Positions 1-64,000 of a stretch of 64,000 nucleotides of DNA are shown here, in pieces; position 1 is the stretch's first letter, and each line of letters opens with the position of its first letter. The notes beneath the pieces were generated by a model. That model saw only the letters and a program-made list of their open reading frames with translations, ran no database searches and was not told the origin of the DNA. The DNA comes from Sandaracinus amylolyticus (GTDB lineage: Bacteria > Myxococcota_A > Polyangia > Polyangiales > Sandaracinaceae). The translations under genes were made by a program, and so were the position numbers. The stretch is from NCBI RefSeq assembly GCF_000737325.1, contig NZ_CP011125.1, positions 1,736,001 through 1,800,000 on the forward strand, given 5' to 3'.

Positions 1-104
1 TCGGCATGATCCCGATCTCGCGCGTGAAGGGCCGCGCGCTCGCGATCTACTGGTCGAACGAGACCCACATTCGCTGGGATCGGATCTTCAGCGCGATCCA
101 GTGA
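1..104 (+). CDS. lepB: Signal peptidase I, C-terminal end (partial)
   Basis: Only the last 33 codons are in the window; the reading frame enters from the left edge and stops at TGA 102-104. The visible end reads G-R-A-L-A-I-Y-W-S followed by I-R-W-D-R-I. This is the usual C-terminal block of type I signal peptidases (a GRA strand, then W-S and I-R-W-D-R before the stop). The family is a membrane-anchored Ser/Lys protease that cleaves Sec and Tat signal peptides on the outer face of the inner membrane. The catalytic residues lie upstream and cannot be checked. The call rests on this short block alone. Confidence 0.7.
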   Translation, partial: GMIPISRVKGRALAIYWSNETHIRWDRIFSAIQ

Positions 105-138
105 ACGGTGCGTAGATGGGAGCGGCGGAGGCATCGCC

Positions 139-681
139 GTGACCGCTCCTCGCGCATCCCTGCTCGTCGCGCTCGCGCTGCTCGTGATCGTGTCGATGGC
201 GCGCGCCGATCCGCGCATCGGGGCGTTCGACCTCCCGACGCTCTTCTACATCGCGAAGTCGGACGACCGGAACCGCGTCGACTACGGCGTGAGGCTCGAC
301 GAGCAGTGCTCGCCCGCGTCGCGCGCGCCGATCTACGCGTACTGGCGTCGCTTCGAGCCCGGGCAGGAGCCGCTCGCCGATCTCTCGATGCTCGATCATC
401 GCGGCTATGGCATCGCGCACCAGTCCGTGCGCGTCAGCGAGCCCAACGGGAGCTGGATCGAGCTGCGCCTGCAGGCGTTCCCGCAGCGACGCCTGCTCGC
501 GCTCGTGCAGCTCGCCGGCGACCGCTGCGTGGGCGCGGTGCACGCGGACATCGACGGTCGGGAGGCGGTGCTCGATCACGTGTTCGTGCACCTCGACGGA
601 CCGATGCAGGTCCGCGAGATCGAGCTGCGCGGCGAGGAGCGCGCGACCGGTCGTCCGCTCGTCGAGCGGCTGCGCCCCTGA
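139..681 (+). CDS. DUF4833 family exported protein
   Basis: 180 residues from a GTG start; GGAGG at 127-131 lies 7 bases upstream and supports it. A signal peptide covers residues 1-23, ending A-R-A before D-P-R. The mature part matches the pattern I associate with DUF4833: L-F-Y-I-A-K-S-D-D-R-N then V-D-Y-G near the start, a Y-W motif after a short loop, a Y-G-I block, and a beta-rich C-terminal half with V-F-V-H-L and I-E-L-R-G. The function of the family is unknown. The protein is probably periplasmic. It lies 34 bp after the signal peptidase gene and could be cotranscribed with it. Confidence 0.7.
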   Translation: MTAPRASLLVALALLVIVSMARADPRIGAFDLPTLFYIAKSDDRNRVDYGVRLDEQCSPASRAPIYAYWRRFEPGQEPLADLSMLDHRGYGIAHQSVRVSEPNGSWIELRLQAFPQRRLLALVQLAGDRCVGAVHADIDGREAVLDHVFVHLDGPMQVREIELRGEERATGRPLVERLRP

Positions 682-920
682 GGCCCGATCTCAACGGCTC
701 GCTGCGCCGCCAGCGCCCGTCCGCGCCCGAGACGGGCGCTCCCGTCCGCCGGCTGCTTCGCGAGCACTCCAGCCGCGTCCCGAATTCTCGTCCACGCCTG
801 CGTTCTTGTGGGCTCTCGGCGTGATCCCACGTAGCTGCCGAGAGCGCACCGAGGTGCGCGAGACGACCGCACGCGCGCTCGGGCAGGGCGCGCGGGGCGA
901 CGCGTCGTGGGAGCGGCAGC

Positions 921-1901
921 ATGCGCGCGTGCTCGCACGCGCTGCGCGAGGCCTGCGCGCGGACGTGCGCGAGCGCCTCGTCGTGGCGCGCAGCCATCGT
1001 CTCGATGACGTGGCTCGCGATCGTGTCGGTCGCGCACGCGGATCCACCGGTCCCACGCGACGGCCCCTTCGAGCTGAGGCTCGCGATCGAGAACGACAAC
1101 CTGCTCTTCGGGACCTACGCGCGCATGGCGGGGCCGGAGCTCGACGGGAACGATCTCGGGCGGACCCACGCGTCGTCGATCGGCATGTCCTACGACATCG
1201 CGGATCGCGGCGTCCTCGAGCTCGACCTCACGAGCGCGCTCTTCACGCGCTCGATCAGCGGCCTGCCTCCGATGCACGAGGCCACGCTGCCGATCCACTT
1301 CCACGAGCTCAGCCGACTGCGGCTCGGCGGCGGGATCCGGCGCGGCCTCGGGCCGTGGCGCATCCGCTGGGGCCTCGCCGTGGAGGTCTCGAACCGCGAG
1401 GAGGTCGTGGCGATCGGCGCGACCGGACAGCAGCGCTGGTGGCACGAGTTCAGCCGCTACGACCTCGACACCGGCGTGTGGCTCTACGAATACCACCCCG
1501 ATGGGCAGGGCATCCGCGTCGGTGTGGCGGCGGACGCGAGCGCGGGGGGATGGACGAGCTCGACGCTCGCGCCGTGGGCGTGGATCGAGGCCGAGGGCGA
1601 CGTCGGAGGTCGCGCCGGCACGCTGCCGGGCGCGTCATGGCTCGAGCCCTCGGGGCGCGTCGCGCTGAGCCTCGGGGACCCCGCGGGGGTGCGTCTCGTG
1701 CTCGGCCTCGAGCAGCGCGCGTTCGTGTGGATCGAGCAGCCCGGCGTCATGCTGCGCTCGACGATCGACGTCCGGCTCGACCTCTCGGCGGTGGTCGTCC
1801 AGCTCGCGCTGCACCGCTACGACGGCGACCAGAACGTGCGGTACTTCGCCTACGCGCTCCCCAACACGACGATGACCTTCGCGCTCTGGCTCCGGCTCTG
1901 A
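921..1901 (+). CDS. Outer-membrane beta-barrel protein, weakly LpxR-like
   Basis: 326 residues. A hydrophobic stretch ending V-A-H-A before D-P-P looks like a signal peptide. It fits either the ATG at 921 or the in-frame ATG at 1005, so the start is uncertain. The mature protein has alternating strand patterns with many Tyr, Trp and Arg residues, begins R-L-A-I-E-N-D-N-L-L, and ends in an aromatic-rich strand (T-M-T-F-A-L-W-L-R-L), as expected for an outer-membrane barrel. The E-N-D motif at the first strand and the overall size recall the LpxR (DUF2219) lipid A 3'-O-deacylase family, but the Y-T-N-G block typical of that family is not seen. I would not assign the activity. Confidence 0.5.
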   Translation: MRACSHALREACARTCASASSWRAAIVSMTWLAIVSVAHADPPVPRDGPFELRLAIENDNLLFGTYARMAGPELDGNDLGRTHASSIGMSYDIADRGVLELDLTSALFTRSISGLPPMHEATLPIHFHELSRLRLGGGIRRGLGPWRIRWGLAVEVSNREEVVAIGATGQQRWWHEFSRYDLDTGVWLYEYHPDGQGIRVGVAADASAGGWTSSTLAPWAWIEAEGDVGGRAGTLPGASWLEPSGRVALSLGDPAGVRLVLGLEQRAFVWIEQPGVMLRSTIDVRLDLSAVVVQLALHRYDGDQNVRYFAYALPNTTMTFALWLRL

Positions 1902-1962
1902 ACCAGATCACGGGCCCGAGCTACCGCTCGGCGGGGCCCCGTCCCATACTCGGCGCTCGCGC

Positions 1963-3462
1963 ATGAAGCAGTCCTCCCACGCGAGCTCGCTGCGCGCGGT
2001 GATCCGAGAGCGGCTCGCCGCGGAGATCGGCACGCTCTCGAGCCACGCCGCCGAGCGCGTCGCGCTGGTGTACCCGAGCCCCTACCACACCGGCATGAGC
2101 TCGCTGGGGTTCCAGCAGATCTACCGCGAGATCCACGCGAGCGGCCGGTCCGCGGAGCGCGCGTTCCTCCCCGACGACGTGAGCGCGTGGCAGCGCGCGC
2201 GCCTGCCGCTGCTCACCTACGAGAACGAGCGCCCGGTCTCCGACTTCCCGGTCGTCGCGATGAGCGTCGCGTACGAGATCGAGCTCGCCGGGGTCGTGCA
2301 GTGCCTCGAGCTCGCGGGGATGCCGCCGCTCGCCGAGGAGCGCGGTCCGCGTCATCCGATCGTGCTGTGCGGCGGGCCGCTCACGTTCTCGAACCCGCTG
2401 CCGCTCGCGCCGTACGCCGACGCGATCCTGATGGGCGAGTGCGACGAGACGATCCACCAGGCGCTCGACGTGATCTTCGGCGCGGGCGGATCGAAGCACG
2501 AGATCCTCGCCGCGCTCGCGCGCGAGATCGACTCGTGCTTCGTGCCCTCGATCCACGGCGACGAGATGCCGCACGTCGCGAAGGCGGACCTCGAGAAGCT
2601 CCCCGCGTACGCCGCGATCCGCACGCCGAACACCGAGCTGCGCGACATGTTCTTGATGGAGGCCGAGCGCGGCTGCTCGCGCGGCTGCGCGTACTGCGTG
2701 ATGCGCCGCAGCACGAACGGCGGCATGCGCATCGTGCCGATGGAGAAGATCCTCGGGCTCGTCCCCGCCGACGCGCGGCGCGTCGGTCTCGTCGGCGCGG
2801 CGGTCAGCGATCACCCGAAGATCGCGGACATCGTCGAGACGCTCGCAGGGCAGGGCCGCCAGGTCGGGCTCTCGTCGCTGCGCCCCGATCGCCTCAACGA
2901 TCGCTTCGTCGCCGCGCTGAAGAGCGCGGGCTATCGCACGCTGACCACCGCGAGCGACGGCGCGAGCCAGCGTCTTCGCGACCAGGTGCAGCGCAAGGCG
3001 CAGGAGCGACACCTGCTGCGCGCGGCGGAGCTCACGCGCGCCCACGGGCTCGAGCGGCTCAAGCTCTACATGATGGTCGGCCTGCCCGGCGAGGAAGCGC
3101 AGGACATCGACGAGCTGATCGTCTTCGCGACCGAGCTCTCGAAGATCGCGCCGCTCTCGCTCGGGATCGCGCCCTTCGTCAGCAAGCGCAACACGCCGAT
3201 GGACGGGCTGCCCTTCGCGGGGATCAAGCCGGTCGAGGAGCGCCTCGAGCAGCTGCGCCGCGGCACGAAGGGTCGCGTCGACGTGCGCGCGACCAGCGCG
3301 CGCTGGGCGTGGATCGAGTGGGTGCTCGCGCAGGGCGGTCGCGCCGAGGGTCGCGCGGTGATGGACGCCGTGCACGCGGGCGGGCGCTTCGCGGACTGGA
3401 AGCGCGCGTTCGAGGCGCTGCCGGCGGCGCGCCCGCGCCGCGCGCTCGCGGTCGTCGCCTGA
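1963..3462 (+). CDS. B12-binding-type radical SAM protein
   Basis: 499 residues from ATG. The N-terminal third (about 30-190) reads V-A-L-V-Y-P-S-P-Y-H-T-G-M-S-S-L-G and then a Rossmann-like segment with a C-G-G-P turn, the layout of cobalamin-binding-domain radical SAM proteins. The cluster motif is C238-S-R-G-C242-A-Y-C245, the CxxxCxxC ligand set for the 4Fe-4S cluster that cleaves S-adenosylmethionine. Downstream are L-S-S-L-R-P-D-R and L-K-L-Y-M-M-V-G-L-P-G-E, typical radical SAM barrel strands. No classical B12 DxHxxG motif is obvious, so cobalamin binding is inferred from layout only. The substrate is unknown; neighbouring genes give no pathway. Confidence 0.75.
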   Translation: MKQSSHASSLRAVIRERLAAEIGTLSSHAAERVALVYPSPYHTGMSSLGFQQIYREIHASGRSAERAFLPDDVSAWQRARLPLLTYENERPVSDFPVVAMSVAYEIELAGVVQCLELAGMPPLAEERGPRHPIVLCGGPLTFSNPLPLAPYADAILMGECDETIHQALDVIFGAGGSKHEILAALAREIDSCFVPSIHGDEMPHVAKADLEKLPAYAAIRTPNTELRDMFLMEAERGCSRGCAYCVMRRSTNGGMRIVPMEKILGLVPADARRVGLVGAAVSDHPKIADIVETLAGQGRQVGLSSLRPDRLNDRFVAALKSAGYRTLTTASDGASQRLRDQVQRKAQERHLLRAAELTRAHGLERLKLYMMVGLPGEEAQDIDELIVFATELSKIAPLSLGIAPFVSKRNTPMDGLPFAGIKPVEERLEQLRRGTKGRVDVRATSARWAWIEWVLAQGGRAEGRAVMDAVHAGGRFADWKRAFEALPAARPRRALAVVA

Positions 3463-3466
3463 CGCG

Positions 3467-3508
3467 CTGGCTCCGCGGCGCTGGCTCCGCGGCGGTGGTC
3501 CCGCGGCG
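3467..3508 (+). repeat. Three imperfect 14-bp tandem repeats
   Basis: Just after the radical SAM stop, GCTGGCTCCGCGGC occurs twice head to tail and is followed by a diverged third copy (GGTGGTCCCGCGGC). Each unit carries CCGCGG, so neighbouring copies can pair into short hairpins. It may act as a weak terminator or simply be slippage in GC-rich DNA. Confidence 0.5.
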
Positions 3509-3605
3509 CGTGCTCCCCGCATCGCGGGTCGGCGCACGGCCGCGCCGGGGCTAGCTAGCGCCTCGTCTGCGCGACGCTTCGTCAGCGCGACGTGGAGGCC
3601 TCGTC

Positions 3606-4901
3606 TTGAGCTCCGAGCCGAGGGCAACGCTCTTCTCGAACGTTCGCGTCTTCGACGGGAGATCGACCGCGCTCTCCGCGCCTTCGCACGTGCTGGTGCG
3701 CGGCCACGTCATCGACGCGATCTCCACGTCGCCGATCGCCGGCGCCGGCGACACGAAGGTGATCGACGGCCGCGGCAAGACGCTGACGCCCGGCCTCGTC
3801 GACGCGCACTGGCACGCGACGTTCGCGACGCTCTCGCCCGAAGTGCTGATGACCGCCGATCCGGGGTTCATCCACATCGTCGCGGCGCGCGAGGCGGAGC
3901 GCACGCTGATGCGCGGGTTCACCACCGTGCGCGACGCGGGCGGCCCGGCGTTCGGGCTCAAGCGCGCGATCGACACCGGCGTGTGCGCCGGCCCACGCAT
4001 CTATCCGAGCGGCGCGTTCATCTCGCAGACCTCGGGCCACGGAGACTTCCGCGCGCGCCACGAGGTGCCCCGCGACTGCTGCGCGCACCTCTCGTACGCG
4101 GAGCGGCTCGGCGCCGCGGCGCTCGCGGACGGAGTCGCCGAGGTGCTGCGCGCGTCGCGCGAGCAGCTGATGCTCGGCGCGTCGCAGATCAAGGTGATGG
4201 CGGGCGGCGGGGTCTCGTCGCCGCACGACCCGATCGACGTCACGCAGTACACCGAGGACGAGATGCGCGCGGCCGTCGAGTGCGCGGAGAACTGGGGCAC
4301 CTACGTGATGGTGCACGCGTACACGCCGCGCGCGGTGCAGCAGTCGATCCGCGCCGGCGTGCGGTGCATCGAGCACGGCCACCTCGTCGACGACGAGACC
4401 GCCGCGATGATGGCGGCCCGCGGCGTCTGGTGGTCGATGCAGACCTTCCTCGACGACGAGGACGCGCATCCGCTGCCGACGCCCGAAGGGCGCGCGAAGG
4501 CGCGACGCGTGTTCTCCGGGACCGACCAGGCGTACTTGCTCGCGAAGAAGCACGGCGTGAAGCTCGCGTGGGGCACCGACGTGCTCTTCGACGCGAGGCT
4601 CGCGGATCGTCAGGGCGCGCAGCTCGCGAAGCTCACGCGCTGGTTCACGACGGCGCAGGCGCTCCGGCTCGCGACGTACGACAACGCGCAGCTGCTCGCG
4701 CTTTCGGGAGAGCGCAACCCGTACCCGGGTCGGCTCGGCGTCGTGGAAGAGGGCGCGCTCGCGGACCTGCTCCTGGTCGACGGCGATCCGCTCGCGGACC
4801 TCGGCGTCTTCGCGGACCCGAGCTCGAAGCTGCTCGTCATCATGAAGGACGGGGAGCTGGTGAAGGACGTCGTCTCGTCGCAGCGCGCGTCCGGCACGTG
4901 A
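3606..4901 (+). CDS. Amidohydrolase family protein (metal-dependent)
   Basis: 431 residues. The start is TTG at 3606, with GGAGG about 7 bases upstream. Metal-site residues are in the expected order for imidazolonepropionase/Xaa-Pro-dipeptidase-like amidohydrolases: H68-x-H70 (D-A-H-W-H), K196 (Q-I-K-V-M), H237 (M-V-H-A), H257 (E-H-G-H) and D325 (G-T-D). The G-F-T-T-V-R-D-A-G-G block and the C-terminal G-x-L-A-D-L-L-L-V-D-G-D-P-L segment, which rebuilds the small beta sandwich, are both present. It should hydrolyse an amide or cyclic amide bond with one or two divalent metals. No signal peptide is seen, so it is probably cytoplasmic. The substrate is not predictable from context. Confidence 0.85.
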   Translation: MSSEPRATLFSNVRVFDGRSTALSAPSHVLVRGHVIDAISTSPIAGAGDTKVIDGRGKTLTPGLVDAHWHATFATLSPEVLMTADPGFIHIVAAREAERTLMRGFTTVRDAGGPAFGLKRAIDTGVCAGPRIYPSGAFISQTSGHGDFRARHEVPRDCCAHLSYAERLGAAALADGVAEVLRASREQLMLGASQIKVMAGGGVSSPHDPIDVTQYTEDEMRAAVECAENWGTYVMVHAYTPRAVQQSIRAGVRCIEHGHLVDDETAAMMAARGVWWSMQTFLDDEDAHPLPTPEGRAKARRVFSGTDQAYLLAKKHGVKLAWGTDVLFDARLADRQGAQLAKLTRWFTTAQALRLATYDNAQLLALSGERNPYPGRLGVVEEGALADLLLVDGDPLADLGVFADPSSKLLVIMKDGELVKDVVSSQRASGT

Positions 4902-4944
4902 CCCGCGCTCGTCGTAGAGTGGGGCGATCCGACGCGCGAGCGGC

Positions 4945-5652
4945 TTGTCTGCGCGCGCGACGGGGCGAGATGCGCACGTGAGGCGGTCAGGTCGATTGGA
5001 AAACCCGCGCAGCACGGTCGACCCCAGGTCGGTGACGAGACTCGCGCTCGCGGGATGTGTGTTGGTCTTCGGGCTCGCGTGCTCCGGGGTCGCGCGCGCG
5101 CAGGATCCTGCGGAGGCGCTGGGCGCACCATCCAGCGAGGCGCCGAGCGCCCGACCGGACGAGGCGCCGGCCGCCAACGAGGTGCCGAGCGCGCCTGCGA
5201 GCGCGCTCGACTCGCCGGTCACCCCGAGCGCCGAGCAGCGCAGCGCGGCGCGCCAGCTCGCGAGCCTGCAGATCGACGAGCTCGCGCTCCAGCGCGAGAT
5301 GGACGCCGCGGGCCAGGAGCGCTTGCTCGCGGTCGCGCTCTACGTGGGCGGCGTCGGGCTCGCGGTCGCGTCGGTGTCGACGCTGGTGATCGCGGCGCTG
5401 CAGAGCGCGTGTGTCGCCGAGGCGGACCTCGGCTGTTACGACGCGCCGGAGTGGATCATCGGCGGCCTCGCGACCGCGCTGGTGAGCGCGGTGCTGCTCT
5501 CGGGCGCGAGCTTCGCGGATCGCCGCGCGGGCTACCTCGAGCGCCGGAGCGACACCCACCGCGACGATCTCGAGGAGCGTCGCCGCACGCTCGAGCGCCG
5601 CGTCGGTCTCGCGCTCGGGCCGACCGCGGTCCGCGTGACGATCGAGTTCTGA
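4945..5652 (+). CDS. Hypothetical exported or membrane protein
   Basis: 235 residues if the TTG at 4945 is used. A GTG at 5032 gives a more conventional signal peptide (V-T-R-L-A-L-A-G-C-V-L-V-F-G-L-A, cleavage after A-R-A), so the true protein may be about 206 residues. After the signal comes an Ala/Pro/Ser-rich stretch, a short charged helix, two hydrophobic segments (near residues 130-150 and 172-190) separated by a loop with two Cys, and a charged helical tail rich in Arg and Glu. No family is recognised. It is convergent with the next gene, leaving 21 bp between the stops. Confidence 0.55.
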   Translation: MSARATGRDAHVRRSGRLENPRSTVDPRSVTRLALAGCVLVFGLACSGVARAQDPAEALGAPSSEAPSARPDEAPAANEVPSAPASALDSPVTPSAEQRSAARQLASLQIDELALQREMDAAGQERLLAVALYVGGVGLAVASVSTLVIAALQSACVAEADLGCYDAPEWIIGGLATALVSAVLLSGASFADRRAGYLERRSDTHRDDLEERRRTLERRVGLALGPTAVRVTIEF

Positions 5653-5673
5653 GCACGCACCGCCGCCGGCCGA

Positions 5674-6837
5674 TCAGCGCGAGCCGAACGTCTCTCGCAC
5701 CGCCGCGAGCAGCGGGCGCGCGGCCGAGAGCGTCTCGACGAGCGGCGCCGCGCCCTCGCCGACGTTGACGGCGACGACGAAGCCGACGTCGGCGTCGGTC
5801 GAATAGCCGACGAACGTGCGTGCACCGTCGGTGTTCCCAGCGCCCAGGCGGACGTCGCCGAGCGCAGGATCGAGCGCGACCACGTATCCCATCCCGTATC
5901 CGCCCGTCTCGTAGCCATAGGCCTGCGCGACGCCCTCGAGCACGGCGCCGCCCGCCGGCACGTCGGCGAGCGCGAGCGTCTCGCGGCGATGGAGGCGCCC
6001 GCCGAGGAATTCACGCGCCCAGATCGCCATGTCGTGGAGCGACGTGACGTAGCCGCCGTCGGCGGCGTAGCTCGTCGGCGTCACGACGGCCGCGGGCCCG
6101 GCCGCGCCGCCGGGCACGTAGCTGCTCCAGAGCGCGTCGGGCGTCCCGCTCGAGAGCGCGCGCGTGTCGGTCATGCCGAGGGGCACGAAGAACCGCGCCG
6201 TGCACTCGTCGGCGATCGACCGGCCGACGACGGACTCCACCGCGACGCCGAGCAGGATGTAGCCGGTGTTCGAGTAGTTCCACGCCGCGCCGGGCGGGAA
6301 GTCCGCGGGCTCCGCGATCGCCATGTCGATCAGCTCGTCGGCCGTGAACGTGCGCGTCCGGTCCGACGCGAGCGCCTCTTGATAGGGCGGCGTCCGCGTG
6401 TAGCTGACGATCCCCGAGGTGTGCTGGAGCAGCATCCGCAGCGTGATCTCGTCGCCGCGCGGCACCCTCGGCACGTACGTGGAGATCGGGTCGTCGATCG
6501 AGAGGAGGCCCTCTTCGTGGAGCGACAGCACGAGCGCGCCCGTGAACGTCTTCGCGATGCTCGCCGAGCGGAAGAGCGTGTCTTCGGTCGCCGGCGTGTC
6601 GGCCTCCAGGTCGGCCGCGCCGGTGGCTCCGACCCAGCGCCGTCCCGCGCCGTCCTCGACGAGCATGAGCGTGCCGGCGGAGCCCTCGGACGTTTGCGTC
6701 GAGGCCAGCGCGGACTCGAAGCGAGACACCGTCGCGGTGTCGAACGTGGGCGTCTCCGAGGTGCATCCGACGACGAGACCGAGCGACGTGAAGACACCGA
6801 GGACGAAGGAAGAGCGAGCTGGCGAGTGCGAGCGCAT
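5674..6837 (-). CDS. Beta-lactamase-fold serine hydrolase, lipoprotein
   Basis: 387 residues from the ATG at 6837. The upstream minus-strand sequence GAGGAGGCTTC places a strong ribosome binding site, which favours this start over one 9 codons earlier. The lipobox V-V-G-C puts the lipidated cysteine at residue 25. The catalytic S93-I-A-K96 (SxxK) and a Y-S-N motif (YxN) are present, along with the L-L-Q-H-T-S-G-I block that follows the active site in class C beta-lactamase-like esterases and DD-peptidases. This family (Beta-lactamase, PF00144) includes esterases, D-aminopeptidases and penicillin-binding proteins; the substrate cannot be told. Probably anchored in the cell envelope facing the periplasm. 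Confidence 0.8.
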   Translation of the reverse strand: MRSHSPARSSFVLGVFTSLGLVVGCTSETPTFDTATVSRFESALASTQTSEGSAGTLMLVEDGAGRRWVGATGAADLEADTPATEDTLFRSASIAKTFTGALVLSLHEEGLLSIDDPISTYVPRVPRGDEITLRMLLQHTSGIVSYTRTPPYQEALASDRTRTFTADELIDMAIAEPADFPPGAAWNYSNTGYILLGVAVESVVGRSIADECTARFFVPLGMTDTRALSSGTPDALWSSYVPGGAAGPAAVVTPTSYAADGGYVTSLHDMAIWAREFLGGRLHRRETLALADVPAGGAVLEGVAQAYGYETGGYGMGYVVALDPALGDVRLGAGNTDGARTFVGYSTDADVGFVVAVNVGEGAAPLVETLSAARPLLAAVRETFGSR

Positions 6838-6894
6838 GAAGCCTCCTCGCCTGCGTGCCCGCACCTCGACGGTGCGTTCAACGCGCGCTCGCTC

Positions 6895-8250
6895 TCACCG
6901 CTCGCTGCGGAGAACTTCCTCCGCCGCCCGCTCGCCCGATCGAATCGCGCCTTCGATGTACCCGTTCCACACCGTCGCGGTCTCGGTGCCCGCCCAGTGC
7001 ACCCGTCCGATCGGCGCGCGCAGCGCCTTGCCCGAGCTCGTCCACACGCCGGGCGGGAAGTACCCCGCGTAACACCCGCGGCTCCACTCGTCCTCGGTCC
7101 AGCTCTTGTCGACGTAGTGCACGGGCAGCCCCGCGCGCACTCCGAAGCAGCGCGCGAAACACGCGAGCACCGCGTCGCGTCGCTCGCCGCGCGGTCGATC
7201 GCTCCACTCGCGCGCCGCTGCGCCCTCGATGAACCCGAGCAGCACGCCCGGCGTGCCCTCGGGCGCCGACGCGTCGAACTGCACGTGCGCGGGCGCGAGA
7301 TCGGTGATCGCGTGGCCCGACAGACCTTCCTCGCGCCACCACGCGCGCTCGTAGATCGCGATGCACTTGATCACCGCGCCCTGGGGCACGCGCTGCGTCA
7401 GCTGATCACGCGCGCTCGGCATCGCTGGCGCATACCGCAGTCGCCCCGCGAGCATCGGCGGCAGCGCCACGATCACGCGCGAGCCCGAGAACGCCGCGTC
7501 GTCGCTGCGCACCACGACACCGTCGCGGTCGTGCTCGATCGCGCGCACCGGCGTCGACAGGCGCAGCGTGCCCTCGGGCAGCTTCGCGGCGAGCGCCTCC
7601 GCGAGGCGCTGCATGCCACCCACCACGCGATCCTGCTGCGCGCCGTTCTCGCTCGAGAGCAGCCGATCGAGCCCACCGCCCGAGCGGATGTAGAAGAGCA
7701 CGTGCAGCAGCGACAGGTCCGCGGGATCCGCCGCGAACACGGTCTCCATCGCGTAGCGCAGCAGCTTGCGCGCGCCCTCGGTCGGCGCGTGGGTGCGGAG
7801 GAACGTGTCGAGCGTCGTCGCGTCCCACTCGCTCGCTTGTTTCGCCTCCCAGGGCGCGTCGAGCGGCACTTCCTTCGCGAGCTGATCGAGGCGGAACCAC
7901 ACCCATCCGACCGCGGCGAGCGACGCCGCGTCGACGCGCGGGACGGTGCCGCGGAAGAGCCGTCGTTTGCCGCCGAAGTGCAGCACGTTGTGGCCCTCGA
8001 CGTGCTGGCGATGGGTCGCGAGGCCGAGCTCCTTCGCGAGCGCGAGCGCGCGATCCTGCGTCGGCCCGAGCCACTGCCCGCCGAGATCGATCGCGGTGCC
8101 GTGGTGGGTCTCGGTGTAGACGCGACCGCCGACGCGATCGCGCGCCTCGAGCACCGCGACGCGACGCCCCGCGGCGCAGAGACGACGCGCCGCGGAGAGC
8201 CCGGCGAAGCCCGCGCCGACGACGATGACGTCCGACTCGAATGGCTGCAT
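6895..8250 (-). CDS. Flavin monoamine oxidase family FAD-dependent oxidoreductase
   Basis: 451 residues from ATG. The N-terminal FAD motif is V-I-V-V-G-A-G-F-A-G-L, followed by the V-L-E-A-R-D-R-V-G-G-R block typical of amine oxidases. The C-terminal W-A-G-T-E-T-A and G-Y-I-E-G-A-I-R-S-G segments complete the FAD site. Length and motifs match bacterial flavin monoamine oxidases (PF01593), which oxidise amines to imines with release of hydrogen peroxide. There is no signal peptide. The gene starts about 36 bp from the edge of the 21-bp repeat array, so its promoter must lie within or beside that array. It is 57 bp upstream of the beta-lactamase-fold gene on the same strand. Confidence 0.85.
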   Translation of the reverse strand: MQPFESDVIVVGAGFAGLSAARRLCAAGRRVAVLEARDRVGGRVYTETHHGTAIDLGGQWLGPTQDRALALAKELGLATHRQHVEGHNVLHFGGKRRLFRGTVPRVDAASLAAVGWVWFRLDQLAKEVPLDAPWEAKQASEWDATTLDTFLRTHAPTEGARKLLRYAMETVFAADPADLSLLHVLFYIRSGGGLDRLLSSENGAQQDRVVGGMQRLAEALAAKLPEGTLRLSTPVRAIEHDRDGVVVRSDDAAFSGSRVIVALPPMLAGRLRYAPAMPSARDQLTQRVPQGAVIKCIAIYERAWWREEGLSGHAITDLAPAHVQFDASAPEGTPGVLLGFIEGAAAREWSDRPRGERRDAVLACFARCFGVRAGLPVHYVDKSWTEDEWSRGCYAGYFPPGVWTSSGKALRAPIGRVHWAGTETATVWNGYIEGAIRSGERAAEEVLRSER

Positions 8251-8285
8251 CGCGCGCGATGGTACTTCCCCGCGCCGCGCGGGGC

Positions 8286-8759
8286 CGCTCCTCGGCGCGG
8301 CGCGGCGATCCCTCGGTGCCGCGATCGTGCTCCTCGGTGCGGCGATCGCGATCCCTCGGTCCGGCGTCGCACTCCCTCGCTGCGGAAATTCGATCCCTCG
8401 CTGGGACGATTTCGATCCGCGGTCGGCGTTTTTCGATCCTCGGCGCGACGATTCGGTCCCTCGATGGCGAGCGCGCCTCCCCGGGTCGCCCGAGACGATC
8501 CCCGGCGGGGATCGCGTCGTGCGAAGTGGGGATCGCGCTGGATTTGGCGGGTATCGCGGGCGCGACGCGCGGGCGCTTCGTGATCGCCGCCGGGGATCGA
8601 GTGCTCGCGGGCGGGGATCGGAATTTCGTCGCCGGGGATCGGAATTTCGTCGCCGGGGATCGAATCACCGTCGCTGGGGATCGAGCCCTCGCGAGCGGGG
8701 ATCGACGCGCCCGGCGTGGGGATCGAGCGCGCGAGGGTGGGGATCGTCGAATGCCCGCG
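8286..8759. repeat. 21-bp-period inverted repeat array filling a divergent intergenic region
   Basis: This 554-bp gap between divergently transcribed genes (8250 and 8805) is almost entirely repeats. On the left, CCTCG cores begin at 8290, 8311, 8332, 8354, 8375, 8396, 8417 (as CCGCG), 8438 and 8459, then two diverged copies at 8480 and 8501; most are preceded by CGATC. On the right, GGGGATCG begins at 8507, 8528, 8549 (GGGTATCG), about 8571 (degenerate), 8592, 8613, 8634, 8655, 8676, 8697, 8718 and 8739. The step is 21 bp nearly everywhere. The right arm is the reverse complement of the left: AAATT plus CGATCCC occurs left, GGGGATCG plus GAATTT occurs right. The centre is the palindrome CGATCCCC-GGC-GGGGATCG at 8496-8514. 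Units at 8613 and 8634 are identical. Because 21 is a multiple of 3, several frames stay open, but no frame looks like a real protein. Confidence 0.9.
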
Positions 8760-8804
8760 CGACGCCGAGGAGGGGCGCGCGCGCGGTGATCGTATCCTCG
8801 CACC

Positions 8805-9446
8805 GTGCGCGACGAGACCGTCCTGACGCTGGGCTTCGGCGTCCTCGCGATCGCGATCGGCGCGTTCGTGTGGCCCATCCGGCGGCGTCACCTCCTGACG
8901 CGCGAGGGCGCGCGCGCCGCCGGGCACTACCTGCCGCTCTTCGACGCGCGCGGCGTCTGGCTCTGGCTCAACGGGCCGGTGACGTTCGTGCTCGGCCTCG
9001 GGCTGCTCGCGAACGGCGCGCTCCGCGCGCGCGCCGAGCACGACGCGGCGCGCATCGAGCGCGAGCTGCGGCAGATCGTGATCGCGTGCGAGCCGGGGCG
9101 CATCGAGCTGCGCAACCTCGGCGACGCGCCGCGCGTCCTCGAGGTCGACGCGCGCGCCGATCACCCGCACCGCGATCCCGGGCCGCGCCTGCGCATCGAG
9201 CCCGAAGGCGCGATCACGCTGCCGCCCGGCACGTCGCGCTCGCTCGCGCTGAGCACCGTGACGCGCGGCGCGTGCGGCACCGAGCCGGGCGGCGATCACG
9301 TCACGCCGTGGGAGATGTGCGACGGAGCCGAGCTCGAGCTCGCGATCCGCGACCCGCACGGCGACGAGGTCGCGCGCGGCGCGAGCGGCTGCGCGTTCCC
9401 GGGGCGCGCGCGCGTGCTCCAGCTCGGCCCCGACTTCCTCTGGTGA
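8805..9446 (+). CDS. Hypothetical membrane protein with exported C-terminal domain
   Basis: 213 residues from a GTG start. One hydrophobic segment lies at residues 5-22 and a second near 50-67. They are followed by a coiled Ala/Arg/Glu segment and a beta-rich soluble domain of about 130 residues that contains three Cys. No family is recognised. It is 4 bp upstream of the next gene, so the two are almost surely cotranscribed, and both look like small inner-membrane proteins. Its promoter lies in or beside the 21-bp repeat array that ends about 45 bp upstream. Confidence 0.6.
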   Translation: MRDETVLTLGFGVLAIAIGAFVWPIRRRHLLTREGARAAGHYLPLFDARGVWLWLNGPVTFVLGLGLLANGALRARAEHDAARIERELRQIVIACEPGRIELRNLGDAPRVLEVDARADHPHRDPGPRLRIEPEGAITLPPGTSRSLALSTVTRGACGTEPGGDHVTPWEMCDGAELELAIRDPHGDEVARGASGCAFPGRARVLQLGPDFLW

Positions 9447-9450
9447 GCGA

Positions 9451-10005
9451 ATGGCGGACGTGACGTTCGAGCGTGCTGCGATCCGGAAGCGAGGCGAGTG
9501 GACCTACGCGGTCCCCGGCGCGCTCGCGATGTTCTTCGCGCTCGCGTTCGTGCTCGGCGTCTTCGACGCGAACGTGCGCGCGATGTTGCCCGAGGTGCTC
9601 GCGCTCTCGGGCGTGCTCGCGCTCGCGTGCGCGTTCCTCGCGTGGCTCGCGCGCGGCCGGCTGCGCAGCGTGGTGCAGGTGGGGCGCGATCGCGCGGGCG
9701 CGTTCGTGCGGATCGCCGGCGAGCGCGAGGTGCGGGCGCCCCTGCGGTATCGCGTCGGCTGGTTCCACGAGCCGGTCTCGTCGACCGTGCTCCCCGTGCT
9801 CTGGGTCGAGGTGCGCGGCGACGACGGACCCGCGATCACGATGCGGCTCACGATGGGCGCGATCCACCGCCCGCCCGCGGACTGGCCCCCGGGCCCGCCG
9901 ATCTCGCAGCCGACGCACGAGCTCGGCGGGATCGTCGACTACGCGCGCGCGCTCGACGCGATCGGCGCGACGCGCGCGACGAGCTGGCTCGACGTCGCGC
10001 GCTGA
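9451..10005 (+). CDS. Hypothetical membrane protein
   Basis: 184 residues from ATG, 4 bp after the previous stop. Two hydrophobic helices (about residues 22-42 and 50-66) form a hairpin. A soluble beta-rich domain of about 115 residues follows, with a P-P-A-D-W-P-P-G-P-P segment near residue 145. The two-helix plus beta-domain layout resembles that of the upstream gene, suggesting that the pair act together at the membrane. No known family is recognised and no function is proposed. Confidence 0.6.
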   Translation: MADVTFERAAIRKRGEWTYAVPGALAMFFALAFVLGVFDANVRAMLPEVLALSGVLALACAFLAWLARGRLRSVVQVGRDRAGAFVRIAGEREVRAPLRYRVGWFHEPVSSTVLPVLWVEVRGDDGPAITMRLTMGAIHRPPADWPPGPPISQPTHELGGIVDYARALDAIGATRATSWLDVAR

Positions 10006-10030
10006 GCGCGCGAGCCGATCTGGACACGTC

Positions 10031-11002
10031 TCACCCCACGCCGACGAGATCGAGCTCGACGCCGACGCTCTTCGCGCGCGCCGCCTCGACGATGCGCCAC
10101 GCGAGCGCGACGTCCTGGATGGCGAGGCCCGTCGAGTCGAACACGGTGAGCGCGCCGCGATCGATCGTCGCCGCGCCGACGATCACCTCGCCGAGCGTGC
10201 CCGCGACCTTCGAGAGCGCGTAGCGCCCGTCGTGGATCGCCACGTTGATCTCGCCCGAGTGCTCGGCCTGGTGGGGCTCGTCGATCACGACCTGCGCGGC
10301 GTCGAGGATGTCGGGATCGAGCTCCTGCTTGCCGGGGCCGTCGGCGCCCATCGCGTTCACGTGCGCGCTCGCGGCGAGCCACGCGCGCTTGACGACCGGC
10401 GTGCGCGAGGGCGTCGAGGTGTTCACGACGTCGGCGCGGCACGCCTCTTCGACGCTCACCGCCCGGCCGCCGAGCTCGCGCGCGAGGCCCTCGGCGAGCG
10501 CGGGCACACGATCCGAGAAGAGCGGCTCGAACGACTCGCCGAACACCACACGATGCGCCGCGAGCATCGTGCGCGCCTGCACGCCCGAGCCGACGAAGCC
10601 GACGGTGCGCGGCGCGCCCGACGCGAGGTGCTTCGACGCGACCGCCGCGGCGGCGCCGGTGCGCAGCGCGGTGAGCCACGTCGCGTCGAGGATCGCGAGC
10701 GGGAGCGCGGTCTCGGGATCGGAGAGCACGTACACGCCCATCACCGAGGGCAGGCCGTGGCGCGCGGGGTTCTGGGGGTGGCTGTTGACCCACTTCACGC
10801 CGGCGACGTGCGCGAGCGCGGAGGGCATCGCGCGGAAGTCGCCGTCGTGCTCGGGCAGGTCGAGGTAGACCTTCGGCGGCATTCGCGCCTCGCCGCGACC
10901 GTGCGCGGCGAACGCCTCTTCGACGGCGCTCACGGCCATCGGCATCGTCGCGACCGATTCCACCTCGCGGCGCGTGAGGACCAGGGTGCGTCGGCTCTTC
11001 AT
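10031..11002 (-). CDS. Ornithine cyclodeaminase / alanine dehydrogenase-like (mu-crystallin family)
   Basis: 323 residues from the ATG at 11002; an upstream GTG at 11044 would add 14 residues of low-complexity sequence and is less likely. K70 in G-V-K-W-V-N-S-H-P and R114 in A-L-R-T-G-A sit where the family binds the substrate carboxylate. The NAD(P) Rossmann motif G-F-V-G-S-G-V-Q-A occupies residues 135-143. D-D-x-x-Q replacements around V-I-D-E-P-H-Q agree with the family rather than with strict ornithine cyclodeaminases. Members include alanine dehydrogenases, ornithine cyclodeaminases and ketimine reductases; which applies here cannot be decided. Soluble and cytoplasmic. Divergent from the phosphofructokinase-like gene. 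Confidence 0.8.
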   Translation of the reverse strand: MKSRRTLVLTRREVESVATMPMAVSAVEEAFAAHGRGEARMPPKVYLDLPEHDGDFRAMPSALAHVAGVKWVNSHPQNPARHGLPSVMGVYVLSDPETALPLAILDATWLTALRTGAAAAVASKHLASGAPRTVGFVGSGVQARTMLAAHRVVFGESFEPLFSDRVPALAEGLARELGGRAVSVEEACRADVVNTSTPSRTPVVKRAWLAASAHVNAMGADGPGKQELDPDILDAAQVVIDEPHQAEHSGEINVAIHDGRYALSKVAGTLGEVIVGAATIDRGALTVFDSTGLAIQDVALAWRIVEAARAKSVGVELDLVGVG

Positions 11003-11100
11003 GGCCCGCGATGTACCACGGGCGTCGGTGCGGCGATGCGCCACGGGAGCGACACTCAGGCTTGCGGTGACACCCGGTTCGACGCTACCGATCCGGTGCG

Positions 11101-12279
11101 ATGACCGAGCCGACCAATCCCTTCCTCCGCCCGTCGCGCGTTCCGCGCGGCGAGCGTCGCCTGCTCTGCGTGTTCGACGGCGGCAACGCGCCCGGATACT
11201 CGTCGGTCGCGGTCGCGCTGACCGAAGAAGGAACGCGGCGCGGCTTCGAGGTGTGGGCGGCGACCGAGGGGTTCCGCTCGCTCACGAACGACGCGACCCA
11301 CGAGCTGCGCTTCGAGCGCATGGTGGTGTCGCGGCGCGAGCGCTACGAGCTGCTCGCGCAGAACATCCCGGCGCGCTCGATGGGGCGACGCGTGCAGGAC
11401 GCGGGCAGCGACTTCCGCTCGGAGCGCTACCTCGGGTTCCACGATCGCGCGACGCGCGACCTCGCGGCGCAGACGTTCCGCGCGCAGGGCTTCACGCACC
11501 TCGTGTGCGTCGGCGGCAACGGCACGTTCGAGGGCTGCAAGGCGTGGCTCCAGTCGTTCGGCGACGAGCGCCCGCCGACGGCGTTCGTGAACGTGTCGAT
11601 CGACAACGACGTCGGCGGCGATCGGGCGATCGGGTTCCTCACCGGCGTCGAGGCGGGCGCGGAGATCGCGCGCGGCCTCTACGAGGACAGCTACACGCAC
11701 AAGCGGATCTACTTGCTCGAGATGATGGGCAACCGCTCGGGGCGTCACGCGCTGAACTGCGGCGTCGCGGCGCGCGCGCACCTGATCGTGCTGCCGTTCT
11801 TCTCGTTCCCCGACGAGGTGCTGCGCGAGATCGCGGAGGGGCTCTCGAAGGCGGAGCACGCGCTCGTGGTGGTCGCCGAGGGCTACGAGGCCGAGCGCCG
11901 GAAGCGCGACCTGCCGGGCGTGAGCGCGAGCGCGTTCTTCAAGGTGCAGCTCGAGCAGTACGGGCTGCGCGACCTGCCGGATCGGCGCGTGATCGCGGAG
12001 CCGTTCAGCCGTCACATCCGCGGCGTGCGCCCGGGCTTCGCCGACGTGTCCGCCGCGTACCTGAAGGCGACGATGCTGTTCGAGGCGTTCGACGAAGGGC
12101 GCACCGAGGTGATGCCGTTCGTGCTCGCGGCGCACGACGTCGGCGTGCGCAGCTTCGAGACGATCACGCGCGAGGATCGCGTCGAGCGCGCGTTCCTGCC
12201 GCTGCTCGATCGCTTCGGGATGCCGAAGCTGCGCACGTGGGTGAGGGATCACTTCACGACGAGCGAGCAGATCCTCTGA
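11101..12279 (+). CDS. 6-phosphofructokinase-like protein with altered signature residues
   Basis: 392 residues from ATG. The phosphofructokinase fold is recognisable by G-G-N29-A-P-G (usual GGDAPG), G-G-N140-G-T-F-E-G (usual GGDGS), S-I-D168-N-D-V-G-G-D (usual TIDND, which carries the catalytic base) and L-E-M-M-G-N (usual EVMGR). The aspartate that should act as base is kept. The Mg/phosphate-side Asp of GGDGS, the Asp of GGDAPG and the Arg of MGR are all replaced by Asn. Either the enzyme uses a different phosphoryl donor or sugar, or it has lost activity. Family ATP-type and PPi-type enzymes phosphorylate fructose 6-phosphate. No sugar-metabolism genes lie nearby. Confidence 0.75.
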   Translation: MTEPTNPFLRPSRVPRGERRLLCVFDGGNAPGYSSVAVALTEEGTRRGFEVWAATEGFRSLTNDATHELRFERMVVSRRERYELLAQNIPARSMGRRVQDAGSDFRSERYLGFHDRATRDLAAQTFRAQGFTHLVCVGGNGTFEGCKAWLQSFGDERPPTAFVNVSIDNDVGGDRAIGFLTGVEAGAEIARGLYEDSYTHKRIYLLEMMGNRSGRHALNCGVAARAHLIVLPFFSFPDEVLREIAEGLSKAEHALVVVAEGYEAERRKRDLPGVSASAFFKVQLEQYGLRDLPDRRVIAEPFSRHIRGVRPGFADVSAAYLKATMLFEAFDEGRTEVMPFVLAAHDVGVRSFETITREDRVERAFLPLLDRFGMPKLRTWVRDHFTTSEQIL

Positions 12280-12529
12280 GACGAAGCGCGGCTCGCCCCG
12301 GTGCGCGGTGAGGCGGGCCGAGCCCGAGCCGCCGGCCCGCACGCGTTCTCGTGCGACGTGCACGTTCCGCGCGCTGCCGCCGCGCGACTCCCACGCCGCA
12401 CTTTTGTCGCTCGCACGGACGGTTTGCGCGCGCGCGCGTGCGCTTCGCGTGCGGCCCGCGCGCGCGGCGATTTCTTCATGGAAATTGCGGAGGTACACCG
12501 GTTGCTGAGGGGCGCGGGCGGAGACCTCG

Positions 12530-15500
12530 ATGCCCACCACACGCTTCGCCCGGACCTGCGATCCAGACCCGCGCTTCGCCGGCGTTCCACGCGCTCGTCG
12601 ATCGCGCTTCGCCCTCGTCGCGCTCGCGCTGGTCGCGAGCGCATGCTCGACGTCGATCGAGCCCGGCGTCGTGCCCGCCGCGTCGCTCTCGGGCGACGGC
12701 GGCGTCGACGATGGCGGCGCCGCGTCGTTCCTGCTCGGCGACGAGTTCGACGACCCCGAGGTCGCCGCGTGCGACGACTCGAGCCTCGGCGGCGCGTGCA
12801 GCGGCTCGCGCGAGTACCAGCGCCATCGCGTCTGCACCACCCCGCCGAACGCCGCGTGCAACGGCGGCTACTGCGAGGCCGCGCGGAGCTGCAGCAACTG
12901 GGCGTTCGGCCACTACGTCACGAGCCGCACCAAGCGCTTCACACAGAGCGAGCGCTGCGAGTGGGAGTGCATCCAGGAGAACCCGAACGGCGGCTGCTAT
13001 CGACGCCGCCGGATCTGCTGGTGGGAGCCCAGCTGCAGCTCGTCGTACGAGACGAACCTCGCGCGCAGCGAGGCCTCGTCGCGCGGCGCGCCGGCGCAGG
13101 CCGTGTCCGCGATCACCGCGACCGCGCAGTCGATCTCGGTGTCGACGACGCAACGGCGCTGCGACGTGACGATCTCCAACGTCCCGTATCCCAACACGCG
13201 CGCGGACGTGAACGTCTGTGGCTGCGCGACGTGCCGCCACGCGACCTGCGGCACCGAGGAGCCCTACCTCTACCAGCCGCCCGGTGGCGCCGCGCCGGCG
13301 CCGGGCTCGTCGACGACGCCCAGCTGCGTGACCGCCGAGGATCGGACGACCGTCGCGACGCGCTGGGCGCGCCTGCGCGACTCGTGGTCGCGACGCGCGC
13401 TGCTCTCCACCGCGGACCGCGCGCGGGTCGCGGCGCGGGTGCGCACCATGCTCGAGCTCCACGCCGACGAGATCGTGGCGATCGAGCGCGCGGACGCGAT
13501 CGCCGCGTACGCGCCCGAGGAGAGCGCGCAGCCGCTCTCGTGCGAGCCCGGCGCGCAGCCGATCACGTTCGGCGCCGCGTGCTCGACCGCGTCGCGCGCA
13601 TTCCTCGGGGCGCGCCTCGCGATGTGCGAGCGCGTCGCGCAGGACGCCGACGGGTACGCGCCGCGCGCGCGCGGCGCCGTGGCGTGGGTGCTCGCGCCCG
13701 AGTGCCTCGCGACCCTCGAGCACCTCGCGGCGAATCCGTCGTGCAGCACGCCGGAGATCGAGGCGCGCGCGCGGGTCGCGGCGTTCCGGATGATCGAGCG
13801 TGGCCTCGACGCGATCACCGAGCGGCCGAGCGCGCTCGCGACGGTCGACGTCACCGCGCCGTCGGGCGTGACCGGCACGTACCGCACGCTGCCCGAGCTC
13901 GCGCGTCAGCTCCACGGCATCGGCCGCTGGTACGAGCTCGCGCGCGCGAGCGAGGCGCGCGCGGCCGACGAGGACGCGCCCGCGTGGACCGCATCGCACC
14001 TCGACCGGCTCGTCGGCGCGATGTGGCGCCGTGCCCGCGCCGCGCGTCGCGTGGTCGGCGCGCTCTGTCCGGCGCTCGCGCCCAGCAGCGACCTCGACGG
14101 CGACTGCGTGCCCGACGGACAGACCGCGCCCGACGTGACCACCGATCTCGCGGCCGCGCTCACCACGACGACCGAGCGCGCCGATCGCCTCGATCGCAAC
14201 GTGCTGCTCGCCGCGTTCCAGGAGACGAGCATCCCCGCGATCACCGGGCCGAGCGGCACGATCCTCCCCGAGCTCGCGGTCACGGGGCACGCGCTGCGCG
14301 GCGAGGCGCTGCTCGCGATCACGGCGGACGCGCTGCGCGGGTCGCTCGATCGCGTCGACTCGCTCTCGCCGTACAACCAGCTCGCGTGCCGGCTCACGGC
14401 GTGCGGCGGCGCGCGCGCGTCGGGCGTCGACTGGTCCGAAGAGCCGCGCTGGGCGCAGACTTGGGCGCTCCTCGGGAGCGTCGACGACGCGGCCGAGCTC
14501 CAGGCGCTCGTGACCGAGGTCGGCCCCGATCTCGCCGATGCGAGCACGAGCACGCAGCCCGAGTCGTGGCAGAGCGTGTGGGAGCGCATCGCGCGTCGTC
14601 GCGTCGCGCTCGCGGAGGACGTCGCGGCGGCCTCGCAGCAGAGCGCGGTGCCGGCCAGCGAGCGCGTCGATCTCGCGCACGTGCCGACCGAGCAGCTGAC
14701 GCCGGGCGCGCGCGCGCTCGCGAGCGTGATCACGCGCGGCAACGCGCGCGCGGGCTCGTACGCGGCGACCGGGCTCGTCGATCCGACGCGCACCGACCGG
14801 CGGCTGCGCACCATCGTGAGCGCCGATGGACGCGCCGCGATCATCGAGTCCGCCGGGGCGCTCGTCTCGCAGCTCGAGGCCGCGATCGTCGACTACGAGC
14901 AGGATCGGCGCGCGGTGGTGTCCGATCTGCTCGCGATGCTCGGCGGAGCGCGCGCGCTCGACGAGGTGATCGAGCACCGCGAGGAGCTGGTGCGCGAGCT
15001 CGAGCGCACCAACGCCGATCACGCGGCGCTCCGCATGACGCTGCAGGAGTACGAGCGGCGCTACGCCGAGACGTACGACCCCGAGAACGGCGTCGACCTC
15101 ATGGGCGATCTCGACGCGACGCTCGACGACGGTGCGTTCGTGCAGGAGGGCGGCACGCGGCACTACGAGGTGCGCGGGTTCCACGGTGCGCGCGCGTTCC
15201 CGCTGCGCCGCGGCATGAACATCGTCGACTCCATCGCGCGCGGGATCGAGATCGACCCGGCGAACGGCGGTGAGCCCGATCCCGATCGGATCGCGACGCT
15301 CTCGGTGACGGGCCCGCGCATGATCGCGGTGCACGCGGCGGGCGAGTACTCGCCGCTCTGCGCGCTCCGCAGCTTCCAGGTCGCGATCCCGAGCCACGAC
15401 GGCGACGACGGCGTGATCGTGCCGCCCGTCGCGCCCGGCACGACGATCGGACCCGAGGGCTTCACGATCGACGTGAGCGGATCGTCCGCCGAGGTGCGCC

Positions 15501-17557
15501 GCATCGGCGAGTCGACGCAGGAGGACCTCGGGCTGCTCGGGCCGGCGTGTCAGATCGCGAGCGTCGCGGCCGGCGGCGGGATCAGCGCGGGGACGAACGA
15601 GCGCAACCGCGGACAGGCGGCAGGCACGCTGTGCAGCGCCGCGGCCGGGATCGTCTCGTGGCTGACGGGCGAGTACGTCAGCCCGGTCGCGACGACGACG
15701 AGCGCGGAGACCTCGACCAGCGCGCGCTTCAGCGCGGGGCTGCGCCTCCGCGACACGCCGTTCCCGATGCTGCCCGCGGGCGCGCTCGTGGTGATCGAGA
15801 TGGCGCCCGGCTCGACGATGGCGTCGGACATCCGCGACATCCACCTGCTGCGCAGCGGCGCGAGCTCGTTCTTCGTGCCCGACGCGGCGGATCTCTACTT
15901 CGTCGTCAACGACGGCTGGACGAGCTCGTGCGGCACGCTCGCGCCGCCGGGCGACTCGAACGTCGTCTCGCTCGAGCTGCGCGTGCTGCAGTCGGAGACC
16001 GGCGTCGCGCAGCAGGTCGTGGACGCGATGGCGGGCGTGCTCGAGTCGATCCGCGGTGATCGCGCGCTGATCGTCGAGCAGGGCTCGGTGCTCTCGACGC
16101 AGCTCTCCGCGTACCGCGAGGCCGCGATCCACGAGCTCGAGGTGAGCGCCGGGGTGTCGCTCGCGGACGTGCCCGACTCGGTGCGCAACGCGTTCGACGC
16201 GTACGTGAGCTACGAGCTCGCGAGGCTCGAGCTCGCCACCGAGATCCGCGCGCGTGATCGCCGCGTGCAGGAGCTCCAGGCGCAGCTCCAGGCGCTCGAC
16301 GACGATCTCCTGCACGCCGGCGAGCAGGGCCGCATCACGGCGCTCCTCCCGGTGGGGCGGCTGCGCAACCTCGACGAGTACACCGACGGCACCGACGAGG
16401 CGCACCTGCGCTGGCTCGCGGACTCGCTCACGGCGCTCGCGGTCGAGGATCTCGTCCCGCTGATCGAGCTCTGGCATCCCGACCTGCTGCCCGCGCTCGT
16501 GAGCCCGACCACCGGCGACCCCGCGGTGCGCGCCGCCCTCGGGCGGCTCGCGAGCCCGCCGCCCACTGCGTCGCCGTTCTCGCTCGTCGACGACGTCGCG
16601 CTCGTCGTGCGCGCGATCCTCTCGACGTACGCGGCGACGCCGATGACGCACGTCGGCGCCGATCGCTACGTCGTCGGCATCTCGTTCGGTCGCCCGGGCT
16701 ACGCCTTCCCGCCGGAGGGGTTCCCGCCGGATCCCGACGCCGATCCCGCGGAGACGCCGCGCTCGGTGTTCCCCCGCGCATCGTCGTCCGACGCGGCGCG
16801 CGTGTGGGGCGCCGTCTTCGCGGCGACGGCGCTCGCGCCCTCCGACGTGCGCTGCACGAGCGACGCGATCTGCGAGGGCGCGTTCGACGAAGGCGTGACG
16901 TGCGACACGAGCGCGGGCCGCTGCCGTGGACCGGTCGCGTGCGTCGACCTCGACGGCGACGGCCAGGCGGCGGAGTGCAGCGCTCCCGGCATGCAGTGCG
17001 TCGCCGAGGCGTGCGTGCGCGGCGAGACGCGCGCTCGCGTCGCGCTCCAGGCGAGCGATCTGTATCGCGCGCTCGGCGGCGCGGGCGGCCACGTCGCGTG
17101 TCAGTCGGCCGCGCCGATCGTGCAGCGCTCCGCGCTCGTGTTCGCGCTCGGCCGCAACTTCGATCCCGCCGACGCGGAGATCCTCGCGGACATGTCGACG
17201 GGGCGCCGCGTCGTCGCGCGCATCGACGCGCAGCAGCCCTTCGCGCTGCGCGACGCGGAGACGAGGTACACGCTGCTCGCGGCGCCGTTCCTCGAGCGCA
17301 CGATGCCGCTCGTCTACACGACGTACGAGCGCGTCATCCCGGCGTTCACGGCGCACACGCCGGCCGAGCAAGGGCATCGCGGCAGCTCGGTGCTCGCGCC
17401 GATCACCGTCGACTTCTCCGCGCTCTCGACGCTGCGCGCGGCGCGCGGCGGAGACGGCGTGAGCGGCACGTTCGAGTCGAGCGAGCTCCTGCTCGTGATG
17501 GAGATCGACGCGGTGCCCTCGACGCGCCCGACGTGGATCACCACCTGCGCGCCGTGA
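12530..17557 (+). CDS. Giant (1675-residue) predicted lipoprotein, unknown family
   Basis: Starts at ATG 12530 after a GC-rich 250-bp leader. A basic N-terminus and hydrophobic helix lead to L-V-A-S-A-C, a lipobox with Cys39, so it is probably an exported lipoprotein. Residues 75-250 are Cys-rich (clusters around C-T-T-P-P-N-A-A-C and C-G-C-A-T-C). Long Ala/Arg/Glu helical stretches follow, some of likely coiled-coil character (around 770-860 and 1190-1270). Near residue 1440 there is another Cys-rich block with a D-L-D-G-D-G-Q calcium-like loop. The C-terminus is beta-rich. No catalytic motif is seen. The next gene, 146 bp downstream on the same strand, encodes an exported SpvB/Rhs protein of similar size. 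A 17-bp hairpin between them may end or limit readthrough. I cannot name a family. Confidence 0.75.
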   Translation: MPTTRFARTCDPDPRFAGVPRARRSRFALVALALVASACSTSIEPGVVPAASLSGDGGVDDGGAASFLLGDEFDDPEVAACDDSSLGGACSGSREYQRHRVCTTPPNAACNGGYCEAARSCSNWAFGHYVTSRTKRFTQSERCEWECIQENPNGGCYRRRRICWWEPSCSSSYETNLARSEASSRGAPAQAVSAITATAQSISVSTTQRRCDVTISNVPYPNTRADVNVCGCATCRHATCGTEEPYLYQPPGGAAPAPGSSTTPSCVTAEDRTTVATRWARLRDSWSRRALLSTADRARVAARVRTMLELHADEIVAIERADAIAAYAPEESAQPLSCEPGAQPITFGAACSTASRAFLGARLAMCERVAQDADGYAPRARGAVAWVLAPECLATLEHLAANPSCSTPEIEARARVAAFRMIERGLDAITERPSALATVDVTAPSGVTGTYRTLPELARQLHGIGRWYELARASEARAADEDAPAWTASHLDRLVGAMWRRARAARRVVGALCPALAPSSDLDGDCVPDGQTAPDVTTDLAAALTTTTERADRLDRNVLLAAFQETSIPAITGPSGTILPELAVTGHALRGEALLAITADALRGSLDRVDSLSPYNQLACRLTACGGARASGVDWSEEPRWAQTWALLGSVDDAAELQALVTEVGPDLADASTSTQPESWQSVWERIARRRVALAEDVAAASQQSAVPASERVDLAHVPTEQLTPGARALASVITRGNARAGSYAATGLVDPTRTDRRLRTIVSADGRAAIIESAGALVSQLEAAIVDYEQDRRAVVSDLLAMLGGARALDEVIEHREELVRELERTNADHAALRMTLQEYERRYAETYDPENGVDLMGDLDATLDDGAFVQEGGTRHYEVRGFHGARAFPLRRGMNIVDSIARGIEIDPANGGEPDPDRIATLSVTGPRMIAVHAAGEYSPLCALRSFQVAIPSHDGDDGVIVPPVAPGTTIGPEGFTIDVSGSSAEVRRIGESTQEDLGLLGPACQIASVAAGGGISAGTNERNRGQAAGTLCSAAAGIVSWLTGEYVSPVATTTSAETSTSARFSAGLRLRDTPFPMLPAGALVVIEMAPGSTMASDIRDIHLLRSGASSFFVPDAADLYFVVNDGWTSSCGTLAPPGDSNVVSLELRVLQSETGVAQQVVDAMAGVLESIRGDRALIVEQGSVLSTQLSAYREAAIHELEVSAGVSLADVPDSVRNAFDAYVSYELARLELATEIRARDRRVQELQAQLQALDDDLLHAGEQGRITALLPVGRLRNLDEYTDGTDEAHLRWLADSLTALAVEDLVPLIELWHPDLLPALVSPTTGDPAVRAALGRLASPPPTASPFSLVDDVALVVRAILSTYAATPMTHVGADRYVVGISFGRPGYAFPPEGFPPDPDADPAETPRSVFPRASSSDAARVWGAVFAATALAPSDVRCTSDAICEGAFDEGVTCDTSAGRCRGPVACVDLDGDGQAAECSAPGMQCVAEACVRGETRARVALQASDLYRALGGAGGHVACQSAAPIVQRSALVFALGRNFDPADAEILADMSTGRRVVARIDAQQPFALRDAETRYTLLAAPFLERTMPLVYTTYERVIPAFTAHTPAEQGHRGSSVLAPITVDFSALSTLRAARGGDGVSGTFESSELLLVMEIDAVPSTRPTWITTCAP

Positions 17558-17587
17558 GCTGAGCGCGCTCGGTCGAACCAAGACGCG

Positions 17588-17628
17588 CCCGTTCGCGGAG
17601 CCGCACGACGCGCGGCTCCGCGAGCGGG
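17588..17628 (+). terminator. Strong hairpin after the giant lipoprotein gene
   Basis: Arms 17588-17604 and 17612-17628 pair over 17 bp with one G-T pair, around a 7-base loop. It starts 30 bases after the stop codon. No T-run follows, as is usual in such GC-rich genomes, so termination is plausible but unproven. Confidence 0.6.
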
Positions 17629-17643
17629 GCGACGTGCGCCCGA

Positions 17644-17690
17644 GGGCCCGCGGGCGCGCGCTTCCACGAGCTCGTGCTCGCGGGCCCGCG
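17644..17690 (+). promoter_or_regulatory. Nested hairpin just before the rhs start
   Basis: GGGCCCGCG at 17644-17652 pairs with CGCGGGCCC at 17679-17687, and the palindrome CACGAGCTCGTG (17665-17676) lies between them. The structure ends only 7 bases before the AAGGAG ribosome binding site (17695-17700) of the rhs gene. It could influence translation of that gene, or be a second part of the upstream terminator region. Confidence 0.4.
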
Positions 17691-17706
17691 AGGGAAGGAG
17701 ACGATG

Positions 17707-20700
17707 ATGAAACGAGCGATCCGGAGGATCGCGGTCGGGCTCGTGCTCGCGCTCGGACTGCCCCAGACGACGGCGGCGCAAGTGCGTCGTGACGCGATGG
17801 TGCAGGCACCCGAGGTGCGCCGGCCCGGTCGCGGGAGCGTCGCGGGAGCGTACGCGGCCGTGGGCTTCGACCCCGAGACCTTGAGCCGAGGCACGATCGA
17901 CGTCGCGGGGCCGTTCGAGGCGCCCGACGAGCGCGGCGCTCCGCTCGTGCCGATCTTCCCCACCTACGCGCCCGATCGCGGGCTCTCGGAGTGGGGCGTC
18001 GGATGGAGCGCGTCGTTCGCGATCCGAAGGCACCGCGATCGCGGCGACCTCGACTTCGCGACCGACGACTTCGCGAGCCCGTGGGGCGTGCTCGTGCAGG
18101 GCGACGACGGCGCGTACTACCCGCGCGGCATGGCGGCGCGCGTGCGCGTGACCCGCGAGCCCGATCGCTGGAGCGCGGTGCTCGAGGACGGCACGCGCAT
18201 CACGTTCCGCGACGCCGACGCGATCCGCACGTCGCGCGGCATCTACCAGTGGTCGGTCTCGGAGGCGGTCACGCCGCTCGGGGATCGCACCACGTGGGAG
18301 TACGCGGCGCGCAGCGATCAGGCGAAGCGCCCGTACGTGCAGCGCGTGACCTACGGCGGGCGCGAGAGCACGCCGCAGGTCGAGGTGCGCTTCGACTACG
18401 ACGGCACGATCGGCGCGCGCCACGTCGACTACGCGTCGGGCGTCGGCGTCGCGCTCGACCGCCGCGTGCGCGAAGTGCGCGTTTCCACTTGGGATCCGGC
18501 GAGCGCGAGCTATCTGCTGCGCCATCGCTACGAGCTCGGGTACGAGGAGAGCCCCGCGGGCGTCGCGTTCTATCTATCCCGCGCGCAGCGCTTCTTCGCG
18601 TCGGGCGAGCCGGACTCGCCGCGCACGTTCACCTATCGCTTCGGCGAGCAGGACGCGGCCGAGGCGACGCTCGCCGAGGCGAGCGTGCTCGACTCGTACC
18701 TCGAGGCCTGGGGCGTGACCGCGCTGATGCCCGACGTCTCGAGCTACGTCGACGTCGATCGCGACGGTCGCACCGACCTCGAGAACCGCTACGACCACGA
18801 GCTCGCGCGGCACACCGACGCGGGGCTGGAGTACGAGACGCTCCCGCGCGACGGCACCGAGGACCCCGAGTGCCGCCCCGTGCCGAGCCTCGACAACCAG
18901 CCGCGCCTGCTCGCGCGCATCGACGGCGAGCAGCGCGTGCTGCGGACCACGGCGGTCGGCGACGTGACGCGCGTGACGATGTGCGATCGCCAGGGCCACC
19001 GGCTCTCGCGCGTGAGCGTGAGCGGCGCGGGATGGACGCTCGGCGCGCGCACGCGGCTCGTCGACGTCGATCGCGATCGCCGCCCCGATCTCGTGCGCGT
19101 CACGTCGAGCGGCTACGAGGTGATGCGCAACACCGGCGACGCGAGCGCGCTGAGCTTCGCGGCGGTGACGCGCGGCACGCTCACGATCCCGTCGCCCGTC
19201 GACACGCTCTGGGTGCAGGACGTGAACGGCGACGGCATCGCCGATCTCGTCGGGCGCACCGCGTCCGCGCTGCAGGTGTGGCCGGGGCTCGGTGGCCGTC
19301 GCTTCGCGGCGAGCGGCACGCGCCTGCAGGTGCGTCGCGCGTCGGGCGAGGTGATCAGCGACCTGCGCCCGTACCAGATCGCGTTCCTCGACGCGAACCG
19401 CGACGGGCTCATCGACGTGCTGCTCTCGTCGGGCTCGACGCTGCGGCTCTACACGCATCGCGGGGATCGCTTCTCCGAGCAGAGCGTGCCCGCGCTCGCG
19501 ACGGTCGCGTTCGACGTCGGCTATCCGGTCGCGGTCGATCTCGAGGGCCGCGGAGAAGAGCAGGCGCTCGTCTCGCGGCGCGTCGACGGAGCGAACCACG
19601 CGTACGCGGTGACGCTCACGTCGCCGCGGGCAGGTCTCATGGTCCGCGCCGACGACGGACGCGGCGGCGCGATCGAGCTCGACTACGTGCGCGCGCCCGC
19701 GATCCCCGGGATGACTGTGCGGCCGCCGCTGCTCGCGCGCGTGACGACGCACGACGCGGGCGCGGACTCGGTCACGAGCCACTACGACTACGACGATCCG
19801 GTGTTCCACTCGGTCTCCGAGGGCCTCGTCGGATATCGCCTGGTGCGCCGCGCGAGCGCGACGTCGCTCGGCGAGATCGAGTTCCATCACGACGACGACG
19901 TGAGCGGGCTCGTGGTCGCGACGCGCACGCTCGACACGCTCACGGCCGACCTCCCGGCGGGCCTGCATCGCTTCACCGAGCACGTCTACGAGGACGCGCT
20001 CGTGCGCGCGGTGCGCACGATGCGCGAGGTGCGCGTGCGCGGCGGTCTGCGCGACGCGGAGGGCCACGAGGCGCTCGGCGCGGTGCGCGACGTGATCGCG
20101 TGGAGCGAGGACGGCCTGTGCCCCGAGCACGTCCGCACCACGGGTGAGCACGGCACGCTCGAGATCGTGCACACGCGCGCCGAGGTCGCAGCGCTCGCGG
20201 GCGCGCTGCACTGCGAGATCGCGACCGAGACCGAGATCGGCACGCATCCGGCGCGCGCGGCGCTCGACTTCCGCTACGACGCGCGCCTCGTGCGCAACGG
20301 CGTGGGTCAGATCGAGCGCGTCGAGATGCTCTCCGGCGGCGAGGCGCACGTGCTTCAGCAGAGCACGTACGACGCGCTGCACCGGCTCGTGTCGCTCACG
20401 ACGCCCGGGCGCGGCACGACGACCGTCGCGTACGCGCCGGGGACCGGCGAGATGCTCGAGGTCGTGGGCGCGGACGGAGTGCGCGGGCGCGTGGAGGAGC
20501 GCGACGCGCGCAGCGGCGCGATGACGCGCATCGCGTTCGATCGCGGGCCGGGCGGCGAGCTGCGCGAGCACTGGCGCTATGACGGCATGGAGCGGCTCGC
20601 GTCGCGCTGGGACAGCGTCGGAGCGGGCTCGGAGGCGATGCCCGAGGAGGCGATCTCGTACGCCTGGGCGTCGTCCACGCACCCCGGATCGATCGTCACG

Positions 20701-23448
20701 CGCACGCTCGTGGACGCGAGCGCCGGAACGTACGCGGAGAGCGCGGAGCTCTTCACCGCGGCGGGGCGCGCGATCGCGGGCCTCTCGCGGCTCGAGAGCG
20801 GGTGGGCGGTCGGTGACGTGACGATCGAGACGCGCGAGCAGGCGCGCACCGACGTCTATCGCCGCGCTCCGATCGCGGTCACGGGCGCGGGCGAGATCGC
20901 CTTCGCGACCCTCTTCGACGAGGCGAGCCGCGACTGGGTCGCGACGACGACGAGCTCGGTGCTCGGCCACACGCCGGGCGAGGAGCAGCTCGTGCGGGAC
21001 GGCGTCACGCGCCGTCTCGCGACCGCGGTCGGTCTCGCGAACGGCCACCTCGTCCACGCGACGTACGAGAACGGCGCGCTCTTCTCGACGCGCGAGCTCG
21101 ACGCCGAGGGCCGCGTGATCGCCGTGACCGACGGCGGCGGTGCGCGCGCGGAGATCGCGTACGACGCGCTCGGTCGCGTGGTGGGCGTGCTGCTGCCCGA
21201 CGGCACGACCCGCCAGACCGCGCGCTTCGACGCACAGGGCCGTCCGAGCGAGGTCGCGCACGACGGCGTCGGCTCGGTACGCCTCGTGTACCAGGGCGCG
21301 GGGGATCTCGTCGCGGAGCGGAGCTGGCACGCGCCCGACGGCACGCGCGTGCGCAGCGCGCGGTACGCGTACGACGCCGCGGGCCGCGAGATCGAGCGCA
21401 CGAACGTGCGCGCGTCGGACGGCGCCGAGGAGACGTTCCGCTTCCTCTACGACGGCGAGCGTCCCGACGGCGGCGTGATCCCCGGCCAGCGCGGTCGTCG
21501 CACGTCGGTGATCGGCCCGACGTTCGCGCGCTGGGATCGCTTCCTCCCCGACGGCAGCATCGCGAAGAGCGAGCTCGTGATCGACGGCGGGTGGCGCACG
21601 ATCCGGCTCGACTACACGCATTTCGAGGACGGCGCGATCCGCAGCGTCGATCGCCTGATCACCGACGCCGCGGGCGCGGTGCTCTCCTCGATGCGTCGCA
21701 CCACGCAGCGCGACGCGCTCGGTCGCATCGAGCGCGTGGTGCTCTCGAGCCCCGACGGCACGAACGCGCGCACGCTCTACGCGCTGTCGTACGACGATCA
21801 GGGGCGCCTCTCGCACGCGACGATCGGCTCGGGCGATCTCTTCGTGCCCGAGTACGACCCGCCGACGCGCACGCGCGTCGGCTACACCCACGACACGTCG
21901 GACGTGACGCTCACGTCGCGCGAGGAGCGTGACGCGCGCGGCCTCGTGACCACGCAGCACGTCGAGCTCGAGTCGGCGTCGTCGAGCACGAGCTACGATC
22001 GCGCGCTCTCGTACGACGCGCGTCGGTTCCTCCGCGGCTCGACGGGCGGCGGCACCACGACGGCCTACGCGTTCGACGCGACCGGCGCGATGGCGAGCGC
22101 GCAGGACGTCTCGGGCGCGCGTGCATTCGTGCGCAGCGGCGACGTGCTGCAGGCGGGCGGCGTCACCTACCGGCTCGACGGGATGGGCCGTGTGATCGCG
22201 CGAGACGATCTCGCGATCACGTACGGTCCGAACGGCGACGTCGAGCGCGCCGAGCGCGGTGATCGCGTCTGGACGTACGCCTACGACGAGACCGGGCAGC
22301 GCCTGCTCAAGCGCGAGAACGGCGTGATCACGATGGCGACGCTGCCGGGCGGCGTGTTCCTCGTGGGCAGCGACGTCGTCGAGCCGGTGATCGCGGGCGG
22401 GCACACCGTGGGCTTGCTCGTGAACGGCGCGCTGCGACCGCTCGCGACCGACACCCGCGGCACGGTGATCGCGGACGGCGACGGCCACGCGATCGACGTC
22501 TCGCCGTTCGGCGTGCGCAGCTCGCACGACGCGCTCGCGGCGGTGATCGAGTACGCGTCGAGCGGCTACGACGCGGATCTCCAGACCGTGCGCATGGGCG
22601 TGCGCGACTACGATCCCTACCTCGGTCGCTTCCGCACGCCGGACCCGCTCTACATGGAGGAGATCGATCGCTGCGCGTCGAGCCCCACGCAGTGTCAGCT
22701 CTTCGCGTACGTGAGCAACGATCCGCTCTCCTACGTCGACCCGAGCGGGCTCGAGGAGCGACCCGCGGGCGCCCAGCCGATCAACACGACGAGCTACATC
22801 GAGAGCTACGAAGAGTCCACGCGCGCCATGGTCGACGGGGTGGTGGACGGCTACAACGGCAACCGTCCGCTCATCGAGGCGTCGAGACACTACTTCCTCT
22901 TCGAGAGCTGGGACTGGGACACGAGCACGTACATGCGCCCGCTCTACTCGACGGACCGGACGTACCTGACGATGCTCACGCGGTTCGCGCTCGCGCCGGT
23001 GGGCAATCCGGCGCTGCGCGAGGCCGAGCTCTCGTTCGATCGCACCGCGCGTCTGCTCTACACGGTCGACAGCGCAGGCCCGTGGCAGGACAACTCGACG
23101 GCGCACACCGCGAACGCGAGCACGCAGACGCAGGACTCCGTGGGCACGACTCGGTCGAACACGACCACGCACGCGAACGAGGGCAGCGTGGGCGCGGCGG
23201 TCGGCGCGCCGGGCGGGCCCAGCGCGAGCTTCGGCGCGAAGAGCAGCGTGAGCTCGTCCGACACCTCCACGCATCAAACTTCGCGGATGGTGCAGACCGG
23301 CTCGGGGAACACCACGGCGTCCACGTTCCCGACGCAGATGCGGGTCAGTGAGGTCCGCCTCTGGATGGAGATCGTCGACAACCACGGAAACCGCAACTAC
23401 TACCAGCTCGGCCGCGCGACGCTCATCGACTCGCGCGTCCGACGCTGA
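17707..23448 (+). CDS. Exported SpvB/TcdB-N-like and Rhs repeat giant protein
   Basis: 1913 residues if the ATG at 17707 is used; the ATG at 17704 is adjacent. AAGGAG at 17695-17700 sets the start. A Sec signal peptide ends T-A-A-Q. The N-terminal 330 residues resemble the SpvB/TcdB N-terminal region (long beta domain, G-V-G-W-S-A-S-F). About residues 335-600 hold at least three VCBS/FG-GAP-like loops (D-V-D-R-D-G-R-T-D-L, D-V-D-R-D-R-R-P-D-L, D-V-N-G-D-G-I-A-D-L). From about 860 there are YD-type Rhs repeats. The Rhs core end is unmistakable: V-R-D-Y-D-P-Y-L-G-R-F, then Y-V-S-N-D-P-L-S-Y-V-D-P-S-G near residue 1678. A Ser/Thr-rich tail of about 235 residues follows, without a recognised toxin motif. 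Such proteins form hollow beta shells that can enclose a C-terminal cargo; here export would be by Sec rather than type VI secretion, because no VgrG or PAAR is nearby. Confidence 0.85.
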   Translation: MKRAIRRIAVGLVLALGLPQTTAAQVRRDAMVQAPEVRRPGRGSVAGAYAAVGFDPETLSRGTIDVAGPFEAPDERGAPLVPIFPTYAPDRGLSEWGVGWSASFAIRRHRDRGDLDFATDDFASPWGVLVQGDDGAYYPRGMAARVRVTREPDRWSAVLEDGTRITFRDADAIRTSRGIYQWSVSEAVTPLGDRTTWEYAARSDQAKRPYVQRVTYGGRESTPQVEVRFDYDGTIGARHVDYASGVGVALDRRVREVRVSTWDPASASYLLRHRYELGYEESPAGVAFYLSRAQRFFASGEPDSPRTFTYRFGEQDAAEATLAEASVLDSYLEAWGVTALMPDVSSYVDVDRDGRTDLENRYDHELARHTDAGLEYETLPRDGTEDPECRPVPSLDNQPRLLARIDGEQRVLRTTAVGDVTRVTMCDRQGHRLSRVSVSGAGWTLGARTRLVDVDRDRRPDLVRVTSSGYEVMRNTGDASALSFAAVTRGTLTIPSPVDTLWVQDVNGDGIADLVGRTASALQVWPGLGGRRFAASGTRLQVRRASGEVISDLRPYQIAFLDANRDGLIDVLLSSGSTLRLYTHRGDRFSEQSVPALATVAFDVGYPVAVDLEGRGEEQALVSRRVDGANHAYAVTLTSPRAGLMVRADDGRGGAIELDYVRAPAIPGMTVRPPLLARVTTHDAGADSVTSHYDYDDPVFHSVSEGLVGYRLVRRASATSLGEIEFHHDDDVSGLVVATRTLDTLTADLPAGLHRFTEHVYEDALVRAVRTMREVRVRGGLRDAEGHEALGAVRDVIAWSEDGLCPEHVRTTGEHGTLEIVHTRAEVAALAGALHCEIATETEIGTHPARAALDFRYDARLVRNGVGQIERVEMLSGGEAHVLQQSTYDALHRLVSLTTPGRGTTTVAYAPGTGEMLEVVGADGVRGRVEERDARSGAMTRIAFDRGPGGELREHWRYDGMERLASRWDSVGAGSEAMPEEAISYAWASSTHPGSIVTRTLVDASAGTYAESAELFTAAGRAIAGLSRLESGWAVGDVTIETREQARTDVYRRAPIAVTGAGEIAFATLFDEASRDWVATTTSSVLGHTPGEEQLVRDGVTRRLATAVGLANGHLVHATYENGALFSTRELDAEGRVIAVTDGGGARAEIAYDALGRVVGVLLPDGTTRQTARFDAQGRPSEVAHDGVGSVRLVYQGAGDLVAERSWHAPDGTRVRSARYAYDAAGREIERTNVRASDGAEETFRFLYDGERPDGGVIPGQRGRRTSVIGPTFARWDRFLPDGSIAKSELVIDGGWRTIRLDYTHFEDGAIRSVDRLITDAAGAVLSSMRRTTQRDALGRIERVVLSSPDGTNARTLYALSYDDQGRLSHATIGSGDLFVPEYDPPTRTRVGYTHDTSDVTLTSREERDARGLVTTQHVELESASSSTSYDRALSYDARRFLRGSTGGGTTTAYAFDATGAMASAQDVSGARAFVRSGDVLQAGGVTYRLDGMGRVIARDDLAITYGPNGDVERAERGDRVWTYAYDETGQRLLKRENGVITMATLPGGVFLVGSDVVEPVIAGGHTVGLLVNGALRPLATDTRGTVIADGDGHAIDVSPFGVRSSHDALAAVIEYASSGYDADLQTVRMGVRDYDPYLGRFRTPDPLYMEEIDRCASSPTQCQLFAYVSNDPLSYVDPSGLEERPAGAQPINTTSYIESYEESTRAMVDGVVDGYNGNRPLIEASRHYFLFESWDWDTSTYMRPLYSTDRTYLTMLTRFALAPVGNPALREAELSFDRTARLLYTVDSAGPWQDNSTAHTANASTQTQDSVGTTRSNTTTHANEGSVGAAVGAPGGPSASFGAKSSVSSSDTSTHQTSRMVQTGSGNTTASTFPTQMRVSEVRLWMEIVDNHGNRNYYQLGRATLIDSRVRR

Positions 23449-23465
23449 GCGCTCCGCACGAACGA

Positions 23466-23494
23466 CGCCCCCCGCGCAGCACGCGCGGGGGGCG
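23466..23494 (+). terminator. Perfect 12-bp GC hairpin after rhs
   Basis: Bases 23466-23477 and 23483-23494 are perfect reverse complements (core CCCCCC/GGGGGG) around a 5-base loop. The stem begins about 18 bases after the rhs stop codon. No T-run follows. This is the likely terminator of the rhs gene. Confidence 0.7.
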
Positions 23495-23506
23495 CTCGCG
23501 TTCGCG

Positions 23507-23622
23507 CCAACACTTCGCCGCCGTCACGCGGCGAACGAGCCGACACTTCGCCGCGGTCAGGCGGCGAACGAGCCAACACTTCGCCGCCGTCAGGCGGCGA
23601 ACGAGCCAACACTTCGCGTCAG
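23507..23622. repeat. 33-bp tandem repeat (3.5 copies), each a hairpin
   Basis: Copies begin at 23507, 23540 and 23573, with a partial copy at 23606. Each unit contains arms TTCGCCGCC and GGCGGCGAA around a four-base loop (GTCA; the first copy reads GTCAC with a base change), so every full unit can fold into a 9-bp stem. Copies differ by only one or two bases. No spacers separate them, so this is not a CRISPR array. It lies between the rhs terminator hairpin and the nitrilase-fold gene, ending about 33 bp before the latter's start codon. Confidence 0.9.
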
Positions 23623-23655
23623 GAGCGCATCCGCTGTAGCGTCTGCCTCCTTCTC

Positions 23656-25341
23656 ATGCCGACCGTCGGCGATCTCCTCCGTTATGTCCTTCCCGTCGGG
23701 ACCGTGCCTGGGAGCGCGAGCACGTCGCTCGCGTCGTGCCCGGTGTGGCCACCCGACGCGTTCGCAGCCGCGGCGACGCTCGTCGAGCGCTCGGCTTGCT
23801 ACACCCGCGATCGCTACTCCGGGCGCGGCTTGCCGCGCGGATCGGGCGCGCGCTGGTCTCCGTATTTCGGCCTCGAGTACCTCGCGCGCACCGACGCGGC
23901 GGGCGCGCGCTGGCGCAGCGAGATGCGCGTGCCCGACGAAGCGCAGAAGGCGTGGGAGACGATCGTCGCGGGCGAGACCGATCCCATCGGCCCCGAGACG
24001 AGCGACGCCGTCGCCGACGCCGCGATCGAGCTGCTCGCGATCGCCGACGAGGCCTGCGAGGGGATCGGCTTCGCGCCCGAGCATCCATCGCCGATCACGT
24101 CGTTCGTGCTCGAGGAGCACCTCCGCTTCGTCTCGCGCACCGCCGCAGCGAGCGTCGGCGCGATCCCCGACGTGCGCGTCTCGCTCTGCATCGCGGTCCC
24201 GCACGATCGCGCGTGCGTGCAGCCGAAGTCGCGCGCGGCGCAGGTCGGATGCGCGATGCGCGCGCTCTCGCACCACGTCGCGCTGTTGCCTGCGAAGCAC
24301 GAGATCGAGACGCGCTGGATGGTCGGCGATCTCGATCGCGCGCAGGGCCCGTTCAACCTGCTCTGCGTGCCGTTCCCGTACCGCATGCGCGGCGACGCGA
24401 TCGAGGCGGGCCCGCTGGTGCAGGGCGCGAGCGGCGCCGGTCACTTCCGCGTGAAGCAGACGTGGCTGCCCGAGAAGGACAAGGATCGCGTCGCGTTCGT
24501 CGCGGATCTCGTGCGCGAGCTGGTGCGCGTCTCCGAGCGCGAGGTCGGTCAGGTGCACGGCGTCGTGCTGCCCGAGCTCGCGCTGGACTCGCCCACGGTG
24601 CGCGGCGTCGCGAAGGAGCTCGCGAAGCTGCCGTCGCTCGAGCTCTTCATCGCGGGCACGTCGGCGATCTATCCGAAGAGCGGCGCGCCGCGGAACCTCG
24701 TGTTCGCGTCGCTGCTCGAGGGCGGCGAGGTGCGCACGCACTGGTGGCAGAGCAAGCACCATCGCTGGCGTTTGGACGAGGGGCAGATCCGTCGATACCA
24801 CCTCGGCCACACGCTCGATCCCGCGCGTCGTTGGTGGGAGGACATCGACGTCGACGATCGCCAGCTGAGCCTCTACGTGTTCCGCCCCGACGCGAGCATC
24901 GCGGTGCTCGTGTGCGAAGACCTCGCGCGGATCGATCCGGTGCAGCCCGTGCTGCGCGCGATGGGCCCGTCGCTCGTGATCGCGGTGCTGATGGACGGGC
25001 CGCAGCTCGATCGTCGCTGGCCGGGGCGCTACGCGGGCGCGCTCGCGGACGATCCCGGGAGCTCGGTGCTGACGCTGACGTCGCTCGGGATGATGGAGCG
25101 CTCCGTGATGCCGGGAGAGACCGAGCCGCGTCAGGTCGCGCTCTGGAAGGACGCGTCGGGCCAGGCGCGCGAGCTCAGCCTTCCGCGCGGCGCGCACGGG
25201 CTCGTGCTGAGCCTCGACGCGAGCCGCGAGGAGCGATGGACGCTCGATGGGCGCACCGATCGCGGCCGCACCGTGCGGCTCTCGCTGGGCGCGGTGCGCG
25301 CGGTCGCGCATCCGAGCCCGCCCGCGTGGCTGAGCGCCTGA
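23656..25341 (+). CDS. Nitrilase-fold (carbon-nitrogen hydrolase-like) protein, 561 residues
   Basis: 561 residues from ATG. The C-terminal 300 residues show the Glu-Lys-Cys set of the carbon-nitrogen hydrolase superfamily: E307 in V-L-P-E-L-A-L, K367 in Q-S-K-H-H-R-W and C420 in V-L-V-C-E-D-L-A-R. Spacing (60 and 53 residues) is within what the fold allows. The family is usually 260-350 residues; here there is an extra N-terminal region of about 240 residues with no recognised motif. There is no signal peptide. Its stop codon abuts the stop of the convergent next gene. Function is unknown. Nitrilase domains fused to reverse transcriptases occur in some phage-defence proteins, but no polymerase motif is seen here. 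Confidence 0.65.
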   Translation: MPTVGDLLRYVLPVGTVPGSASTSLASCPVWPPDAFAAAATLVERSACYTRDRYSGRGLPRGSGARWSPYFGLEYLARTDAAGARWRSEMRVPDEAQKAWETIVAGETDPIGPETSDAVADAAIELLAIADEACEGIGFAPEHPSPITSFVLEEHLRFVSRTAAASVGAIPDVRVSLCIAVPHDRACVQPKSRAAQVGCAMRALSHHVALLPAKHEIETRWMVGDLDRAQGPFNLLCVPFPYRMRGDAIEAGPLVQGASGAGHFRVKQTWLPEKDKDRVAFVADLVRELVRVSEREVGQVHGVVLPELALDSPTVRGVAKELAKLPSLELFIAGTSAIYPKSGAPRNLVFASLLEGGEVRTHWWQSKHHRWRLDEGQIRRYHLGHTLDPARRWWEDIDVDDRQLSLYVFRPDASIAVLVCEDLARIDPVQPVLRAMGPSLVIAVLMDGPQLDRRWPGRYAGALADDPGSSVLTLTSLGMMERSVMPGETEPRQVALWKDASGQARELSLPRGAHGLVLSLDASREERWTLDGRTDRGRTVRLSLGAVRAVAHPSPPAWLSA

Positions 25342-26010
25342 CTACGAATCAGGGAGCACGAGCTCGACGCGCCGGTTCAGCGCGCGCTGCTCGGGTGTGT
25401 CGCCGGCGGTGACGGGCTCGCTCGCGCCGTGCGCGATCACCACGACGCGCGCGGGATCGATCCCCAGGGAGACGAGCACGTCGCGCAGCCGCTCGGCGCG
25501 TCGACGCGCGAGCGCGACGGGTCGGCGTTCTTCGCGTCCTGCGTGACCGTGCAGCTCGACGCGCTTGATCTGCGGATTGCCGCTCAACGTGCCGGCGACC
25601 GCGCGCGCGAGGTCGAGCGCACCGTCGCCGAGGCGCGCGGAGTCCTTCACGAAGAAGAATCGCTCGCGCTGCGGTGCGATCGGGCCGGAGGTGAGCGGGA
25701 GCGCGCAGTGGTCGGGACAGCCGTCCTCGTCGTCGAGCCCGTTGTACGTCTCGGGCTCGCGCGGGCAGCGATCGTCGGCGTCCGCGATGCGATCGCGATC
25801 GTCGTCGAGATCCGAGCATCCGTCGTCGTCCTCGAAGCCGTCGACGTCCTCGGCCTCGCCCGGGCACGGGTCGCCGGCGACACGCGCATCGACGTCGACG
25901 ATGTCGACGTCACGATCGCTCGATGCGACGGCCGCGTTGCGCGCCGCATCACGCGCTCCACCGCACGCGGCGAGCACGAGCATCGCGATCACCGCAGTCC
26001 GCCTGCCCAC
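25342..26010 (-). CDS. OmpA-like lipoprotein with calcium-type repeats
   Basis: 222 residues from GTG 26010; an upstream start at 26064 would overlap the neighbouring gene and add a charged leader. Lipobox L-A-A-C follows a short hydrophobic helix. The middle holds Asp-rich thrombospondin-3-like loops (D-D-D-G-C-S-D-L-D-D-D-R-D-R-I-A-D-A-D-D and D-D-E-D-G-C-P-D). The C-terminal 100 residues form an OmpA domain, with V-E-L-H-G-H-A near the start of the peptidoglycan-binding part and L-N-R-R-V-E-L at the end. Likely anchored in the outer membrane and bound to peptidoglycan. Followed upstream by another small lipoprotein gene on the same strand, 34 bp away. Confidence 0.8.
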   Translation of the reverse strand: MGRRTAVIAMLVLAACGGARDAARNAAVASSDRDVDIVDVDARVAGDPCPGEAEDVDGFEDDDGCSDLDDDRDRIADADDRCPREPETYNGLDDEDGCPDHCALPLTSGPIAPQRERFFFVKDSARLGDGALDLARAVAGTLSGNPQIKRVELHGHAGREERRPVALARRRAERLRDVLVSLGIDPARVVVIAHGASEPVTAGDTPEQRALNRRVELVLPDS

Positions 26011-26044
26011 GCGCTCAGCGTACGGCGGCCGCGGCCGATTCCCG

Positions 26045-26530
26045 CTATGCGCCCGGCATCGCATCGGGCGGCGGCGTGGTCGGGCCCTCGTAGTCGTGCG
26101 GCAGACCGCTCAGATCGATCTCGAGCTCCACGTCGGGCGCGTCGTCGCTCACGAACACGCGCCCGCCCGCGAGATCGAAGTACAGGCGGGGATCTCCGTC
26201 GACGCGCGTGCCGTTGCGATCGCGCGCGAACACGAGGTCCTCGCCCTGCCGATAACACGCGTTGTAGCCGCCGTCGGCGAGGCCGTAGACCGTGTCGCCG
26301 CTGCACTCCACGCGGATCCGGCAGTTGTAGTAGGCGTCGTCGGTCCGCAGCACCTCGACCACGCACGCGTCACCGCGCTGCGGCACGACCGGACCGCGCG
26401 CCGCGACCACGCGTCCCTCGTGCACCTGTGGGGCGCCGACCTGCTGGATGTCGGGCGACTGCGCACCACCGCACGCGGCCGCGATCGACATCGCGAGCCC
26501 GGTCAGCGAAGCGCGGCGCCACCCAGCCAC
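26045..26530 (-). CDS. Small hypothetical lipoprotein
   Basis: 161 residues from GTG 26530 (V-A-G-W-R-R-A-S-L-T-G-L-A-M-S then I-A-A-A-C), a clear lipoprotein signal. The open frame extends upstream to 26677, but that part overlaps the divergent gene at 26616 and has no signal character. The mature part has five further Cys and a beta pattern (V-E-V-L-R-T-D-D-A-Y-Y-N-C). It ends in a Pro-rich tail. No family is recognised. Probably cotranscribed with the OmpA-like lipoprotein. Confidence 0.6.
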   Translation of the reverse strand: MAGWRRASLTGLAMSIAAACGGAQSPDIQQVGAPQVHEGRVVAARGPVVPQRGDACVVEVLRTDDAYYNCRIRVECSGDTVYGLADGGYNACYRQGEDLVFARDRNGTRVDGDPRLYFDLAGGRVFVSDDAPDVELEIDLSGLPHDYEGPTTPPPDAMPGA

Positions 26531-26615
26531 GCGGCGATCGTAGGCGGTCTCCCACGCGCTTGCGAGCGCGTCGGCGTCGACGCGCACGAGCGAACCCCTT
26601 AAGCTCCTGCTCGCT

Positions 26616-27620
26616 GTGGTGCAGTTCGCGCGGCGATCGATCGGTGCGCTCACGCTCGTGCTCGTGGCGCTCGCCACGCCCGCGTGCGGCCGAGTGGGCT
26701 ACCAGACGTCCTCCGATGCCGCGTCGCCCGCGATCGACGCGGCACCACCCGACGCGACGACGAGCGATGCGTCGTGGATCGGGATCGACGCCGGTCCCCC
26801 AGTGCCGGAGGCTTGTCGCTTCGGCACGCCCGAGTGGGTCGGCGCGGTCGCGACGAGCGGTCAGGAGCACGGCCCGACGATCACCGCGAATCGCCGCGTG
26901 CTCTGCTTCGCGTCGAACCGTCCCGGCGGCGTCGGGCGCAACGACGTCTACTGCATCGAGCGCGCGGCCGCGAGCGCCCCGTGGGGAACGGTCACCGCGT
27001 ACCCCGTCGTCAACTCGAGCGCGGACGACGTCGACCCCGCGCTCACGCCCGACGGCTGGGAGATGATCTACGCGTCCGATCGCGCGGGCGGCGCCGGAGG
27101 GCTCGACCTCTATCACGCGGAGTTCGACTCGCGCGCGTACACGTTCCTGCCGCCGACGCGCATCGACGCGCTCAGCACGCCGGATCACGAGGGCGGCGCC
27201 GAGGTCGCGGCGGACGGCGTGACGATCTACTTCACGCGCCGGCCGATCGGCGGCGGGCCGACGCGCCTCTACGTCACGCGTCGCACCGGCACCGGGCTCA
27301 CGTTCGACGAGCCCACCGAGATGGCCGAGCTCGCGAGCGAGCACCACGACACCGAGCCGACGATCTCCGCCGACGGCCGCACGCTGGTGTGGTGCTCCGA
27401 TCGTCCGGTGCTCGGTCGCGCGTCGCTCTCGTACAACCTCTGGTGCGCGCAGCACGACGGCTCGGCATGGGGTCCTCCGATCTTCGTCGATGGCGCGGCG
27501 CTCGATGCGGGCGATCCCTGCTCGCCCGAATTCGCCTCCGACGGCTCGCTCTTCTTCACGAGCGGCGTGCTGCCCGGCGCGTCGGGGCTCGACGTCTTCC
27601 GCGCTCCGCCCGCGCGCTGA
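26616..27620 (+). CDS. PD40/TolB-type beta-propeller lipoprotein
   Basis: 334 residues, starting at a GTG. The signal region ends L-A-T-P-A-C-G, giving a lipidated Cys24. An Asp/Ala/Pro linker follows (residues 33-65). The rest has repeated motifs of the PD40 type: G-P-T-I-T-A, D-P-A-L-T-P-D-G-W-E-M-I-Y-A-S-D-R, A-E-V-A-A-D-G-V-T-I-Y-F-T and E-P-T-I-S-A-D-G-R-T-L-V-W. These are blades of a propeller similar to the C-terminal part of TolB. No enzymatic site is apparent. Likely an outer-membrane-anchored or surface protein used for binding. Confidence 0.8.
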   Translation: MVQFARRSIGALTLVLVALATPACGRVGYQTSSDAASPAIDAAPPDATTSDASWIGIDAGPPVPEACRFGTPEWVGAVATSGQEHGPTITANRRVLCFASNRPGGVGRNDVYCIERAAASAPWGTVTAYPVVNSSADDVDPALTPDGWEMIYASDRAGGAGGLDLYHAEFDSRAYTFLPPTRIDALSTPDHEGGAEVAADGVTIYFTRRPIGGGPTRLYVTRRTGTGLTFDEPTEMAELASEHHDTEPTISADGRTLVWCSDRPVLGRASLSYNLWCAQHDGSAWGPPIFVDGAALDAGDPCSPEFASDGSLFFTSGVLPGASGLDVFRAPPAR

Positions 27621-27670
27621 AGCCCGGCTCGTTGTGGCGCGGGCGCACGCGCTGCGCCCATACTCCGATC

Positions 27671-27889
27671 GTGCCCCGACAGCGCGCCAGCGAGCTCCGC
27701 GAGTACCACGAGAGCCCTCCCGCGCTCGTGCGCGACATGGAGCAGTGGCTCGACGTCGGCGACCGGCGCGAGGCCGCGCAGCGAGTCCGCGAGTGGGTCG
27801 TCGAGAGCTACGAGCTCGCGAGGACGACGCCCGCGCGCCGCAAGCCGAAGTCGCGCAAGCCGCCGCGCGCTGCCGCGAAGTCGCGCTGA
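27671..27889 (+). CDS. Small basic protein (hypothetical)
   Basis: 72 residues from GTG 27671, 50 bp after the PD40 gene. The sequence is an amphipathic helical region (R-E-Y-H-E-S-P-P-A-L-V-R-D-M-E-Q-W-L) followed by a tail dense in Lys, Arg, Pro and Ala (R-R-K-P-K-S-R-K-P-P-R). The tail resembles nucleic-acid-binding tails of small basic proteins. A stop and two hairpins follow directly, consistent with a real gene end. No family is recognised. Confidence 0.5.
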   Translation: MPRQRASELREYHESPPALVRDMEQWLDVGDRREAAQRVREWVVESYELARTTPARRKPKSRKPPRAAAKSR

Positions 27890-27952
27890 GCGCTACCCCA
27901 GCGCCCGGTCGAGGTGAACCTCAACTCGGGCTTGGGTTCGCTGTTCCTTCCC

Positions 27953-27995
27953 GGAGGGCGCGTGCGGCGCGCCCTCCCTCGTCGGGCAAAGCCCG
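27953..27995. terminator. Two hairpins between convergent genes
   Basis: GGAGGGCGCG (27953-27962) pairs with CGCGCCCTCC (27968-27977) over 10 bp with a TGCGG loop. Next to it, CGGGC-AAA-GCCCG (27983-27995) forms a second small stem. They lie between the stop at 27889 and the opposing stop at 28062, so they may serve as a two-way terminator. Confidence 0.6.
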
Positions 27996-28061
27996 CCGAG
28001 CCTCCCTCCCGCCCGAAACCCGAGACCGCAGCGTCGAGGATCGACGCAAGCGGTCTTCGGG

Positions 28062-29249
28062 TCAGCCCAGGATCATCGTCTCGCTGAGCAGCTTCCCGAG
28101 GCGATACCGGCGCAGGTTCCAGCGCTCGAACAGCTCGCGCTCCTCGCCGTGCAGCAGCCACCGCGCGAAGAGCTCGCCCATCACGGGCGCCATCATGAAG
28201 CCGTGCCCCATGAACCCGCTCATCAGGTACATGCCGGGCATTTCGTCGACGTCCCCGACGAGCGGATTGCCGTCGGGCGTGATGTCGTAACAGCCGGCCC
28301 ACTGCCGGAGGATCTTCACCTCTCCGAGCACCGGCATCGCGCGCGCCAGCGCGCGTGAGTAGAGCCCCAGGAAGCGCAGCGACGAGCGCTGATCGATTCC
28401 GTCGGGCACCTTCGCGTTCGAGATCCCACCGACGATCTCGCCGCGCATCGACTGCGAGAAATACAGCCCGTCCGCGAGATCGCCGACCAGCGGGCGCAAG
28501 AACGGCTTGAGCGGCTCGCTCGAGCAGATCTCGTGTCGGTGCGGATGGCTCGGCAGATCGACGCCCACCATCCGCGTGATCTCCGGCGACCACGCGCCCG
28601 CGCACACGAGCACGCGCTGCGTCGCGACGCGCCCGCGCGACGTGACGACGCCGCTCACGCGGCCGTTCGTCGTCTCGATCGCGCTCACGTCGGTGTGCGT
28701 GTGCAGGGCGACACCGAGCTTCTCGCAGGCGCGCGCGTAGCCCCACACGAACGGCCACGGGAAGACCACTCCGTCGTGCGGGTTCCAGCTCGCCGCGACG
28801 AAGCGCGAGACGTCGAGCTCGGGGACGATCTCCTTCATCTCCGCGCGATCGACGATGCGCGTCGGCAGGCCGTGATCGCGCTGCAGCCGCGCGCTCTCCT
28901 CGAGCTGCTTCGCGCGCTCGTCGCTCCGCGCGAGGAAGAGATACCCGCCGCGACGGAACCACACGTTGATGCGCATCTTCGTCGCGAAGTCCGAGCACAG
29001 CTCGATCGAGCGCTTCATCAAGCGCACGTTCGTCTCGCTCGACCACTGCGCGCGCACGCCCCCGCCGTTGCGCCCCGACGCGCCGCTGCAGAGGTAGCTC
29101 TTCTCGACGACGACGATGCGCTCCTGCCCGAGCCGCGCGAGGTTCCACGCGATCGCGAGGCCCATGATCCCGCCGCCGACGATCACGACGTCGGCGCGAT
29201 CGGGCAGCGGCTTCGGCGGAGCCGCGATCGGCTCGAAGTGCGCGCTCAC
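28062..29249 (-). CDS. DAO-type FAD oxidoreductase (catalytic subunit of a flavoprotein dehydrogenase)
   Basis: 395 residues from a GTG that overlaps the previous gene's stop by 4 bp (GTGA), which fixes the start. V-V-I-V-G-G-G-I-M-G-L is the FAD-binding motif of the D-amino-acid oxidase (DAO) family. S-G-R-N-G-G-G-V-R and the C-terminal I-T-P-D-G-N-P-L-V-G and G-F-M-G-H-G-F-M-M-A-P blocks complete the flavin site. It is the third gene of a unit that also encodes a 2Fe-2S/FAD subunit and a small BFD-type Fe-S protein. The layout matches sarcosine-, opine- and D-hydroxyproline-type heteromeric dehydrogenases (Hcn, Oox and Lhp families). The substrate is not predictable. Confidence 0.85.
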   Translation of the reverse strand: MSAHFEPIAAPPKPLPDRADVVIVGGGIMGLAIAWNLARLGQERIVVVEKSYLCSGASGRNGGGVRAQWSSETNVRLMKRSIELCSDFATKMRINVWFRRGGYLFLARSDERAKQLEESARLQRDHGLPTRIVDRAEMKEIVPELDVSRFVAASWNPHDGVVFPWPFVWGYARACEKLGVALHTHTDVSAIETTNGRVSGVVTSRGRVATQRVLVCAGAWSPEITRMVGVDLPSHPHRHEICSSEPLKPFLRPLVGDLADGLYFSQSMRGEIVGGISNAKVPDGIDQRSSLRFLGLYSRALARAMPVLGEVKILRQWAGCYDITPDGNPLVGDVDEMPGMYLMSGFMGHGFMMAPVMGELFARWLLHGEERELFERWNLRRYRLGKLLSETMILG

Positions 29250-29521
29250 TCGTCCTCCTCGGGCAGCAGCCGCGCGAGGCGCGCGACCGACACCGGATGG
29301 AACGGCGGGCGCGGCGTGATCGGCGCGTCGGGCGGATCGCCCCCGAGCTCGACGAGCATGCGCGCGCAGAGCGCGACGCACTGCTTGCCCTGGCACCACC
29401 CAGTGCCGAACCCGGTGTAGCGCTTGAGCGACTCGAGATCGCGATGGCCCGCGCGGACCGCCTCTTCGATCTCGTGCGTCGTCACGTCCTCGCAGCGACA
29501 CGCCAGGATCTTGTCGCTCAC
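29246..29521 (-). CDS. BFD-like [2Fe-2S] protein (small subunit)
   Basis: 91 residues from a GTG that overlaps the upstream stop by 4 bp. C-R-C-E-D-V near residue 8 and the later G-W-C-Q-G-K-Q-C supply the four cysteines of a bacterioferritin-associated-ferredoxin-like 2Fe-2S cluster (CxC, then CxxxxC). This domain occurs as a separate chain or fused to the FAD subunit in opine, hydrogen cyanide and hydroxyproline dehydrogenases, where it passes electrons between flavins. Here it is a separate small gene placed between the two flavoproteins, with 4-bp overlaps on both sides. Confidence 0.8.
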   Translation of the reverse strand: MSDKILACRCEDVTTHEIEEAVRAGHRDLESLKRYTGFGTGWCQGKQCVALCARMLVELGGDPPDAPITPRPPFHPVSVARLARLLPEEDE

Positions 29522-30897
29522 CGCGCACCTCCGTGGCGTCCCGCCATCTCACTGGCGAGCTCCTGCGCGATGGCGCGTGCTGCCGCGACGCCCTGCGCGA
29601 TGCCCGCGGGCACCGAGGGCACGCCCGACGCGCGACCGACCACTCGCACCCGCGGCGTGCGCGTCGCGCCGTCCGCGTGCGACGCGACGACCTCGAAGCC
29701 GCCCTCGCGCCAGACCACGTCGGCGCCGGCTTGCGACGCGAGCTCGTAGACCGCGCTGCTCGGCGGCGCGACGACGAGCGCGTCGCACTCGAGCGACTCG
29801 ATCCCACCGACGGTGCGCACGTCCACGCGATCGATCCCCGCGCGCCCGTGCGCGCGCTCGATCGCGGAGATCTCGAAGTTGCCGATCACGCTCGCGCCCG
29901 CGCTCTCCAGCGCCGCCGCGAGCGCGCGCAGCCGCGCCGATCCCGGCGCGCTCGCGCTGGTCGGCCCTGCGATCACGACGCGCTCGCCGGGCAGCACGCC
30001 GTGCGCGAGCAGCCGACACGCGGCGTCGCTCCCGATCACGCCGGGCAGGTCGTTGCCCTCGAACGCCCACGCGCCCTCGTGGCGACCCTGCGCGACGATC
30101 ACACGTCGCGCCTCGATGCGCACGAGCGCGTCGGGCGCATCGGCGAGCGCCACGAGCATCGACGGATCTTCGTCGTCGATCGCGATCACCGAGCACCCGA
30201 GCGCGAGCTCCGCGCCGCGCTCGACCGCGCGCGCCGCGAGCCGCTCCGCGACCACCCGCGCGTCGATCGGCGCTTCGTCCTCCGCGGTGCGCACGACGCC
30301 CGGCGTGTGCGCGAGGTGCCCGCCCGCGCGCGTCTCCTCGTCCGCCACGATCACGCGCAGCCCGGCGCGCGCACACGCTGCCGCCGCTGCGAGCCCGCTC
30401 GGCCCCGCGCCGATCACCAGCACGTCGCACTCGCGACGCATCGGCTCGATCGGCGCGCGCGCCTCGTCCGGCAGCTTGCCCACGCCCGCGATGCGGCGCG
30501 CGACGCTCTGCATCACGCGGTTCACGGGCTTGCTCCACGTGAACATCTCGTGGTGGTTCATCCCGCCCGGGAAGAACCAGTCGGTCGCGGCGAGCAGATC
30601 CACCTCGGCGGTGCCGAGCACGTTCTGCGTCTCGACGACCATGCCGTGCTCGCACGGCACGCGACACGTCATGCGGCTCGGCGCGCCGTCGACGCGCATG
30701 AGGCATCCGTCGCACCGCCCCGCGTAGCAGCTCGCGCCGCGCGGCCGGTGGTACTTCACGCTGCGCCCGAGCACGACACGCCCCGCCGCCGCGAGCGCGA
30801 TCGCGATCGGCTCGCCGCGCAGCGCGGGCACGTCGTCGCCGTCGACGCGCAGCGTCACTCGCTCTCGATCGGAAGGCCCGAATCGCCGCGGCGCCAT
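29518..30897 (-). CDS. 2Fe-2S / FAD-NAD(P) oxidoreductase subunit
   Basis: 459 residues from ATG 30897. The N-terminal 100 residues form a 2Fe-2S ferredoxin-like domain: C-Y-A-G-R-C-D-G-C with a further C-R-V-P-C downstream. The rest is a pyridine-nucleotide-disulphide-type domain with V-L-V-I-G-A-G-P-S-G-L near residue 157, V-I-V-A-D-E-E-T-R-A-G-G and later V-I-A-G-P. This is the alpha/A subunit organisation of sarcosine oxidase-like and octopine/D-hydroxyproline dehydrogenases. It is the first gene of the three-gene unit. A divergent lipoprotein gene starts 65 bp away. Confidence 0.85.
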   Translation of the reverse strand: MAPRRFGPSDRERVTLRVDGDDVPALRGEPIAIALAAAGRVVLGRSVKYHRPRGASCYAGRCDGCLMRVDGAPSRMTCRVPCEHGMVVETQNVLGTAEVDLLAATDWFFPGGMNHHEMFTWSKPVNRVMQSVARRIAGVGKLPDEARAPIEPMRRECDVLVIGAGPSGLAAAAACARAGLRVIVADEETRAGGHLAHTPGVVRTAEDEAPIDARVVAERLAARAVERGAELALGCSVIAIDDEDPSMLVALADAPDALVRIEARRVIVAQGRHEGAWAFEGNDLPGVIGSDAACRLLAHGVLPGERVVIAGPTSASAPGSARLRALAAALESAGASVIGNFEISAIERAHGRAGIDRVDVRTVGGIESLECDALVVAPPSSAVYELASQAGADVVWREGGFEVVASHADGATRTPRVRVVGRASGVPSVPAGIAQGVAAARAIAQELASEMAGRHGGAR

Positions 30898-30962
30898 CCC
30901 GCGACTCCTACCACGACGTCGAGCGCTTCTCCCGGGCGCGCGATCCCCGCTACGCTCGCGCC

Positions 30963-31535
30963 GTGCGCTCCCGCACCGCGTTCCTGGTCTCGCTCACCGC
31001 GCTCTCGCTCGCGTGCGAAACGTCGCGCGACGCTGAGCCGGCGCCCGCTCCCGAGCGCACCGCGCCGAGCGCGCCGGGCACGCCCGCAGGGCTCGTCGCG
31101 GCGAGCGCGCTCGCGTCGGCGCTGCCGCAGCGGCTCGGCGCGTTCGAGGCGACCGGCACGCCCGAGCCGCACGTCGAGCTCGGAGTGACGCCGACCACGC
31201 GCGTGAGCGCGCAGTACGCCGACGGAGAGCGCCGCGCGACGGTGCGGGTCGTCGACGCGCAGCGCGCGCCCGATCTCGTCGCCGGGTTCGCTGCCGCGCA
31301 GCGCATCCCGATGCCCTCCGATCCGAGCGCGCCCGACGAGCTCGTCCCGACCGGCATCGCGGGACGGCCCGCGCTCGCGTCGTGGACGCCCGGCACCTCG
31401 ACGAGCGAGGCGCAGGTGGTGATCGCGGAGCGCTTCGTCGTCGCGCTCACGATCACGCCCGCGAGCGTCCCCGAAGAGGCGGTCGACGTGCTCGAGACGT
31501 TCCCCTTCGCGTCGTTCGACGCGCTGGCACGATGA
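30963..31535 (+). CDS. Hypothetical lipoprotein
   Basis: 190 residues from a GTG. Signal region L-T-A-L-S-L-A-C gives Cys18 as the lipid site. A Pro/Ala/Glu linker (20-45) is followed by a compact alpha/beta domain of about 145 residues with no Cys. No family is recognised. The stop overlaps the start of the next gene by 4 bp (ATGA), so the two are cotranscribed, though one is exported and the other looks cytoplasmic. Confidence 0.6.
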   Translation: MRSRTAFLVSLTALSLACETSRDAEPAPAPERTAPSAPGTPAGLVAASALASALPQRLGAFEATGTPEPHVELGVTPTTRVSAQYADGERRATVRVVDAQRAPDLVAGFAAAQRIPMPSDPSAPDELVPTGIAGRPALASWTPGTSTSEAQVVIAERFVVALTITPASVPEEAVDVLETFPFASFDALAR

Positions 31536-32050
31536 GCGTCGCGTACTTCGCGTTCGGTGCGAACACGTGCCGCGACGTGCTGGTGCGACGGCGCCGCATC
31601 GATCCGATCTCGAGCGAGCCCGCGTCGCTGCGCGACCATCGACTCGCGTTCGTGCAGCGCGGCATCCCGCTGATCGAGCCCGCGTTCGCGAGCGTGCTCC
31701 CGCAGCCGGGCGCCACGGTGCACGGCGTGCTGCACGTGCTGCGCGACGACGACATGGAGCGCCTCGATCGACTCGAAGCGGCGGGCTACGCGCGCGTGGA
31801 GCGCGAGGTGCACGCGCGCGAAGGCGTGATGCCCGCGTTCCTCTACGTGACCCGCAGCCCGACGCACGGCCTGCGACCCTCGCGCCGCTATCGCGATCTG
31901 ATCGTGCGCGGCGCGCGCGAGCACGGCCTGCCCGCGTCGTGGATCGACGAGCTCGAGCGCTTCCCGACCGCGCACGTCCCCGGCGTGTCCGACGCCGTGC
32001 CGTGGATCATCGAAGCGCTCGATCGGGTGCTCCGCCGCGCGCCGGATTAG
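31532..32050 (+). CDS. Gamma-glutamylcyclotransferase-like protein
   Basis: 172 residues. The ATG overlaps the previous stop (ATGA). The N-terminal strand Y-F-A-F-G-A-N matches the Y-x-x-Y-G-S-N hallmark of gamma-glutamylcyclotransferases, and V-H-G-V-L-H-V-L is the next family strand. The expected catalytic Glu may be the one in R-L-D-R-L-E-A-A-G-Y. Family enzymes release 5-oxoproline from gamma-glutamyl peptides. The protein is soluble and somewhat longer than the minimal fold, with extra helices at the C-terminus. Confidence 0.75.
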   Translation: MSVAYFAFGANTCRDVLVRRRRIDPISSEPASLRDHRLAFVQRGIPLIEPAFASVLPQPGATVHGVLHVLRDDDMERLDRLEAAGYARVEREVHAREGVMPAFLYVTRSPTHGLRPSRRYRDLIVRGAREHGLPASWIDELERFPTAHVPGVSDAVPWIIEALDRVLRRAPD

Positions 32051-32097
32051 ATCCGTTTTCTGGATCGCGCGCGCGCCGGCACGGGACCATTCGCCCG

Positions 32098-33090
32098 ATG
32101 CTCCGCGTCCGCTCGATCGCGCTCTTCGTCGCGCTCGCGTTGCCGTCCATCGCGCGCGCCGACGTGACCGTCATCTACGCGGCGCCGAGCGAGCGCGCGC
32201 CGCTCGTCGCGCGTCCGGTGTGCCCGGTCGGGATGAGCGAGAGCGCGTGCGCGCGCGCCGCGGCGACGCCGCCCACGCCGCCGCCTCCTCCGCGCATCGC
32301 GATCACGCCGCCGCCTCCTCCGCGCACGCCCGAGCCGCGCGTCGCGATCACGCCGCCGCCTCCTCCGCGCACGCCCCAGCCTGCTGCGCTTCCTCCTGCG
32401 CCCTCTGCGTGCGCTGCGCCCGTCACGTTCGTGCGCGGCAGCGAGCGACGCTCGCTCGTGCTCCTCGACTGCGACGGTCGCCCTCACCCCGAGAGCCTCG
32501 TCGCGCTCAGCGTCCTCGCGCGCCCGCCCGGCGCGCCGCTGCCCGATCCCGCGACGCTCGTCGCGCACGCGAGCGATCCCACATGGGTCGCACCTTCGAT
32601 CCGCCGCCTCCATCCCGGCCTGCTCGAGCGCCTGCGCGTCATCGCCGATCGCTTCCCCGGCCACGCGATCGAGATCGTCTCCGGTGATCGTCCCGATGCG
32701 CGCCCCGGGAGCCGTCATCTGCACGGCCTCGCGCTCGACCTGCGCGTGAGCGGCGCGAGCCTCGACGCCGTTCACGAGCTCGTCTCGCGCTTCGATCGCA
32801 CCGGCGTCGGGCTCTATCCCGCGGGCGGGTTCCTCCACCTCGACGTGCGCACGCGCGCCACGCGCTGGGTCGACGCGAGCGGGCCCGGCGAGCCCCCGCG
32901 CCCCACGCCCGAAGACGCACCGCCGCGCGCGGCGCGCATCCGCCGCGTCCCCACGCCCGACGCGCCCGCGCCGCCTCCTCCGCGCCCCAGCGACGACGAG
33001 CTCGGCCTCGACGCGGACGCGATCGTCGACGCGCTCACGCGCGAGCTCGACGCGCGCATGCCGACGCTGGCCCCGCCGCGGCTCAGGTGA
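32098..33090 (+). CDS. Exported DUF882 / peptidase M15-like protein with Pro-rich linker
   Basis: 330 residues from ATG. The signal peptide ends I-A-R-A. Residues 55-100 contain two tandem 15-residue units of the type I-T-P-P-P-P-P-R-T-P, encoded by a 45-bp DNA repeat. The central domain (about 170-260) has S-G-D-R, S-R-H-L-H-G-L-A-L-D-L-R and G-G-F-L-H-L-D-V-R, the His-Asp-His metal-ligand pattern of DUF882/YcbK and M15 carboxypeptidases, which act on peptidoglycan cross-links. The C-terminal 70 residues are Pro-rich and charged. The last 8 bp overlap the convergent stress protein gene. Confidence 0.75.
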   Translation: MLRVRSIALFVALALPSIARADVTVIYAAPSERAPLVARPVCPVGMSESACARAAATPPTPPPPPRIAITPPPPPRTPEPRVAITPPPPPRTPQPAALPPAPSACAAPVTFVRGSERRSLVLLDCDGRPHPESLVALSVLARPPGAPLPDPATLVAHASDPTWVAPSIRRLHPGLLERLRVIADRFPGHAIEIVSGDRPDARPGSRHLHGLALDLRVSGASLDAVHELVSRFDRTGVGLYPAGGFLHLDVRTRATRWVDASGPGEPPRPTPEDAPPRAARIRRVPTPDAPAPPPPRPSDDELGLDADAIVDALTRELDARMPTLAPPRLR

Positions 33091-33481
33091 CGATCAGCAC
33101 GTCGCGGCGCGCGTTCCGCACCACGCGCTCCGCGGTCGACCCGAGCAGCCACTCCGCGAAGCCGCGCTCGCCGCGCGTCGCGATCACGATCAGATCCGCG
33201 TCGTGTGCCTCGGCCGCCGCGAGGATCTCGGTGGGCGCATCGCCGACGCGCACCTCGAGCTCCACCTGCACGTCCTTGTGCTGCGGGAGCCGCTCGCCGA
33301 GCCGCTTCACGTGCGCGCGCACCTCGTGCTGCGCGTACATCGGGCTCGCGCTCTCCTCGGAGACCATCACGTGCACGAAGGTCAGCTTCGCATCGAGCCG
33401 GATCGCGAGCTCCGACGCCTTCTGCAGCGCGCGATCGCCGAGATCCGAGAAGTCGGTGGCAGCGAGGATGTGCTTGTACAT
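33083..33481 (-). CDS. Universal stress protein (UspA family)
   Basis: 132 residues from ATG. It begins with I-L-A-A-T-D-F-S, the first beta strand and loop of the Usp fold, and ends with A-T-R-G followed nine residues later by G-S, close to the G-2x-G-9x-G-S ATP-binding signature (the first Gly is Ala here). V-L-I-V-T closes the sheet. Members bind ATP and dimerise under stress; their targets vary. It follows the HEAT-repeat and kinase genes on the same strand with short gaps (18 and 36 bp). Confidence 0.9.
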   Translation of the reverse strand: MYKHILAATDFSDLGDRALQKASELAIRLDAKLTFVHVMVSEESASPMYAQHEVRAHVKRLGERLPQHKDVQVELEVRVGDAPTEILAAAEAHDADLIVIATRGERGFAEWLLGSTAERVVRNARRDVLIVT

Positions 33482-33499
33482 GCCGTCCTCGACTCTACC

Positions 33500-34855
33500 T
33501 CACGCGTCCTCGTTCGACGCTGCGAGGATCGCGCCCGCCGCGCCGATCCGCACCTGCGCGTCGTGATCGCGCATCGCGCTCCGCGCGTCGTCGGGGCGCA
33601 TCGCATCGCGCGCGAGCGCGCGCGCCGCTGCACGTCGGAGCATGGGATCCGGACGCCGCAGGAACGCCGCCAAGATCGCCTTCGCCTCGTCGTCACCGCG
33701 CTCCGCGAGCACGCCCGCAGCCTGCAGCGCGCTCATCTCGAGCCCGCTCTGCATCAGCCCTCGCAGCGCGCCGCGCGCCTCGTCCTCCGCGCCTTCCTGC
33801 TGCAGCAGCGCGCGCGCGATCGAGAGCTTCGCGCCGGGATCGTCCTCGCGTCCGAGCGCCTCGCTCAGCACCCGACGGAGATCGTCGCTCGGCTCGAGCG
33901 AGACCAGCGCGACGCCTGCTTGCGCGCGCAGCGAGGGCTCGCCCGCGCGCAGCGCCGAGAGCAAGTACGCGCGCGCCCCGCGATCCTCGTCGCCCTGTCG
34001 CGCGCGCACCAGCATCAGGCGCGCGGCCTCGATCCCCTGCGAGCTCGGCGGCGTCTCGAAGAGCGATCCCAGCGCAGCCCACGCCTGATCACGATCGGCG
34101 CGGATCAGCGCGTCGACCGCGGCCATGCGCACGCTCGGCACCGGATCCGACAGGCGCTCGCGCAGCGCGACCAGCGCAGGCGGTCCGTACCCCCCGAGCG
34201 CGCGCACCGCCGCCCCGCGCACCGCGGGCTCGGGATCGACGCGGCTCGTCTCCTCGAGCGCCGCGCGCGCCTCTCCGTCGGGCACCAGCGCCGCGAGCTT
34301 CGACGCCGCGTTCTCTCTCGCGCGCGCGTTCGGCCAGCGGATCGCCTCGAGCAGCGCGTCGCGATCCTCCTCCGGATCCATCCCGAGCACCGACGCCGCG
34401 CGCGCGTCCGCGTCCTCGTCGTCCGCGAACGATCGCAGCTCGAGCGCCGCACGATCGTCGCCCCGCCGCGCGAGCGCCTCGAGCGCGATCACGCGCGAAG
34501 CTCCATCGCCGTGCGCGATGCGCTGCAGCACCGGCTCGCCCGCGGTGCCCGAGCCCGCGAGCTCCTGGATCGCCTGCCGTCGCAGCTCGCGATCCGCGCC
34601 GCCCGCCTCCTGCTCGAGCAGCAGCGCCGCGATTCGCCCGAGCAGCTCGCGATCGGGACCGTCGAGCTGCCGCATGCGGTCGTACTCGTCGAGCGCCTCG
34701 ACGAGCGAGCCGCGCTCGAGGGCCGTCGACGTGGCGCTGCGCGCTGGACCCGCGCACGCACCGAGCCACACCGCCACGACGATCGCGCTCACACAGCAGA
34801 GAGCGATACGCAGCACGAGCGCGCGCCCGCGCGCCCTGCGCGATCCACCTCTCAA
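33500..34855 (-). CDS. HEAT-repeat lipoprotein
   Basis: 451 residues. The start is TTG 34855, with GGGAGG five bases upstream. The signal region ends V-W-L-G-A-C-A-G, giving a lipidated Cys34. From about residue 95 to the end the protein is a run of HEAT/PBS-lyase-type helical repeats ([27 protein letters not shown]). Such solenoids bind proteins; there is no catalytic site. It sits directly downstream of a membrane-independent Ser/Thr kinase gene. Confidence 0.8.
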   Translation of the reverse strand: MRGGSRRARGRALVLRIALCCVSAIVVAVWLGACAGPARSATSTALERGSLVEALDEYDRMRQLDGPDRELLGRIAALLLEQEAGGADRELRRQAIQELAGSGTAGEPVLQRIAHGDGASRVIALEALARRGDDRAALELRSFADDEDADARAASVLGMDPEEDRDALLEAIRWPNARARENAASKLAALVPDGEARAALEETSRVDPEPAVRGAAVRALGGYGPPALVALRERLSDPVPSVRMAAVDALIRADRDQAWAALGSLFETPPSSQGIEAARLMLVRARQGDEDRGARAYLLSALRAGEPSLRAQAGVALVSLEPSDDLRRVLSEALGREDDPGAKLSIARALLQQEGAEDEARGALRGLMQSGLEMSALQAAGVLAERGDDEAKAILAAFLRRPDPMLRRAAARALARDAMRPDDARSAMRDHDAQVRIGAAGAILAASNEDA

Positions 34856-34891
34856 TACGTCCTCCCGGTCCGCTCCGTACGGAGAAGGCGC

Positions 34892-36880
34892 TCAGGCGGC
34901 CTTCACCAACCGGCAGGATAGACCGAGGTAGAAGGCGCGGTACACGTCTTCGACGTCGCCGCCGCTCGCGGTCTCGCGCGCGACGATGCTCCCGAGCGTC
35001 ATGTCGCCGCGCACGTCGAGCAGCCGCAGCCACGGCTCGGGGAGCCCGTACGCGCTCGGCGGCGCGGGTGGGCGCGACTCGCGCGAGAGCACGCGCTCGC
35101 GCACGTCGGAGAGCGCGGCCTCGATCTCCGAGGTGTCCGCCGCGAGCGCCGCGTCGCGCAGCAGCTCGTGCGCGCCCTGCTCGAGCGGGAACGTCTCTTC
35201 TTCCGATCGCACGCCCGCGCGGAACGCCCACTGCCCGTTGCGCCACCGGAAGATCTCGAGGTAGCGCTCGCGCACCTGCCCCGAGATCGCGCGGTAGAGC
35301 TCGACGGGCCGCAGCACGCCGAGCCCGACGAGCGCATCGCCGAGGCGCCCGCCGTACCGCGGCAGCAGCGCGAGCGCCATGTCGACCTCCATGCGGAGGC
35401 ACACGCCGCGCTGCACGAGGTACTCGCCGAGCATCTCCTTCTTCACCGTCGACGCGACGAAGTCGGGCTTGCCGTCGACGAAGTACACCTTCTTGCGCCG
35501 CTGCCCGTCCCACAGGTGCAGCACGCCCGTCTCGCGATCCGACGTGATGCGGTGCACCAGCGAGAGCACGGCGCCGGGCATCACGAGCCCGCGACGGTCG
35601 GCGTCGCGGATCTCCGCGGGGTTCCACCGCAGCGCGGACGAGCCGAGGTAACGCTGCAGCTCCGGCACCTCGCCGCTCGGCACCAGCTGTCCGGCGTCGC
35701 GCTTCACCAGCGCGCGATCGTCGACCTCGCCCGACACGATGCGCCGCACGAGCTCGGGGAACGTGAGCGGCCCGAGCGTGTGCCCGTCGGCGAGCCGCAC
35801 TTCCCACGCGCTCGGCGTCTCGAGCACGAGCTTGCCGAGCATGTCGCGCGTCGCGAGCGGCGTCTCGACCGTCGCGCCGGTGCGCGCGCCGCCGTTCGGA
35901 TCGACGTACGCGGTCGGCCTCGCGCCGGGCTCGTGCGCGGCCTCGTCCTGCGGCGTCTTCGCGACGAGATCGAGCCGGTGCAGCAGCCGCGCGAGCTCGC
36001 GCGCGCCGCGCCCCGCGCTGCCACGACGGCGCATCAGATCCTCGAGCGCCTCCGCGAGCGCGCCTGCTTCCGGGCGATCGTCGGGATGTCGCGCGAGCGC
36101 CGCGCAGAGCACCGCGCGCACGTCCTGCGGCACCGCGCGTCCCTTGCGATCGAGCACGCCGAGATCCGCGTTGCGGATGCGCAGCAGCACGTCGAGATCG
36201 GTCCCGCTGCCGAAGAGCGGCTCGCCGATCAACATCTCCGCGAGCACCGTGCCGAGCGTGAAGACGTCGCTGCGCCCGTCGATGTCGAGCCCGCTCACCT
36301 GCTCGGGCGACATGTACCCGAGCTTGCCGCGCACGTGCCCGTCGTCGGTGCGGTGATCGCTCTGCGCGCAGCGCGCGATCCCGAAGTCCGCGACCTTCAC
36401 GTGGCCGCGCTTGGTCAGCAGCAGGTTCGCGGGGCTCACGTCGCGATGCACGATCGTGAGCGGCTTGCCCGACTCGTCGCACAGGTGGTGCGCATAGGCG
36501 AGCGCACGCGCAGCCTCTGCCGCGATGTGCAGCGCGGCCGAGATCGGCACCACCTCGCGGTTCGCGGCGACCGCGCGCAAGAGGCGGTTCACGTTCGTCC
36601 CGTCGACGAACTCCATCGCGAGGAAGAGCGCGCCGTCGGCCTCGCCGAAGTCGAACACCTGCACGATCGACGGGTGCTCGAGCTGCGCCGCGAGGCGCGC
36701 CTCGTCGATGAACATCGCGACGAAGTCGGGGTCGCGCGCGTGCTGCGGCAGGATGCACTTCAGCGCGACGCGCTTCTGGAAGCCGTGAGGACCGAGCCGC
36801 TGGGCCACGAACACCTCGGCCATCCCGCCGGTCGCGAGACGTCGCTCGATGCGATACGGACCGAGCGTCCGAGCCCTCAT
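34892..36880 (-). CDS. Ser/Thr protein kinase with GYF-like and DUF4388-like tail
   Basis: 662 residues from ATG 36880, with AGGAGG four bases upstream; a longer frame to 36949 lacks such a site. The kinase domain (about 8-275) has L-A-T-G-G-M-A-E-V-F, V-A-L-K, I-V-H-R-D-V-S-P-A-N, V-A-D-F-G-I-A and G-Y-M-S-P-E-Q. Next (about 360-420) is a GYF_2-like domain (L-G-P-L-T-F-P-E-L-V-R-R-I-V-S-G-E-V-D-D). The C-terminal 220 residues resemble DUF4388 (G-V-L-H-L-W, K-K-V-Y-F-V-D-G, L-G-E-Y-L-V-Q-R-G). No transmembrane segment is seen. This combination is typical of myxobacterial signalling kinases. It is divergent from another kinase gene. Confidence 0.85.
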   Translation of the reverse strand: MRARTLGPYRIERRLATGGMAEVFVAQRLGPHGFQKRVALKCILPQHARDPDFVAMFIDEARLAAQLEHPSIVQVFDFGEADGALFLAMEFVDGTNVNRLLRAVAANREVVPISAALHIAAEAARALAYAHHLCDESGKPLTIVHRDVSPANLLLTKRGHVKVADFGIARCAQSDHRTDDGHVRGKLGYMSPEQVSGLDIDGRSDVFTLGTVLAEMLIGEPLFGSGTDLDVLLRIRNADLGVLDRKGRAVPQDVRAVLCAALARHPDDRPEAGALAEALEDLMRRRGSAGRGARELARLLHRLDLVAKTPQDEAAHEPGARPTAYVDPNGGARTGATVETPLATRDMLGKLVLETPSAWEVRLADGHTLGPLTFPELVRRIVSGEVDDRALVKRDAGQLVPSGEVPELQRYLGSSALRWNPAEIRDADRRGLVMPGAVLSLVHRITSDRETGVLHLWDGQRRKKVYFVDGKPDFVASTVKKEMLGEYLVQRGVCLRMEVDMALALLPRYGGRLGDALVGLGVLRPVELYRAISGQVRERYLEIFRWRNGQWAFRAGVRSEEETFPLEQGAHELLRDAALAADTSEIEAALSDVRERVLSRESRPPAPPSAYGLPEPWLRLLDVRGDMTLGSIVARETASGGDVEDVYRAFYLGLSCRLVKAA

Positions 36881-37187
36881 CACGCCTCCTGCTCGTGGCC
36901 CTGAGCGCTGGCCGTTCGGGTGAAGACCCGGGGCGACGCGTAGGCGCACGCCCGGCCGAAGCTCGCACCCAGGATACGGGAGCGGCCGCTCCGGACAACA
37001 GGATAAGTGTACGAACTCTGCACTTTGTCGCGATCGATCCGCAATTGTTCACCAGTGGTGTACGATGGGAGACGTCCCCGGTTCGGCCAGAGGCGATACG
37101 GAAACTCTGACTGTCCCCGGAGGACTGGCGTTATCATCGCTGCTCGGTTCGGTTTTCGGCCCCTTCGAACCCCGGAGCCAGGTCCCC
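36881..37187. other. Divergent intergenic region between two kinase genes
   Basis: About 300 bp with a clearly lower GC stretch near 36990-37090 (AAGTGTACGAACTCTGCAC, then AATTGTTCACC). Both kinase promoters must lie here. I see possible hexamers but no pair with correct spacing that I would call a promoter. Confidence 0.5.
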
Positions 37188-38942
37188 ATGGGAACCACGC
37201 GCACCTCGGCCAATCGCTCGGCGAAGGACAGCTATCTCGGGAAGGTCGTGGCCGGGCGTTACCGGCTCGAGGCCTTGCTCGGCGAAGGGGGCATGGGCGT
37301 CGTCTATCGAGCCCGTCACGTCCTCATCGATCGGGTGGTCGCGCTGAAGCTCATCCGGCCCGACCTGCGCAGCGAGACCCACCTGCGCGCGTGGATGCTG
37401 CGCGAGGCGCGCGCCGCGAACCGCGTCGATCACGCGCACATCGTCGAGATCCACGACGTCGGCGAGACCGAGGAGAGCGAGCTCTACCTCGTGATGGAGT
37501 ACCTCGTCGGCAGCGCGCTCTCGAGCGAGATCGCGAAGGGCCCGATGCAGCTCGCGCGCGCGGTCGACATCCTCGAGCAGATGTGCGCGGCGCTCGCGCG
37601 TGCGCACGACCTCGGCGTCGTCCATCGCGATCTGAAGAGCGACAACATCATGCTCACGACGCGCGGCGGTCGTCGCGACTTCGTGAAGATCCTCGACTTC
37701 GGTCTCGCGGCGCTCGCGCGGGATCCGCGCCTCGCCCCGAAGGGCGCGGTGTTCGGCACGCCCGAGTACATGTCGCCCGAGCAGGCGCGCGGAGACGACG
37801 CGGCGCCGGTGAGCGATCTCTACGCGCTCGGCATCTTGTTCTTCGAGATGACGACGGGTCAGCTCCCGTTCCGCAGCAACGATCGCGACACGCTGCTCGA
37901 GATGCAGCGCACCGCGCCGCCGCCGCGCCCGCGCACGCTCGCGAAGGATCTGCCGGAGGCCGCCGAGGCGATCATCCTCAAGCTGCTCGAGAAAGATCCG
38001 CGTCGTCGGTTCCGCGACGGCCACCATCTGCAGGAAGAGCTGAAGGCGCTCCAGCGCACGCTCCCGAACACGTGGGAGGTGCAGCAGCAGGAGGGCCAGG
38101 CCGCCGCGCCCGCGCAGCCGCCTCCGCCGCCGCCCGCGCCGAGCCCCGGTGTCGTGGAGTGGTCGCGCCGCGCGGCGTACTTCTCGCGCATGGTCGCGCG
38201 TGCGTATCCGAACGGGCGCGTGCCCGACGACCTGCAGACCGCGGTCGATCAGCTCTGGGAGGTCTCGGCGCGCGCGAGCAAGCTCGAGGGCGAGCTCGCG
38301 TCGCACCAGCGCAAGCTGGACGCGATCGAGCGGCGGGGCAGGGCGCTGCGCGCGGAGATCGGACGCAAGGTCGAGGAGCTCGCGGAGGAGGAGTCGCGCA
38401 CGCTGCGCGACGCGGCCGCGGAGCGCGAGCGTCTGTCGCGCGTGAAGACGAAGCTCGACGAGGCGCGTCGTGCGTGGGAGCGCGCGAACGCGCAGGCGCT
38501 CGAGCTCGAGCGCGCGGCGGGTGATCTGCGGACGTGGCGCGGCGTGTTCGAGGAAGCGACGGCGAACCGTGCGCGCGCCGAGGTGCTCTCGGAGGTGCTG
38601 CAGGACCACGAGCGTCGCGCGCTCCACAAGGAGAAGAGCGCGGGCGATCTGCGCAGGCAGATCGACGAGCTGCGCGCGCAGCTGGCGCGCTACGGCGATG
38701 CGCTCGAGAACGATCTCGCGGCGGGGCGTGATCGCATCGCGACGCGGGTGCGCGAAGCGCTCGCGTACGAGAAGACGTTCACGGACTGCTCGGCGCTGCT
38801 GATGAGCCACCTCAAGGGACGCCCCGAGGTCGGCGAGCTGATGGAAGAGATGCGCCGCGAAGAGGCGCAGTACGCGAGCCAGTCGCAGTACTCGCCGCGT
38901 CCCGATCAGACGGGCGCGCACAAGGCGCTGGTCGGGGGCTGA
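37188..38942 (+). CDS. Ser/Thr protein kinase with C-terminal coiled coil
   Basis: 584 residues from ATG 37188; an in-frame ATG at 37065 would add a 41-residue leader. The kinase domain (about 20-290) has L-G-E-G-G-M-G-V-V-Y, V-A-L-K-L-I, V-V-H-R-D-L-K-S-D-N, L-D-F-G-L-A and G-T-P-E-Y-M-S-P-E-Q, a complete RD-type kinase. After a Pro-rich hinge (near 320) comes a long coiled coil (about 370-540) dense in Glu, Lys and Arg, such as K-L-E-G-E-L-A-S-H-Q-R-K-L. No membrane segment is seen. A 26-base hairpin follows 27 bp after the stop. Confidence 0.85.
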   Translation: MGTTRTSANRSAKDSYLGKVVAGRYRLEALLGEGGMGVVYRARHVLIDRVVALKLIRPDLRSETHLRAWMLREARAANRVDHAHIVEIHDVGETEESELYLVMEYLVGSALSSEIAKGPMQLARAVDILEQMCAALARAHDLGVVHRDLKSDNIMLTTRGGRRDFVKILDFGLAALARDPRLAPKGAVFGTPEYMSPEQARGDDAAPVSDLYALGILFFEMTTGQLPFRSNDRDTLLEMQRTAPPPRPRTLAKDLPEAAEAIILKLLEKDPRRRFRDGHHLQEELKALQRTLPNTWEVQQQEGQAAAPAQPPPPPPAPSPGVVEWSRRAAYFSRMVARAYPNGRVPDDLQTAVDQLWEVSARASKLEGELASHQRKLDAIERRGRALRAEIGRKVEELAEEESRTLRDAAAERERLSRVKTKLDEARRAWERANAQALELERAAGDLRTWRGVFEEATANRARAEVLSEVLQDHERRALHKEKSAGDLRRQIDELRAQLARYGDALENDLAAGRDRIATRVREALAYEKTFTDCSALLMSHLKGRPEVGELMEEMRREEAQYASQSQYSPRPDQTGAHKALVGG

Positions 38943-38969
38943 GGCTTCGGCGTGTGGCGCGCCGAGCGA

Positions 38970-38995
38970 CCGATCCGCGCGTTCGCGCGGGTCGG
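38970..38995 (+). terminator. Hairpin after the kinase gene
   Basis: CCGATCCGCGC (38970-38980) and GCGCGGGTCGG (38985-38995) pair over 11 bp with one G-T pair around a GTTC loop, starting 27 bases after the stop. No T-run follows. Confidence 0.55.
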
Positions 38996-39179
38996 ACGCT
39001 CGCGATGTAGACCGCGCTTCGCGCGTGTGCGCGCGGTGATGGTCTCGATTCAGCGGTCGCGGGGCGGTGCATCCGGACGCGCTCGTTAGGCGGCGCGTTG
39101 CCGATGTGACGCGAGGTCGCATAGGCTCGCGGCCGCTCCGAGGCGCGGGTCGCGCGCTCGAGCTGTGGAGGCGGCGACC

Positions 39180-40055
39180 GTGGACGGACGAATCGTGGGA
39201 CGAGCGGTCGTGCTCTCGCTGGTGCTGGTGCTCGCGGCGTGCGGTGACGACGACGCGCGCGTGGACGTGGACGCGGGCCAGCTCGATGCCGGGGGCGCGC
39301 TCGATGCGGGCGCACGCGACTCCGGGATCGACGGCGGCGCCATCGATGCCGGCGAGGCCGATGCCGGATCGACGGATGCGGGCGAGCTCGATGCGGGCGA
39401 TGTCGATGCCGGCGAGCCCGACGCCGACACGAGCGACGCGGGCGGCGATGCCGGCGCGAGGCTCTGCGCGGCCGGCGGTGGCGCGTGCGACGTCGCGCTG
39501 CAGGACTGTCCGTCCGATCACGCCTGCTACTACGCGGAGGTGAGCGGCGTCGCTGCGACGCGCTGCGAGCTCGTGTTCGTGCCCGGCACCGATGGCGATC
39601 CGTGCGAGTTCGCGGACGAGTGCGCGCCCGGGCTCACCTGTCGCGCCGGCACCTGCCGTCAGTATTGCTGTCCCGGCGCCGCGCTCGACTGCCCCAGCGG
39701 CCAGGCCTGCGTGCAGCTCGCCGAGGCGCCGAACATCGGCCACTGCGCGCCCGCCGACGCGTGCACGCTCGCGCCGAACGCCGGCTGTGCTGCCGGTCGC
39801 GCCTGTTATCCCGGCCCTGCGCCCGAGACCGTCGGCTGCTTCGTCGCGGGCACCACGCCCGAGGGCGGCGCGTGCGTCGCGAACAACGCGTGCGCGCCGG
39901 GCACGATCTGCCTCGGCGCAGGTCCGTTCTCGTGCCTGCGCGTCTGTCGCACCGCGATGGGCGACGCCGACTGCACGAACCCCGCGCACGACTGCATCGC
40001 GGTGCCCGGCTATCTCAGCGCGCAGTACGGCGTCTGCGACGTGCCGTCGGAGTGA
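39180..40055 (+). CDS. Cys-rich lipoprotein with Asp-Ala-Gly linker
   Basis: 291 residues from GTG 39180, with GGAGG at 39167-39171; an earlier in-frame GTG at 39165 overlaps that site. The signal ends V-L-A-A-C-G. Residues 30-90 are a low-complexity linker of repeated D-A-G units, a style very common in myxobacterial surface lipoproteins. The remaining 200 residues hold about 20 Cys in small EGF-like clusters (C-R-A-G-T-C-R-Q-Y-C-C, C-A-P-G-T-I-C). Presumably disulphide-rich and outside the cytoplasm. Function unknown. It ends 3 bp from the convergent Ppx/GppA stop. Confidence 0.75.
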   Translation: MDGRIVGRAVVLSLVLVLAACGDDDARVDVDAGQLDAGGALDAGARDSGIDGGAIDAGEADAGSTDAGELDAGDVDAGEPDADTSDAGGDAGARLCAAGGGACDVALQDCPSDHACYYAEVSGVAATRCELVFVPGTDGDPCEFADECAPGLTCRAGTCRQYCCPGAALDCPSGQACVQLAEAPNIGHCAPADACTLAPNAGCAAGRACYPGPAPETVGCFVAGTTPEGGACVANNACAPGTICLGAGPFSCLRVCRTAMGDADCTNPAHDCIAVPGYLSAQYGVCDVPSE

Positions 40056-40058
40056 TCC

Positions 40059-41603
40059 TCACGCGCGCGCCGAGACGCTCGCGTCGTCGCCCGCGTCGAC
40101 GATCACCTGCACCGTCCTGCGGAAGGTCTGCTCGAAGAGCCCGGCCTTCCGCGCGACGGTCCACGCCTCGAGCGACAGATCTTCTCTGCCGCTCGCGCGG
40201 ATCACGACCTCTTGTGCGCCGACCTCGACGTCGAGCTGGTGCACCTTGCTCCGGTGCCCGCGGTCGAGCGCATCCGCGAGCCGGAGGATCGACGACAGCT
40301 TCCGTACTCGCCGTCGATCCTCGGGGCCCAGCGACGCGAACGCAGCGTGCTTCGGGCTCGGCGGCGCGCGGCGGTGATAACGCGCGATGCAGCCGACCAC
40401 GACGCGGTGCTCGGGCGACAGGCCCATCACGTCGCTGTGCTCGACGATGTACTGCGTGTGCTTGTGGTGCGCCGCGAAGTGCACGAAGTCGCCGATGTCG
40501 TGCACCAACGCCGCGACGCGCAAGAGCACGCGGTCGTGATCGTCGAGCTTGTGCAGCGCGCGGAGCCGATCGAAGAGCTGCGTCGCGAGGCGATCCACCT
40601 GCGTCGCGTGCGGCTCGTCGAAGTGATAGCGACGTCCGAGCTGCACCGCGGCGCGCGCCGCCTGGCTCTCGTCGACCTTGTAGTCCCAGACGCGGAAGTG
40701 CTTGTGCACCAGCTCCGCGACGATGCCTTCCTTGAGGCCCACGCCGGGTGCCACGATCGTGTCGGTGCGCGCGAGGTCCGCGATCGTCACCAGCACGTAG
40801 AGCGCGGGCACGATCACGTCGGCGCGATCGGGGCGCAGCCCGTACTCCTTGCGGCGATCGGTCGCCTTCATCTTCGAGATCTTCGCGAGCAGCGCGCGCG
40901 CCTTCCGCACGTCGATCGTCGGCAGCGGCGCGCCCGCCATCGGGCACAGCTCCGCGATCGTCTCGAAGTTCCCGCCCGTGCCCGCGACCACGTCGTAGCT
41001 GCGCTTGAGGAAGCTCTCGCGCACCGGCTGCAGCATGCGATCGAGGTACTCGCCGAGGAGCCGCTCCTGCGCCTTCGTGACCGGCTTGCCGTCGTCGAGG
41101 AACGACTCGAGCAGGCGCACCGTGCCGATCTGCAGGCTCGTCGAGAAGCGCACCTCGTCGTGGTTCACCTCGGACAGCTCGAGGCTCCCGCCGCCGAGAT
41201 CGCAGAGCAGCGCGCGCTTGTCGCCGAGCGGCACGCGCTGCTCGACCGCGAGCTTCACGAGGCGCGCTTCCTCCGTGCCGTCGATCGCCTCGAGCTCGAC
41301 GCCCGTCTCGGCGACTCGATGCAGCATGTCCTCGGCGTTCTCGGCGTCGCGCGCCGACGCGGTCACCACCGCGCGATACGCCTCGACGCTCTCGCTCTCC
41401 ATCGTGGTCTTGAACGTGCGCATCGCGCGCACGAGCTCGTCGACCGACTCGGGATCGAGCTTGCCCGTGACGAACACCGAGTGGCCCAGGCGCACCGGCA
41501 TGCGCGACTGCAGCACGGTCGTGAAGCGCCCAGGCGCATCGGCCTGCACGATGAGGAGCCGCGACGCGTTCGAGCCCACGTCGATCGATGCGAACTTCGG
41601 CAT
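40059..41603 (-). CDS. Ppx/GppA phosphatase family protein with HD domain
   Basis: 514 residues from ATG. I-D-V-G-S-N-A-S-R-L-L is the first phosphate loop, G-T-E-E-A-R-L supplies the catalytic Glu region, and C-D-L-G-G-G-S-L-E-L is the second phosphate loop. The C-terminal half has V-H-D-I-G-D-F and following His residues, the HD-domain part of long Ppx/GppA enzymes. Family members hydrolyse polyphosphate or pppGpp. It lies 22 bp after the SDR gene and appears to be the last gene of the long minus-strand run. A second family member is encoded at 57499-59094. Confidence 0.85.
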   Translation of the reverse strand: MPKFASIDVGSNASRLLIVQADAPGRFTTVLQSRMPVRLGHSVFVTGKLDPESVDELVRAMRTFKTTMESESVEAYRAVVTASARDAENAEDMLHRVAETGVELEAIDGTEEARLVKLAVEQRVPLGDKRALLCDLGGGSLELSEVNHDEVRFSTSLQIGTVRLLESFLDDGKPVTKAQERLLGEYLDRMLQPVRESFLKRSYDVVAGTGGNFETIAELCPMAGAPLPTIDVRKARALLAKISKMKATDRRKEYGLRPDRADVIVPALYVLVTIADLARTDTIVAPGVGLKEGIVAELVHKHFRVWDYKVDESQAARAAVQLGRRYHFDEPHATQVDRLATQLFDRLRALHKLDDHDRVLLRVAALVHDIGDFVHFAAHHKHTQYIVEHSDVMGLSPEHRVVVGCIARYHRRAPPSPKHAAFASLGPEDRRRVRKLSSILRLADALDRGHRSKVHQLDVEVGAQEVVIRASGREDLSLEAWTVARKAGLFEQTFRRTVQVIVDAGDDASVSARA

Positions 41604-41625
41604 GCGTGGCGCGAACCTTACTCGA

Positions 41626-42474
41626 TCATCTCGCTCGGTCTCGCCGCATCGAGCGCGGGCGTGAGCCGTCGACGTCGGGGAAGCCGTAGTGCTCGCCCAT
41701 CTCGGCGACGACGAGCGCTTCTCCGGCGCGCTCGATCGCGCGCGGATCGGCCGCCAGGCACGCGACCGCGCGCCCGCTGAAGTGCGGCGACTCGCCCTTG
41801 CTCGGATCGAACCCGAGCCGCTCGGGCTCGAGCAACAAGCGCTCGGTCTTCACGATCCCGGGCCAGATCGACACCGCGGTCACGCCCTGCGGCGCGAGCT
41901 CGCGGCCCATGTCGCGCGACATGCGATCGACGCCCGCCTTGCCCACGCCGTACGCGACGTTGACCGCCTGGATCTTCGCGCCGAACGACGAGACGTTCAC
42001 GATCAGCCCGCGACGCGCCGGCACCATGCGCTGCGCCGCGTGCCACGCCGCGACGTAGTGCGAGCGCAGCCCGACGCGATGCATGACGTCCCACTGCGCG
42101 ATCGGCAGCTGCCAGAACGGGGCGGTGAGCTCGCCTTCCGGGATGGCGAACGCGTTGTTCACGAGCACGTCGATGCGGCCCTGCTCCGCGTCGACGCGGG
42201 CGAAGAGCGCCTCGACCTCGTCGTCGTTCGCGTGATCGCAGCGCACCGCGATCCCCACGCCGCCGAGCGCGCGCACCGCGTCCGCGGTCTCGCCGATCGT
42301 GCCGGGCAGCGCGCCGGCGTGCTCGGTGCGACCGGTGACGTAGACCGTCGCGCCCGCTTCGCCGAGACCGAGCGCGATGCCCTTGCCGACGCCGCGGCTC
42401 GCGCCGGTGACGACGCAGACCTTGCCGCGCAGGTCGGGCGGAGCCCACGTGCCCACCGCGTCGCTCGTGCTCAC
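41626..42474 (-). CDS. Short-chain dehydrogenase/reductase (SDR)
   Basis: 282 residues from a GTG that overlaps the previous stop by 4 bp. V-C-V-V-T-G-A-S-R-G-V-G-K-G is the NAD(P) motif, L-V-N-N-A-F replaces the usual NNAG, and V-S-S with Y-G-V-G-K gives the catalytic Ser-Tyr-Lys set. The C-terminal region is longer than the minimal SDR fold and ends with a charged tail. Cytoplasmic. Cotranscribed with an acyl-CoA-dehydrogenase-fold enzyme; substrate unknown. Confidence 0.85.
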   Translation of the reverse strand: MSTSDAVGTWAPPDLRGKVCVVTGASRGVGKGIALGLGEAGATVYVTGRTEHAGALPGTIGETADAVRALGGVGIAVRCDHANDDEVEALFARVDAEQGRIDVLVNNAFAIPEGELTAPFWQLPIAQWDVMHRVGLRSHYVAAWHAAQRMVPARRGLIVNVSSFGAKIQAVNVAYGVGKAGVDRMSRDMGRELAPQGVTAVSIWPGIVKTERLLLEPERLGFDPSKGESPHFSGRAVACLAADPRAIERAGEALVVAEMGEHYGFPDVDGSRPRSMRRDRAR

Positions 42475-43628
42475 AGCGTCGCCGTGTCGGTCTCGAGGCC
42501 GAGGAGCACGCGGCCTGCGGTCGTCGCGGTCGGCTGCGCGACCATCAGGTGCTGCGACGCGGTGTGCACGTCGCGCAGGTGACGCTGCAGCGGGCTCGAT
42601 GCGTAGATCGACGTGCCCCCGCCGAGCTCGTACGCGCTCGTCACCACGCGCGCGCTCTCGCTCGCGGCATGACACGCCGCCGCGCGCAGCAGCGCGCGCG
42701 TGCGCACCGTCGCCTCGCCGTCGCGCGCGATCTCGCGCCCTGCTTCGCCCAGCGCGTCGAACAAGAACGCGCGCGCTCCGCGCAGCCGCGACTCGATGCG
42801 CGCGACCTCGAGCTGCACCGTCTCGCGGTGCGCGATCGTCTGCTTCGCGCCGAGCGGCGACTTCTTCGTCGCGAGCGCGATCAGCGCGTCGATCGCGGCG
42901 CGACCGATGCCGAGCGACACCGCGGCCACGCCCGCCGCGAGCGTGCCGAAGAACGGCAGCCGTGCGAGCGGCCCTTCGTGCGTGCGCTTCGTCGTGATCA
43001 GCGAGAACGTGCGCTCGGCCGGCACGACCACGTCCTTCACCGCGAAGTCGTGGCTCCCGGTGCCGCGCAGACCGCTCACGTCCCACGTGTCGAGGATCTG
43101 CACGTCGCTCGCGCGGAAGAGCACGCTGCGGATGTCGGGCGCGCCGCTCGGGAGCGGCGCGTCTCCTTCCGCGATCGTCCCACCCATGATCCACTGCGCG
43201 TGCTTCGACGCGCTGCCGAAGGGCCACCGGCCGCTCACGCGATAGCCGTGCTCGACCCGCGCCGCGCGGCCCATCGGCGCCACCACGCCGCACGTGATCG
43301 CGTCGTCGGGCGCGTAGATCTCGCGCGCGACGTCGGGCGCGAGGAACATCGACATCAGCCCCGAGCCGCCCGCGATCATCGTGCACCAGCCCGCCGATCC
43401 GTCGGCGCGCGCGATCGTCTCGACGACGGCGAGGAACGTCTCGGCGCTCGCTTCCGCGCCCCCGTGCGCGCGCGGGACGAGCAGCTTCAGCGCGCCCGCG
43501 CGCACCAGCGCGTCGATCGCTTCGGGCGGCAGCTGTCGCTCCGCTTCGATGCGCGCAGCGAGCGGAGCGATCGCGCGGGCTGCATCTTCGGCGCGAGAGA
43601 GGAGGGTGGCGTCGAGCTGGCTCGTCAT
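42471..43628 (-). CDS. Acyl-CoA dehydrogenase-fold enzyme, probably a flavin-dependent monooxygenase
   Basis: 385 residues from ATG. G-S-A-G-W-C-T-M and the later L-R-G-T-G-S-H-D-F are typical of the group D flavin monooxygenases built on the acyl-CoA dehydrogenase fold (HpaB, HsaA and DszC relatives). The C-terminal R-D-V-H-T-A-S-Q-H-L is also characteristic of that group and differs from the Glu base of true acyl-CoA dehydrogenases. These enzymes need reduced flavin from a partner reductase; none is seen nearby. It lies 25 bp after the XdhC-MocA gene and overlaps the SDR gene by 4 bp. Confidence 0.75.
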   Translation of the reverse strand: MTSQLDATLLSRAEDAARAIAPLAARIEAERQLPPEAIDALVRAGALKLLVPRAHGGAEASAETFLAVVETIARADGSAGWCTMIAGGSGLMSMFLAPDVAREIYAPDDAITCGVVAPMGRAARVEHGYRVSGRWPFGSASKHAQWIMGGTIAEGDAPLPSGAPDIRSVLFRASDVQILDTWDVSGLRGTGSHDFAVKDVVVPAERTFSLITTKRTHEGPLARLPFFGTLAAGVAAVSLGIGRAAIDALIALATKKSPLGAKQTIAHRETVQLEVARIESRLRGARAFLFDALGEAGREIARDGEATVRTRALLRAAACHAASESARVVTSAYELGGGTSIYASSPLQRHLRDVHTASQHLMVAQPTATTAGRVLLGLETDTATL

Positions 43629-43653
43629 GACGCGCGAGAGCGTATCGCACCCG

Positions 43654-45273
43654 TCACGCGCCGAGCAGTGCGCACACGTCGTCGGGCGTGTCCACGTCGA
43701 GCGCGGCGTCCGCGCAGTCGATCGCGATCACGTCCTCGGCGCGGAGCAGCGCGCCCGCGCCGCGATCGCCGGTGAGCGCGCAGAGCGCGTCCCATCGCGC
43801 GCGATCGAAGATCGCGGGCGCGCCCACGATGTCGCGCGCATCGTCGCGCCAGCGCGTCGCGGCGATCGGCGCGCCGCGCGCCCACGCGTCGCGGAGCGCG
43901 ATCAGGTGCGAGCTCGCGATCCGCGGCTGGTCCGCGAGCACGATCGTCAGCGCACCGCACGCGCGCGCCTGCGCCCACGCCACTGCCGCGCGGATCGAGC
44001 TCGCGATCCCCTCGCGCCATCCGTCGTTCTCGATCCTCGCGAGGCGCAGCCCATCGAGGGCGCCGGCGACGGTGTCGCTGCTCGCGCCGAGCACCACGCC
44101 GACCGGCCCACCGCCGACCGCGAGGCACGTCTGCGCGACCCGGCGCACCAGCGGCACGCCCGCGAGCTCGACGAGCTGCTTCGGACGTCCGAGCCGCGTC
44201 GACCCGCCCGCTGCGAGCACCACGAACGCGACCTCCTGGTGCATCGCCCGCGCGCGCTCGCGCAGCATTCCGCCGCGCCGTCCCCGCGCGACCGCGCACA
44301 TCTCCGCGACGACCGCGAGCGCGATCTGCTCCGGCGTCTCCGCCCCGATGTCGAGGCCCACCGGCGCATGCACGCGCGCGTCGTGCTCGGCGCCGATCGC
44401 GGTGAGCAGCGCGCGCGTCCGCCGTGCGGGCCCGAGCAGCCCGACGTAGCGAGCGCGCGATCGCAGCGACATCGCGAGCGCTGCGCGATCGGCGTCGACC
44501 TGGTGGTGCATGATCACGACGTACGCCTCGCGCGCAGCGTCGATGCGCGACGCGAGCTCGGTGAGATCACCACCGGTCGCGATCACGTGGTCGGCGGCTA
44601 GCAAGCGCGAGCGCTCGCGGATCGCGCGATCGGCCACGGTCACGCGAAACCCCGCGCTCTGCGCGGCCGTGACGATCGGCGTCACGTCGTGCCCGCTGCC
44701 GAGCACGAAGAGCTGCGGCGAGGGCGCGATCACCTCGACGAGCGCGGTCACGTCACCGACCTCGACGACGCCCGGTGGACCGCTCGCCGCGCGCACCAGC
44801 GCCGCGCGCAACGCGGGATCGTCGACCGGCCGCGCGAGCGTGATCTCGGGGCCGATCGCGACGCGCGCGCCGACGCTCGCGCCGCCGATCACCGTCACCA
44901 GCACGCCGCTGGTCTCCGCGGCGAAGCACGCGCGCGCGAACGTGAGCGCGTCGTTCGTGTCGCCGGGCTCGAGCAGCACGTCGACGACTCCGTCGCAGCC
45001 GAGCCCGACGCCCCACGGCGCTCCTTCGTCGCTCGTCGAGTCGTACGTGACCACGACCGGTCCGCCTCGACAGCGATGCCATCCGCGCAGCATCACGTCG
45101 CCCTCGAGGCAGCCGCCGCTCACGCACCCCGACACCCATCGATCGCCCGCGACGAGCATGCGGGCGCCGGGCCGCCGGTACGACGAGCCGCGCACGCGCA
45201 CCACGGTCGCGAGCAGCCGAGGCGCGCCGTCGATGCGCGACGCCTCGGCGACGATCCGCTCGAGCTCGTTCAC
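43654..45273 (-). CDS. XdhC-MocA fusion, molybdenum cofactor maturation protein
   Basis: 539 residues from a GTG that overlaps the upstream stop by 4 bp. The N-terminal 340 residues are XdhC-like: C-V-S-G-G-C-L-E-G-D near the start and a Rossmann segment L-F-V-L-G-S-G-H-D in the middle. From about residue 345 there is a MobA-like nucleotidyltransferase (MocA type): L-A-A-G-G-S-T-R-L-G-R-P-K, with L-A-D-Q-P later. XdhC proteins deliver sulphurated molybdopterin to the enzyme, and MocA makes the cytosine dinucleotide form. The two steps in one chain, next to the Mo-enzyme genes, fit PaoD plus MocA roles. Confidence 0.85.
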   Translation of the reverse strand: MNELERIVAEASRIDGAPRLLATVVRVRGSSYRRPGARMLVAGDRWVSGCVSGGCLEGDVMLRGWHRCRGGPVVVTYDSTSDEGAPWGVGLGCDGVVDVLLEPGDTNDALTFARACFAAETSGVLVTVIGGASVGARVAIGPEITLARPVDDPALRAALVRAASGPPGVVEVGDVTALVEVIAPSPQLFVLGSGHDVTPIVTAAQSAGFRVTVADRAIRERSRLLAADHVIATGGDLTELASRIDAAREAYVVIMHHQVDADRAALAMSLRSRARYVGLLGPARRTRALLTAIGAEHDARVHAPVGLDIGAETPEQIALAVVAEMCAVARGRRGGMLRERARAMHQEVAFVVLAAGGSTRLGRPKQLVELAGVPLVRRVAQTCLAVGGGPVGVVLGASSDTVAGALDGLRLARIENDGWREGIASSIRAAVAWAQARACGALTIVLADQPRIASSHLIALRDAWARGAPIAATRWRDDARDIVGAPAIFDRARWDALCALTGDRGAGALLRAEDVIAIDCADAALDVDTPDDVCALLGA

Positions 45274-47396
45274 GATCGCGCCGGCAGGTGCGGCAGGAGC
45301 TTCTCGATCGTGATCGGCAGGTCGCGCACCCGAACGCCGGTCGCGCTGTAGACCGCGTTCGCGATCGCCGCGGACGCGCCGCAATTGCCGACCTCGCCGA
45401 CGCCCTTCGCGCCGAGCTCGTTCGCCGCGCCGTCGAAACCATCGAGGATGATCGCGTCGACGGCGGGGATGTCCGCGTGCACCGGCACGAGGTACTGCGC
45501 GAAGTCGCGGTTCACGAACGCGCCCACGCGCGGATCGACGAGCCCCTCTTCGTGCAGCGCCATCGAGACGCCCCAGATCATCCCGCCGATCAGCTGCGAG
45601 CGCGCGGTCTTCGCGTTGAACACGCGCCCGACGTCGAACACGCCGAGCATGCGGCGCAGGCGGACCTCACCGGTGTCCACGTCGACGCCGATCTCCGCGA
45701 AGTGCGCGCCGTAGCTCGCGATCGAGCTCTTGCTGAAGCTCGGCTCCTCGGTCTGCTCCGGCACGCTCCCGATCGCGTCCACGGCGCTCGCGCCGACGTG
45801 CGCGCGCACGTCGCCCGAAGGCGCGCCGAGCTTCTCGCGGAGCGTCCTGCACGCGCGCAGCAGCGCCGTGCACGAGTTCGTCGCGCCCCACGATCCGCCC
45901 GAGCCCGCGGTGCGCGGCAGCGCCGAGTCGCCGAGCTCGACGCGCACGCGATCGACGGGGACGCCCAGCGCCTCGCTCGCGGTCTGCGCGAGGACCGTGT
46001 ACGTGCCGGTCCCGATGTCCGTCATGTCGCACTGCACGCGCACCGTGCCGTCGGGCTCGACGCGGACGCGCACGTGGCTCTCGCTCTGGTAGTGCGGCCG
46101 GATCGCCGCGGCCATGCCGAGCCCCACGAGCCAGCGTCCATCGCGCGTGCTCGCCGGGATCCTCGCGCGACGATTCCAGTCGAAGCGTCGCGCGCCCTCG
46201 CGCATGCACTCGACCATGCGGCGATCGCTGTACGGGATGTTCAGCTCGGGGTGGATCGTCGGCTCGTTCGCGATCCGCAGCGCGATCGGATCCACGTCGA
46301 GCGTGTACGCGAGCTCGTCCATCGCCGACTCGATGGCGAAGAGGCCGGGCGCCTCGCCGGGCGCTCGCACGTCGCCCGCGACCGGCAGATCGAGCGCGAT
46401 CGAGCGATGCGTGGTCCTGCGGTTCGGCGCGGCGTACAGGCTGCGCCCCGCGGTCGCGGTCTGCTCGACGTAGTCGCTGCCGCGGGTCTGCTTCTGCACG
46501 GCGTCGTGCCCGAACGCGTGGAGCCGCCCGTCGCGCGACGCCCCGAGCCGCACGCGCTGCCGTGACGCGGGGCGGTGGCCGGTGAGGTGGAACATCTGCT
46601 GTCGCGTCAGCGTGACCTTCACCGGCTCGCCGACGATCCGCGCAGCCATCACCGCGAGGATCGTCTCGACGCTCACGCCGAGCTTCGAGCCGAAGCCGCC
46701 GCCGACGTAGCGCGAGAGCACGCGCACCTTCTCGGGATCCAGGCGCAACGTGGACGCGATGCGCTGCCGCGCGTCGGCCACGATCTGCGTGCTGCAGTGG
46801 GCGATCACCGTGTCGCCGTCCCACGCGGCGATGCACGCGTGGGTCTCCATCGGCAGGCTGAACGCGTACGGCGTCGTGTAGACGCGATCGAGCACCACGG
46901 GCGCGCTCGCGAGCGCGCCGTCGAGATCCCCGATCGACGAGTCGGCGGAGTACCCCGCGTTCACGCTCTTCTGCTCGATCTCGGGCGCGCCCGGCTCGTC
47001 GAGCTCGTACTCGCCCGGCGTGATCTCGTACGTGATGCGGACCAGCCGCGCCGCGGCGCGCGCGTCCTCGAACGTCCTCGCGACGACGAGCGCGACCGGC
47101 TGCGCGAACGCGCGGATCTCGGTGTCCTTGAGCACCGGCATCGCCCGCGCGTACGACGACGCGCTCGGGTCGGGCTCGCCCTGGGGCGGCGCGTCGCGAT
47201 GCGTGAGCACCCGGCGCACGCCGGGCGCGCGCTCGGCGACCGACGTGTCGATGCTGGTGATGCGCCCGCGCGCGATCGTCGCCTCGACCACGAAGCCGTA
47301 GAGCGTCGGCCCGAAGCTCCAGTCCTCGTAGCCGTACGTCGCGCGCCCCGAGACCTTGAGCGGCCCTTCGACGCGGCTCAGCGGCGCGCCGATCAT
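45270..47396 (-). CDS. Molybdopterin-binding subunit of a xanthine-dehydrogenase-family oxidoreductase (PaoC-like)
   Basis: 708 residues from ATG 47396, which overlaps the previous stop by 4 bp. The first domain (V-S-G-R-A-T-Y-G) and the Mo-domain motifs G-G-G-F-G-S-K and G-H-R-P-A-S-R are present. The catalytic Glu is E668 in G-A-K-G-V-G-E-V-G. Length is near that of PaoC/YagR and carbon-monoxide-dehydrogenase-like large subunits without the long fused form. Together with the FAD and 2Fe-2S genes it forms a three-subunit aldehyde- or heterocycle-oxidising hydroxylase. Cofactor maturation is encoded next door. Confidence 0.9.
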
Positions 47397-48379
47397 GCGA
47401 GCCCCCGCGCGGCGTGATCGAGCGTCGCGATCAGCGTGCGCTTCGCGAGCTCGATCTTGAAGTCGTTGTGCCCGCGGCCCACGGCGCGCGCGAGCGCGGC
47501 GTCCGCCGCCGCGCGATACGTGTCGATCGTCGCCGGCCGACCGCGCAGCACGGCCTCCGCCTCGAGCGCGCGCCACGGCTTGTGCGCGACGCCGCCGAAC
47601 GCGACGCGCGCCGAGTCGATCGTCCCGTTCTCGACCGACACGATCGCGGCGACGGACACGAGCGCGAACTCGTACGACGCACGATCGCGCACTTTGCGAT
47701 AGAGCTGTCGCCCTCGCGGCGGCGGGGGCATCACCACCGCGGTGATCAGCTCCCCCGGGCGCACCACGGTCTCGATGTGCGGCGTCGATCCCGGCTCGAG
47801 ATAGAGATCGTGGATCGACACCGTGCGCGTCGCGCCGCGCGCGTCGATCATCTCGACGCTCGCGTCGAGCGCGATCATCGCGACCGCCATGTCCGACGGA
47901 TGCGTCGCGATGCACGCGTCGCTCGCGCCGAGGATCGCGTGATTGCGGTTGATGCCGCCGAGCGCCGCGCATCCTTGGCCCGGGCTGCGCTTGTTGCAGC
48001 GCGCGAGCGTGTCGTAGAAGTAGAGGCACCGCGTGCGCTGCAGCAGGTTCCCCGCGGTCGACGCCTTGTTGCGGAGCTGCGCCGACGCGCCCGCGAGCAG
48101 CGCCTGCGAGACCGCGCCGTAGCGCTCGCGCAGCCGCACGTCGGCGGCGAGCGTCGCGTTGTCGGCGAGCGCGCCGATGCGCAGGCCACCATCGGCCGTC
48201 GCCTCGATGTCCTTCAGCGGCAGCCGGCTCACGTCGACGAGGTGCGACGGCTGCTCGATCCCGAGCTTCATCAGATCGAGCAGGTTCGTCCCGCCGCAGA
48301 TGAGCTTCGCGCCCGCCGTCGCGCCCGCGGCCGCCGCGCGCACGGGGTCGCTCGCGCGCTCGTAGGTCAGCGCCCTCAC
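47393..48379 (-). CDS. FAD-binding subunit of the Mo hydroxylase (PaoB-like, with extra Cys cluster)
   Basis: 328 residues from a GTG that overlaps the previous stop by 4 bp. [12 protein letters not shown] is the FAD-binding motif and T-A-G-N-L-L-Q-R the second flavin contact. In the middle R-C-L-Y-F-Y-D and [10 protein letters not shown] provide Cys residues in the place where PaoB and HcrB carry an additional 4Fe-4S cluster. The C-terminal domain is the CO-dehydrogenase flavoprotein C-terminal fold. It passes electrons from the 2Fe-2S subunit to FAD. Confidence 0.9.
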
Positions 48380-48981
48380 CGCTCGCCTCCGCCCGCGACG
48401 CTGCGGATCGCGGCGACGATGTTCGGATACGCCGCGCAGCGACAGACGTTGCCGCTCATGCGCTCGCGGATCTCGGCGTCGCTCAGCGCGACGCGCGGCG
48501 CCGCGACGTCCTCGGTGGCGTGGCTCGGCCAGCCCGCGCGCGCCTCGTCGAGCATCGCGACCGCGGAGCAGATCTGTCCCGGCGTGCAATAGCCGCACTG
48601 GAACCCGTCGTGCTCGAGGAAGGCGCGCTGCATCGGGTGCAACGACTCCGGCGATCCGAGCCCTTCGATCGTCGTGATCGCGTCGCCCTCGTGCATCACC
48701 GCGAGCGTCAGGCACGAGTTGATGCGCCGGCCGTTCACGAGCACCGTGCACGCGCCGCACTGCCCGTGGTCGCACCCCTTCTTCGTGCCCGTGAGGTGCA
48801 GGTGCTCGCGCAGCGCGTCGAGCAGCGTCGTGCGCACGTCCAGATCGAGCGCGTACGAGTGCCCGTTGATCGCGAGCGTCATCGTCTTCGCGCCGCCCTG
48901 CTTCGGCGGCGCCGAGGTCCGCATCGCGGGCCCTTTGCGGAGGAAGCGGCCTCTCTTGGAGCCATCGGCCTCGGACGACAT
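48376..48981 (-). CDS. 2Fe-2S subunit of the Mo hydroxylase (PaoA-like)
   Basis: 201 residues from ATG 48981, with GGAGGTGA a few bases upstream. The plant-type cluster motif [10 protein letters not shown] with a later C is followed by the second cluster set Q-C-G-Y-C and C-R-C. E. coli PaoA (YagT) has a Tat signal with R-R; here the 34-residue leader is basic (K-R-G-R-F-L-R-K) but has no Tat motif or hydrophobic core, so the complex is predicted to be cytoplasmic. First gene of the long minus-strand run. Confidence 0.9.
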
Positions 48982-49186
48982 CGCGTCACCTCCACATCGC
49001 GCACGCGCGATTGGGGGACAGATAGCGATGCGCGCCGAGCCACCAAGTCCACGCGCGGTACGTCGATCGAAGCTCCACGGTGCTCGCTCGCGACAGCGCG
49101 CCGTCACGTTTTCGATCACGCAGGGCTGGCGATCGGCGCCGGCGCGCAACATAGGGAAGACCCTCCCGACTCGGCAGGTCTTCGTG
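48982..49186. other. Divergent intergenic region, Mo hydroxylase operon / RND pump
   Basis: 205 bp between divergent starts. It must carry both promoters. A less GC-rich patch near 49105-49155 (GTTTTCGATCACGCAGG, then CAACATAGGGAAG) is a possible promoter area. No operator or riboswitch is recognised. Confidence 0.4.
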
Positions 49187-50365
49187 ATGTTTCCGCGCCT
49201 TCTCTCCGGAACGGTTGGGCTCCTAGCGCTCTTCGCCTGTAGCAGCCCCGCGGCCGCGCCACCGAGCGAGCCGCCACCTCCGCCCGAGGTCTCGACGGTC
49301 ACCGTCACGCCGCACGCGGTCGTGGTGGAGGACCTGCTGCCCGGGCGCGTCGTGCCCGTGCGTGTGGCGGAAGTGCGACCGCTCGTCTCGGGCATCGTGC
49401 GCGAGCGGCTCTTCACCGAGGGCGACACCGTCGCCGCGGGGCAGCCGCTGTATCGCGTCGATCCCACGGTCTTCCGCGCCGAGGTCGCGGGCGCGTCCGC
49501 GACGACCGAGCGCCAGCGCGCCGCGCTCGCCACCGCCGAGCGCGAGGCCGAGCGCGCGAGCCGCCTCGCGTCGATGGGCGCGCTCTCCGAGCAAGCGCTC
49601 CACAACGCGCAGAGCACGCTCGATCTCGCGCGCGCCGATCTCGCGGTGAGCGAGGCGTCGCTCGCGCGCAGCCGCATCAGCCTGCGCTACGCGACCGTCA
49701 CCGCGCCGATCGCCGGGCGCATCGGCCTGTCGCGGGTGACCGAGGGCGCGCTCGTCGGCACCGCCGATCCGCTGCCGATGGTGACGATCCAGCAGCTCGA
49801 CGAGGTCTACGTCGACATCCGTCAGCCCGCCTCGCGCTACGAGGAGCTGCGCCAGCGCTCCGCGCGCGGCGAGCTCGAGCGCAGCGACGGACTGCCGGTG
49901 CGCCTGCTCTCGATGCGCGGCGAGCCCTACGAGGTCGAGGGGCGGCTCCTCTCGACCGACGTGAACGTCGACCTCACGACGAGCGAGCTCACGCTGCGCG
50001 TGCTCGTGCCGAACGCGGATCTGGATCTGCTGCCCGGCATGTTCGTGCGCGCGCGCATCCCGTTCGGCCGCGAGCCCTCCGCCATCACCGTGCCGCAGCA
50101 GGCGGTGCTCCACGATCCCGCGCTCGGCGAGAGCGTGCTCGTCGTCGCCGAGGGCGACGTCGTCGCGGTGCGCAGCGTGCGGACCGGGCGGGTCGTCGAC
50201 GGGCATCAGATCGTGCGCGAGGGCCTGGCGGCGGGCGATCGCGTGATCGTCGAGGGCCAGGATCGTCTCGCGCCCGGCATGTCCGTGCGACCGACCCCGT
50301 GGGAGGTCGAGGTCGCGCGCGAGGACCACGGGCCCACGTCGGCGCCCGACACCGCGAGCGAGTAG
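49187..50365 (+). CDS. RND efflux membrane fusion protein (lipoprotein)
   Basis: 392 residues from ATG 49187 (GTG 49184 directly precedes it). The signal region ends L-F-A-C-S, so the adaptor is lipid-anchored like AcrA and MexA. A Pro-rich linker is followed by the lipoyl-type hairpin domain (V-S-G-I-V, T-V-A-A-G-Q-P-L-Y-R-V-D), a coiled-coil hairpin rich in Ala, Glu and Arg (about 100-165), and the beta-barrel domain with A-P-I-A-G-R-I-G and L-L-P-G-M-F-V-R. It links the inner-membrane pump to an outer-membrane channel. The pump gene begins 4 bp downstream. Confidence 0.9.
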   Translation: MFPRLLSGTVGLLALFACSSPAAAPPSEPPPPPEVSTVTVTPHAVVVEDLLPGRVVPVRVAEVRPLVSGIVRERLFTEGDTVAAGQPLYRVDPTVFRAEVAGASATTERQRAALATAEREAERASRLASMGALSEQALHNAQSTLDLARADLAVSEASLARSRISLRYATVTAPIAGRIGLSRVTEGALVGTADPLPMVTIQQLDEVYVDIRQPASRYEELRQRSARGELERSDGLPVRLLSMRGEPYEVEGRLLSTDVNVDLTTSELTLRVLVPNADLDLLPGMFVRARIPFGREPSAITVPQQAVLHDPALGESVLVVAEGDVVAVRSVRTGRVVDGHQIVREGLAAGDRVIVEGQDRLAPGMSVRPTPWEVEVAREDHGPTSAPDTASE

Positions 50366-50369
50366 GACG

Positions 50370-53300
50370 ATGCCGCGCTTCTTCATCGAGCGACCCGTGT
50401 TCGCGTGGGTCGTCTCGCTCTTCATCGTGCTGTTCGGCGTGCTCGCGATCCGTCGCCTGCCGGTCGAGCGATATCCGACCGTCGCGCCGCCCGCGGTGAC
50501 GATCACCGCGACGTATCCGGGCGCGACGCCGTCGACGATGAGCGACAGCGTGCTCGCGCCCATCGAGCGCGAGATCTCGGGCGTCCCGCACCTGCTCTAC
50601 TTCGAGTCGTCGTCGGACACGTCGGGCGTCGCGCAGATCACCGCGACGTTCGAGCCCGGCACGGACCCCGAGCTCGCGCAGGTCGCGGTGCAGAACCGGC
50701 TGCGCACGGTCGAGCCGCGCCTTCCGCAGATGGTCCGGCAGATCGGCCTCGCGGTCGAAGCGTCGACGTCGAACTTCCTCCTGATCGTCGACCTGCGCTC
50801 GCCGAGCGGGCGCTACGACGAGCAGACGCTGGGCGACTTCCTGTCGCGCAACCTCGTCGAGGAGCTCAAGCGCATCCCCGGCGTCGGCCGCGTGCAGGTG
50901 TTCACCGCGCCGCGCGCGCTGCGCGTGTGGCTCGATCCGGTGCAGCTCACGGCGCTGGGCGTGTCGATCGACGACGTCGCGAACGCGATCCGCGCGCAGA
51001 ACGCGCAGGTCTCGCCAGGCCGCGTCGGTGATGCGCCGACGGTGCCCGGACAGCGCGTGACGATCCCGCTCGTCGTGCAAGGCGAGCTCGAGACGCCCGA
51101 GCAGTTCGGCGACGTCGTGCTGCGCGCGCGGCCCGACGGCTCGCGCGTGCTGTTGCGCGACGTCGCCCGCATCGAGCTCGGCGCGCAGAGCTACGGCACG
51201 GCGACGCGCACCGACGGCACGGCCTCGGCGGGCGCGGGCGTGATGCTCTCGCCGGGCGCGAACGCGGTCGAGACCGCGACGCTGGTGCGCGAGCGAGTCG
51301 CCGAGCTCGGCGAGACGCTCCCCGACGGCATCGAGGCGAGCGTCCCGTACGACACCGCGCCCTTCGTGCGCGTCTCGATCGAGAAGGTGCTCGAGACCTT
51401 CGTCGAGGCGATGGTGCTCGTCTTCGCGGTGATGTTCCTGTTCCTGCAGAGCGTGCGCTACACGCTCGTGCCCGCGATCGTCGCGCCCATCGCGCTGCTC
51501 GGGACGTTCGCCGTGATGTACGCGGCGGGCTTCTCGATCAACGTGCTGACGATGTTCGGCATGGTGCTCGCCATCGGCATCATCGTCGACGACGCGATCG
51601 TGGTCGTGGAGAACGTCGAGCGCCTGATGGCGACCGAGAAGCTCTCGCCGAAGGAGGCCACGAAGAAGGCGATGGACGAGATCACGGGCGCCGTCATCGG
51701 CATCACGCTCGTGCTCTCCGCGGTGTTCATCCCGATGGCGTTCGCGTCGGGCTCGGTCGGCACGATCTACCGCCAGTTCAGCCTCTCGATGGCGGTCTCG
51801 ATCCTGCTCTCGGCGTTCCTCGCGCTCTCGCTCACGCCCGCGCTCTGCGCGACGCTGCTGAAGCCGGTCTCGGAGCACCACGATCCGAACCGCGGCGCGT
51901 TCGGTCCGTTCAACCGCGCGTTCACGTGGCTCACCGAGCGCTACGGCGCGGGCGTCGCGCGCATCGTGCGGCGCAGCAGCATCGGCATCGTCGCGCTGCT
52001 CGCGGTGAGCGTCGGCGCGGGATGGCTCTTCCGCGCGCTGCCCGGCTCGTTCCTCCCCGAGGAAGATCAGGGCTATTGGATCTCGAGCGTCGCGCTGCCG
52101 TCGGATGCGACGGCGGAGCGCACCGATCGGGTGATCCGCTCGTACGAGGAGTACGCGCAGGCGCGCCCCGGCGTGCGCTCGGTCGTCGCGATCCGTGGCT
52201 TCGGGTTCTCGGGCTCCGGCCCGAACGCGGCGCTGATGTTCACGATCCTCGACGACTGGGACGCGCGCGAGGGCGCGACCGCGCAGGGCGAGGTCGCGTC
52301 GGCGAACGCTGCGTTCGCGGGGCTGCGTGACGGAATGATGTTCCACGTCGTGCCTCCCTCGATCGACTCGCTCGGCACGAGCGCGGGCTTCGCGATGCGC
52401 CTCGTCGATCGACGCAACCAGGGCCAGCAGGCGCTGCTCGCGGCGCAGGGCCAGATCCTCGCCGCGGCCGCCGAGAGCAGCGTCGTGCAGGCGGTCTATC
52501 CCGAGGGCTTGCCCGACGGCGCGTCGGTGCGGCTCGAGGTCGATCGTCACAGCGCGGAGGCGCTCGGCGTGTCGTTCGCGTCGATCAACGCGACGCTCTC
52601 GGCAGCGCTCGGCTCGATGTACGTGAACGACTTCCCGAACGCCGGCCGATTGCAGCAGGTGATCCTCCAGGCCGAGCCGCAGGCGCGCATGCAACTCGAC
52701 GACGTGCTCGCGCTGCCGGTGCGCAACCAGGAGGGCCGCATGGTGCCGCTCTCCGCGGTCGCCACCGCGCGGTGGGAGCGCAGCCCGCTGCAGCTCGTTC
52801 GCTACAACGGCTATCCCGCGGTGCGCATCGCGGGCGCGGCGGCGCCGGGCTTCAGCAGCGGCGAGGCGATGGCGGAGATGGAGCGCCTCGCGGCGCAGCT
52901 TCCGCCGGGCTTCGGCGTCGAGTGGACGGGCCTCTCGTTCCAGGAGCGCCTCAGCGGCGACGAAGCGCCCGCGCTCCTCGCGCTGTCGTTGCTCGTCGTG
53001 TTCCTCGTGCTCGCGGCGCTCTACGAGAGCTGGTCGATCCCGCTCTCGGTCATCCTCGTCGTCCCGCTCGGCGTGCTCGGCGCGCTGCTCGCCGTGACGA
53101 TGCGCGGCATGCCCAACGACGTGTTCTTCAAGGTCGGCTTGATCACGTTGATCGGCCTGTCGGCGAAGAACGCGATCCTCATCGTCGAGTTCGCGAAGCA
53201 GCTCGAGGACGAGGGCCGTTCGGTCACCGACGCCGCGATCGAAGCGGCGAAGCTGCGCCTCCGGCCGATCCTGATGACGTCGCTCGCGTTCACCCTCGGC

Positions 53301-53486
53301 GTCGTCCCGCTCGCGATCGCGACGGGCGCCAGCGCGGAGACCCAGCGCGCGATCGGCACCGGCGTGCTCGGAGGCATGATCAGCGCGACGGTGCTCGCGG
53401 TGGTGCTCGTGCCGGCGTTCTACGTGGCGGTGCGCAAGGTCGTGACGCGCGGGAAGCGCGCGGCGGCCGAGCCCAGCACGAGCTGA
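50370..53486 (+). CDS. RND efflux pump, hydrophobic/amphiphilic (HAE1) family
   Basis: 1038 residues from ATG. F-F-I-E-R-P-V-F-A-W-V begins the first membrane helix as in AcrB. G-I-I-V-D-D-A-I-V-V-V-E-N-V carries the two proton-relay Asp residues of TM4. The large periplasmic loops, A-P-I-E-R-E near the pore and the C-terminal helical bundle (G-L-I-T-L-I-G-L-S-A-K-N-A-I-L-I-V-E-F) are all present, so it appears intact. Proton-driven export of amphiphilic compounds is expected. No outer-membrane factor gene is adjacent; it must use a channel encoded elsewhere. Confidence 0.95.
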   Translation: MPRFFIERPVFAWVVSLFIVLFGVLAIRRLPVERYPTVAPPAVTITATYPGATPSTMSDSVLAPIEREISGVPHLLYFESSSDTSGVAQITATFEPGTDPELAQVAVQNRLRTVEPRLPQMVRQIGLAVEASTSNFLLIVDLRSPSGRYDEQTLGDFLSRNLVEELKRIPGVGRVQVFTAPRALRVWLDPVQLTALGVSIDDVANAIRAQNAQVSPGRVGDAPTVPGQRVTIPLVVQGELETPEQFGDVVLRARPDGSRVLLRDVARIELGAQSYGTATRTDGTASAGAGVMLSPGANAVETATLVRERVAELGETLPDGIEASVPYDTAPFVRVSIEKVLETFVEAMVLVFAVMFLFLQSVRYTLVPAIVAPIALLGTFAVMYAAGFSINVLTMFGMVLAIGIIVDDAIVVVENVERLMATEKLSPKEATKKAMDEITGAVIGITLVLSAVFIPMAFASGSVGTIYRQFSLSMAVSILLSAFLALSLTPALCATLLKPVSEHHDPNRGAFGPFNRAFTWLTERYGAGVARIVRRSSIGIVALLAVSVGAGWLFRALPGSFLPEEDQGYWISSVALPSDATAERTDRVIRSYEEYAQARPGVRSVVAIRGFGFSGSGPNAALMFTILDDWDAREGATAQGEVASANAAFAGLRDGMMFHVVPPSIDSLGTSAGFAMRLVDRRNQGQQALLAAQGQILAAAAESSVVQAVYPEGLPDGASVRLEVDRHSAEALGVSFASINATLSAALGSMYVNDFPNAGRLQQVILQAEPQARMQLDDVLALPVRNQEGRMVPLSAVATARWERSPLQLVRYNGYPAVRIAGAAAPGFSSGEAMAEMERLAAQLPPGFGVEWTGLSFQERLSGDEAPALLALSLLVVFLVLAALYESWSIPLSVILVVPLGVLGALLAVTMRGMPNDVFFKVGLITLIGLSAKNAILIVEFAKQLEDEGRSVTDAAIEAAKLRLRPILMTSLAFTLGVVPLAIATGASAETQRAIGTGVLGGMISATVLAVVLVPAFYVAVRKVVTRGKRAAAEPSTS

Positions 53487-53546
53487 GCGAGGCTCGCGAC
53501 AAGAGCGTGCAACGCCGCCGAGCACCGGCGCTCCATCGTCCCGGCG

Positions 53547-54011
53547 ATGCTGCGCGTGGTGGTGCTCGGCGCGAGCTCGCTCGCCGAGGTGTGTGCTCGA
53601 GCGATCGCGGAGGCGCGATCGGGCTGGGACGTGGTGCAGGTGCGCGACGAGGCTCGCGACGCCGGCCCTCGACGCCCCGCCGACGTCGCGCTCGCGGCGA
53701 TCGAGCTGCGCGACGAGGCCGCCGCGGACGCGCTGCTCGCTCGCGCTCCTGCGTGGATCGCGGGGATCCAGCAGCGGGGCGGAGGGCGCCTCGTGCTGGT
53801 GCTCGCGGCGCCGCACCACGCGCTCGCGGCGGTGCGCGCGCGGGCTGCGACGTTGCGCTCCACGCTGCGCGCGGTGCGCGTCGCGGTGCACACGCTCGTC
53901 CTCCTGACCTCGGAGTGGATCGACACCGCGATCACCGAGCGGATCGGCCGCCTGATCGTCCTGCTCACCGACGGGCAGCTCGAGGAGATCACCGTGCGAG
54001 GCTCGCGATGA
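53547..54011 (+). CDS. Hypothetical protein, alpha/beta fold
   Basis: 154 residues from ATG, 60 bp after the RND gene. A hydrophobic strand (L-R-V-V-V-L-G-A-S-S) begins the protein and two further strands (R-L-V-L-V-L-A-A, R-L-I-V-L-L-T) follow, with helices between, suggesting a Rossmann-like or receiver-like fold. The phosphate-accepting Asp of a receiver is not evident. The stop overlaps the next start by 4 bp (ATGA), so it belongs to the following envelope locus rather than to the efflux pair. Confidence 0.55.
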   Translation: MLRVVVLGASSLAEVCARAIAEARSGWDVVQVRDEARDAGPRRPADVALAAIELRDEAAADALLARAPAWIAGIQQRGGGRLVLVLAAPHHALAAVRARAATLRSTLRAVRVAVHTLVLLTSEWIDTAITERIGRLIVLLTDGQLEEITVRGSR

Positions 54012-55330
54012 GGACGTGCGCAGTGTGTCTGTTCGCCGCGTGGATCGCGCTCGCGTCTCCGGCCCTCGCGCAGGAGCGCCGGCCGCTGCCCGACTACGAT
54101 GGTCGCGTCGAGCCCGGCGACGACGCCGTCGACGCGCTGTTGTGGATCCCGCGTGTCGTCACGGCGCCGCTCTACGCGATCTCGGAGTTCGTCCTGCGCC
54201 GTCCGATCGGCTGGCTCCTGACCGAGGTCGAGCGCGCCGACGTGCTCCAGACGATCGCGGGGGTCCTGACGTTCGGCGCCGAGCGCAACATCGGAATCTT
54301 CCCGACTGCGTTCTTCGACTTCGGCCTCGTCCCGAGCGTCGGTATCTACGCATTCTGGAATCGATTCCTCTTCAGCGAGAATCGAATCTCGGTGCACGGC
54401 GCGACGTGGGGAGAAGACTGGCTCTCTCTGTCGGTCGCCGACCGCGTGGCGCTCACCGACGGAGTCGAGCTGTTCGTCTCGAACCGCTTGCTGCAGCGAC
54501 CCGACGCGATCTTCGGCGGAATCGGGCACACCGCGACCGCGAACGGTCGCGCCCGCTTCGGCGTGAGCATCGTCGAGACCCGCGTGGGGATCGACGCCGT
54601 GGGCATCGGTCCGTTCTCGATGCACGCCTCGCTGCAACACCGGAGCATCGGATTTCGCGACTCGAGTTGGGGTGATGACCCGACCATGTCGGAGTGGTTC
54701 GGACAACGATCCATGCCTCTACCGACCGGATATCCCGATGGATATCAGTCGCTCGGAGGGCGCATCACGGCGGCGCTCGACAGTCGTGCTCGGGGCGCAC
54801 CGCCGCAAGGTGGCGCGCGCGTCGGTGTGCTGCTCGGCGAGACGGGGACGATCGACGGAGCGCAGCGCGGCGCGTGGCTCGTGGTGGGCGGCGAGCTCGA
54901 GCTGGCCGCCGACATCGAGAGCCACCACGTGATCTCGGTGCGCGGCGAGGCCTCGGCGCTCACCGGCCACGACGGCGTCGCGATCCCGTTCTACGAGCTG
55001 CTCGATCCGGGCGGCACCGGGGCGATGCGCGGGTTCCTGGCCGGCACGCTGCGCGGAGAGAGCGTCGCCGCGATGACCCTCGAGTACGCGTGGCCGGTCT
55101 GGGTGTTCCTGAACGGTCGCCTCCACGTCACGTGCGGCAACGTGTTCGAGCGGCACTTCGCCGACTTCGCGGTCGAGCGACTGCGGCTCTCGTTCGGCAT
55201 CGGGCTCGAGCCGCGCATCGCGGGCGAGCACCCGTTCGATCTCCAGATCGCGCTCGGCACCAGCACGTTCGAGAACGGGACGAGCGTCGAGTCGGTGCGC
55301 TTCGTGGTCGGCGCGCGCAACGGACTGTGA
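54008..55330 (+). CDS. BamA/Omp85-type outer-membrane barrel protein (no POTRA domains)
   Basis: 440 residues from ATG overlapping the previous stop. The signal peptide ends A-L-A-Q. A short helical segment (50-100) is followed by a beta-barrel of about 330 residues: alternating strands, and near the end L-E-Y-A-W-P-V-W and L-R-L-S-F-G-I-G-L-E-P, as in the surface-antigen (Bac_surface_Ag) part of Omp85 proteins, while P-F-Y-E-L-L-D-P-G-G-T-G-A-M-R-G-F resembles the conserved loop 6 R-G-F motif. The usual N-terminal POTRA domains are missing. The next gene begins 6 bp downstream, so the two products probably act together. Confidence 0.75.
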   Translation: MRTCAVCLFAAWIALASPALAQERRPLPDYDGRVEPGDDAVDALLWIPRVVTAPLYAISEFVLRRPIGWLLTEVERADVLQTIAGVLTFGAERNIGIFPTAFFDFGLVPSVGIYAFWNRFLFSENRISVHGATWGEDWLSLSVADRVALTDGVELFVSNRLLQRPDAIFGGIGHTATANGRARFGVSIVETRVGIDAVGIGPFSMHASLQHRSIGFRDSSWGDDPTMSEWFGQRSMPLPTGYPDGYQSLGGRITAALDSRARGAPPQGGARVGVLLGETGTIDGAQRGAWLVVGGELELAADIESHHVISVRGEASALTGHDGVAIPFYELLDPGGTGAMRGFLAGTLRGESVAAMTLEYAWPVWVFLNGRLHVTCGNVFERHFADFAVERLRLSFGIGLEPRIAGEHPFDLQIALGTSTFENGTSVESVRFVVGARNGL

Positions 55331-55336
55331 GGGGAC

Positions 55337-57016
55337 ATGCACTCGCGACTCCACACCTCGATCGTCGCGCTCTGCCTGCTCACGGGCTGCGGCGCGTCGT
55401 TCCGCGCGTTCCCGATGGCCGATCCGATGTGGCGCGACGACGACGCGCGTCCGCTCTCGACGCGACCGCAGGTCCACTACAACCCGTGGGCGTGGGACGC
55501 GGTCGACAACACCACGTTCCGCCAGCTCTCCGAGCTCTGGACCTACGAGCGCGATCGCGAGGCGATGAACGTGAACGCGCTCGACGAGGTCCCGGACTCG
55601 TCGTGGTTCACGAACCGGATCGGTCGCGACGCCATGAGCCGCGAGGACCTCGCGCGCGGCGCGTGCTCCGAGGTCGAGGCGCCGCCGCCTCCGTGGGTCG
55701 TGATCCGCAGCAAGCCCGACGGGTCCGGGCCGGGGCTCGTGGTGCGCGCCTCCGACGGACGCACCTACCTCTTCAAGGTCGATCTCTCGCAGCCCGAGCG
55801 CGCCACCGCGGCCGACGCGATCGCGTCGCGGATCTTCCACGCCGCGGGGTACTTCGTGCCCTGCAATCGCGTGATCCACTTCGCGGCCGAGGACTTCACG
55901 CTCGCGCCCGACGCGCGCACCTCGGGGTCATCACCGCGCCCGCTGGTGCGCGCCGACGTCGACGCGATCCTCGCGCGCGCGGGCGCCGCACCGAACGGAC
56001 GGAGGCGCGGCAGCCTCAGCGCGTACATCGATGGCACGCCGCTCGGCGGGTGGCGCTTCGCGGGGCTGCGCGACGACGATCCGAACGACGTCGTGCCCCA
56101 CGAGCACCGTCGCGAGGTGCGCGGGATGTACGTGCTCTCGGCGTGGCTGAACCACATCGACTCGCGCGCCGAGAACAACATGGACAGCTGGATCGAGACC
56201 GAGCCCGGCCGCGGCTACGTCCGCCACTACGTGCTCGACACCGGCGACTCGTTCGGGATCGTCTGGCCGGTCGACGACGCGCTGTCGCGCCGCTTCGGTC
56301 ACTCGCACTACCTCGACATCCAGCACCTCGGCGAGGACTTCGTGAGCCTCGGCCTCGCGCAGCGCGCGTACACGGAGTCGCCCGATCGCCCCGAGCATCC
56401 GACGTTCGGCTTCTACACCGAGCGCGACTTCGTGCCCGATCAGTGGCGCAACGGATATCCGAACCCCGGGTTCGAGCGCAGGACCGAGCGCGACCTCGCG
56501 TGGATGACGCGCATCGTCGCGCGCCTGGGCGAGGCCGAGCTCGCGTTGCTCGTGGAGCAGGGCGCGTGGTCGGACCCTGCGCTGGGCACGGAGCTGCTGC
56601 GCATCCTCCTCGCGCGTCGTGCGCGGATCCTCGAGCGATGGCTCACGCGCCTGTCTCCGCTCGCGTGGCCGGTCGCGGCGCGCGAAGGAGGCGACGTCGA
56701 GATCTGCCTCGACGATCTCGCGGTGAGCAGCGGGCTCCGCGACGCGGACGGACGACGCTACGAGGCGCGCGTGTACCGCGGTCTTCCTCCACGGGCGAGC
56801 GATGCAGACGCGAGGGTGTCGGCTGCGAGCGCGCGCGTGTGCGTGCGGATCGCGCTGCCGCCCGGCGCGAGCGAGGAGTACGTCGTGGTCGACGTGATCG
56901 CGTCGAGCGAGGGCGCGGAGCGCACCGCGCCGGCGCGGGTGCACCTCTACGCGCTGTCGAGCGGAGAGGCTCGCGTGGTCGGTCTCGAACGTCCCGACTC
57001 GGAGCGCGCGCCGTGA
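55337..57016 (+). CDS. Exported lipoprotein with a kinase-like fold
   Basis: 559 residues from ATG. Lipobox L-T-G-C gives Cys18. Three motifs line up in the order of the HipA/PI-kinase/CotH kinase-like group: K147 in Y-L-F-K-V-D, D275 with N280-N281 in L-N-H-I-D-S-R-A-E-N-N-M-D, and D301 in Y-V-L-D-T-G-D-S-F-G, similar to a metal-binding D-F-G. The C-terminal 150 residues are a separate beta-rich domain. If correct it is a periplasmic or surface kinase-like protein. ATP is scarce outside the cytoplasm, so a ligand other than ATP or a scaffold role is possible. The barrel gene upstream and the next gene are tightly linked (6-bp gap and 4-bp overlap). Confidence 0.65.
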   Translation: MHSRLHTSIVALCLLTGCGASFRAFPMADPMWRDDDARPLSTRPQVHYNPWAWDAVDNTTFRQLSELWTYERDREAMNVNALDEVPDSSWFTNRIGRDAMSREDLARGACSEVEAPPPPWVVIRSKPDGSGPGLVVRASDGRTYLFKVDLSQPERATAADAIASRIFHAAGYFVPCNRVIHFAAEDFTLAPDARTSGSSPRPLVRADVDAILARAGAAPNGRRRGSLSAYIDGTPLGGWRFAGLRDDDPNDVVPHEHRREVRGMYVLSAWLNHIDSRAENNMDSWIETEPGRGYVRHYVLDTGDSFGIVWPVDDALSRRFGHSHYLDIQHLGEDFVSLGLAQRAYTESPDRPEHPTFGFYTERDFVPDQWRNGYPNPGFERRTERDLAWMTRIVARLGEAELALLVEQGAWSDPALGTELLRILLARRARILERWLTRLSPLAWPVAAREGGDVEICLDDLAVSSGLRDADGRRYEARVYRGLPPRASDADARVSAASARVCVRIALPPGASEEYVVVDVIASSEGAERTAPARVHLYALSSGEARVVGLERPDSERAP

Positions 57017-57459
57017 CCGAGCGGGGCGCCGCGATCGTCGTGCGGCTCACGGCGCTGCGTGCGGCGCCGACGCCCGAGTGGCAGGCGCGCGCGAGGAGCC
57101 TCGTGAGCCGGCTCGCGATGCGTCGCGAGCAAGTGGTGCTGGCGGTGCCGGTCCGATCGACGGCCGACGACGACGTGTGCGCGATCCAAGCCGCGCTCAG
57201 CGACCTGCGCGACGCGATCGGCGCTCGCCTGCACGTCGTGGTGGTGGTCCCGAGGCGGCGCGGCATCGCGTCACCGGCGCGGCCGCGGCCCTTGGGCGAG
57301 CCGTGGGACTTCGAGCTCGCGCCGGGCGAGCTCGAGCGCGCCGCGGCGTTGGCGATCGAGCACGGGATCGACGAGCTCGTGCTGTGCGCGCCGACCCGAC
57401 GCGCGCACGTCGCAATCGCGTCCAACGACGCGCCAGCCGCAGCGCGCAGAACCGCGTAG
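57013..57459 (+). CDS. Hypothetical small protein
   Basis: 148 residues from a GTG overlapping the previous stop (GTGA). It has strand-like segments (A-I-V-V-R-L-T-A-L, E-Q-V-V-L-A-V-P-V, L-H-V-V-V-V-V-P) and Arg-rich helices, plausibly an alpha/beta fold. No family is recognised. It closes the four-gene envelope locus that begins at 53547. The next gene starts 39 bp downstream. Confidence 0.5.
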   Translation: MTERGAAIVVRLTALRAAPTPEWQARARSLVSRLAMRREQVVLAVPVRSTADDDVCAIQAALSDLRDAIGARLHVVVVVPRRRGIASPARPRPLGEPWDFELAPGELERAAALAIEHGIDELVLCAPTRRAHVAIASNDAPAAARRTA

Positions 57460-57498
57460 CGCGCGTCACGCCGCGCGTTCTTCCCGACGGAGCCGAAC

Positions 57499-59094
57499 AT
57501 GGCGAGGACCCCCGCGAGCGCGCGCACCAGCGCCGCGCCGATTCCCTGCGCGCAGCGCTCGATCGCGCTCGCGGACGCGCCCGCCGAGGGCGCGGACCAC
57601 CCGCGTGTCGCCGCGCTCGATCTCGGATCGAACAGCTTCCATCTCGTGCTCGCGTCGATCGAGCGAGGGACGCCGCACGTCTACGATCGCCGGCGCGAGC
57701 GCGTCGCGCTCGGCTCGGGTCTGCGTGATGGCCGGCCGCTCGACCGCGCCGCGCGTGCGCGCGCGATCGCGTGCCTCGAGCGGTTCGCGGAGCTGGTCCG
57801 ACCGCTGCCCGTCGGACGGGTCCGGGTGGTCGGCACCGACTCGCTGCGTCGTGCGTCGGACGGGCCCGAGCTCGTCGCGCGCGCCGAGACGCTGCTCGGC
57901 CACCGCGTCAAGATCGTGCCCGGGCCCGAAGAGGCGCGTCTGGTGTGGCGCGGCGTGTCCGCGATGCACCCGCCTGCGGCGCGCGAGCGACGCCTCGTGG
58001 TCGACGTCGGCGGCGGCAGCACCGAGCTCGTGACGGGCACCGGCTGGACGACGCGCGAGGCACACAGCACGCCGATGGGCTGCATCCGCTTCACCGAGCG
58101 CTTCTTTCCCGGCGCGCGGATCTCGAGGAAGCGCTACGAGCGCGCGCGTGACGCGGCGATGCTCGAGCTGCGTCCGTTCGCAGCGCGGCTGCGCGCTCCG
58201 GGGATCGATCGTGTGCTCGGATCGTCGGGCACGATGCGCGCGATCGGAGACATCGTGGAGGCGCGCGGCGATGCGGCGCGCGGCACGATCACGCGACGCG
58301 GCGTGGACGCGCTGATCGAGAAGGTGTGCGACGCCGACACCCTCGCGGACATCGACGTCGAGGGCCTCGCCGACGAGCGCCGGCCGGTGCTGCCGGGCGG
58401 GCTCGCGATCGTGGACGCGGTGATGCGCACGTTCGACCTCGGCTCGATCGACGTCGCCGACGGAGCGCTGCGCGAGGGGCTCTTGATGGAGCTCGTCGGA
58501 CGCCTCGAGAGCGACGACGTGCGCGACGACACGATCGCGGCGTTCCGTGCGCGCCACGGCATCGACGCGGCACACGCGCGGCGGGTGCGGGCGACGGCCG
58601 AGGCGCTGTTCGACGCGGTGGCGAGCGACTGGGATCTCGGCGACGTCGAGCTCCGGCGATGGCTCGGGTGGGCGGCAGAGCTGCACGAGCTCGGGCTCTC
58701 GGTGTCGCGGAGTGGCGTCGCGCGACACGGCGCGTACCTCGTCGCGAACGCCGACGCACCGGGGTTCTCGCGCGACGAGCTCGAGGCGGTCGCGACGCTC
58801 GTCCGCACCCATCGCGGCCGGCTCGATCGCGACATGTTCGAGCCGACGCGGCGCGGATCGCGGCGCGCGCTCAAGCGCCTCGCCGTGCTGCTGCGAATCG
58901 CGGTGGCGCTGCACGCGGATCGCGCCGCGGTCACAGCGATCCCGTCGGCGCGCGCGGCACGTCGCGCGGTGGAGCTCACCGTCCCGCGGGAGTGGATCGC
59001 ATCGCGCTCGCTCGTCGCCGCGGACCTCGCGGCGCACGCGGCGCAGATCCAGCGGATCGGGCTCGAGCTCGAGATCCGCACCGCGGAGGGCTGA
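57499..59094 (+). CDS. Ppx/GppA phosphatase family protein (second copy)
   Basis: 531 residues from ATG. L-D-L-G-S-N-S-F-H-L is the first phosphate loop; P-G-P-E-E-A-R-L and V-D-V-G-G-G-S-T-E-L follow as in GppA and Ppx. The C-terminal HD-like part has L-H-E-L-G with the later His-Asp pattern (R-H-G-A-Y-L). About 35 residues precede the usual start of the fold. It shares the family but not close sequence with the copy at 40059-41603. The enzyme should act on polyphosphate or pppGpp. Confidence 0.85.
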   Translation: MARTPASARTSAAPIPCAQRSIALADAPAEGADHPRVAALDLGSNSFHLVLASIERGTPHVYDRRRERVALGSGLRDGRPLDRAARARAIACLERFAELVRPLPVGRVRVVGTDSLRRASDGPELVARAETLLGHRVKIVPGPEEARLVWRGVSAMHPPAARERRLVVDVGGGSTELVTGTGWTTREAHSTPMGCIRFTERFFPGARISRKRYERARDAAMLELRPFAARLRAPGIDRVLGSSGTMRAIGDIVEARGDAARGTITRRGVDALIEKVCDADTLADIDVEGLADERRPVLPGGLAIVDAVMRTFDLGSIDVADGALREGLLMELVGRLESDDVRDDTIAAFRARHGIDAAHARRVRATAEALFDAVASDWDLGDVELRRWLGWAAELHELGLSVSRSGVARHGAYLVANADAPGFSRDELEAVATLVRTHRGRLDRDMFEPTRRGSRRALKRLAVLLRIAVALHADRAAVTAIPSARAARRAVELTVPREWIASRSLVAADLAAHAAQIQRIGLELEIRTAEG

Positions 59095-59112
59095 GCTCGA
59101 TCGCGCTCGAGC

Positions 59113-61689
59113 ATGCCGGCCAGCACGACCAGGCTCGCGCTGCTCTACGGCACGCTGCTCGCTGGGCACGCGCTCAACGAGACGGCGCGCGACGCCCTCT
59201 ACCTCGCGCGCCATCCGCCGGGCTCGCTGCCGGCGGTGTACGTGGCGCTCGCGTTCGTCGTCGGCGCAGTGTCGTGGGTCGTGCAGCGGATCCCCGACGG
59301 ATCGCGACCGGCGCGACGCATCGTGGCGATCCTCGCGCTCGGCGCGCTCGTGTCGACCTCGTTCGCGATCGCCGCGCAGCGCGCCGACTCCGGCTGGAGC
59401 ACCGCGCTCTACGTGTGGTCCGGCGTCTTCGGGATGATCTCGACGAGCTCGATGTGGGCGTGGATGTCGGCGGGATCGGATGTGGGCCACGCGCGACGCG
59501 ACTTCGCGCGCATCGGTGTCGGCGGGCTGCTCGGCGCGATCGTGGGGTCGCTCGCCGCGGCGGCGATCGGGCACCTCGCCTCGAGCGCGTGGTCGCTGAT
59601 CGCGGCGGCGTGCGCGCTCGCCCTCGCGGCGATCGGGGTCGCGTGGACCGCTCGTCGCGAGCCCGCCGTGATCCCGGAGGGCCGCGCGCCGAGCGCGGGC
59701 AGCGTTCGCGCGCAGGCGCGCTACGCGATGCAGCTCTTCGTGTTCGTGTCGCTCGGAGCCGCGGTGCTCACCGCCGGTGATCTCGTGTTCAAGGCGACGA
59801 TCGCCGAGCACACCGCGCGCGGCGATCTCGCCGCCGTGTTCGGCGTGCTCTCCGCGTCGACGTCGCTCGCGGCGCTCGTCGTGCAGCTCGCGCTCACGCC
59901 ATTCCTCCTGCGCCGCTTCGGGCTCCAGACCGCGATGATCGTGCTCCCCGCGTCGCTCGGCGCGTTCGTCGCGATCGGGATCGGCGGCGCGCCGGCGCTC
60001 GCCGCGGTGGGCCTGCGCGCGAGCGCGGGCGCGCTCCAGCACTCGCTGCACGGCACCGCGACCGAGCTCCTCTTCATGCCCTTCGAGCTCGACCTGCGCC
60101 GCCGGCTCAAGCTCACGTTCCAGACCGTCGGTCACCGCGCGGGACAAGCCCTCGGTGCGCTCACCATCGCGCTGGCGCTCGCGCTCGGTGGGAGCGCCTC
60201 GTCGCCCGCCGTCCTCGCGATCGTGCTCGGGCTCGCCCTGCTCTGGATCGCGGTCGCAGTGGGTACCCACCGCCGGTACCTCACGATCTTCCGCTCGCGG
60301 CTCGACGGCTTCGAGCCCGATCCGCGCATCCCGCTGCCGAGCCCCGCGCTCGGCGCGCAGGCGCTCGAGACCGTGCTCCGCTCGCTCTCGCTCGACGCGA
60401 CGAAGTGCCTCTCTGCGCTGCGCCTGCTCGAGCGACACGGGCGCGCCGAGCTCGTGCCCACGTCGCTGCTCGCGCATCCGTCCACCGCGGTGGTGCTCGC
60501 GACGACCGAGCTCCTGGTGCGCGCGGACCGCACCGATGCCTCGGCGCACCTCGTCCGGCTCCTCGCGCGCTCCGACGACGTGGTGCGAGCGCGCGCGGCC
60601 GCGGCGCTGCTCGAGCTCGGCGCGAGCACGCTCGACGTCGAGCCGCTCCTCGCGGATCGCTCGGCTGCGGTGCGCGCCGTGGCGCGCGTGGTGCTTGCGA
60701 CGCGCGCCGGAGAGGACGCGGCCGCGCGGCTCACCGAGCTCGTCGACGCCGCCGAGAGCGCCGACCCCGAGACGCGGATCGCGATCTTGCGCGCGCTCGC
60801 GCACGCGCCCGCGCGGCCCGAGCTCGACGTGTTGGTCACGCGGCTCGTCGCGCGCGGTGGGCCCGAGATCGCCGACGAGCTCGCGACGCTCGCGATCTCG
60901 CGGCCTCACCGCGCGCTGGCGGGCGTGCTCGTCGACCGGCTCTCCGCGCGACCCACGCGCGCCGCGGTGCACCAGGCGCTCGTCGCGATCGGCGATGCCG
61001 GCCTCGAGGCGCTGGTCGCCCGGATCGGCGACGCGCCGCGCGCGATGCGCCTGCTGCTCCCCGACGCGATCGCCGCGCACCTCACGCCGCGAGCAGGCGC
61101 CGCGCTCCGCGACTGGCTCGACTCCGAGGACGACGGCGCGGTGCGCTACCGGATCTTGCGCGCGATGGGCCGCTTCGCACGCGAGGGCGGACCGCTGCCG
61201 CACGACGTCGCTCGCACGATGGATCGACTGCTCGAGCGCACGCTGCGCCGCCTCGTGAAGCTCGCGTCGTGGCGCGCTCACGTGCACGCACGCTACGGCG
61301 AGCTCGCGCGGACGGACGCGCACGTCGCGCTGCTCGACGCGCTCCTCCTCGACAAGCAGCGCGCGACGATGGAGCGCGCCTTTCGGGTGATCGGGCTCCG
61401 CGGGCTGCGCGGCGAAGATCCCGAGGTGCTCTTCCGCGGCCTGCGCGCCGGCGATCGGACGTCGCGCGAGAGCGCGCGCGAGCTCCTCGATCATGCGCTC
61501 GACGGACGCGTGCGCGATGCGCTCCTCGCGCTCACCGACGACGACCCCGTGGCGTCGCAGGCGTCGCGCGCCGCGGCCGCGCTGGGCGTGACGCTGGCGA
61601 TCGATCCCGACGCGATCGAGCGCGAGCTCGCGGCCGACGGTAGCGACATGGTGCGACGCGTCGCCGCCCGTGCAGCGGGGCGTCGATGA
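59113..61689 (+). CDS. NTT (ADP/ATP translocase-like) membrane protein fused to HEAT repeats
   Basis: 858 residues from ATG. Residues 1-400 have about 10-12 hydrophobic helices in the layout of NTT-family carriers (N-E-T-A-R-D-A-L-Y-L-A, V-Y-V-W-S-G-V-F-G-M-I-S and F-E-L-D-L-R-R-R-L-K-L-T-F). Residues 420-858 are HEAT-type helical repeats (V-R-A-R-A-A-A-A-L-L-E-L, V-R-R-V-A-A-R-A). Nucleotide exchange by NTT proteins is best known from intracellular bacteria and plastids; here the conserved Lys/Glu positions could not be checked, so transport is not claimed. The stop overlaps the next start by 4 bp. Confidence 0.75.
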   Translation: MPASTTRLALLYGTLLAGHALNETARDALYLARHPPGSLPAVYVALAFVVGAVSWVVQRIPDGSRPARRIVAILALGALVSTSFAIAAQRADSGWSTALYVWSGVFGMISTSSMWAWMSAGSDVGHARRDFARIGVGGLLGAIVGSLAAAAIGHLASSAWSLIAAACALALAAIGVAWTARREPAVIPEGRAPSAGSVRAQARYAMQLFVFVSLGAAVLTAGDLVFKATIAEHTARGDLAAVFGVLSASTSLAALVVQLALTPFLLRRFGLQTAMIVLPASLGAFVAIGIGGAPALAAVGLRASAGALQHSLHGTATELLFMPFELDLRRRLKLTFQTVGHRAGQALGALTIALALALGGSASSPAVLAIVLGLALLWIAVAVGTHRRYLTIFRSRLDGFEPDPRIPLPSPALGAQALETVLRSLSLDATKCLSALRLLERHGRAELVPTSLLAHPSTAVVLATTELLVRADRTDASAHLVRLLARSDDVVRARAAAALLELGASTLDVEPLLADRSAAVRAVARVVLATRAGEDAAARLTELVDAAESADPETRIAILRALAHAPARPELDVLVTRLVARGGPEIADELATLAISRPHRALAGVLVDRLSARPTRAAVHQALVAIGDAGLEALVARIGDAPRAMRLLLPDAIAAHLTPRAGAALRDWLDSEDDGAVRYRILRAMGRFAREGGPLPHDVARTMDRLLERTLRRLVKLASWRAHVHARYGELARTDAHVALLDALLLDKQRATMERAFRVIGLRGLRGEDPEVLFRGLRAGDRTSRESARELLDHALDGRVRDALLALTDDDPVASQASRAAAALGVTLAIDPDAIERELAADGSDMVRRVAARAAGRR

Positions 61690-62588
61690 GCGACGCGACG
61701 GCGAGCGCCGAGCGCGAGCTCTGGGGACTGCGGCTCGCGCAGCTGTTCGCGCTCCCGCTCGCGAGCGCGGGACCGCTCGTGCAGCGTGGGCGTCTGCGTC
61801 GCTTCGCGCCGCGCGACATCCTCGCGGCTCCGGGCCGTCCGCTCGACGAGCTCCACTGGGTGCTCGACGGATCGGTCGAGGTGACGCGCCTCGGTCGCGC
61901 GTATGGTCGTGCGGGCGCGGGCGACGCCGTCGCGGCGATCGTCGCGTGGGCGCGCGATCCGATCGGCGTCGGTGCGATCGCGACCACGACGACGCACACG
62001 CTCTCGTTCCCCGCCGATCGTCTCTCGACGCTGCTCGAGGGACGCTCGCCGCTCTTCGAGCCTTCGCTGCGCAGCGTCGCGCGCGACGCGATCGCGATCC
62101 GCAGGCGGCTCGGCGCGAGCGCAGGCTACGTGCCCGGCGCCGACGCGGAGCGCGCGCCCGACCTCCTCGATCCCGTCGACCGCATGCTGCTGGTGCGCGA
62201 CGCCACCGGGGGCGCGCGCAACACGCGCATCGAGGCGATCGCGGACCTCGCGTCGGTCGCGATGCCGGTCGAGCTCGCGGCGGGACAGGCGCTCTGGCGC
62301 GCCGGCGACGCGCGCAGCGGCTGGTGCCTGCTGCTCGCGTCGGGCGAGATCATCGGTCGCGCCCGCGAGCCCGATCAGACCTTCGTGCACCGGCGCGGCG
62401 ACGCCGCCGGTCTGCTCGACGCGTTCGCCGCGACGCCGCGATGGTACGACGCGACCGTGCAGCGCACCGCGTCGGCGCTCCGCATCGAGCGCGACGATCT
62501 CCTCGAGATCATCGGCGATCACCCGGCGCTCCAGGACGAGATGTTCCAACGGATGGGCGGCGCCGCGCTGCGCGCGCTCGATCGCTGA
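61686..62588 (+). CDS. Cyclic nucleotide-binding-domain-like protein
   Basis: 300 residues from ATG overlapping the previous stop (ATGA). Two segments look like CRP-type cNMP-binding domains: one around 40-130 (F-A-P-R-D-I-L-A-A-P-G-R-P-L-D-E-L-H-W-V-L-D-G-S-V-E-V) and one around 200-285 (L-A-A-G-Q-A-L-W-R-A-G-D, W-C-L-L-L-A-S-G-E-I-I-G). The phosphate-binding R-A-A motif is not evident, so nucleotide binding is uncertain. No DNA-binding helix-turn-helix follows. In some bacteria HEAT, cNMP and NTT-type regions occur in one protein; here they are separate neighbours. Confidence 0.7.
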   Translation: MSDATASAERELWGLRLAQLFALPLASAGPLVQRGRLRRFAPRDILAAPGRPLDELHWVLDGSVEVTRLGRAYGRAGAGDAVAAIVAWARDPIGVGAIATTTTHTLSFPADRLSTLLEGRSPLFEPSLRSVARDAIAIRRRLGASAGYVPGADAERAPDLLDPVDRMLLVRDATGGARNTRIEAIADLASVAMPVELAAGQALWRAGDARSGWCLLLASGEIIGRAREPDQTFVHRRGDAAGLLDAFAATPRWYDATVQRTASALRIERDDLLEIIGDHPALQDEMFQRMGGAALRALDR

Positions 62589-62638
62589 ACCACAAGCGCA
62601 TCCAACGCGGCGATCGTGATCGGCGGCACGCCGGATCG

Positions 62639-63943
62639 GTGGCCGATCTCACTCCCGCACCGCGCCGCTGGCACCGCGTCGTCGATCTCCATCCCGGCGA
62701 GTGGCCGATCGCGATCCTCCTCGCGCTCGACCTCTTCGTCGTGCTCGTCGCGTACTACGTGCTCAAGACCGCGCGCGAGCCGCTCGTGCTCGCGACCGGC
62801 GGGGCCGAGATGAAGTCCTACGCCGCCGCGGTGCAGGCGCTCGTCCTCGTGCCGCTCGTGCCGATGTACGGCCGCCTCGTCGCGCGCGTCCGCCGCGAGC
62901 GCTTCGTGCCCGCCGTCATCGCGGTGTTCATCGTGTGCGTCGGTCTCTTCGCGATCGCGGCCGGCCTGCGCGCGCCCGGGATCGGCATCGCGTTCTACGT
63001 GTGGGTCGGCATCTTCAGCCTCGCGGTGGTCGCGCAGTTCTGGTCGGTCGCGAACGACGTGCTCACCGAGGAGCAGGGCAAGCGCATCTTCCCGGTGGTC
63101 GCCTCGGGCGCGACGATCGGCGCCGCGTCGGGCGCGCGGATCGCGTCGTGGCTCTTCGACGCGGGCCTCGGCGTGATCGCGCTCTTCGGCGTCGCGGCCG
63201 CGCTCCTCGCGCTGCACCTCGTCTGCACCGTCGTCGCGATGCGGCTCCATCCGCCGACGCCGCACGCCGAGCACCACGAGGAGACCAACGGGTTCCTCCT
63301 GGTCTGGAAGAGCCCGTACCTCCGCGCGATCGCGCTGATGATGCTGATCGCGAACCTCGTGAACACCGTCGGCGAGTACGTGCTCGGCCGCACCGCGGTC
63401 GAGTCCGCCGAGGCCGCGCTCGCGCTCGCCGAGGGCGTCGCGGATCCCCGCGCGTTCGTGGAGGCCCGCGTCGGCGCGTTCTACGGCGAATTCTTCTTCC
63501 AGGTGAACGTCGTCGCGATCGCGCTCCAGCTCCTCGTCGCGTCGTCGCTGGTGCGCTTCCTCGGCACGCGCGGCGCGATCGCCGCGCTCCCCATCGTCGC
63601 GCTCGGCTCGTACGCGATGATCGCCGCGGGCGCGACGCTCGCGATCGTGCGCGCCGCGAAGGTCGCGGAGAACGCGACCGACTACTCGATCATGAACACC
63701 GGCCGCGCGCTGCTCTGGCTGCCGACGACGCCGATAGAGAAGTACAGCGCGAAGCAGGCGATCGACGCGTTCTTCGTGCGCGCCGGTGACGTCCTCGCGG
63801 CCGCGGTGGTGTTCGTCGGGGCCGAGGTGATCGAGCTCGGCGTCGAGGGGTTCGCGGCGCTCAACGTGGCGCTCTGCGGCGCGTGGCTCGTGCTCGTCGC
63901 CTCGCTCGCGAAGAAGCACGACGCGCTGTCTCGCGCGCGCTGA
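62639..63943 (+). CDS. NTT (ADP/ATP translocase-like) membrane protein
   Basis: 434 residues from GTG 62639. About 11 hydrophobic helices. L-D-L-F-V-V-L-V-A-Y-Y-V-L-K-T-A-R-E-P-L-V-L is the conserved first-helix region (K and R-E before P-L), V-A-Q-F-W-S-V-A-N-D-V-L-T-E-E-Q-G-K is a very typical NTT loop, and S-I-M-N-T-G-R-A-L-L-W-L-P-T lies near the end. This is a cleaner family member than the HEAT fusion upstream. It is 50 bp after the cNMP-like gene and is probably part of the same unit. Confidence 0.8.
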   Translation: MADLTPAPRRWHRVVDLHPGEWPIAILLALDLFVVLVAYYVLKTAREPLVLATGGAEMKSYAAAVQALVLVPLVPMYGRLVARVRRERFVPAVIAVFIVCVGLFAIAAGLRAPGIGIAFYVWVGIFSLAVVAQFWSVANDVLTEEQGKRIFPVVASGATIGAASGARIASWLFDAGLGVIALFGVAAALLALHLVCTVVAMRLHPPTPHAEHHEETNGFLLVWKSPYLRAIALMMLIANLVNTVGEYVLGRTAVESAEAALALAEGVADPRAFVEARVGAFYGEFFFQVNVVAIALQLLVASSLVRFLGTRGAIAALPIVALGSYAMIAAGATLAIVRAAKVAENATDYSIMNTGRALLWLPTTPIEKYSAKQAIDAFFVRAGDVLAAAVVFVGAEVIELGVEGFAALNVALCGAWLVLVASLAKKHDALSRAR

Positions 63944-64000
63944 TCGCGCCACGCAAGGCCGTTCAACGACGCGCGCGTCTCTCGACCCAGGCTCTCCGCA

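What the first reader, a model, noticed from the sequence alone, without database searches (positions are those of the whole stretch)
8286..8759. A 23-unit, 21-bp-period repeat array with inverted arms around a perfect centre, filling a divergent promoter region
Seen directly: about 11 units in one orientation (CGATCCCTCG type) and about 12 in the other (GGGGATCG type) step at 21 bp and meet at the palindrome CGATCCCC-GGC-GGGGATCG (8496-8514). The array takes up nearly all of the 554 bp between a flavin amine oxidase gene and a two-gene membrane unit. 21 bp is two helical turns, so every GGGGATCG core faces the same side of the DNA. That is what one expects of a cooperative protein-binding platform, a nucleoid or regulatory site, or a large DNA or RNA fold. 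Units differ except for the fixed core, which suggests selection on the core rather than recent slippage. I know of no described element of this form.
Basis: partly seen in the sequence, partly recalled or inferred. Interest (0 to 1): 0.82.

Follow-up and report, generated by a model that had tools for sequence, protein, structure and literature searches.

The report
Inverted 21-bp DNA arrays and partner gene
The repeat block is real and belongs to a family of evolutionarily maintained DNA arrays, found across myxobacteria, that usually sit in front of one gene of unknown function and also occur alone elsewhere in the same genomes; they are probably a docking platform for that gene's protein.

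Summary
Confirmed. The window holds 23 units stepping by 21 bp (20-22), 11 in one orientation and 12 in the other, meeting at CGATCCCC-GGC-GGGGATCG; 0 of 1000 shuffles come near it. It is not a local slippage relic. The same genome has two more arrays of this build, and the congener keeps array A at the orthologous site. One own array (C) lies upstream of an uncharacterised gene ("gene C", about 250 aa, all-helical). Following that gene gave the key result: of 57 distinct sequences upstream of gene-C homologues across Myxococcota, 39 have 21 bp as the best period (4 more 22 bp, 3 more 20 bp). The 21-bp lag wins clearly in 32/57 against 1/78 control upstream regions. Cores differ by lineage, but where both arms were detected polarity was always the same (C-rich left, G-rich right, 24/24). 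In Polyangium the 10-bp core is almost invariant between species while the 11-bp spacer is free. Arrays lacking gene C nearby exist too. In Paraliomyxa gene-linked and solitary arrays both have a 22-bp period, pointing to one trans-acting factor. Most likely: a cooperative nucleoprotein platform bound by the gene-C protein, autoregulatory plus a few remote sites. Binding itself is inferred, not shown.

The parts
8286..8503 (-). Left arm of array A: 11 units (read on - strand as RGGGATCG-type cores), steps 20-22 bp
8496..8514 (.). Dyad centre CGATCCCC-GGC-GGGGATCG where the two arms meet
   Evidence: equivalent centres in arrays B, C, the congener and other genera
8507..8759 (+). Right arm of array A: 12 units, core GGGGATCG, 21-bp step (one 22-bp step, one decayed unit at 8570)
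6895..8250 (-). Flavin amine oxidase gene, left neighbour (Pfam PF01593, E 1.8e-81)
8805..9446 (+). Putative membrane-protein gene, right neighbour; ortholog 89% identical in the congener next to the same array
9451..10005 (+). Second gene of the two-gene membrane unit

Best explanation
The array is one of a small set of cis-acting DNA sites on which many copies of one protein assemble side by side, one per 21-bp unit (two helical turns), spreading both ways from a dyad centre. The protein is most likely the product of gene C (own genome 9,246,141-9,246,893, minus strand). Its gene carries such an array directly upstream, where assembly would autoregulate it; arrays A and B would be its remote sites, used for local gene control and/or chromosome organisation. 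Shown: the arrays, their architecture, cross-species conservation, selection on the core, gene-C linkage, and solitary copies that share core and period with the gene-linked copy. Inferred: that the gene-C protein binds them, cooperativity, and what binding achieves.
For: Array, and non-chance status. Two further same-build arrays in the genome. Same site and polarity in the congener with spacers turned over. Gene linkage: period 21 is best in 39/57 distinct gene-C upstream regions (22 in 4, 20 in 3), clear margin in 32/57 against 1/78 controls from the same loci. No other gene is shared by these neighbourhoods beyond within-genus synteny. Selection: Polyangium orthologous arrays keep unit phases 0-3 (28/28) and 6-9 (27/28) invariant while phases 11-20 are 15/69 and the upstream flank 2/34. 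Polarity C-left/G-right in 24/24 arrays with both arms detected, not all independent. Cores are lineage-specific but shared between gene-linked and solitary arrays; in Paraliomyxa both have a 22-bp period. Genome-level co-occurrence of gene C with CCCC-CTC arrays: 12 of 16 array genomes against 20 of 168 others, Fisher p about 1e-7, uncorrected for phylogeny. The gene-C product is predicted as an all-helical, internally duplicated protein (pLDDT 88.8; halves align at hhalign E 9e-5), and the core itself looks like two similar 4-bp half-sites (CCCC, CTCC).
Against: No binding data exist. The gene-C protein matches no known DNA-binding family or solved fold. Array B is absent at the orthologous place in the congener, so solitary sites are not all maintained. 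One genome (G102) has a 21-bp array but no gene C at E 1e-20 (it is 91% complete). Several diverged homologues (for example L155, L156, L159) show no clear array. Array-protein co-divergence is significant but cannot be separated from shared ancestry.
Confidence: 0.58

Rival explanations
1. The arrays are bound by a different, unlinked protein (a nucleoid-associated or global regulator); gene C is only its most strongly conserved target.
For: Solitary arrays occur beside unrelated genes in every orientation and even inside an open reading frame, which fits a chromosome-structuring protein. The gene-C product has no recognised DNA-binding domain.
Against: Cores and even the period change from lineage to lineage and, in the own genome, between the two gene-C paralogues. 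A conserved global factor should keep one site; a co-diverging linked gene explains this better.
Confidence: 0.2
2. The arrays act as RNA: transcribed leaders or small RNAs in which C-rich and G-rich arms pair, or a repeated protein-binding RNA.
For: The arms are complementary core to core around the centre. In Polyangium the region between array and gene C contains an invariant hairpin over the ribosome-binding site.
Against: Arms are very unequal in many loci (9 units against 2), spacers do not pair, and the covariation term is about zero. No Rfam match. Arrays sit between divergent, co-directional and convergent genes alike.
Confidence: 0.1
3. The arrays are non-functional or selfish tandem repeats that spread and are homogenised by slippage and gene conversion, with gene C a hotspot or carrier.
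For: Two identical neighbouring units in the window (8613, 8634); spacers turned over between species; array B not conserved.
Against: Core-versus-spacer constraint in positionally conserved arrays, fixed polarity, helical period, and retention upstream of the same gene across families.
Confidence: 0.07

Closest known systems
Omega (RHH ParB) and parS heptad arrays of plasmid pSM19035 (PMC9499535)
   Same: Non-palindromic short units in runs, several arrays per replicon, located over the promoters of the binder's own gene and other genes; low affinity for one unit, so several units are needed; roles in both regulation and partition.
   Different: Units are 7 bp, contiguous, 7-10 per site; the binder is a ribbon-helix-helix protein with a ParA partner; plasmid-borne. 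Here units are 21 bp with an 11-bp free spacer around one dyad centre, on chromosomes, with an unrelated helical protein and no linked ParA seen.
KfrA and its repetitive operator on plasmid RA3 (PMC7783346)
   Same: An alpha-helical oligomerising protein bound to direct repeats (three one way, two the other) in front of its own gene; autoregulation plus a maintenance role.
   Different: Five 9-bp repeats only, a single operator, a long coiled-coil tail with an N-terminal HTH. The gene-C protein is compact and internally duplicated; no relation was detected.
BldC cooperative head-to-tail multimers on direct repeats (PMC5859096)
   Same: Asymmetric units bound head to tail by variable numbers of protomers, forming DNA-protein filaments; a developmental regulator in a large-genome bacterium.
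   Different: MerR-like winged helix, about 9-bp repeats, no inverted arms around a centre described, characterised sites of 2-4 repeats rather than 11-23.
NCBIfam PQLLE family (NF052641)
   Same: 24 of 37 gene-C proteins show a weak hit (best E about 7e-7); a true PQLLE protein (L247) also has a 21/42-bp periodic array directly upstream.
   Different: Scores (28.6-29 bits) are far below the curated cut-off of 80, so gene C is at most a relative, not a member. The family has no known function.

Membership tests
Arrayed-operator system of the omega/parS or KfrA type (binder gene with its own repeat array) | Repeat array upstream of one gene family, retained across species | tested here: met
   39/57 upstream regions with best period 21, clear margin 32/57 vs 1/78 controls
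Arrayed-operator system of the omega/parS or KfrA type (binder gene with its own repeat array) | Further copies of the array elsewhere in the same genome with the same core and period | tested here: met
   Own arrays A, B, C; Polyangium several loci; Paraliomyxa solitary 22-bp array
Arrayed-operator system of the omega/parS or KfrA type (binder gene with its own repeat array) | The linked protein binds the array | not testable with these tools
   Needs EMSA, footprinting or ChIP
Omega/parS pSM19035 partition system | RHH ParB protein with a linked ParA ATPase | tested here: not met
   Gene-C product is predicted all-helical with no Pfam hit; no conserved second gene in the neighbourhoods
BldC/MerR-like regulators | Winged-helix MerR-type DNA-binding domain | tested here: inconclusive
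   No such Pfam hit in 37 members; predicted model is all-helical; no solved-fold match stands out
PQLLE family NF052641 | Score at or above the curated cut-off (80 bits) | tested here: not met
   28.6-29 bits for gene C
CRISPR array | Near-identical repeats of roughly 21-48 bp separated by unique spacers of similar size, in one orientation | tested here: not met
   8-10-bp core in a 21-bp period, two orientations around a centre
Structured RNA element | Covarying base pairs or an Rfam match | tested here: not met
   Covariation term +0.64; no Rfam family at gathering threshold; only sub-threshold plant miRNA noise

The most novel reading that the evidence does not exclude
A previously undescribed two-part chromosomal system of myxobacteria: an internally duplicated helical protein of unknown fold and its co-diverging 21/22-bp arrays. 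The protein would nucleate at a dyad and polymerise both ways in helical register at a handful of chromosomal sites, acting as a filament-type chromosome organiser or silencer rather than an ordinary repressor.
Probability: 0.3. Interest if true: 0.92.

Novelty: new variant of a known kind. Interest (0 to 1): 0.8.

Why it matters
It links a large, conserved, unannotated DNA element to a conserved, unannotated protein family across a phylum known for huge genomes and multicellular development, and it turns both into one testable system. The lineage-by-lineage change of core sequence and even of period (21 to 22 bp), in step between gene-linked and solitary arrays, would make it a natural series for studying how a protein and a repetitive DNA site co-diverge.

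Tried and rejected
RNA hairpin or ncRNA: Rfam negative, no covariation. Heptapeptide-coding repeat: frame broken by 20/22-bp steps in the window; in one Polyangium locus the array does lie in frame in a TonB-like Pro-rich linker, so coding overlap is possible but not general. Divergent-promoter element: contexts are mixed. Shine-Dalgarno mimicry (GGAGGGGATC resembles GGAGGTGATC): rejected because the third G of the core is almost never the T that pairing would need (column counts). First attempt at a 3-unit DNA alignment slipped by one unit and was replaced. Six BLAST hits in the own genome proved to be chance matches in what reads as coding sequence. Plasmid and virus carriage: gene C was not found in the plasmid or viral collections searched. 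Fold comparison: best Z 8.4 (a long-helix BAR-type protein) for the full model and 5.9 for the core model, both in the noise range for helical proteins. PQLLE search of 379 Myxococcota genomes: over the cut-off in one genome only. Paper searches for such repeats in myxobacteria or for PQLLE found nothing relevant.

Full report
OBSERVATION. The 554 bp between the amine-oxidase start (8250, minus) and the membrane-protein start (8805, plus) are almost filled by 23 units. Eleven units read CGATCCC-type on the plus strand (8286-8503, steps 20-22 bp) and twelve read GGGGATCG-type (8507-8746, step 21, one 22). They meet at CGATCCCC-GGC-GGGGATCG, 8496-8514. Ten of twelve right-arm cores are exact; the left arm is looser. 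In 1000 dinucleotide-preserving shuffles the best chain scores were 6.7 and 6.0, against 34.8 and 14.3 observed.

SAME GENOME. The window is part of a single 10,327,335-bp chromosome. The length fits the published 10.33-Mb Sandaracinus amylolyticus DSM 53668 genome (PMC5010890); the identification is inference from size. Pattern, BLAST and profile searches find two further arrays of the same build, B (6,773,550-6,773,890) and C (about 9,246,960-9,247,400). Both have CGATCCC units on the left, GGGATCG units on the right and a similar centre. B lies between two plus-strand genes and C between two minus-strand genes, so the divergent-promoter setting of A is not the rule.

CONGENER. The other well-assembled genome of the genus (G008) has the ortholog of the 8805 gene (89% identity). 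In the matching intergenic space it has an array with the same polarity, period and similar length; the flanks align but the spacers do not. The array has thus been kept while its units turned over. Array C is also present in G008 upstream of the same gene. Array B is not: a 3.1-kb gene stands in that interval instead.

GENE C. The gene next to array C (own genome 9,246,141-9,246,893, minus) had no Pfam hit over threshold, no PHROG, no PDB sequence match, and only a sub-threshold hit to the function-less NCBIfam PQLLE family. In Polyangium (family Polyangiaceae) the arrays found by pattern search included one upstream of the homologue of the same gene. This prompted a direct test. Homologues were collected from 32 of 184 genomes of the order and from 38 loci of GTDB species; the named ones are myxobacterial, some are MAGs filed only as Deltaproteobacteria or Proteobacteria. 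For 57 distinct 600-bp upstream sequences the best self-similarity lag between 12 and 40 was 21 in 39 cases, 22 in 4 and 20 in 3. Lag 21 beat every other lag (20-22 apart) by more than 5 matches in 32/57, against 1/78 control upstream regions taken from the same loci. No other neighbour gene is shared across families.

ARRAY ANATOMY ACROSS SPECIES. Cores are lineage-specific: GGGGATCG in Sandaracinus, CCCCnGCTCC (complementary strand) in Polyangium, CCCCCACCTCG at 22 bp in Paraliomyxa, and others. Many reduce to CCCC-nn-CTC. Where both arms were detected, the C-rich arm was always on the left and the G-rich arm on the right (24/24, not all independent). In Polyangium, orthologous nine-unit arrays align unit by unit between species: phases 0-3 are invariant in 28/28 columns, phases 6-9 in 27/28, phases 11-20 in only 15/69, and the upstream flank in 2/34. 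This is direct evidence of selection on a 10-bp core with an 11-bp free spacer.

SOLITARY ARRAYS. Besides the gene-linked copy, genomes carry arrays away from gene C: A and B here, several in each Polyangium (after a HlyD-like gene, between convergent genes, and within the Pro-rich linker of a TonB-like reading frame; these gene names are read from sequence, not from a family search), and at least one in Paraliomyxa. The Paraliomyxa solitary array has the same core and the same 22-bp period as its gene-linked arrays. A period that changes together at unlinked sites is best explained by one trans-acting binder. Genomes with CCCC-CTC arrays strongly tend to have gene C (12/16 against 20/168, p about 1e-7, not corrected for phylogeny; an array genome was counted when it had at least 3 matches and more than its reversed control).

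THE PROTEIN. AlphaFold2 on the trimmed family (34 sequences) gives an all-helical model, mean pLDDT 88.8, pTM 0.53, with the order of helices repeated in the two halves. Profile comparison of the halves supports an internal duplication (collinear over 98 columns, E 9e-5). No solved fold stands out. Inference: a two-lobed protein could contact the two similar half-sites (CCCC and CTCC) of a unit, and neighbouring protomers two turns apart would stack on one DNA face.

MECHANISM. Best reading: cooperative assembly of gene-C protein on the arrays, spreading outward from the dyad; autoregulation at its own array, and local control or chromosome organisation at solitary ones. The presence of an array inside a reading frame and between convergent genes favours a structural over a purely operator role for the solitary sites. 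Known systems that work in a comparable way are omega/parS of pSM19035 (PMC9499535), KfrA of RA3 (PMC7783346) and BldC (PMC5859096). The omega/parS defining features (RHH protein, ParA partner) were tested and not met; for BldC and KfrA there is functional analogy only. RNA-level explanations fail on covariation and Rfam.

LIMITS. All evidence is comparative. Homologues are not phylogenetically independent. Some gene calls come from a simple codon-usage gene finder.

Noticed in passing
L117, L118, L120, L121, L122 (Polyangium), last 50 bp before gene C: An invariant inverted repeat CGGGAACTnCCT...AGGGAGGTTCC pairs over the ribosome-binding site of gene C, with CCCC in its loop: possible translational control of gene C.
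   Followed up: partly
L247 1252-1460 (G278:C79): A true PQLLE-family protein in a lower-GC myxobacterial genome also has a 21/42-bp periodic, partly palindromic array directly upstream; neighbours look like conflict-system genes.
   Followed up: partly
L106 3616-4683, L098 3566-4663: In Polyangium a nine-unit array lies in frame inside the proline-rich linker of a TonB-like gene, so a DNA array has become coding sequence.
   Followed up: partly
L092 3542-4095 and L093 3651-4161 (G080): Two 500-550-bp, 25-27-unit, 21-bp arrays in one orientation (GGGGATCGACGATCGTCGAAC type) in a genome without a gene-C hit at E 1e-20; possibly a different array type.
   Followed up: no
L244 1945-5076 (G008): A 3.1-kb gene stands in the congener where array B stands in the window's genome; which state is ancestral is unknown.
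   Followed up: partly
L260 1426-1656 (G102): Solitary 21-bp GGGG array in a 91%-complete genome with no gene-C homologue found at E 1e-20.
   Followed up: no
window 23506-23617: 3.4 copies of a 33-bp, internally palindromic tandem repeat (GCCAACACTTCGCCGCCGTCAGGCGGCGAACGA), 93% matches.
   Followed up: no
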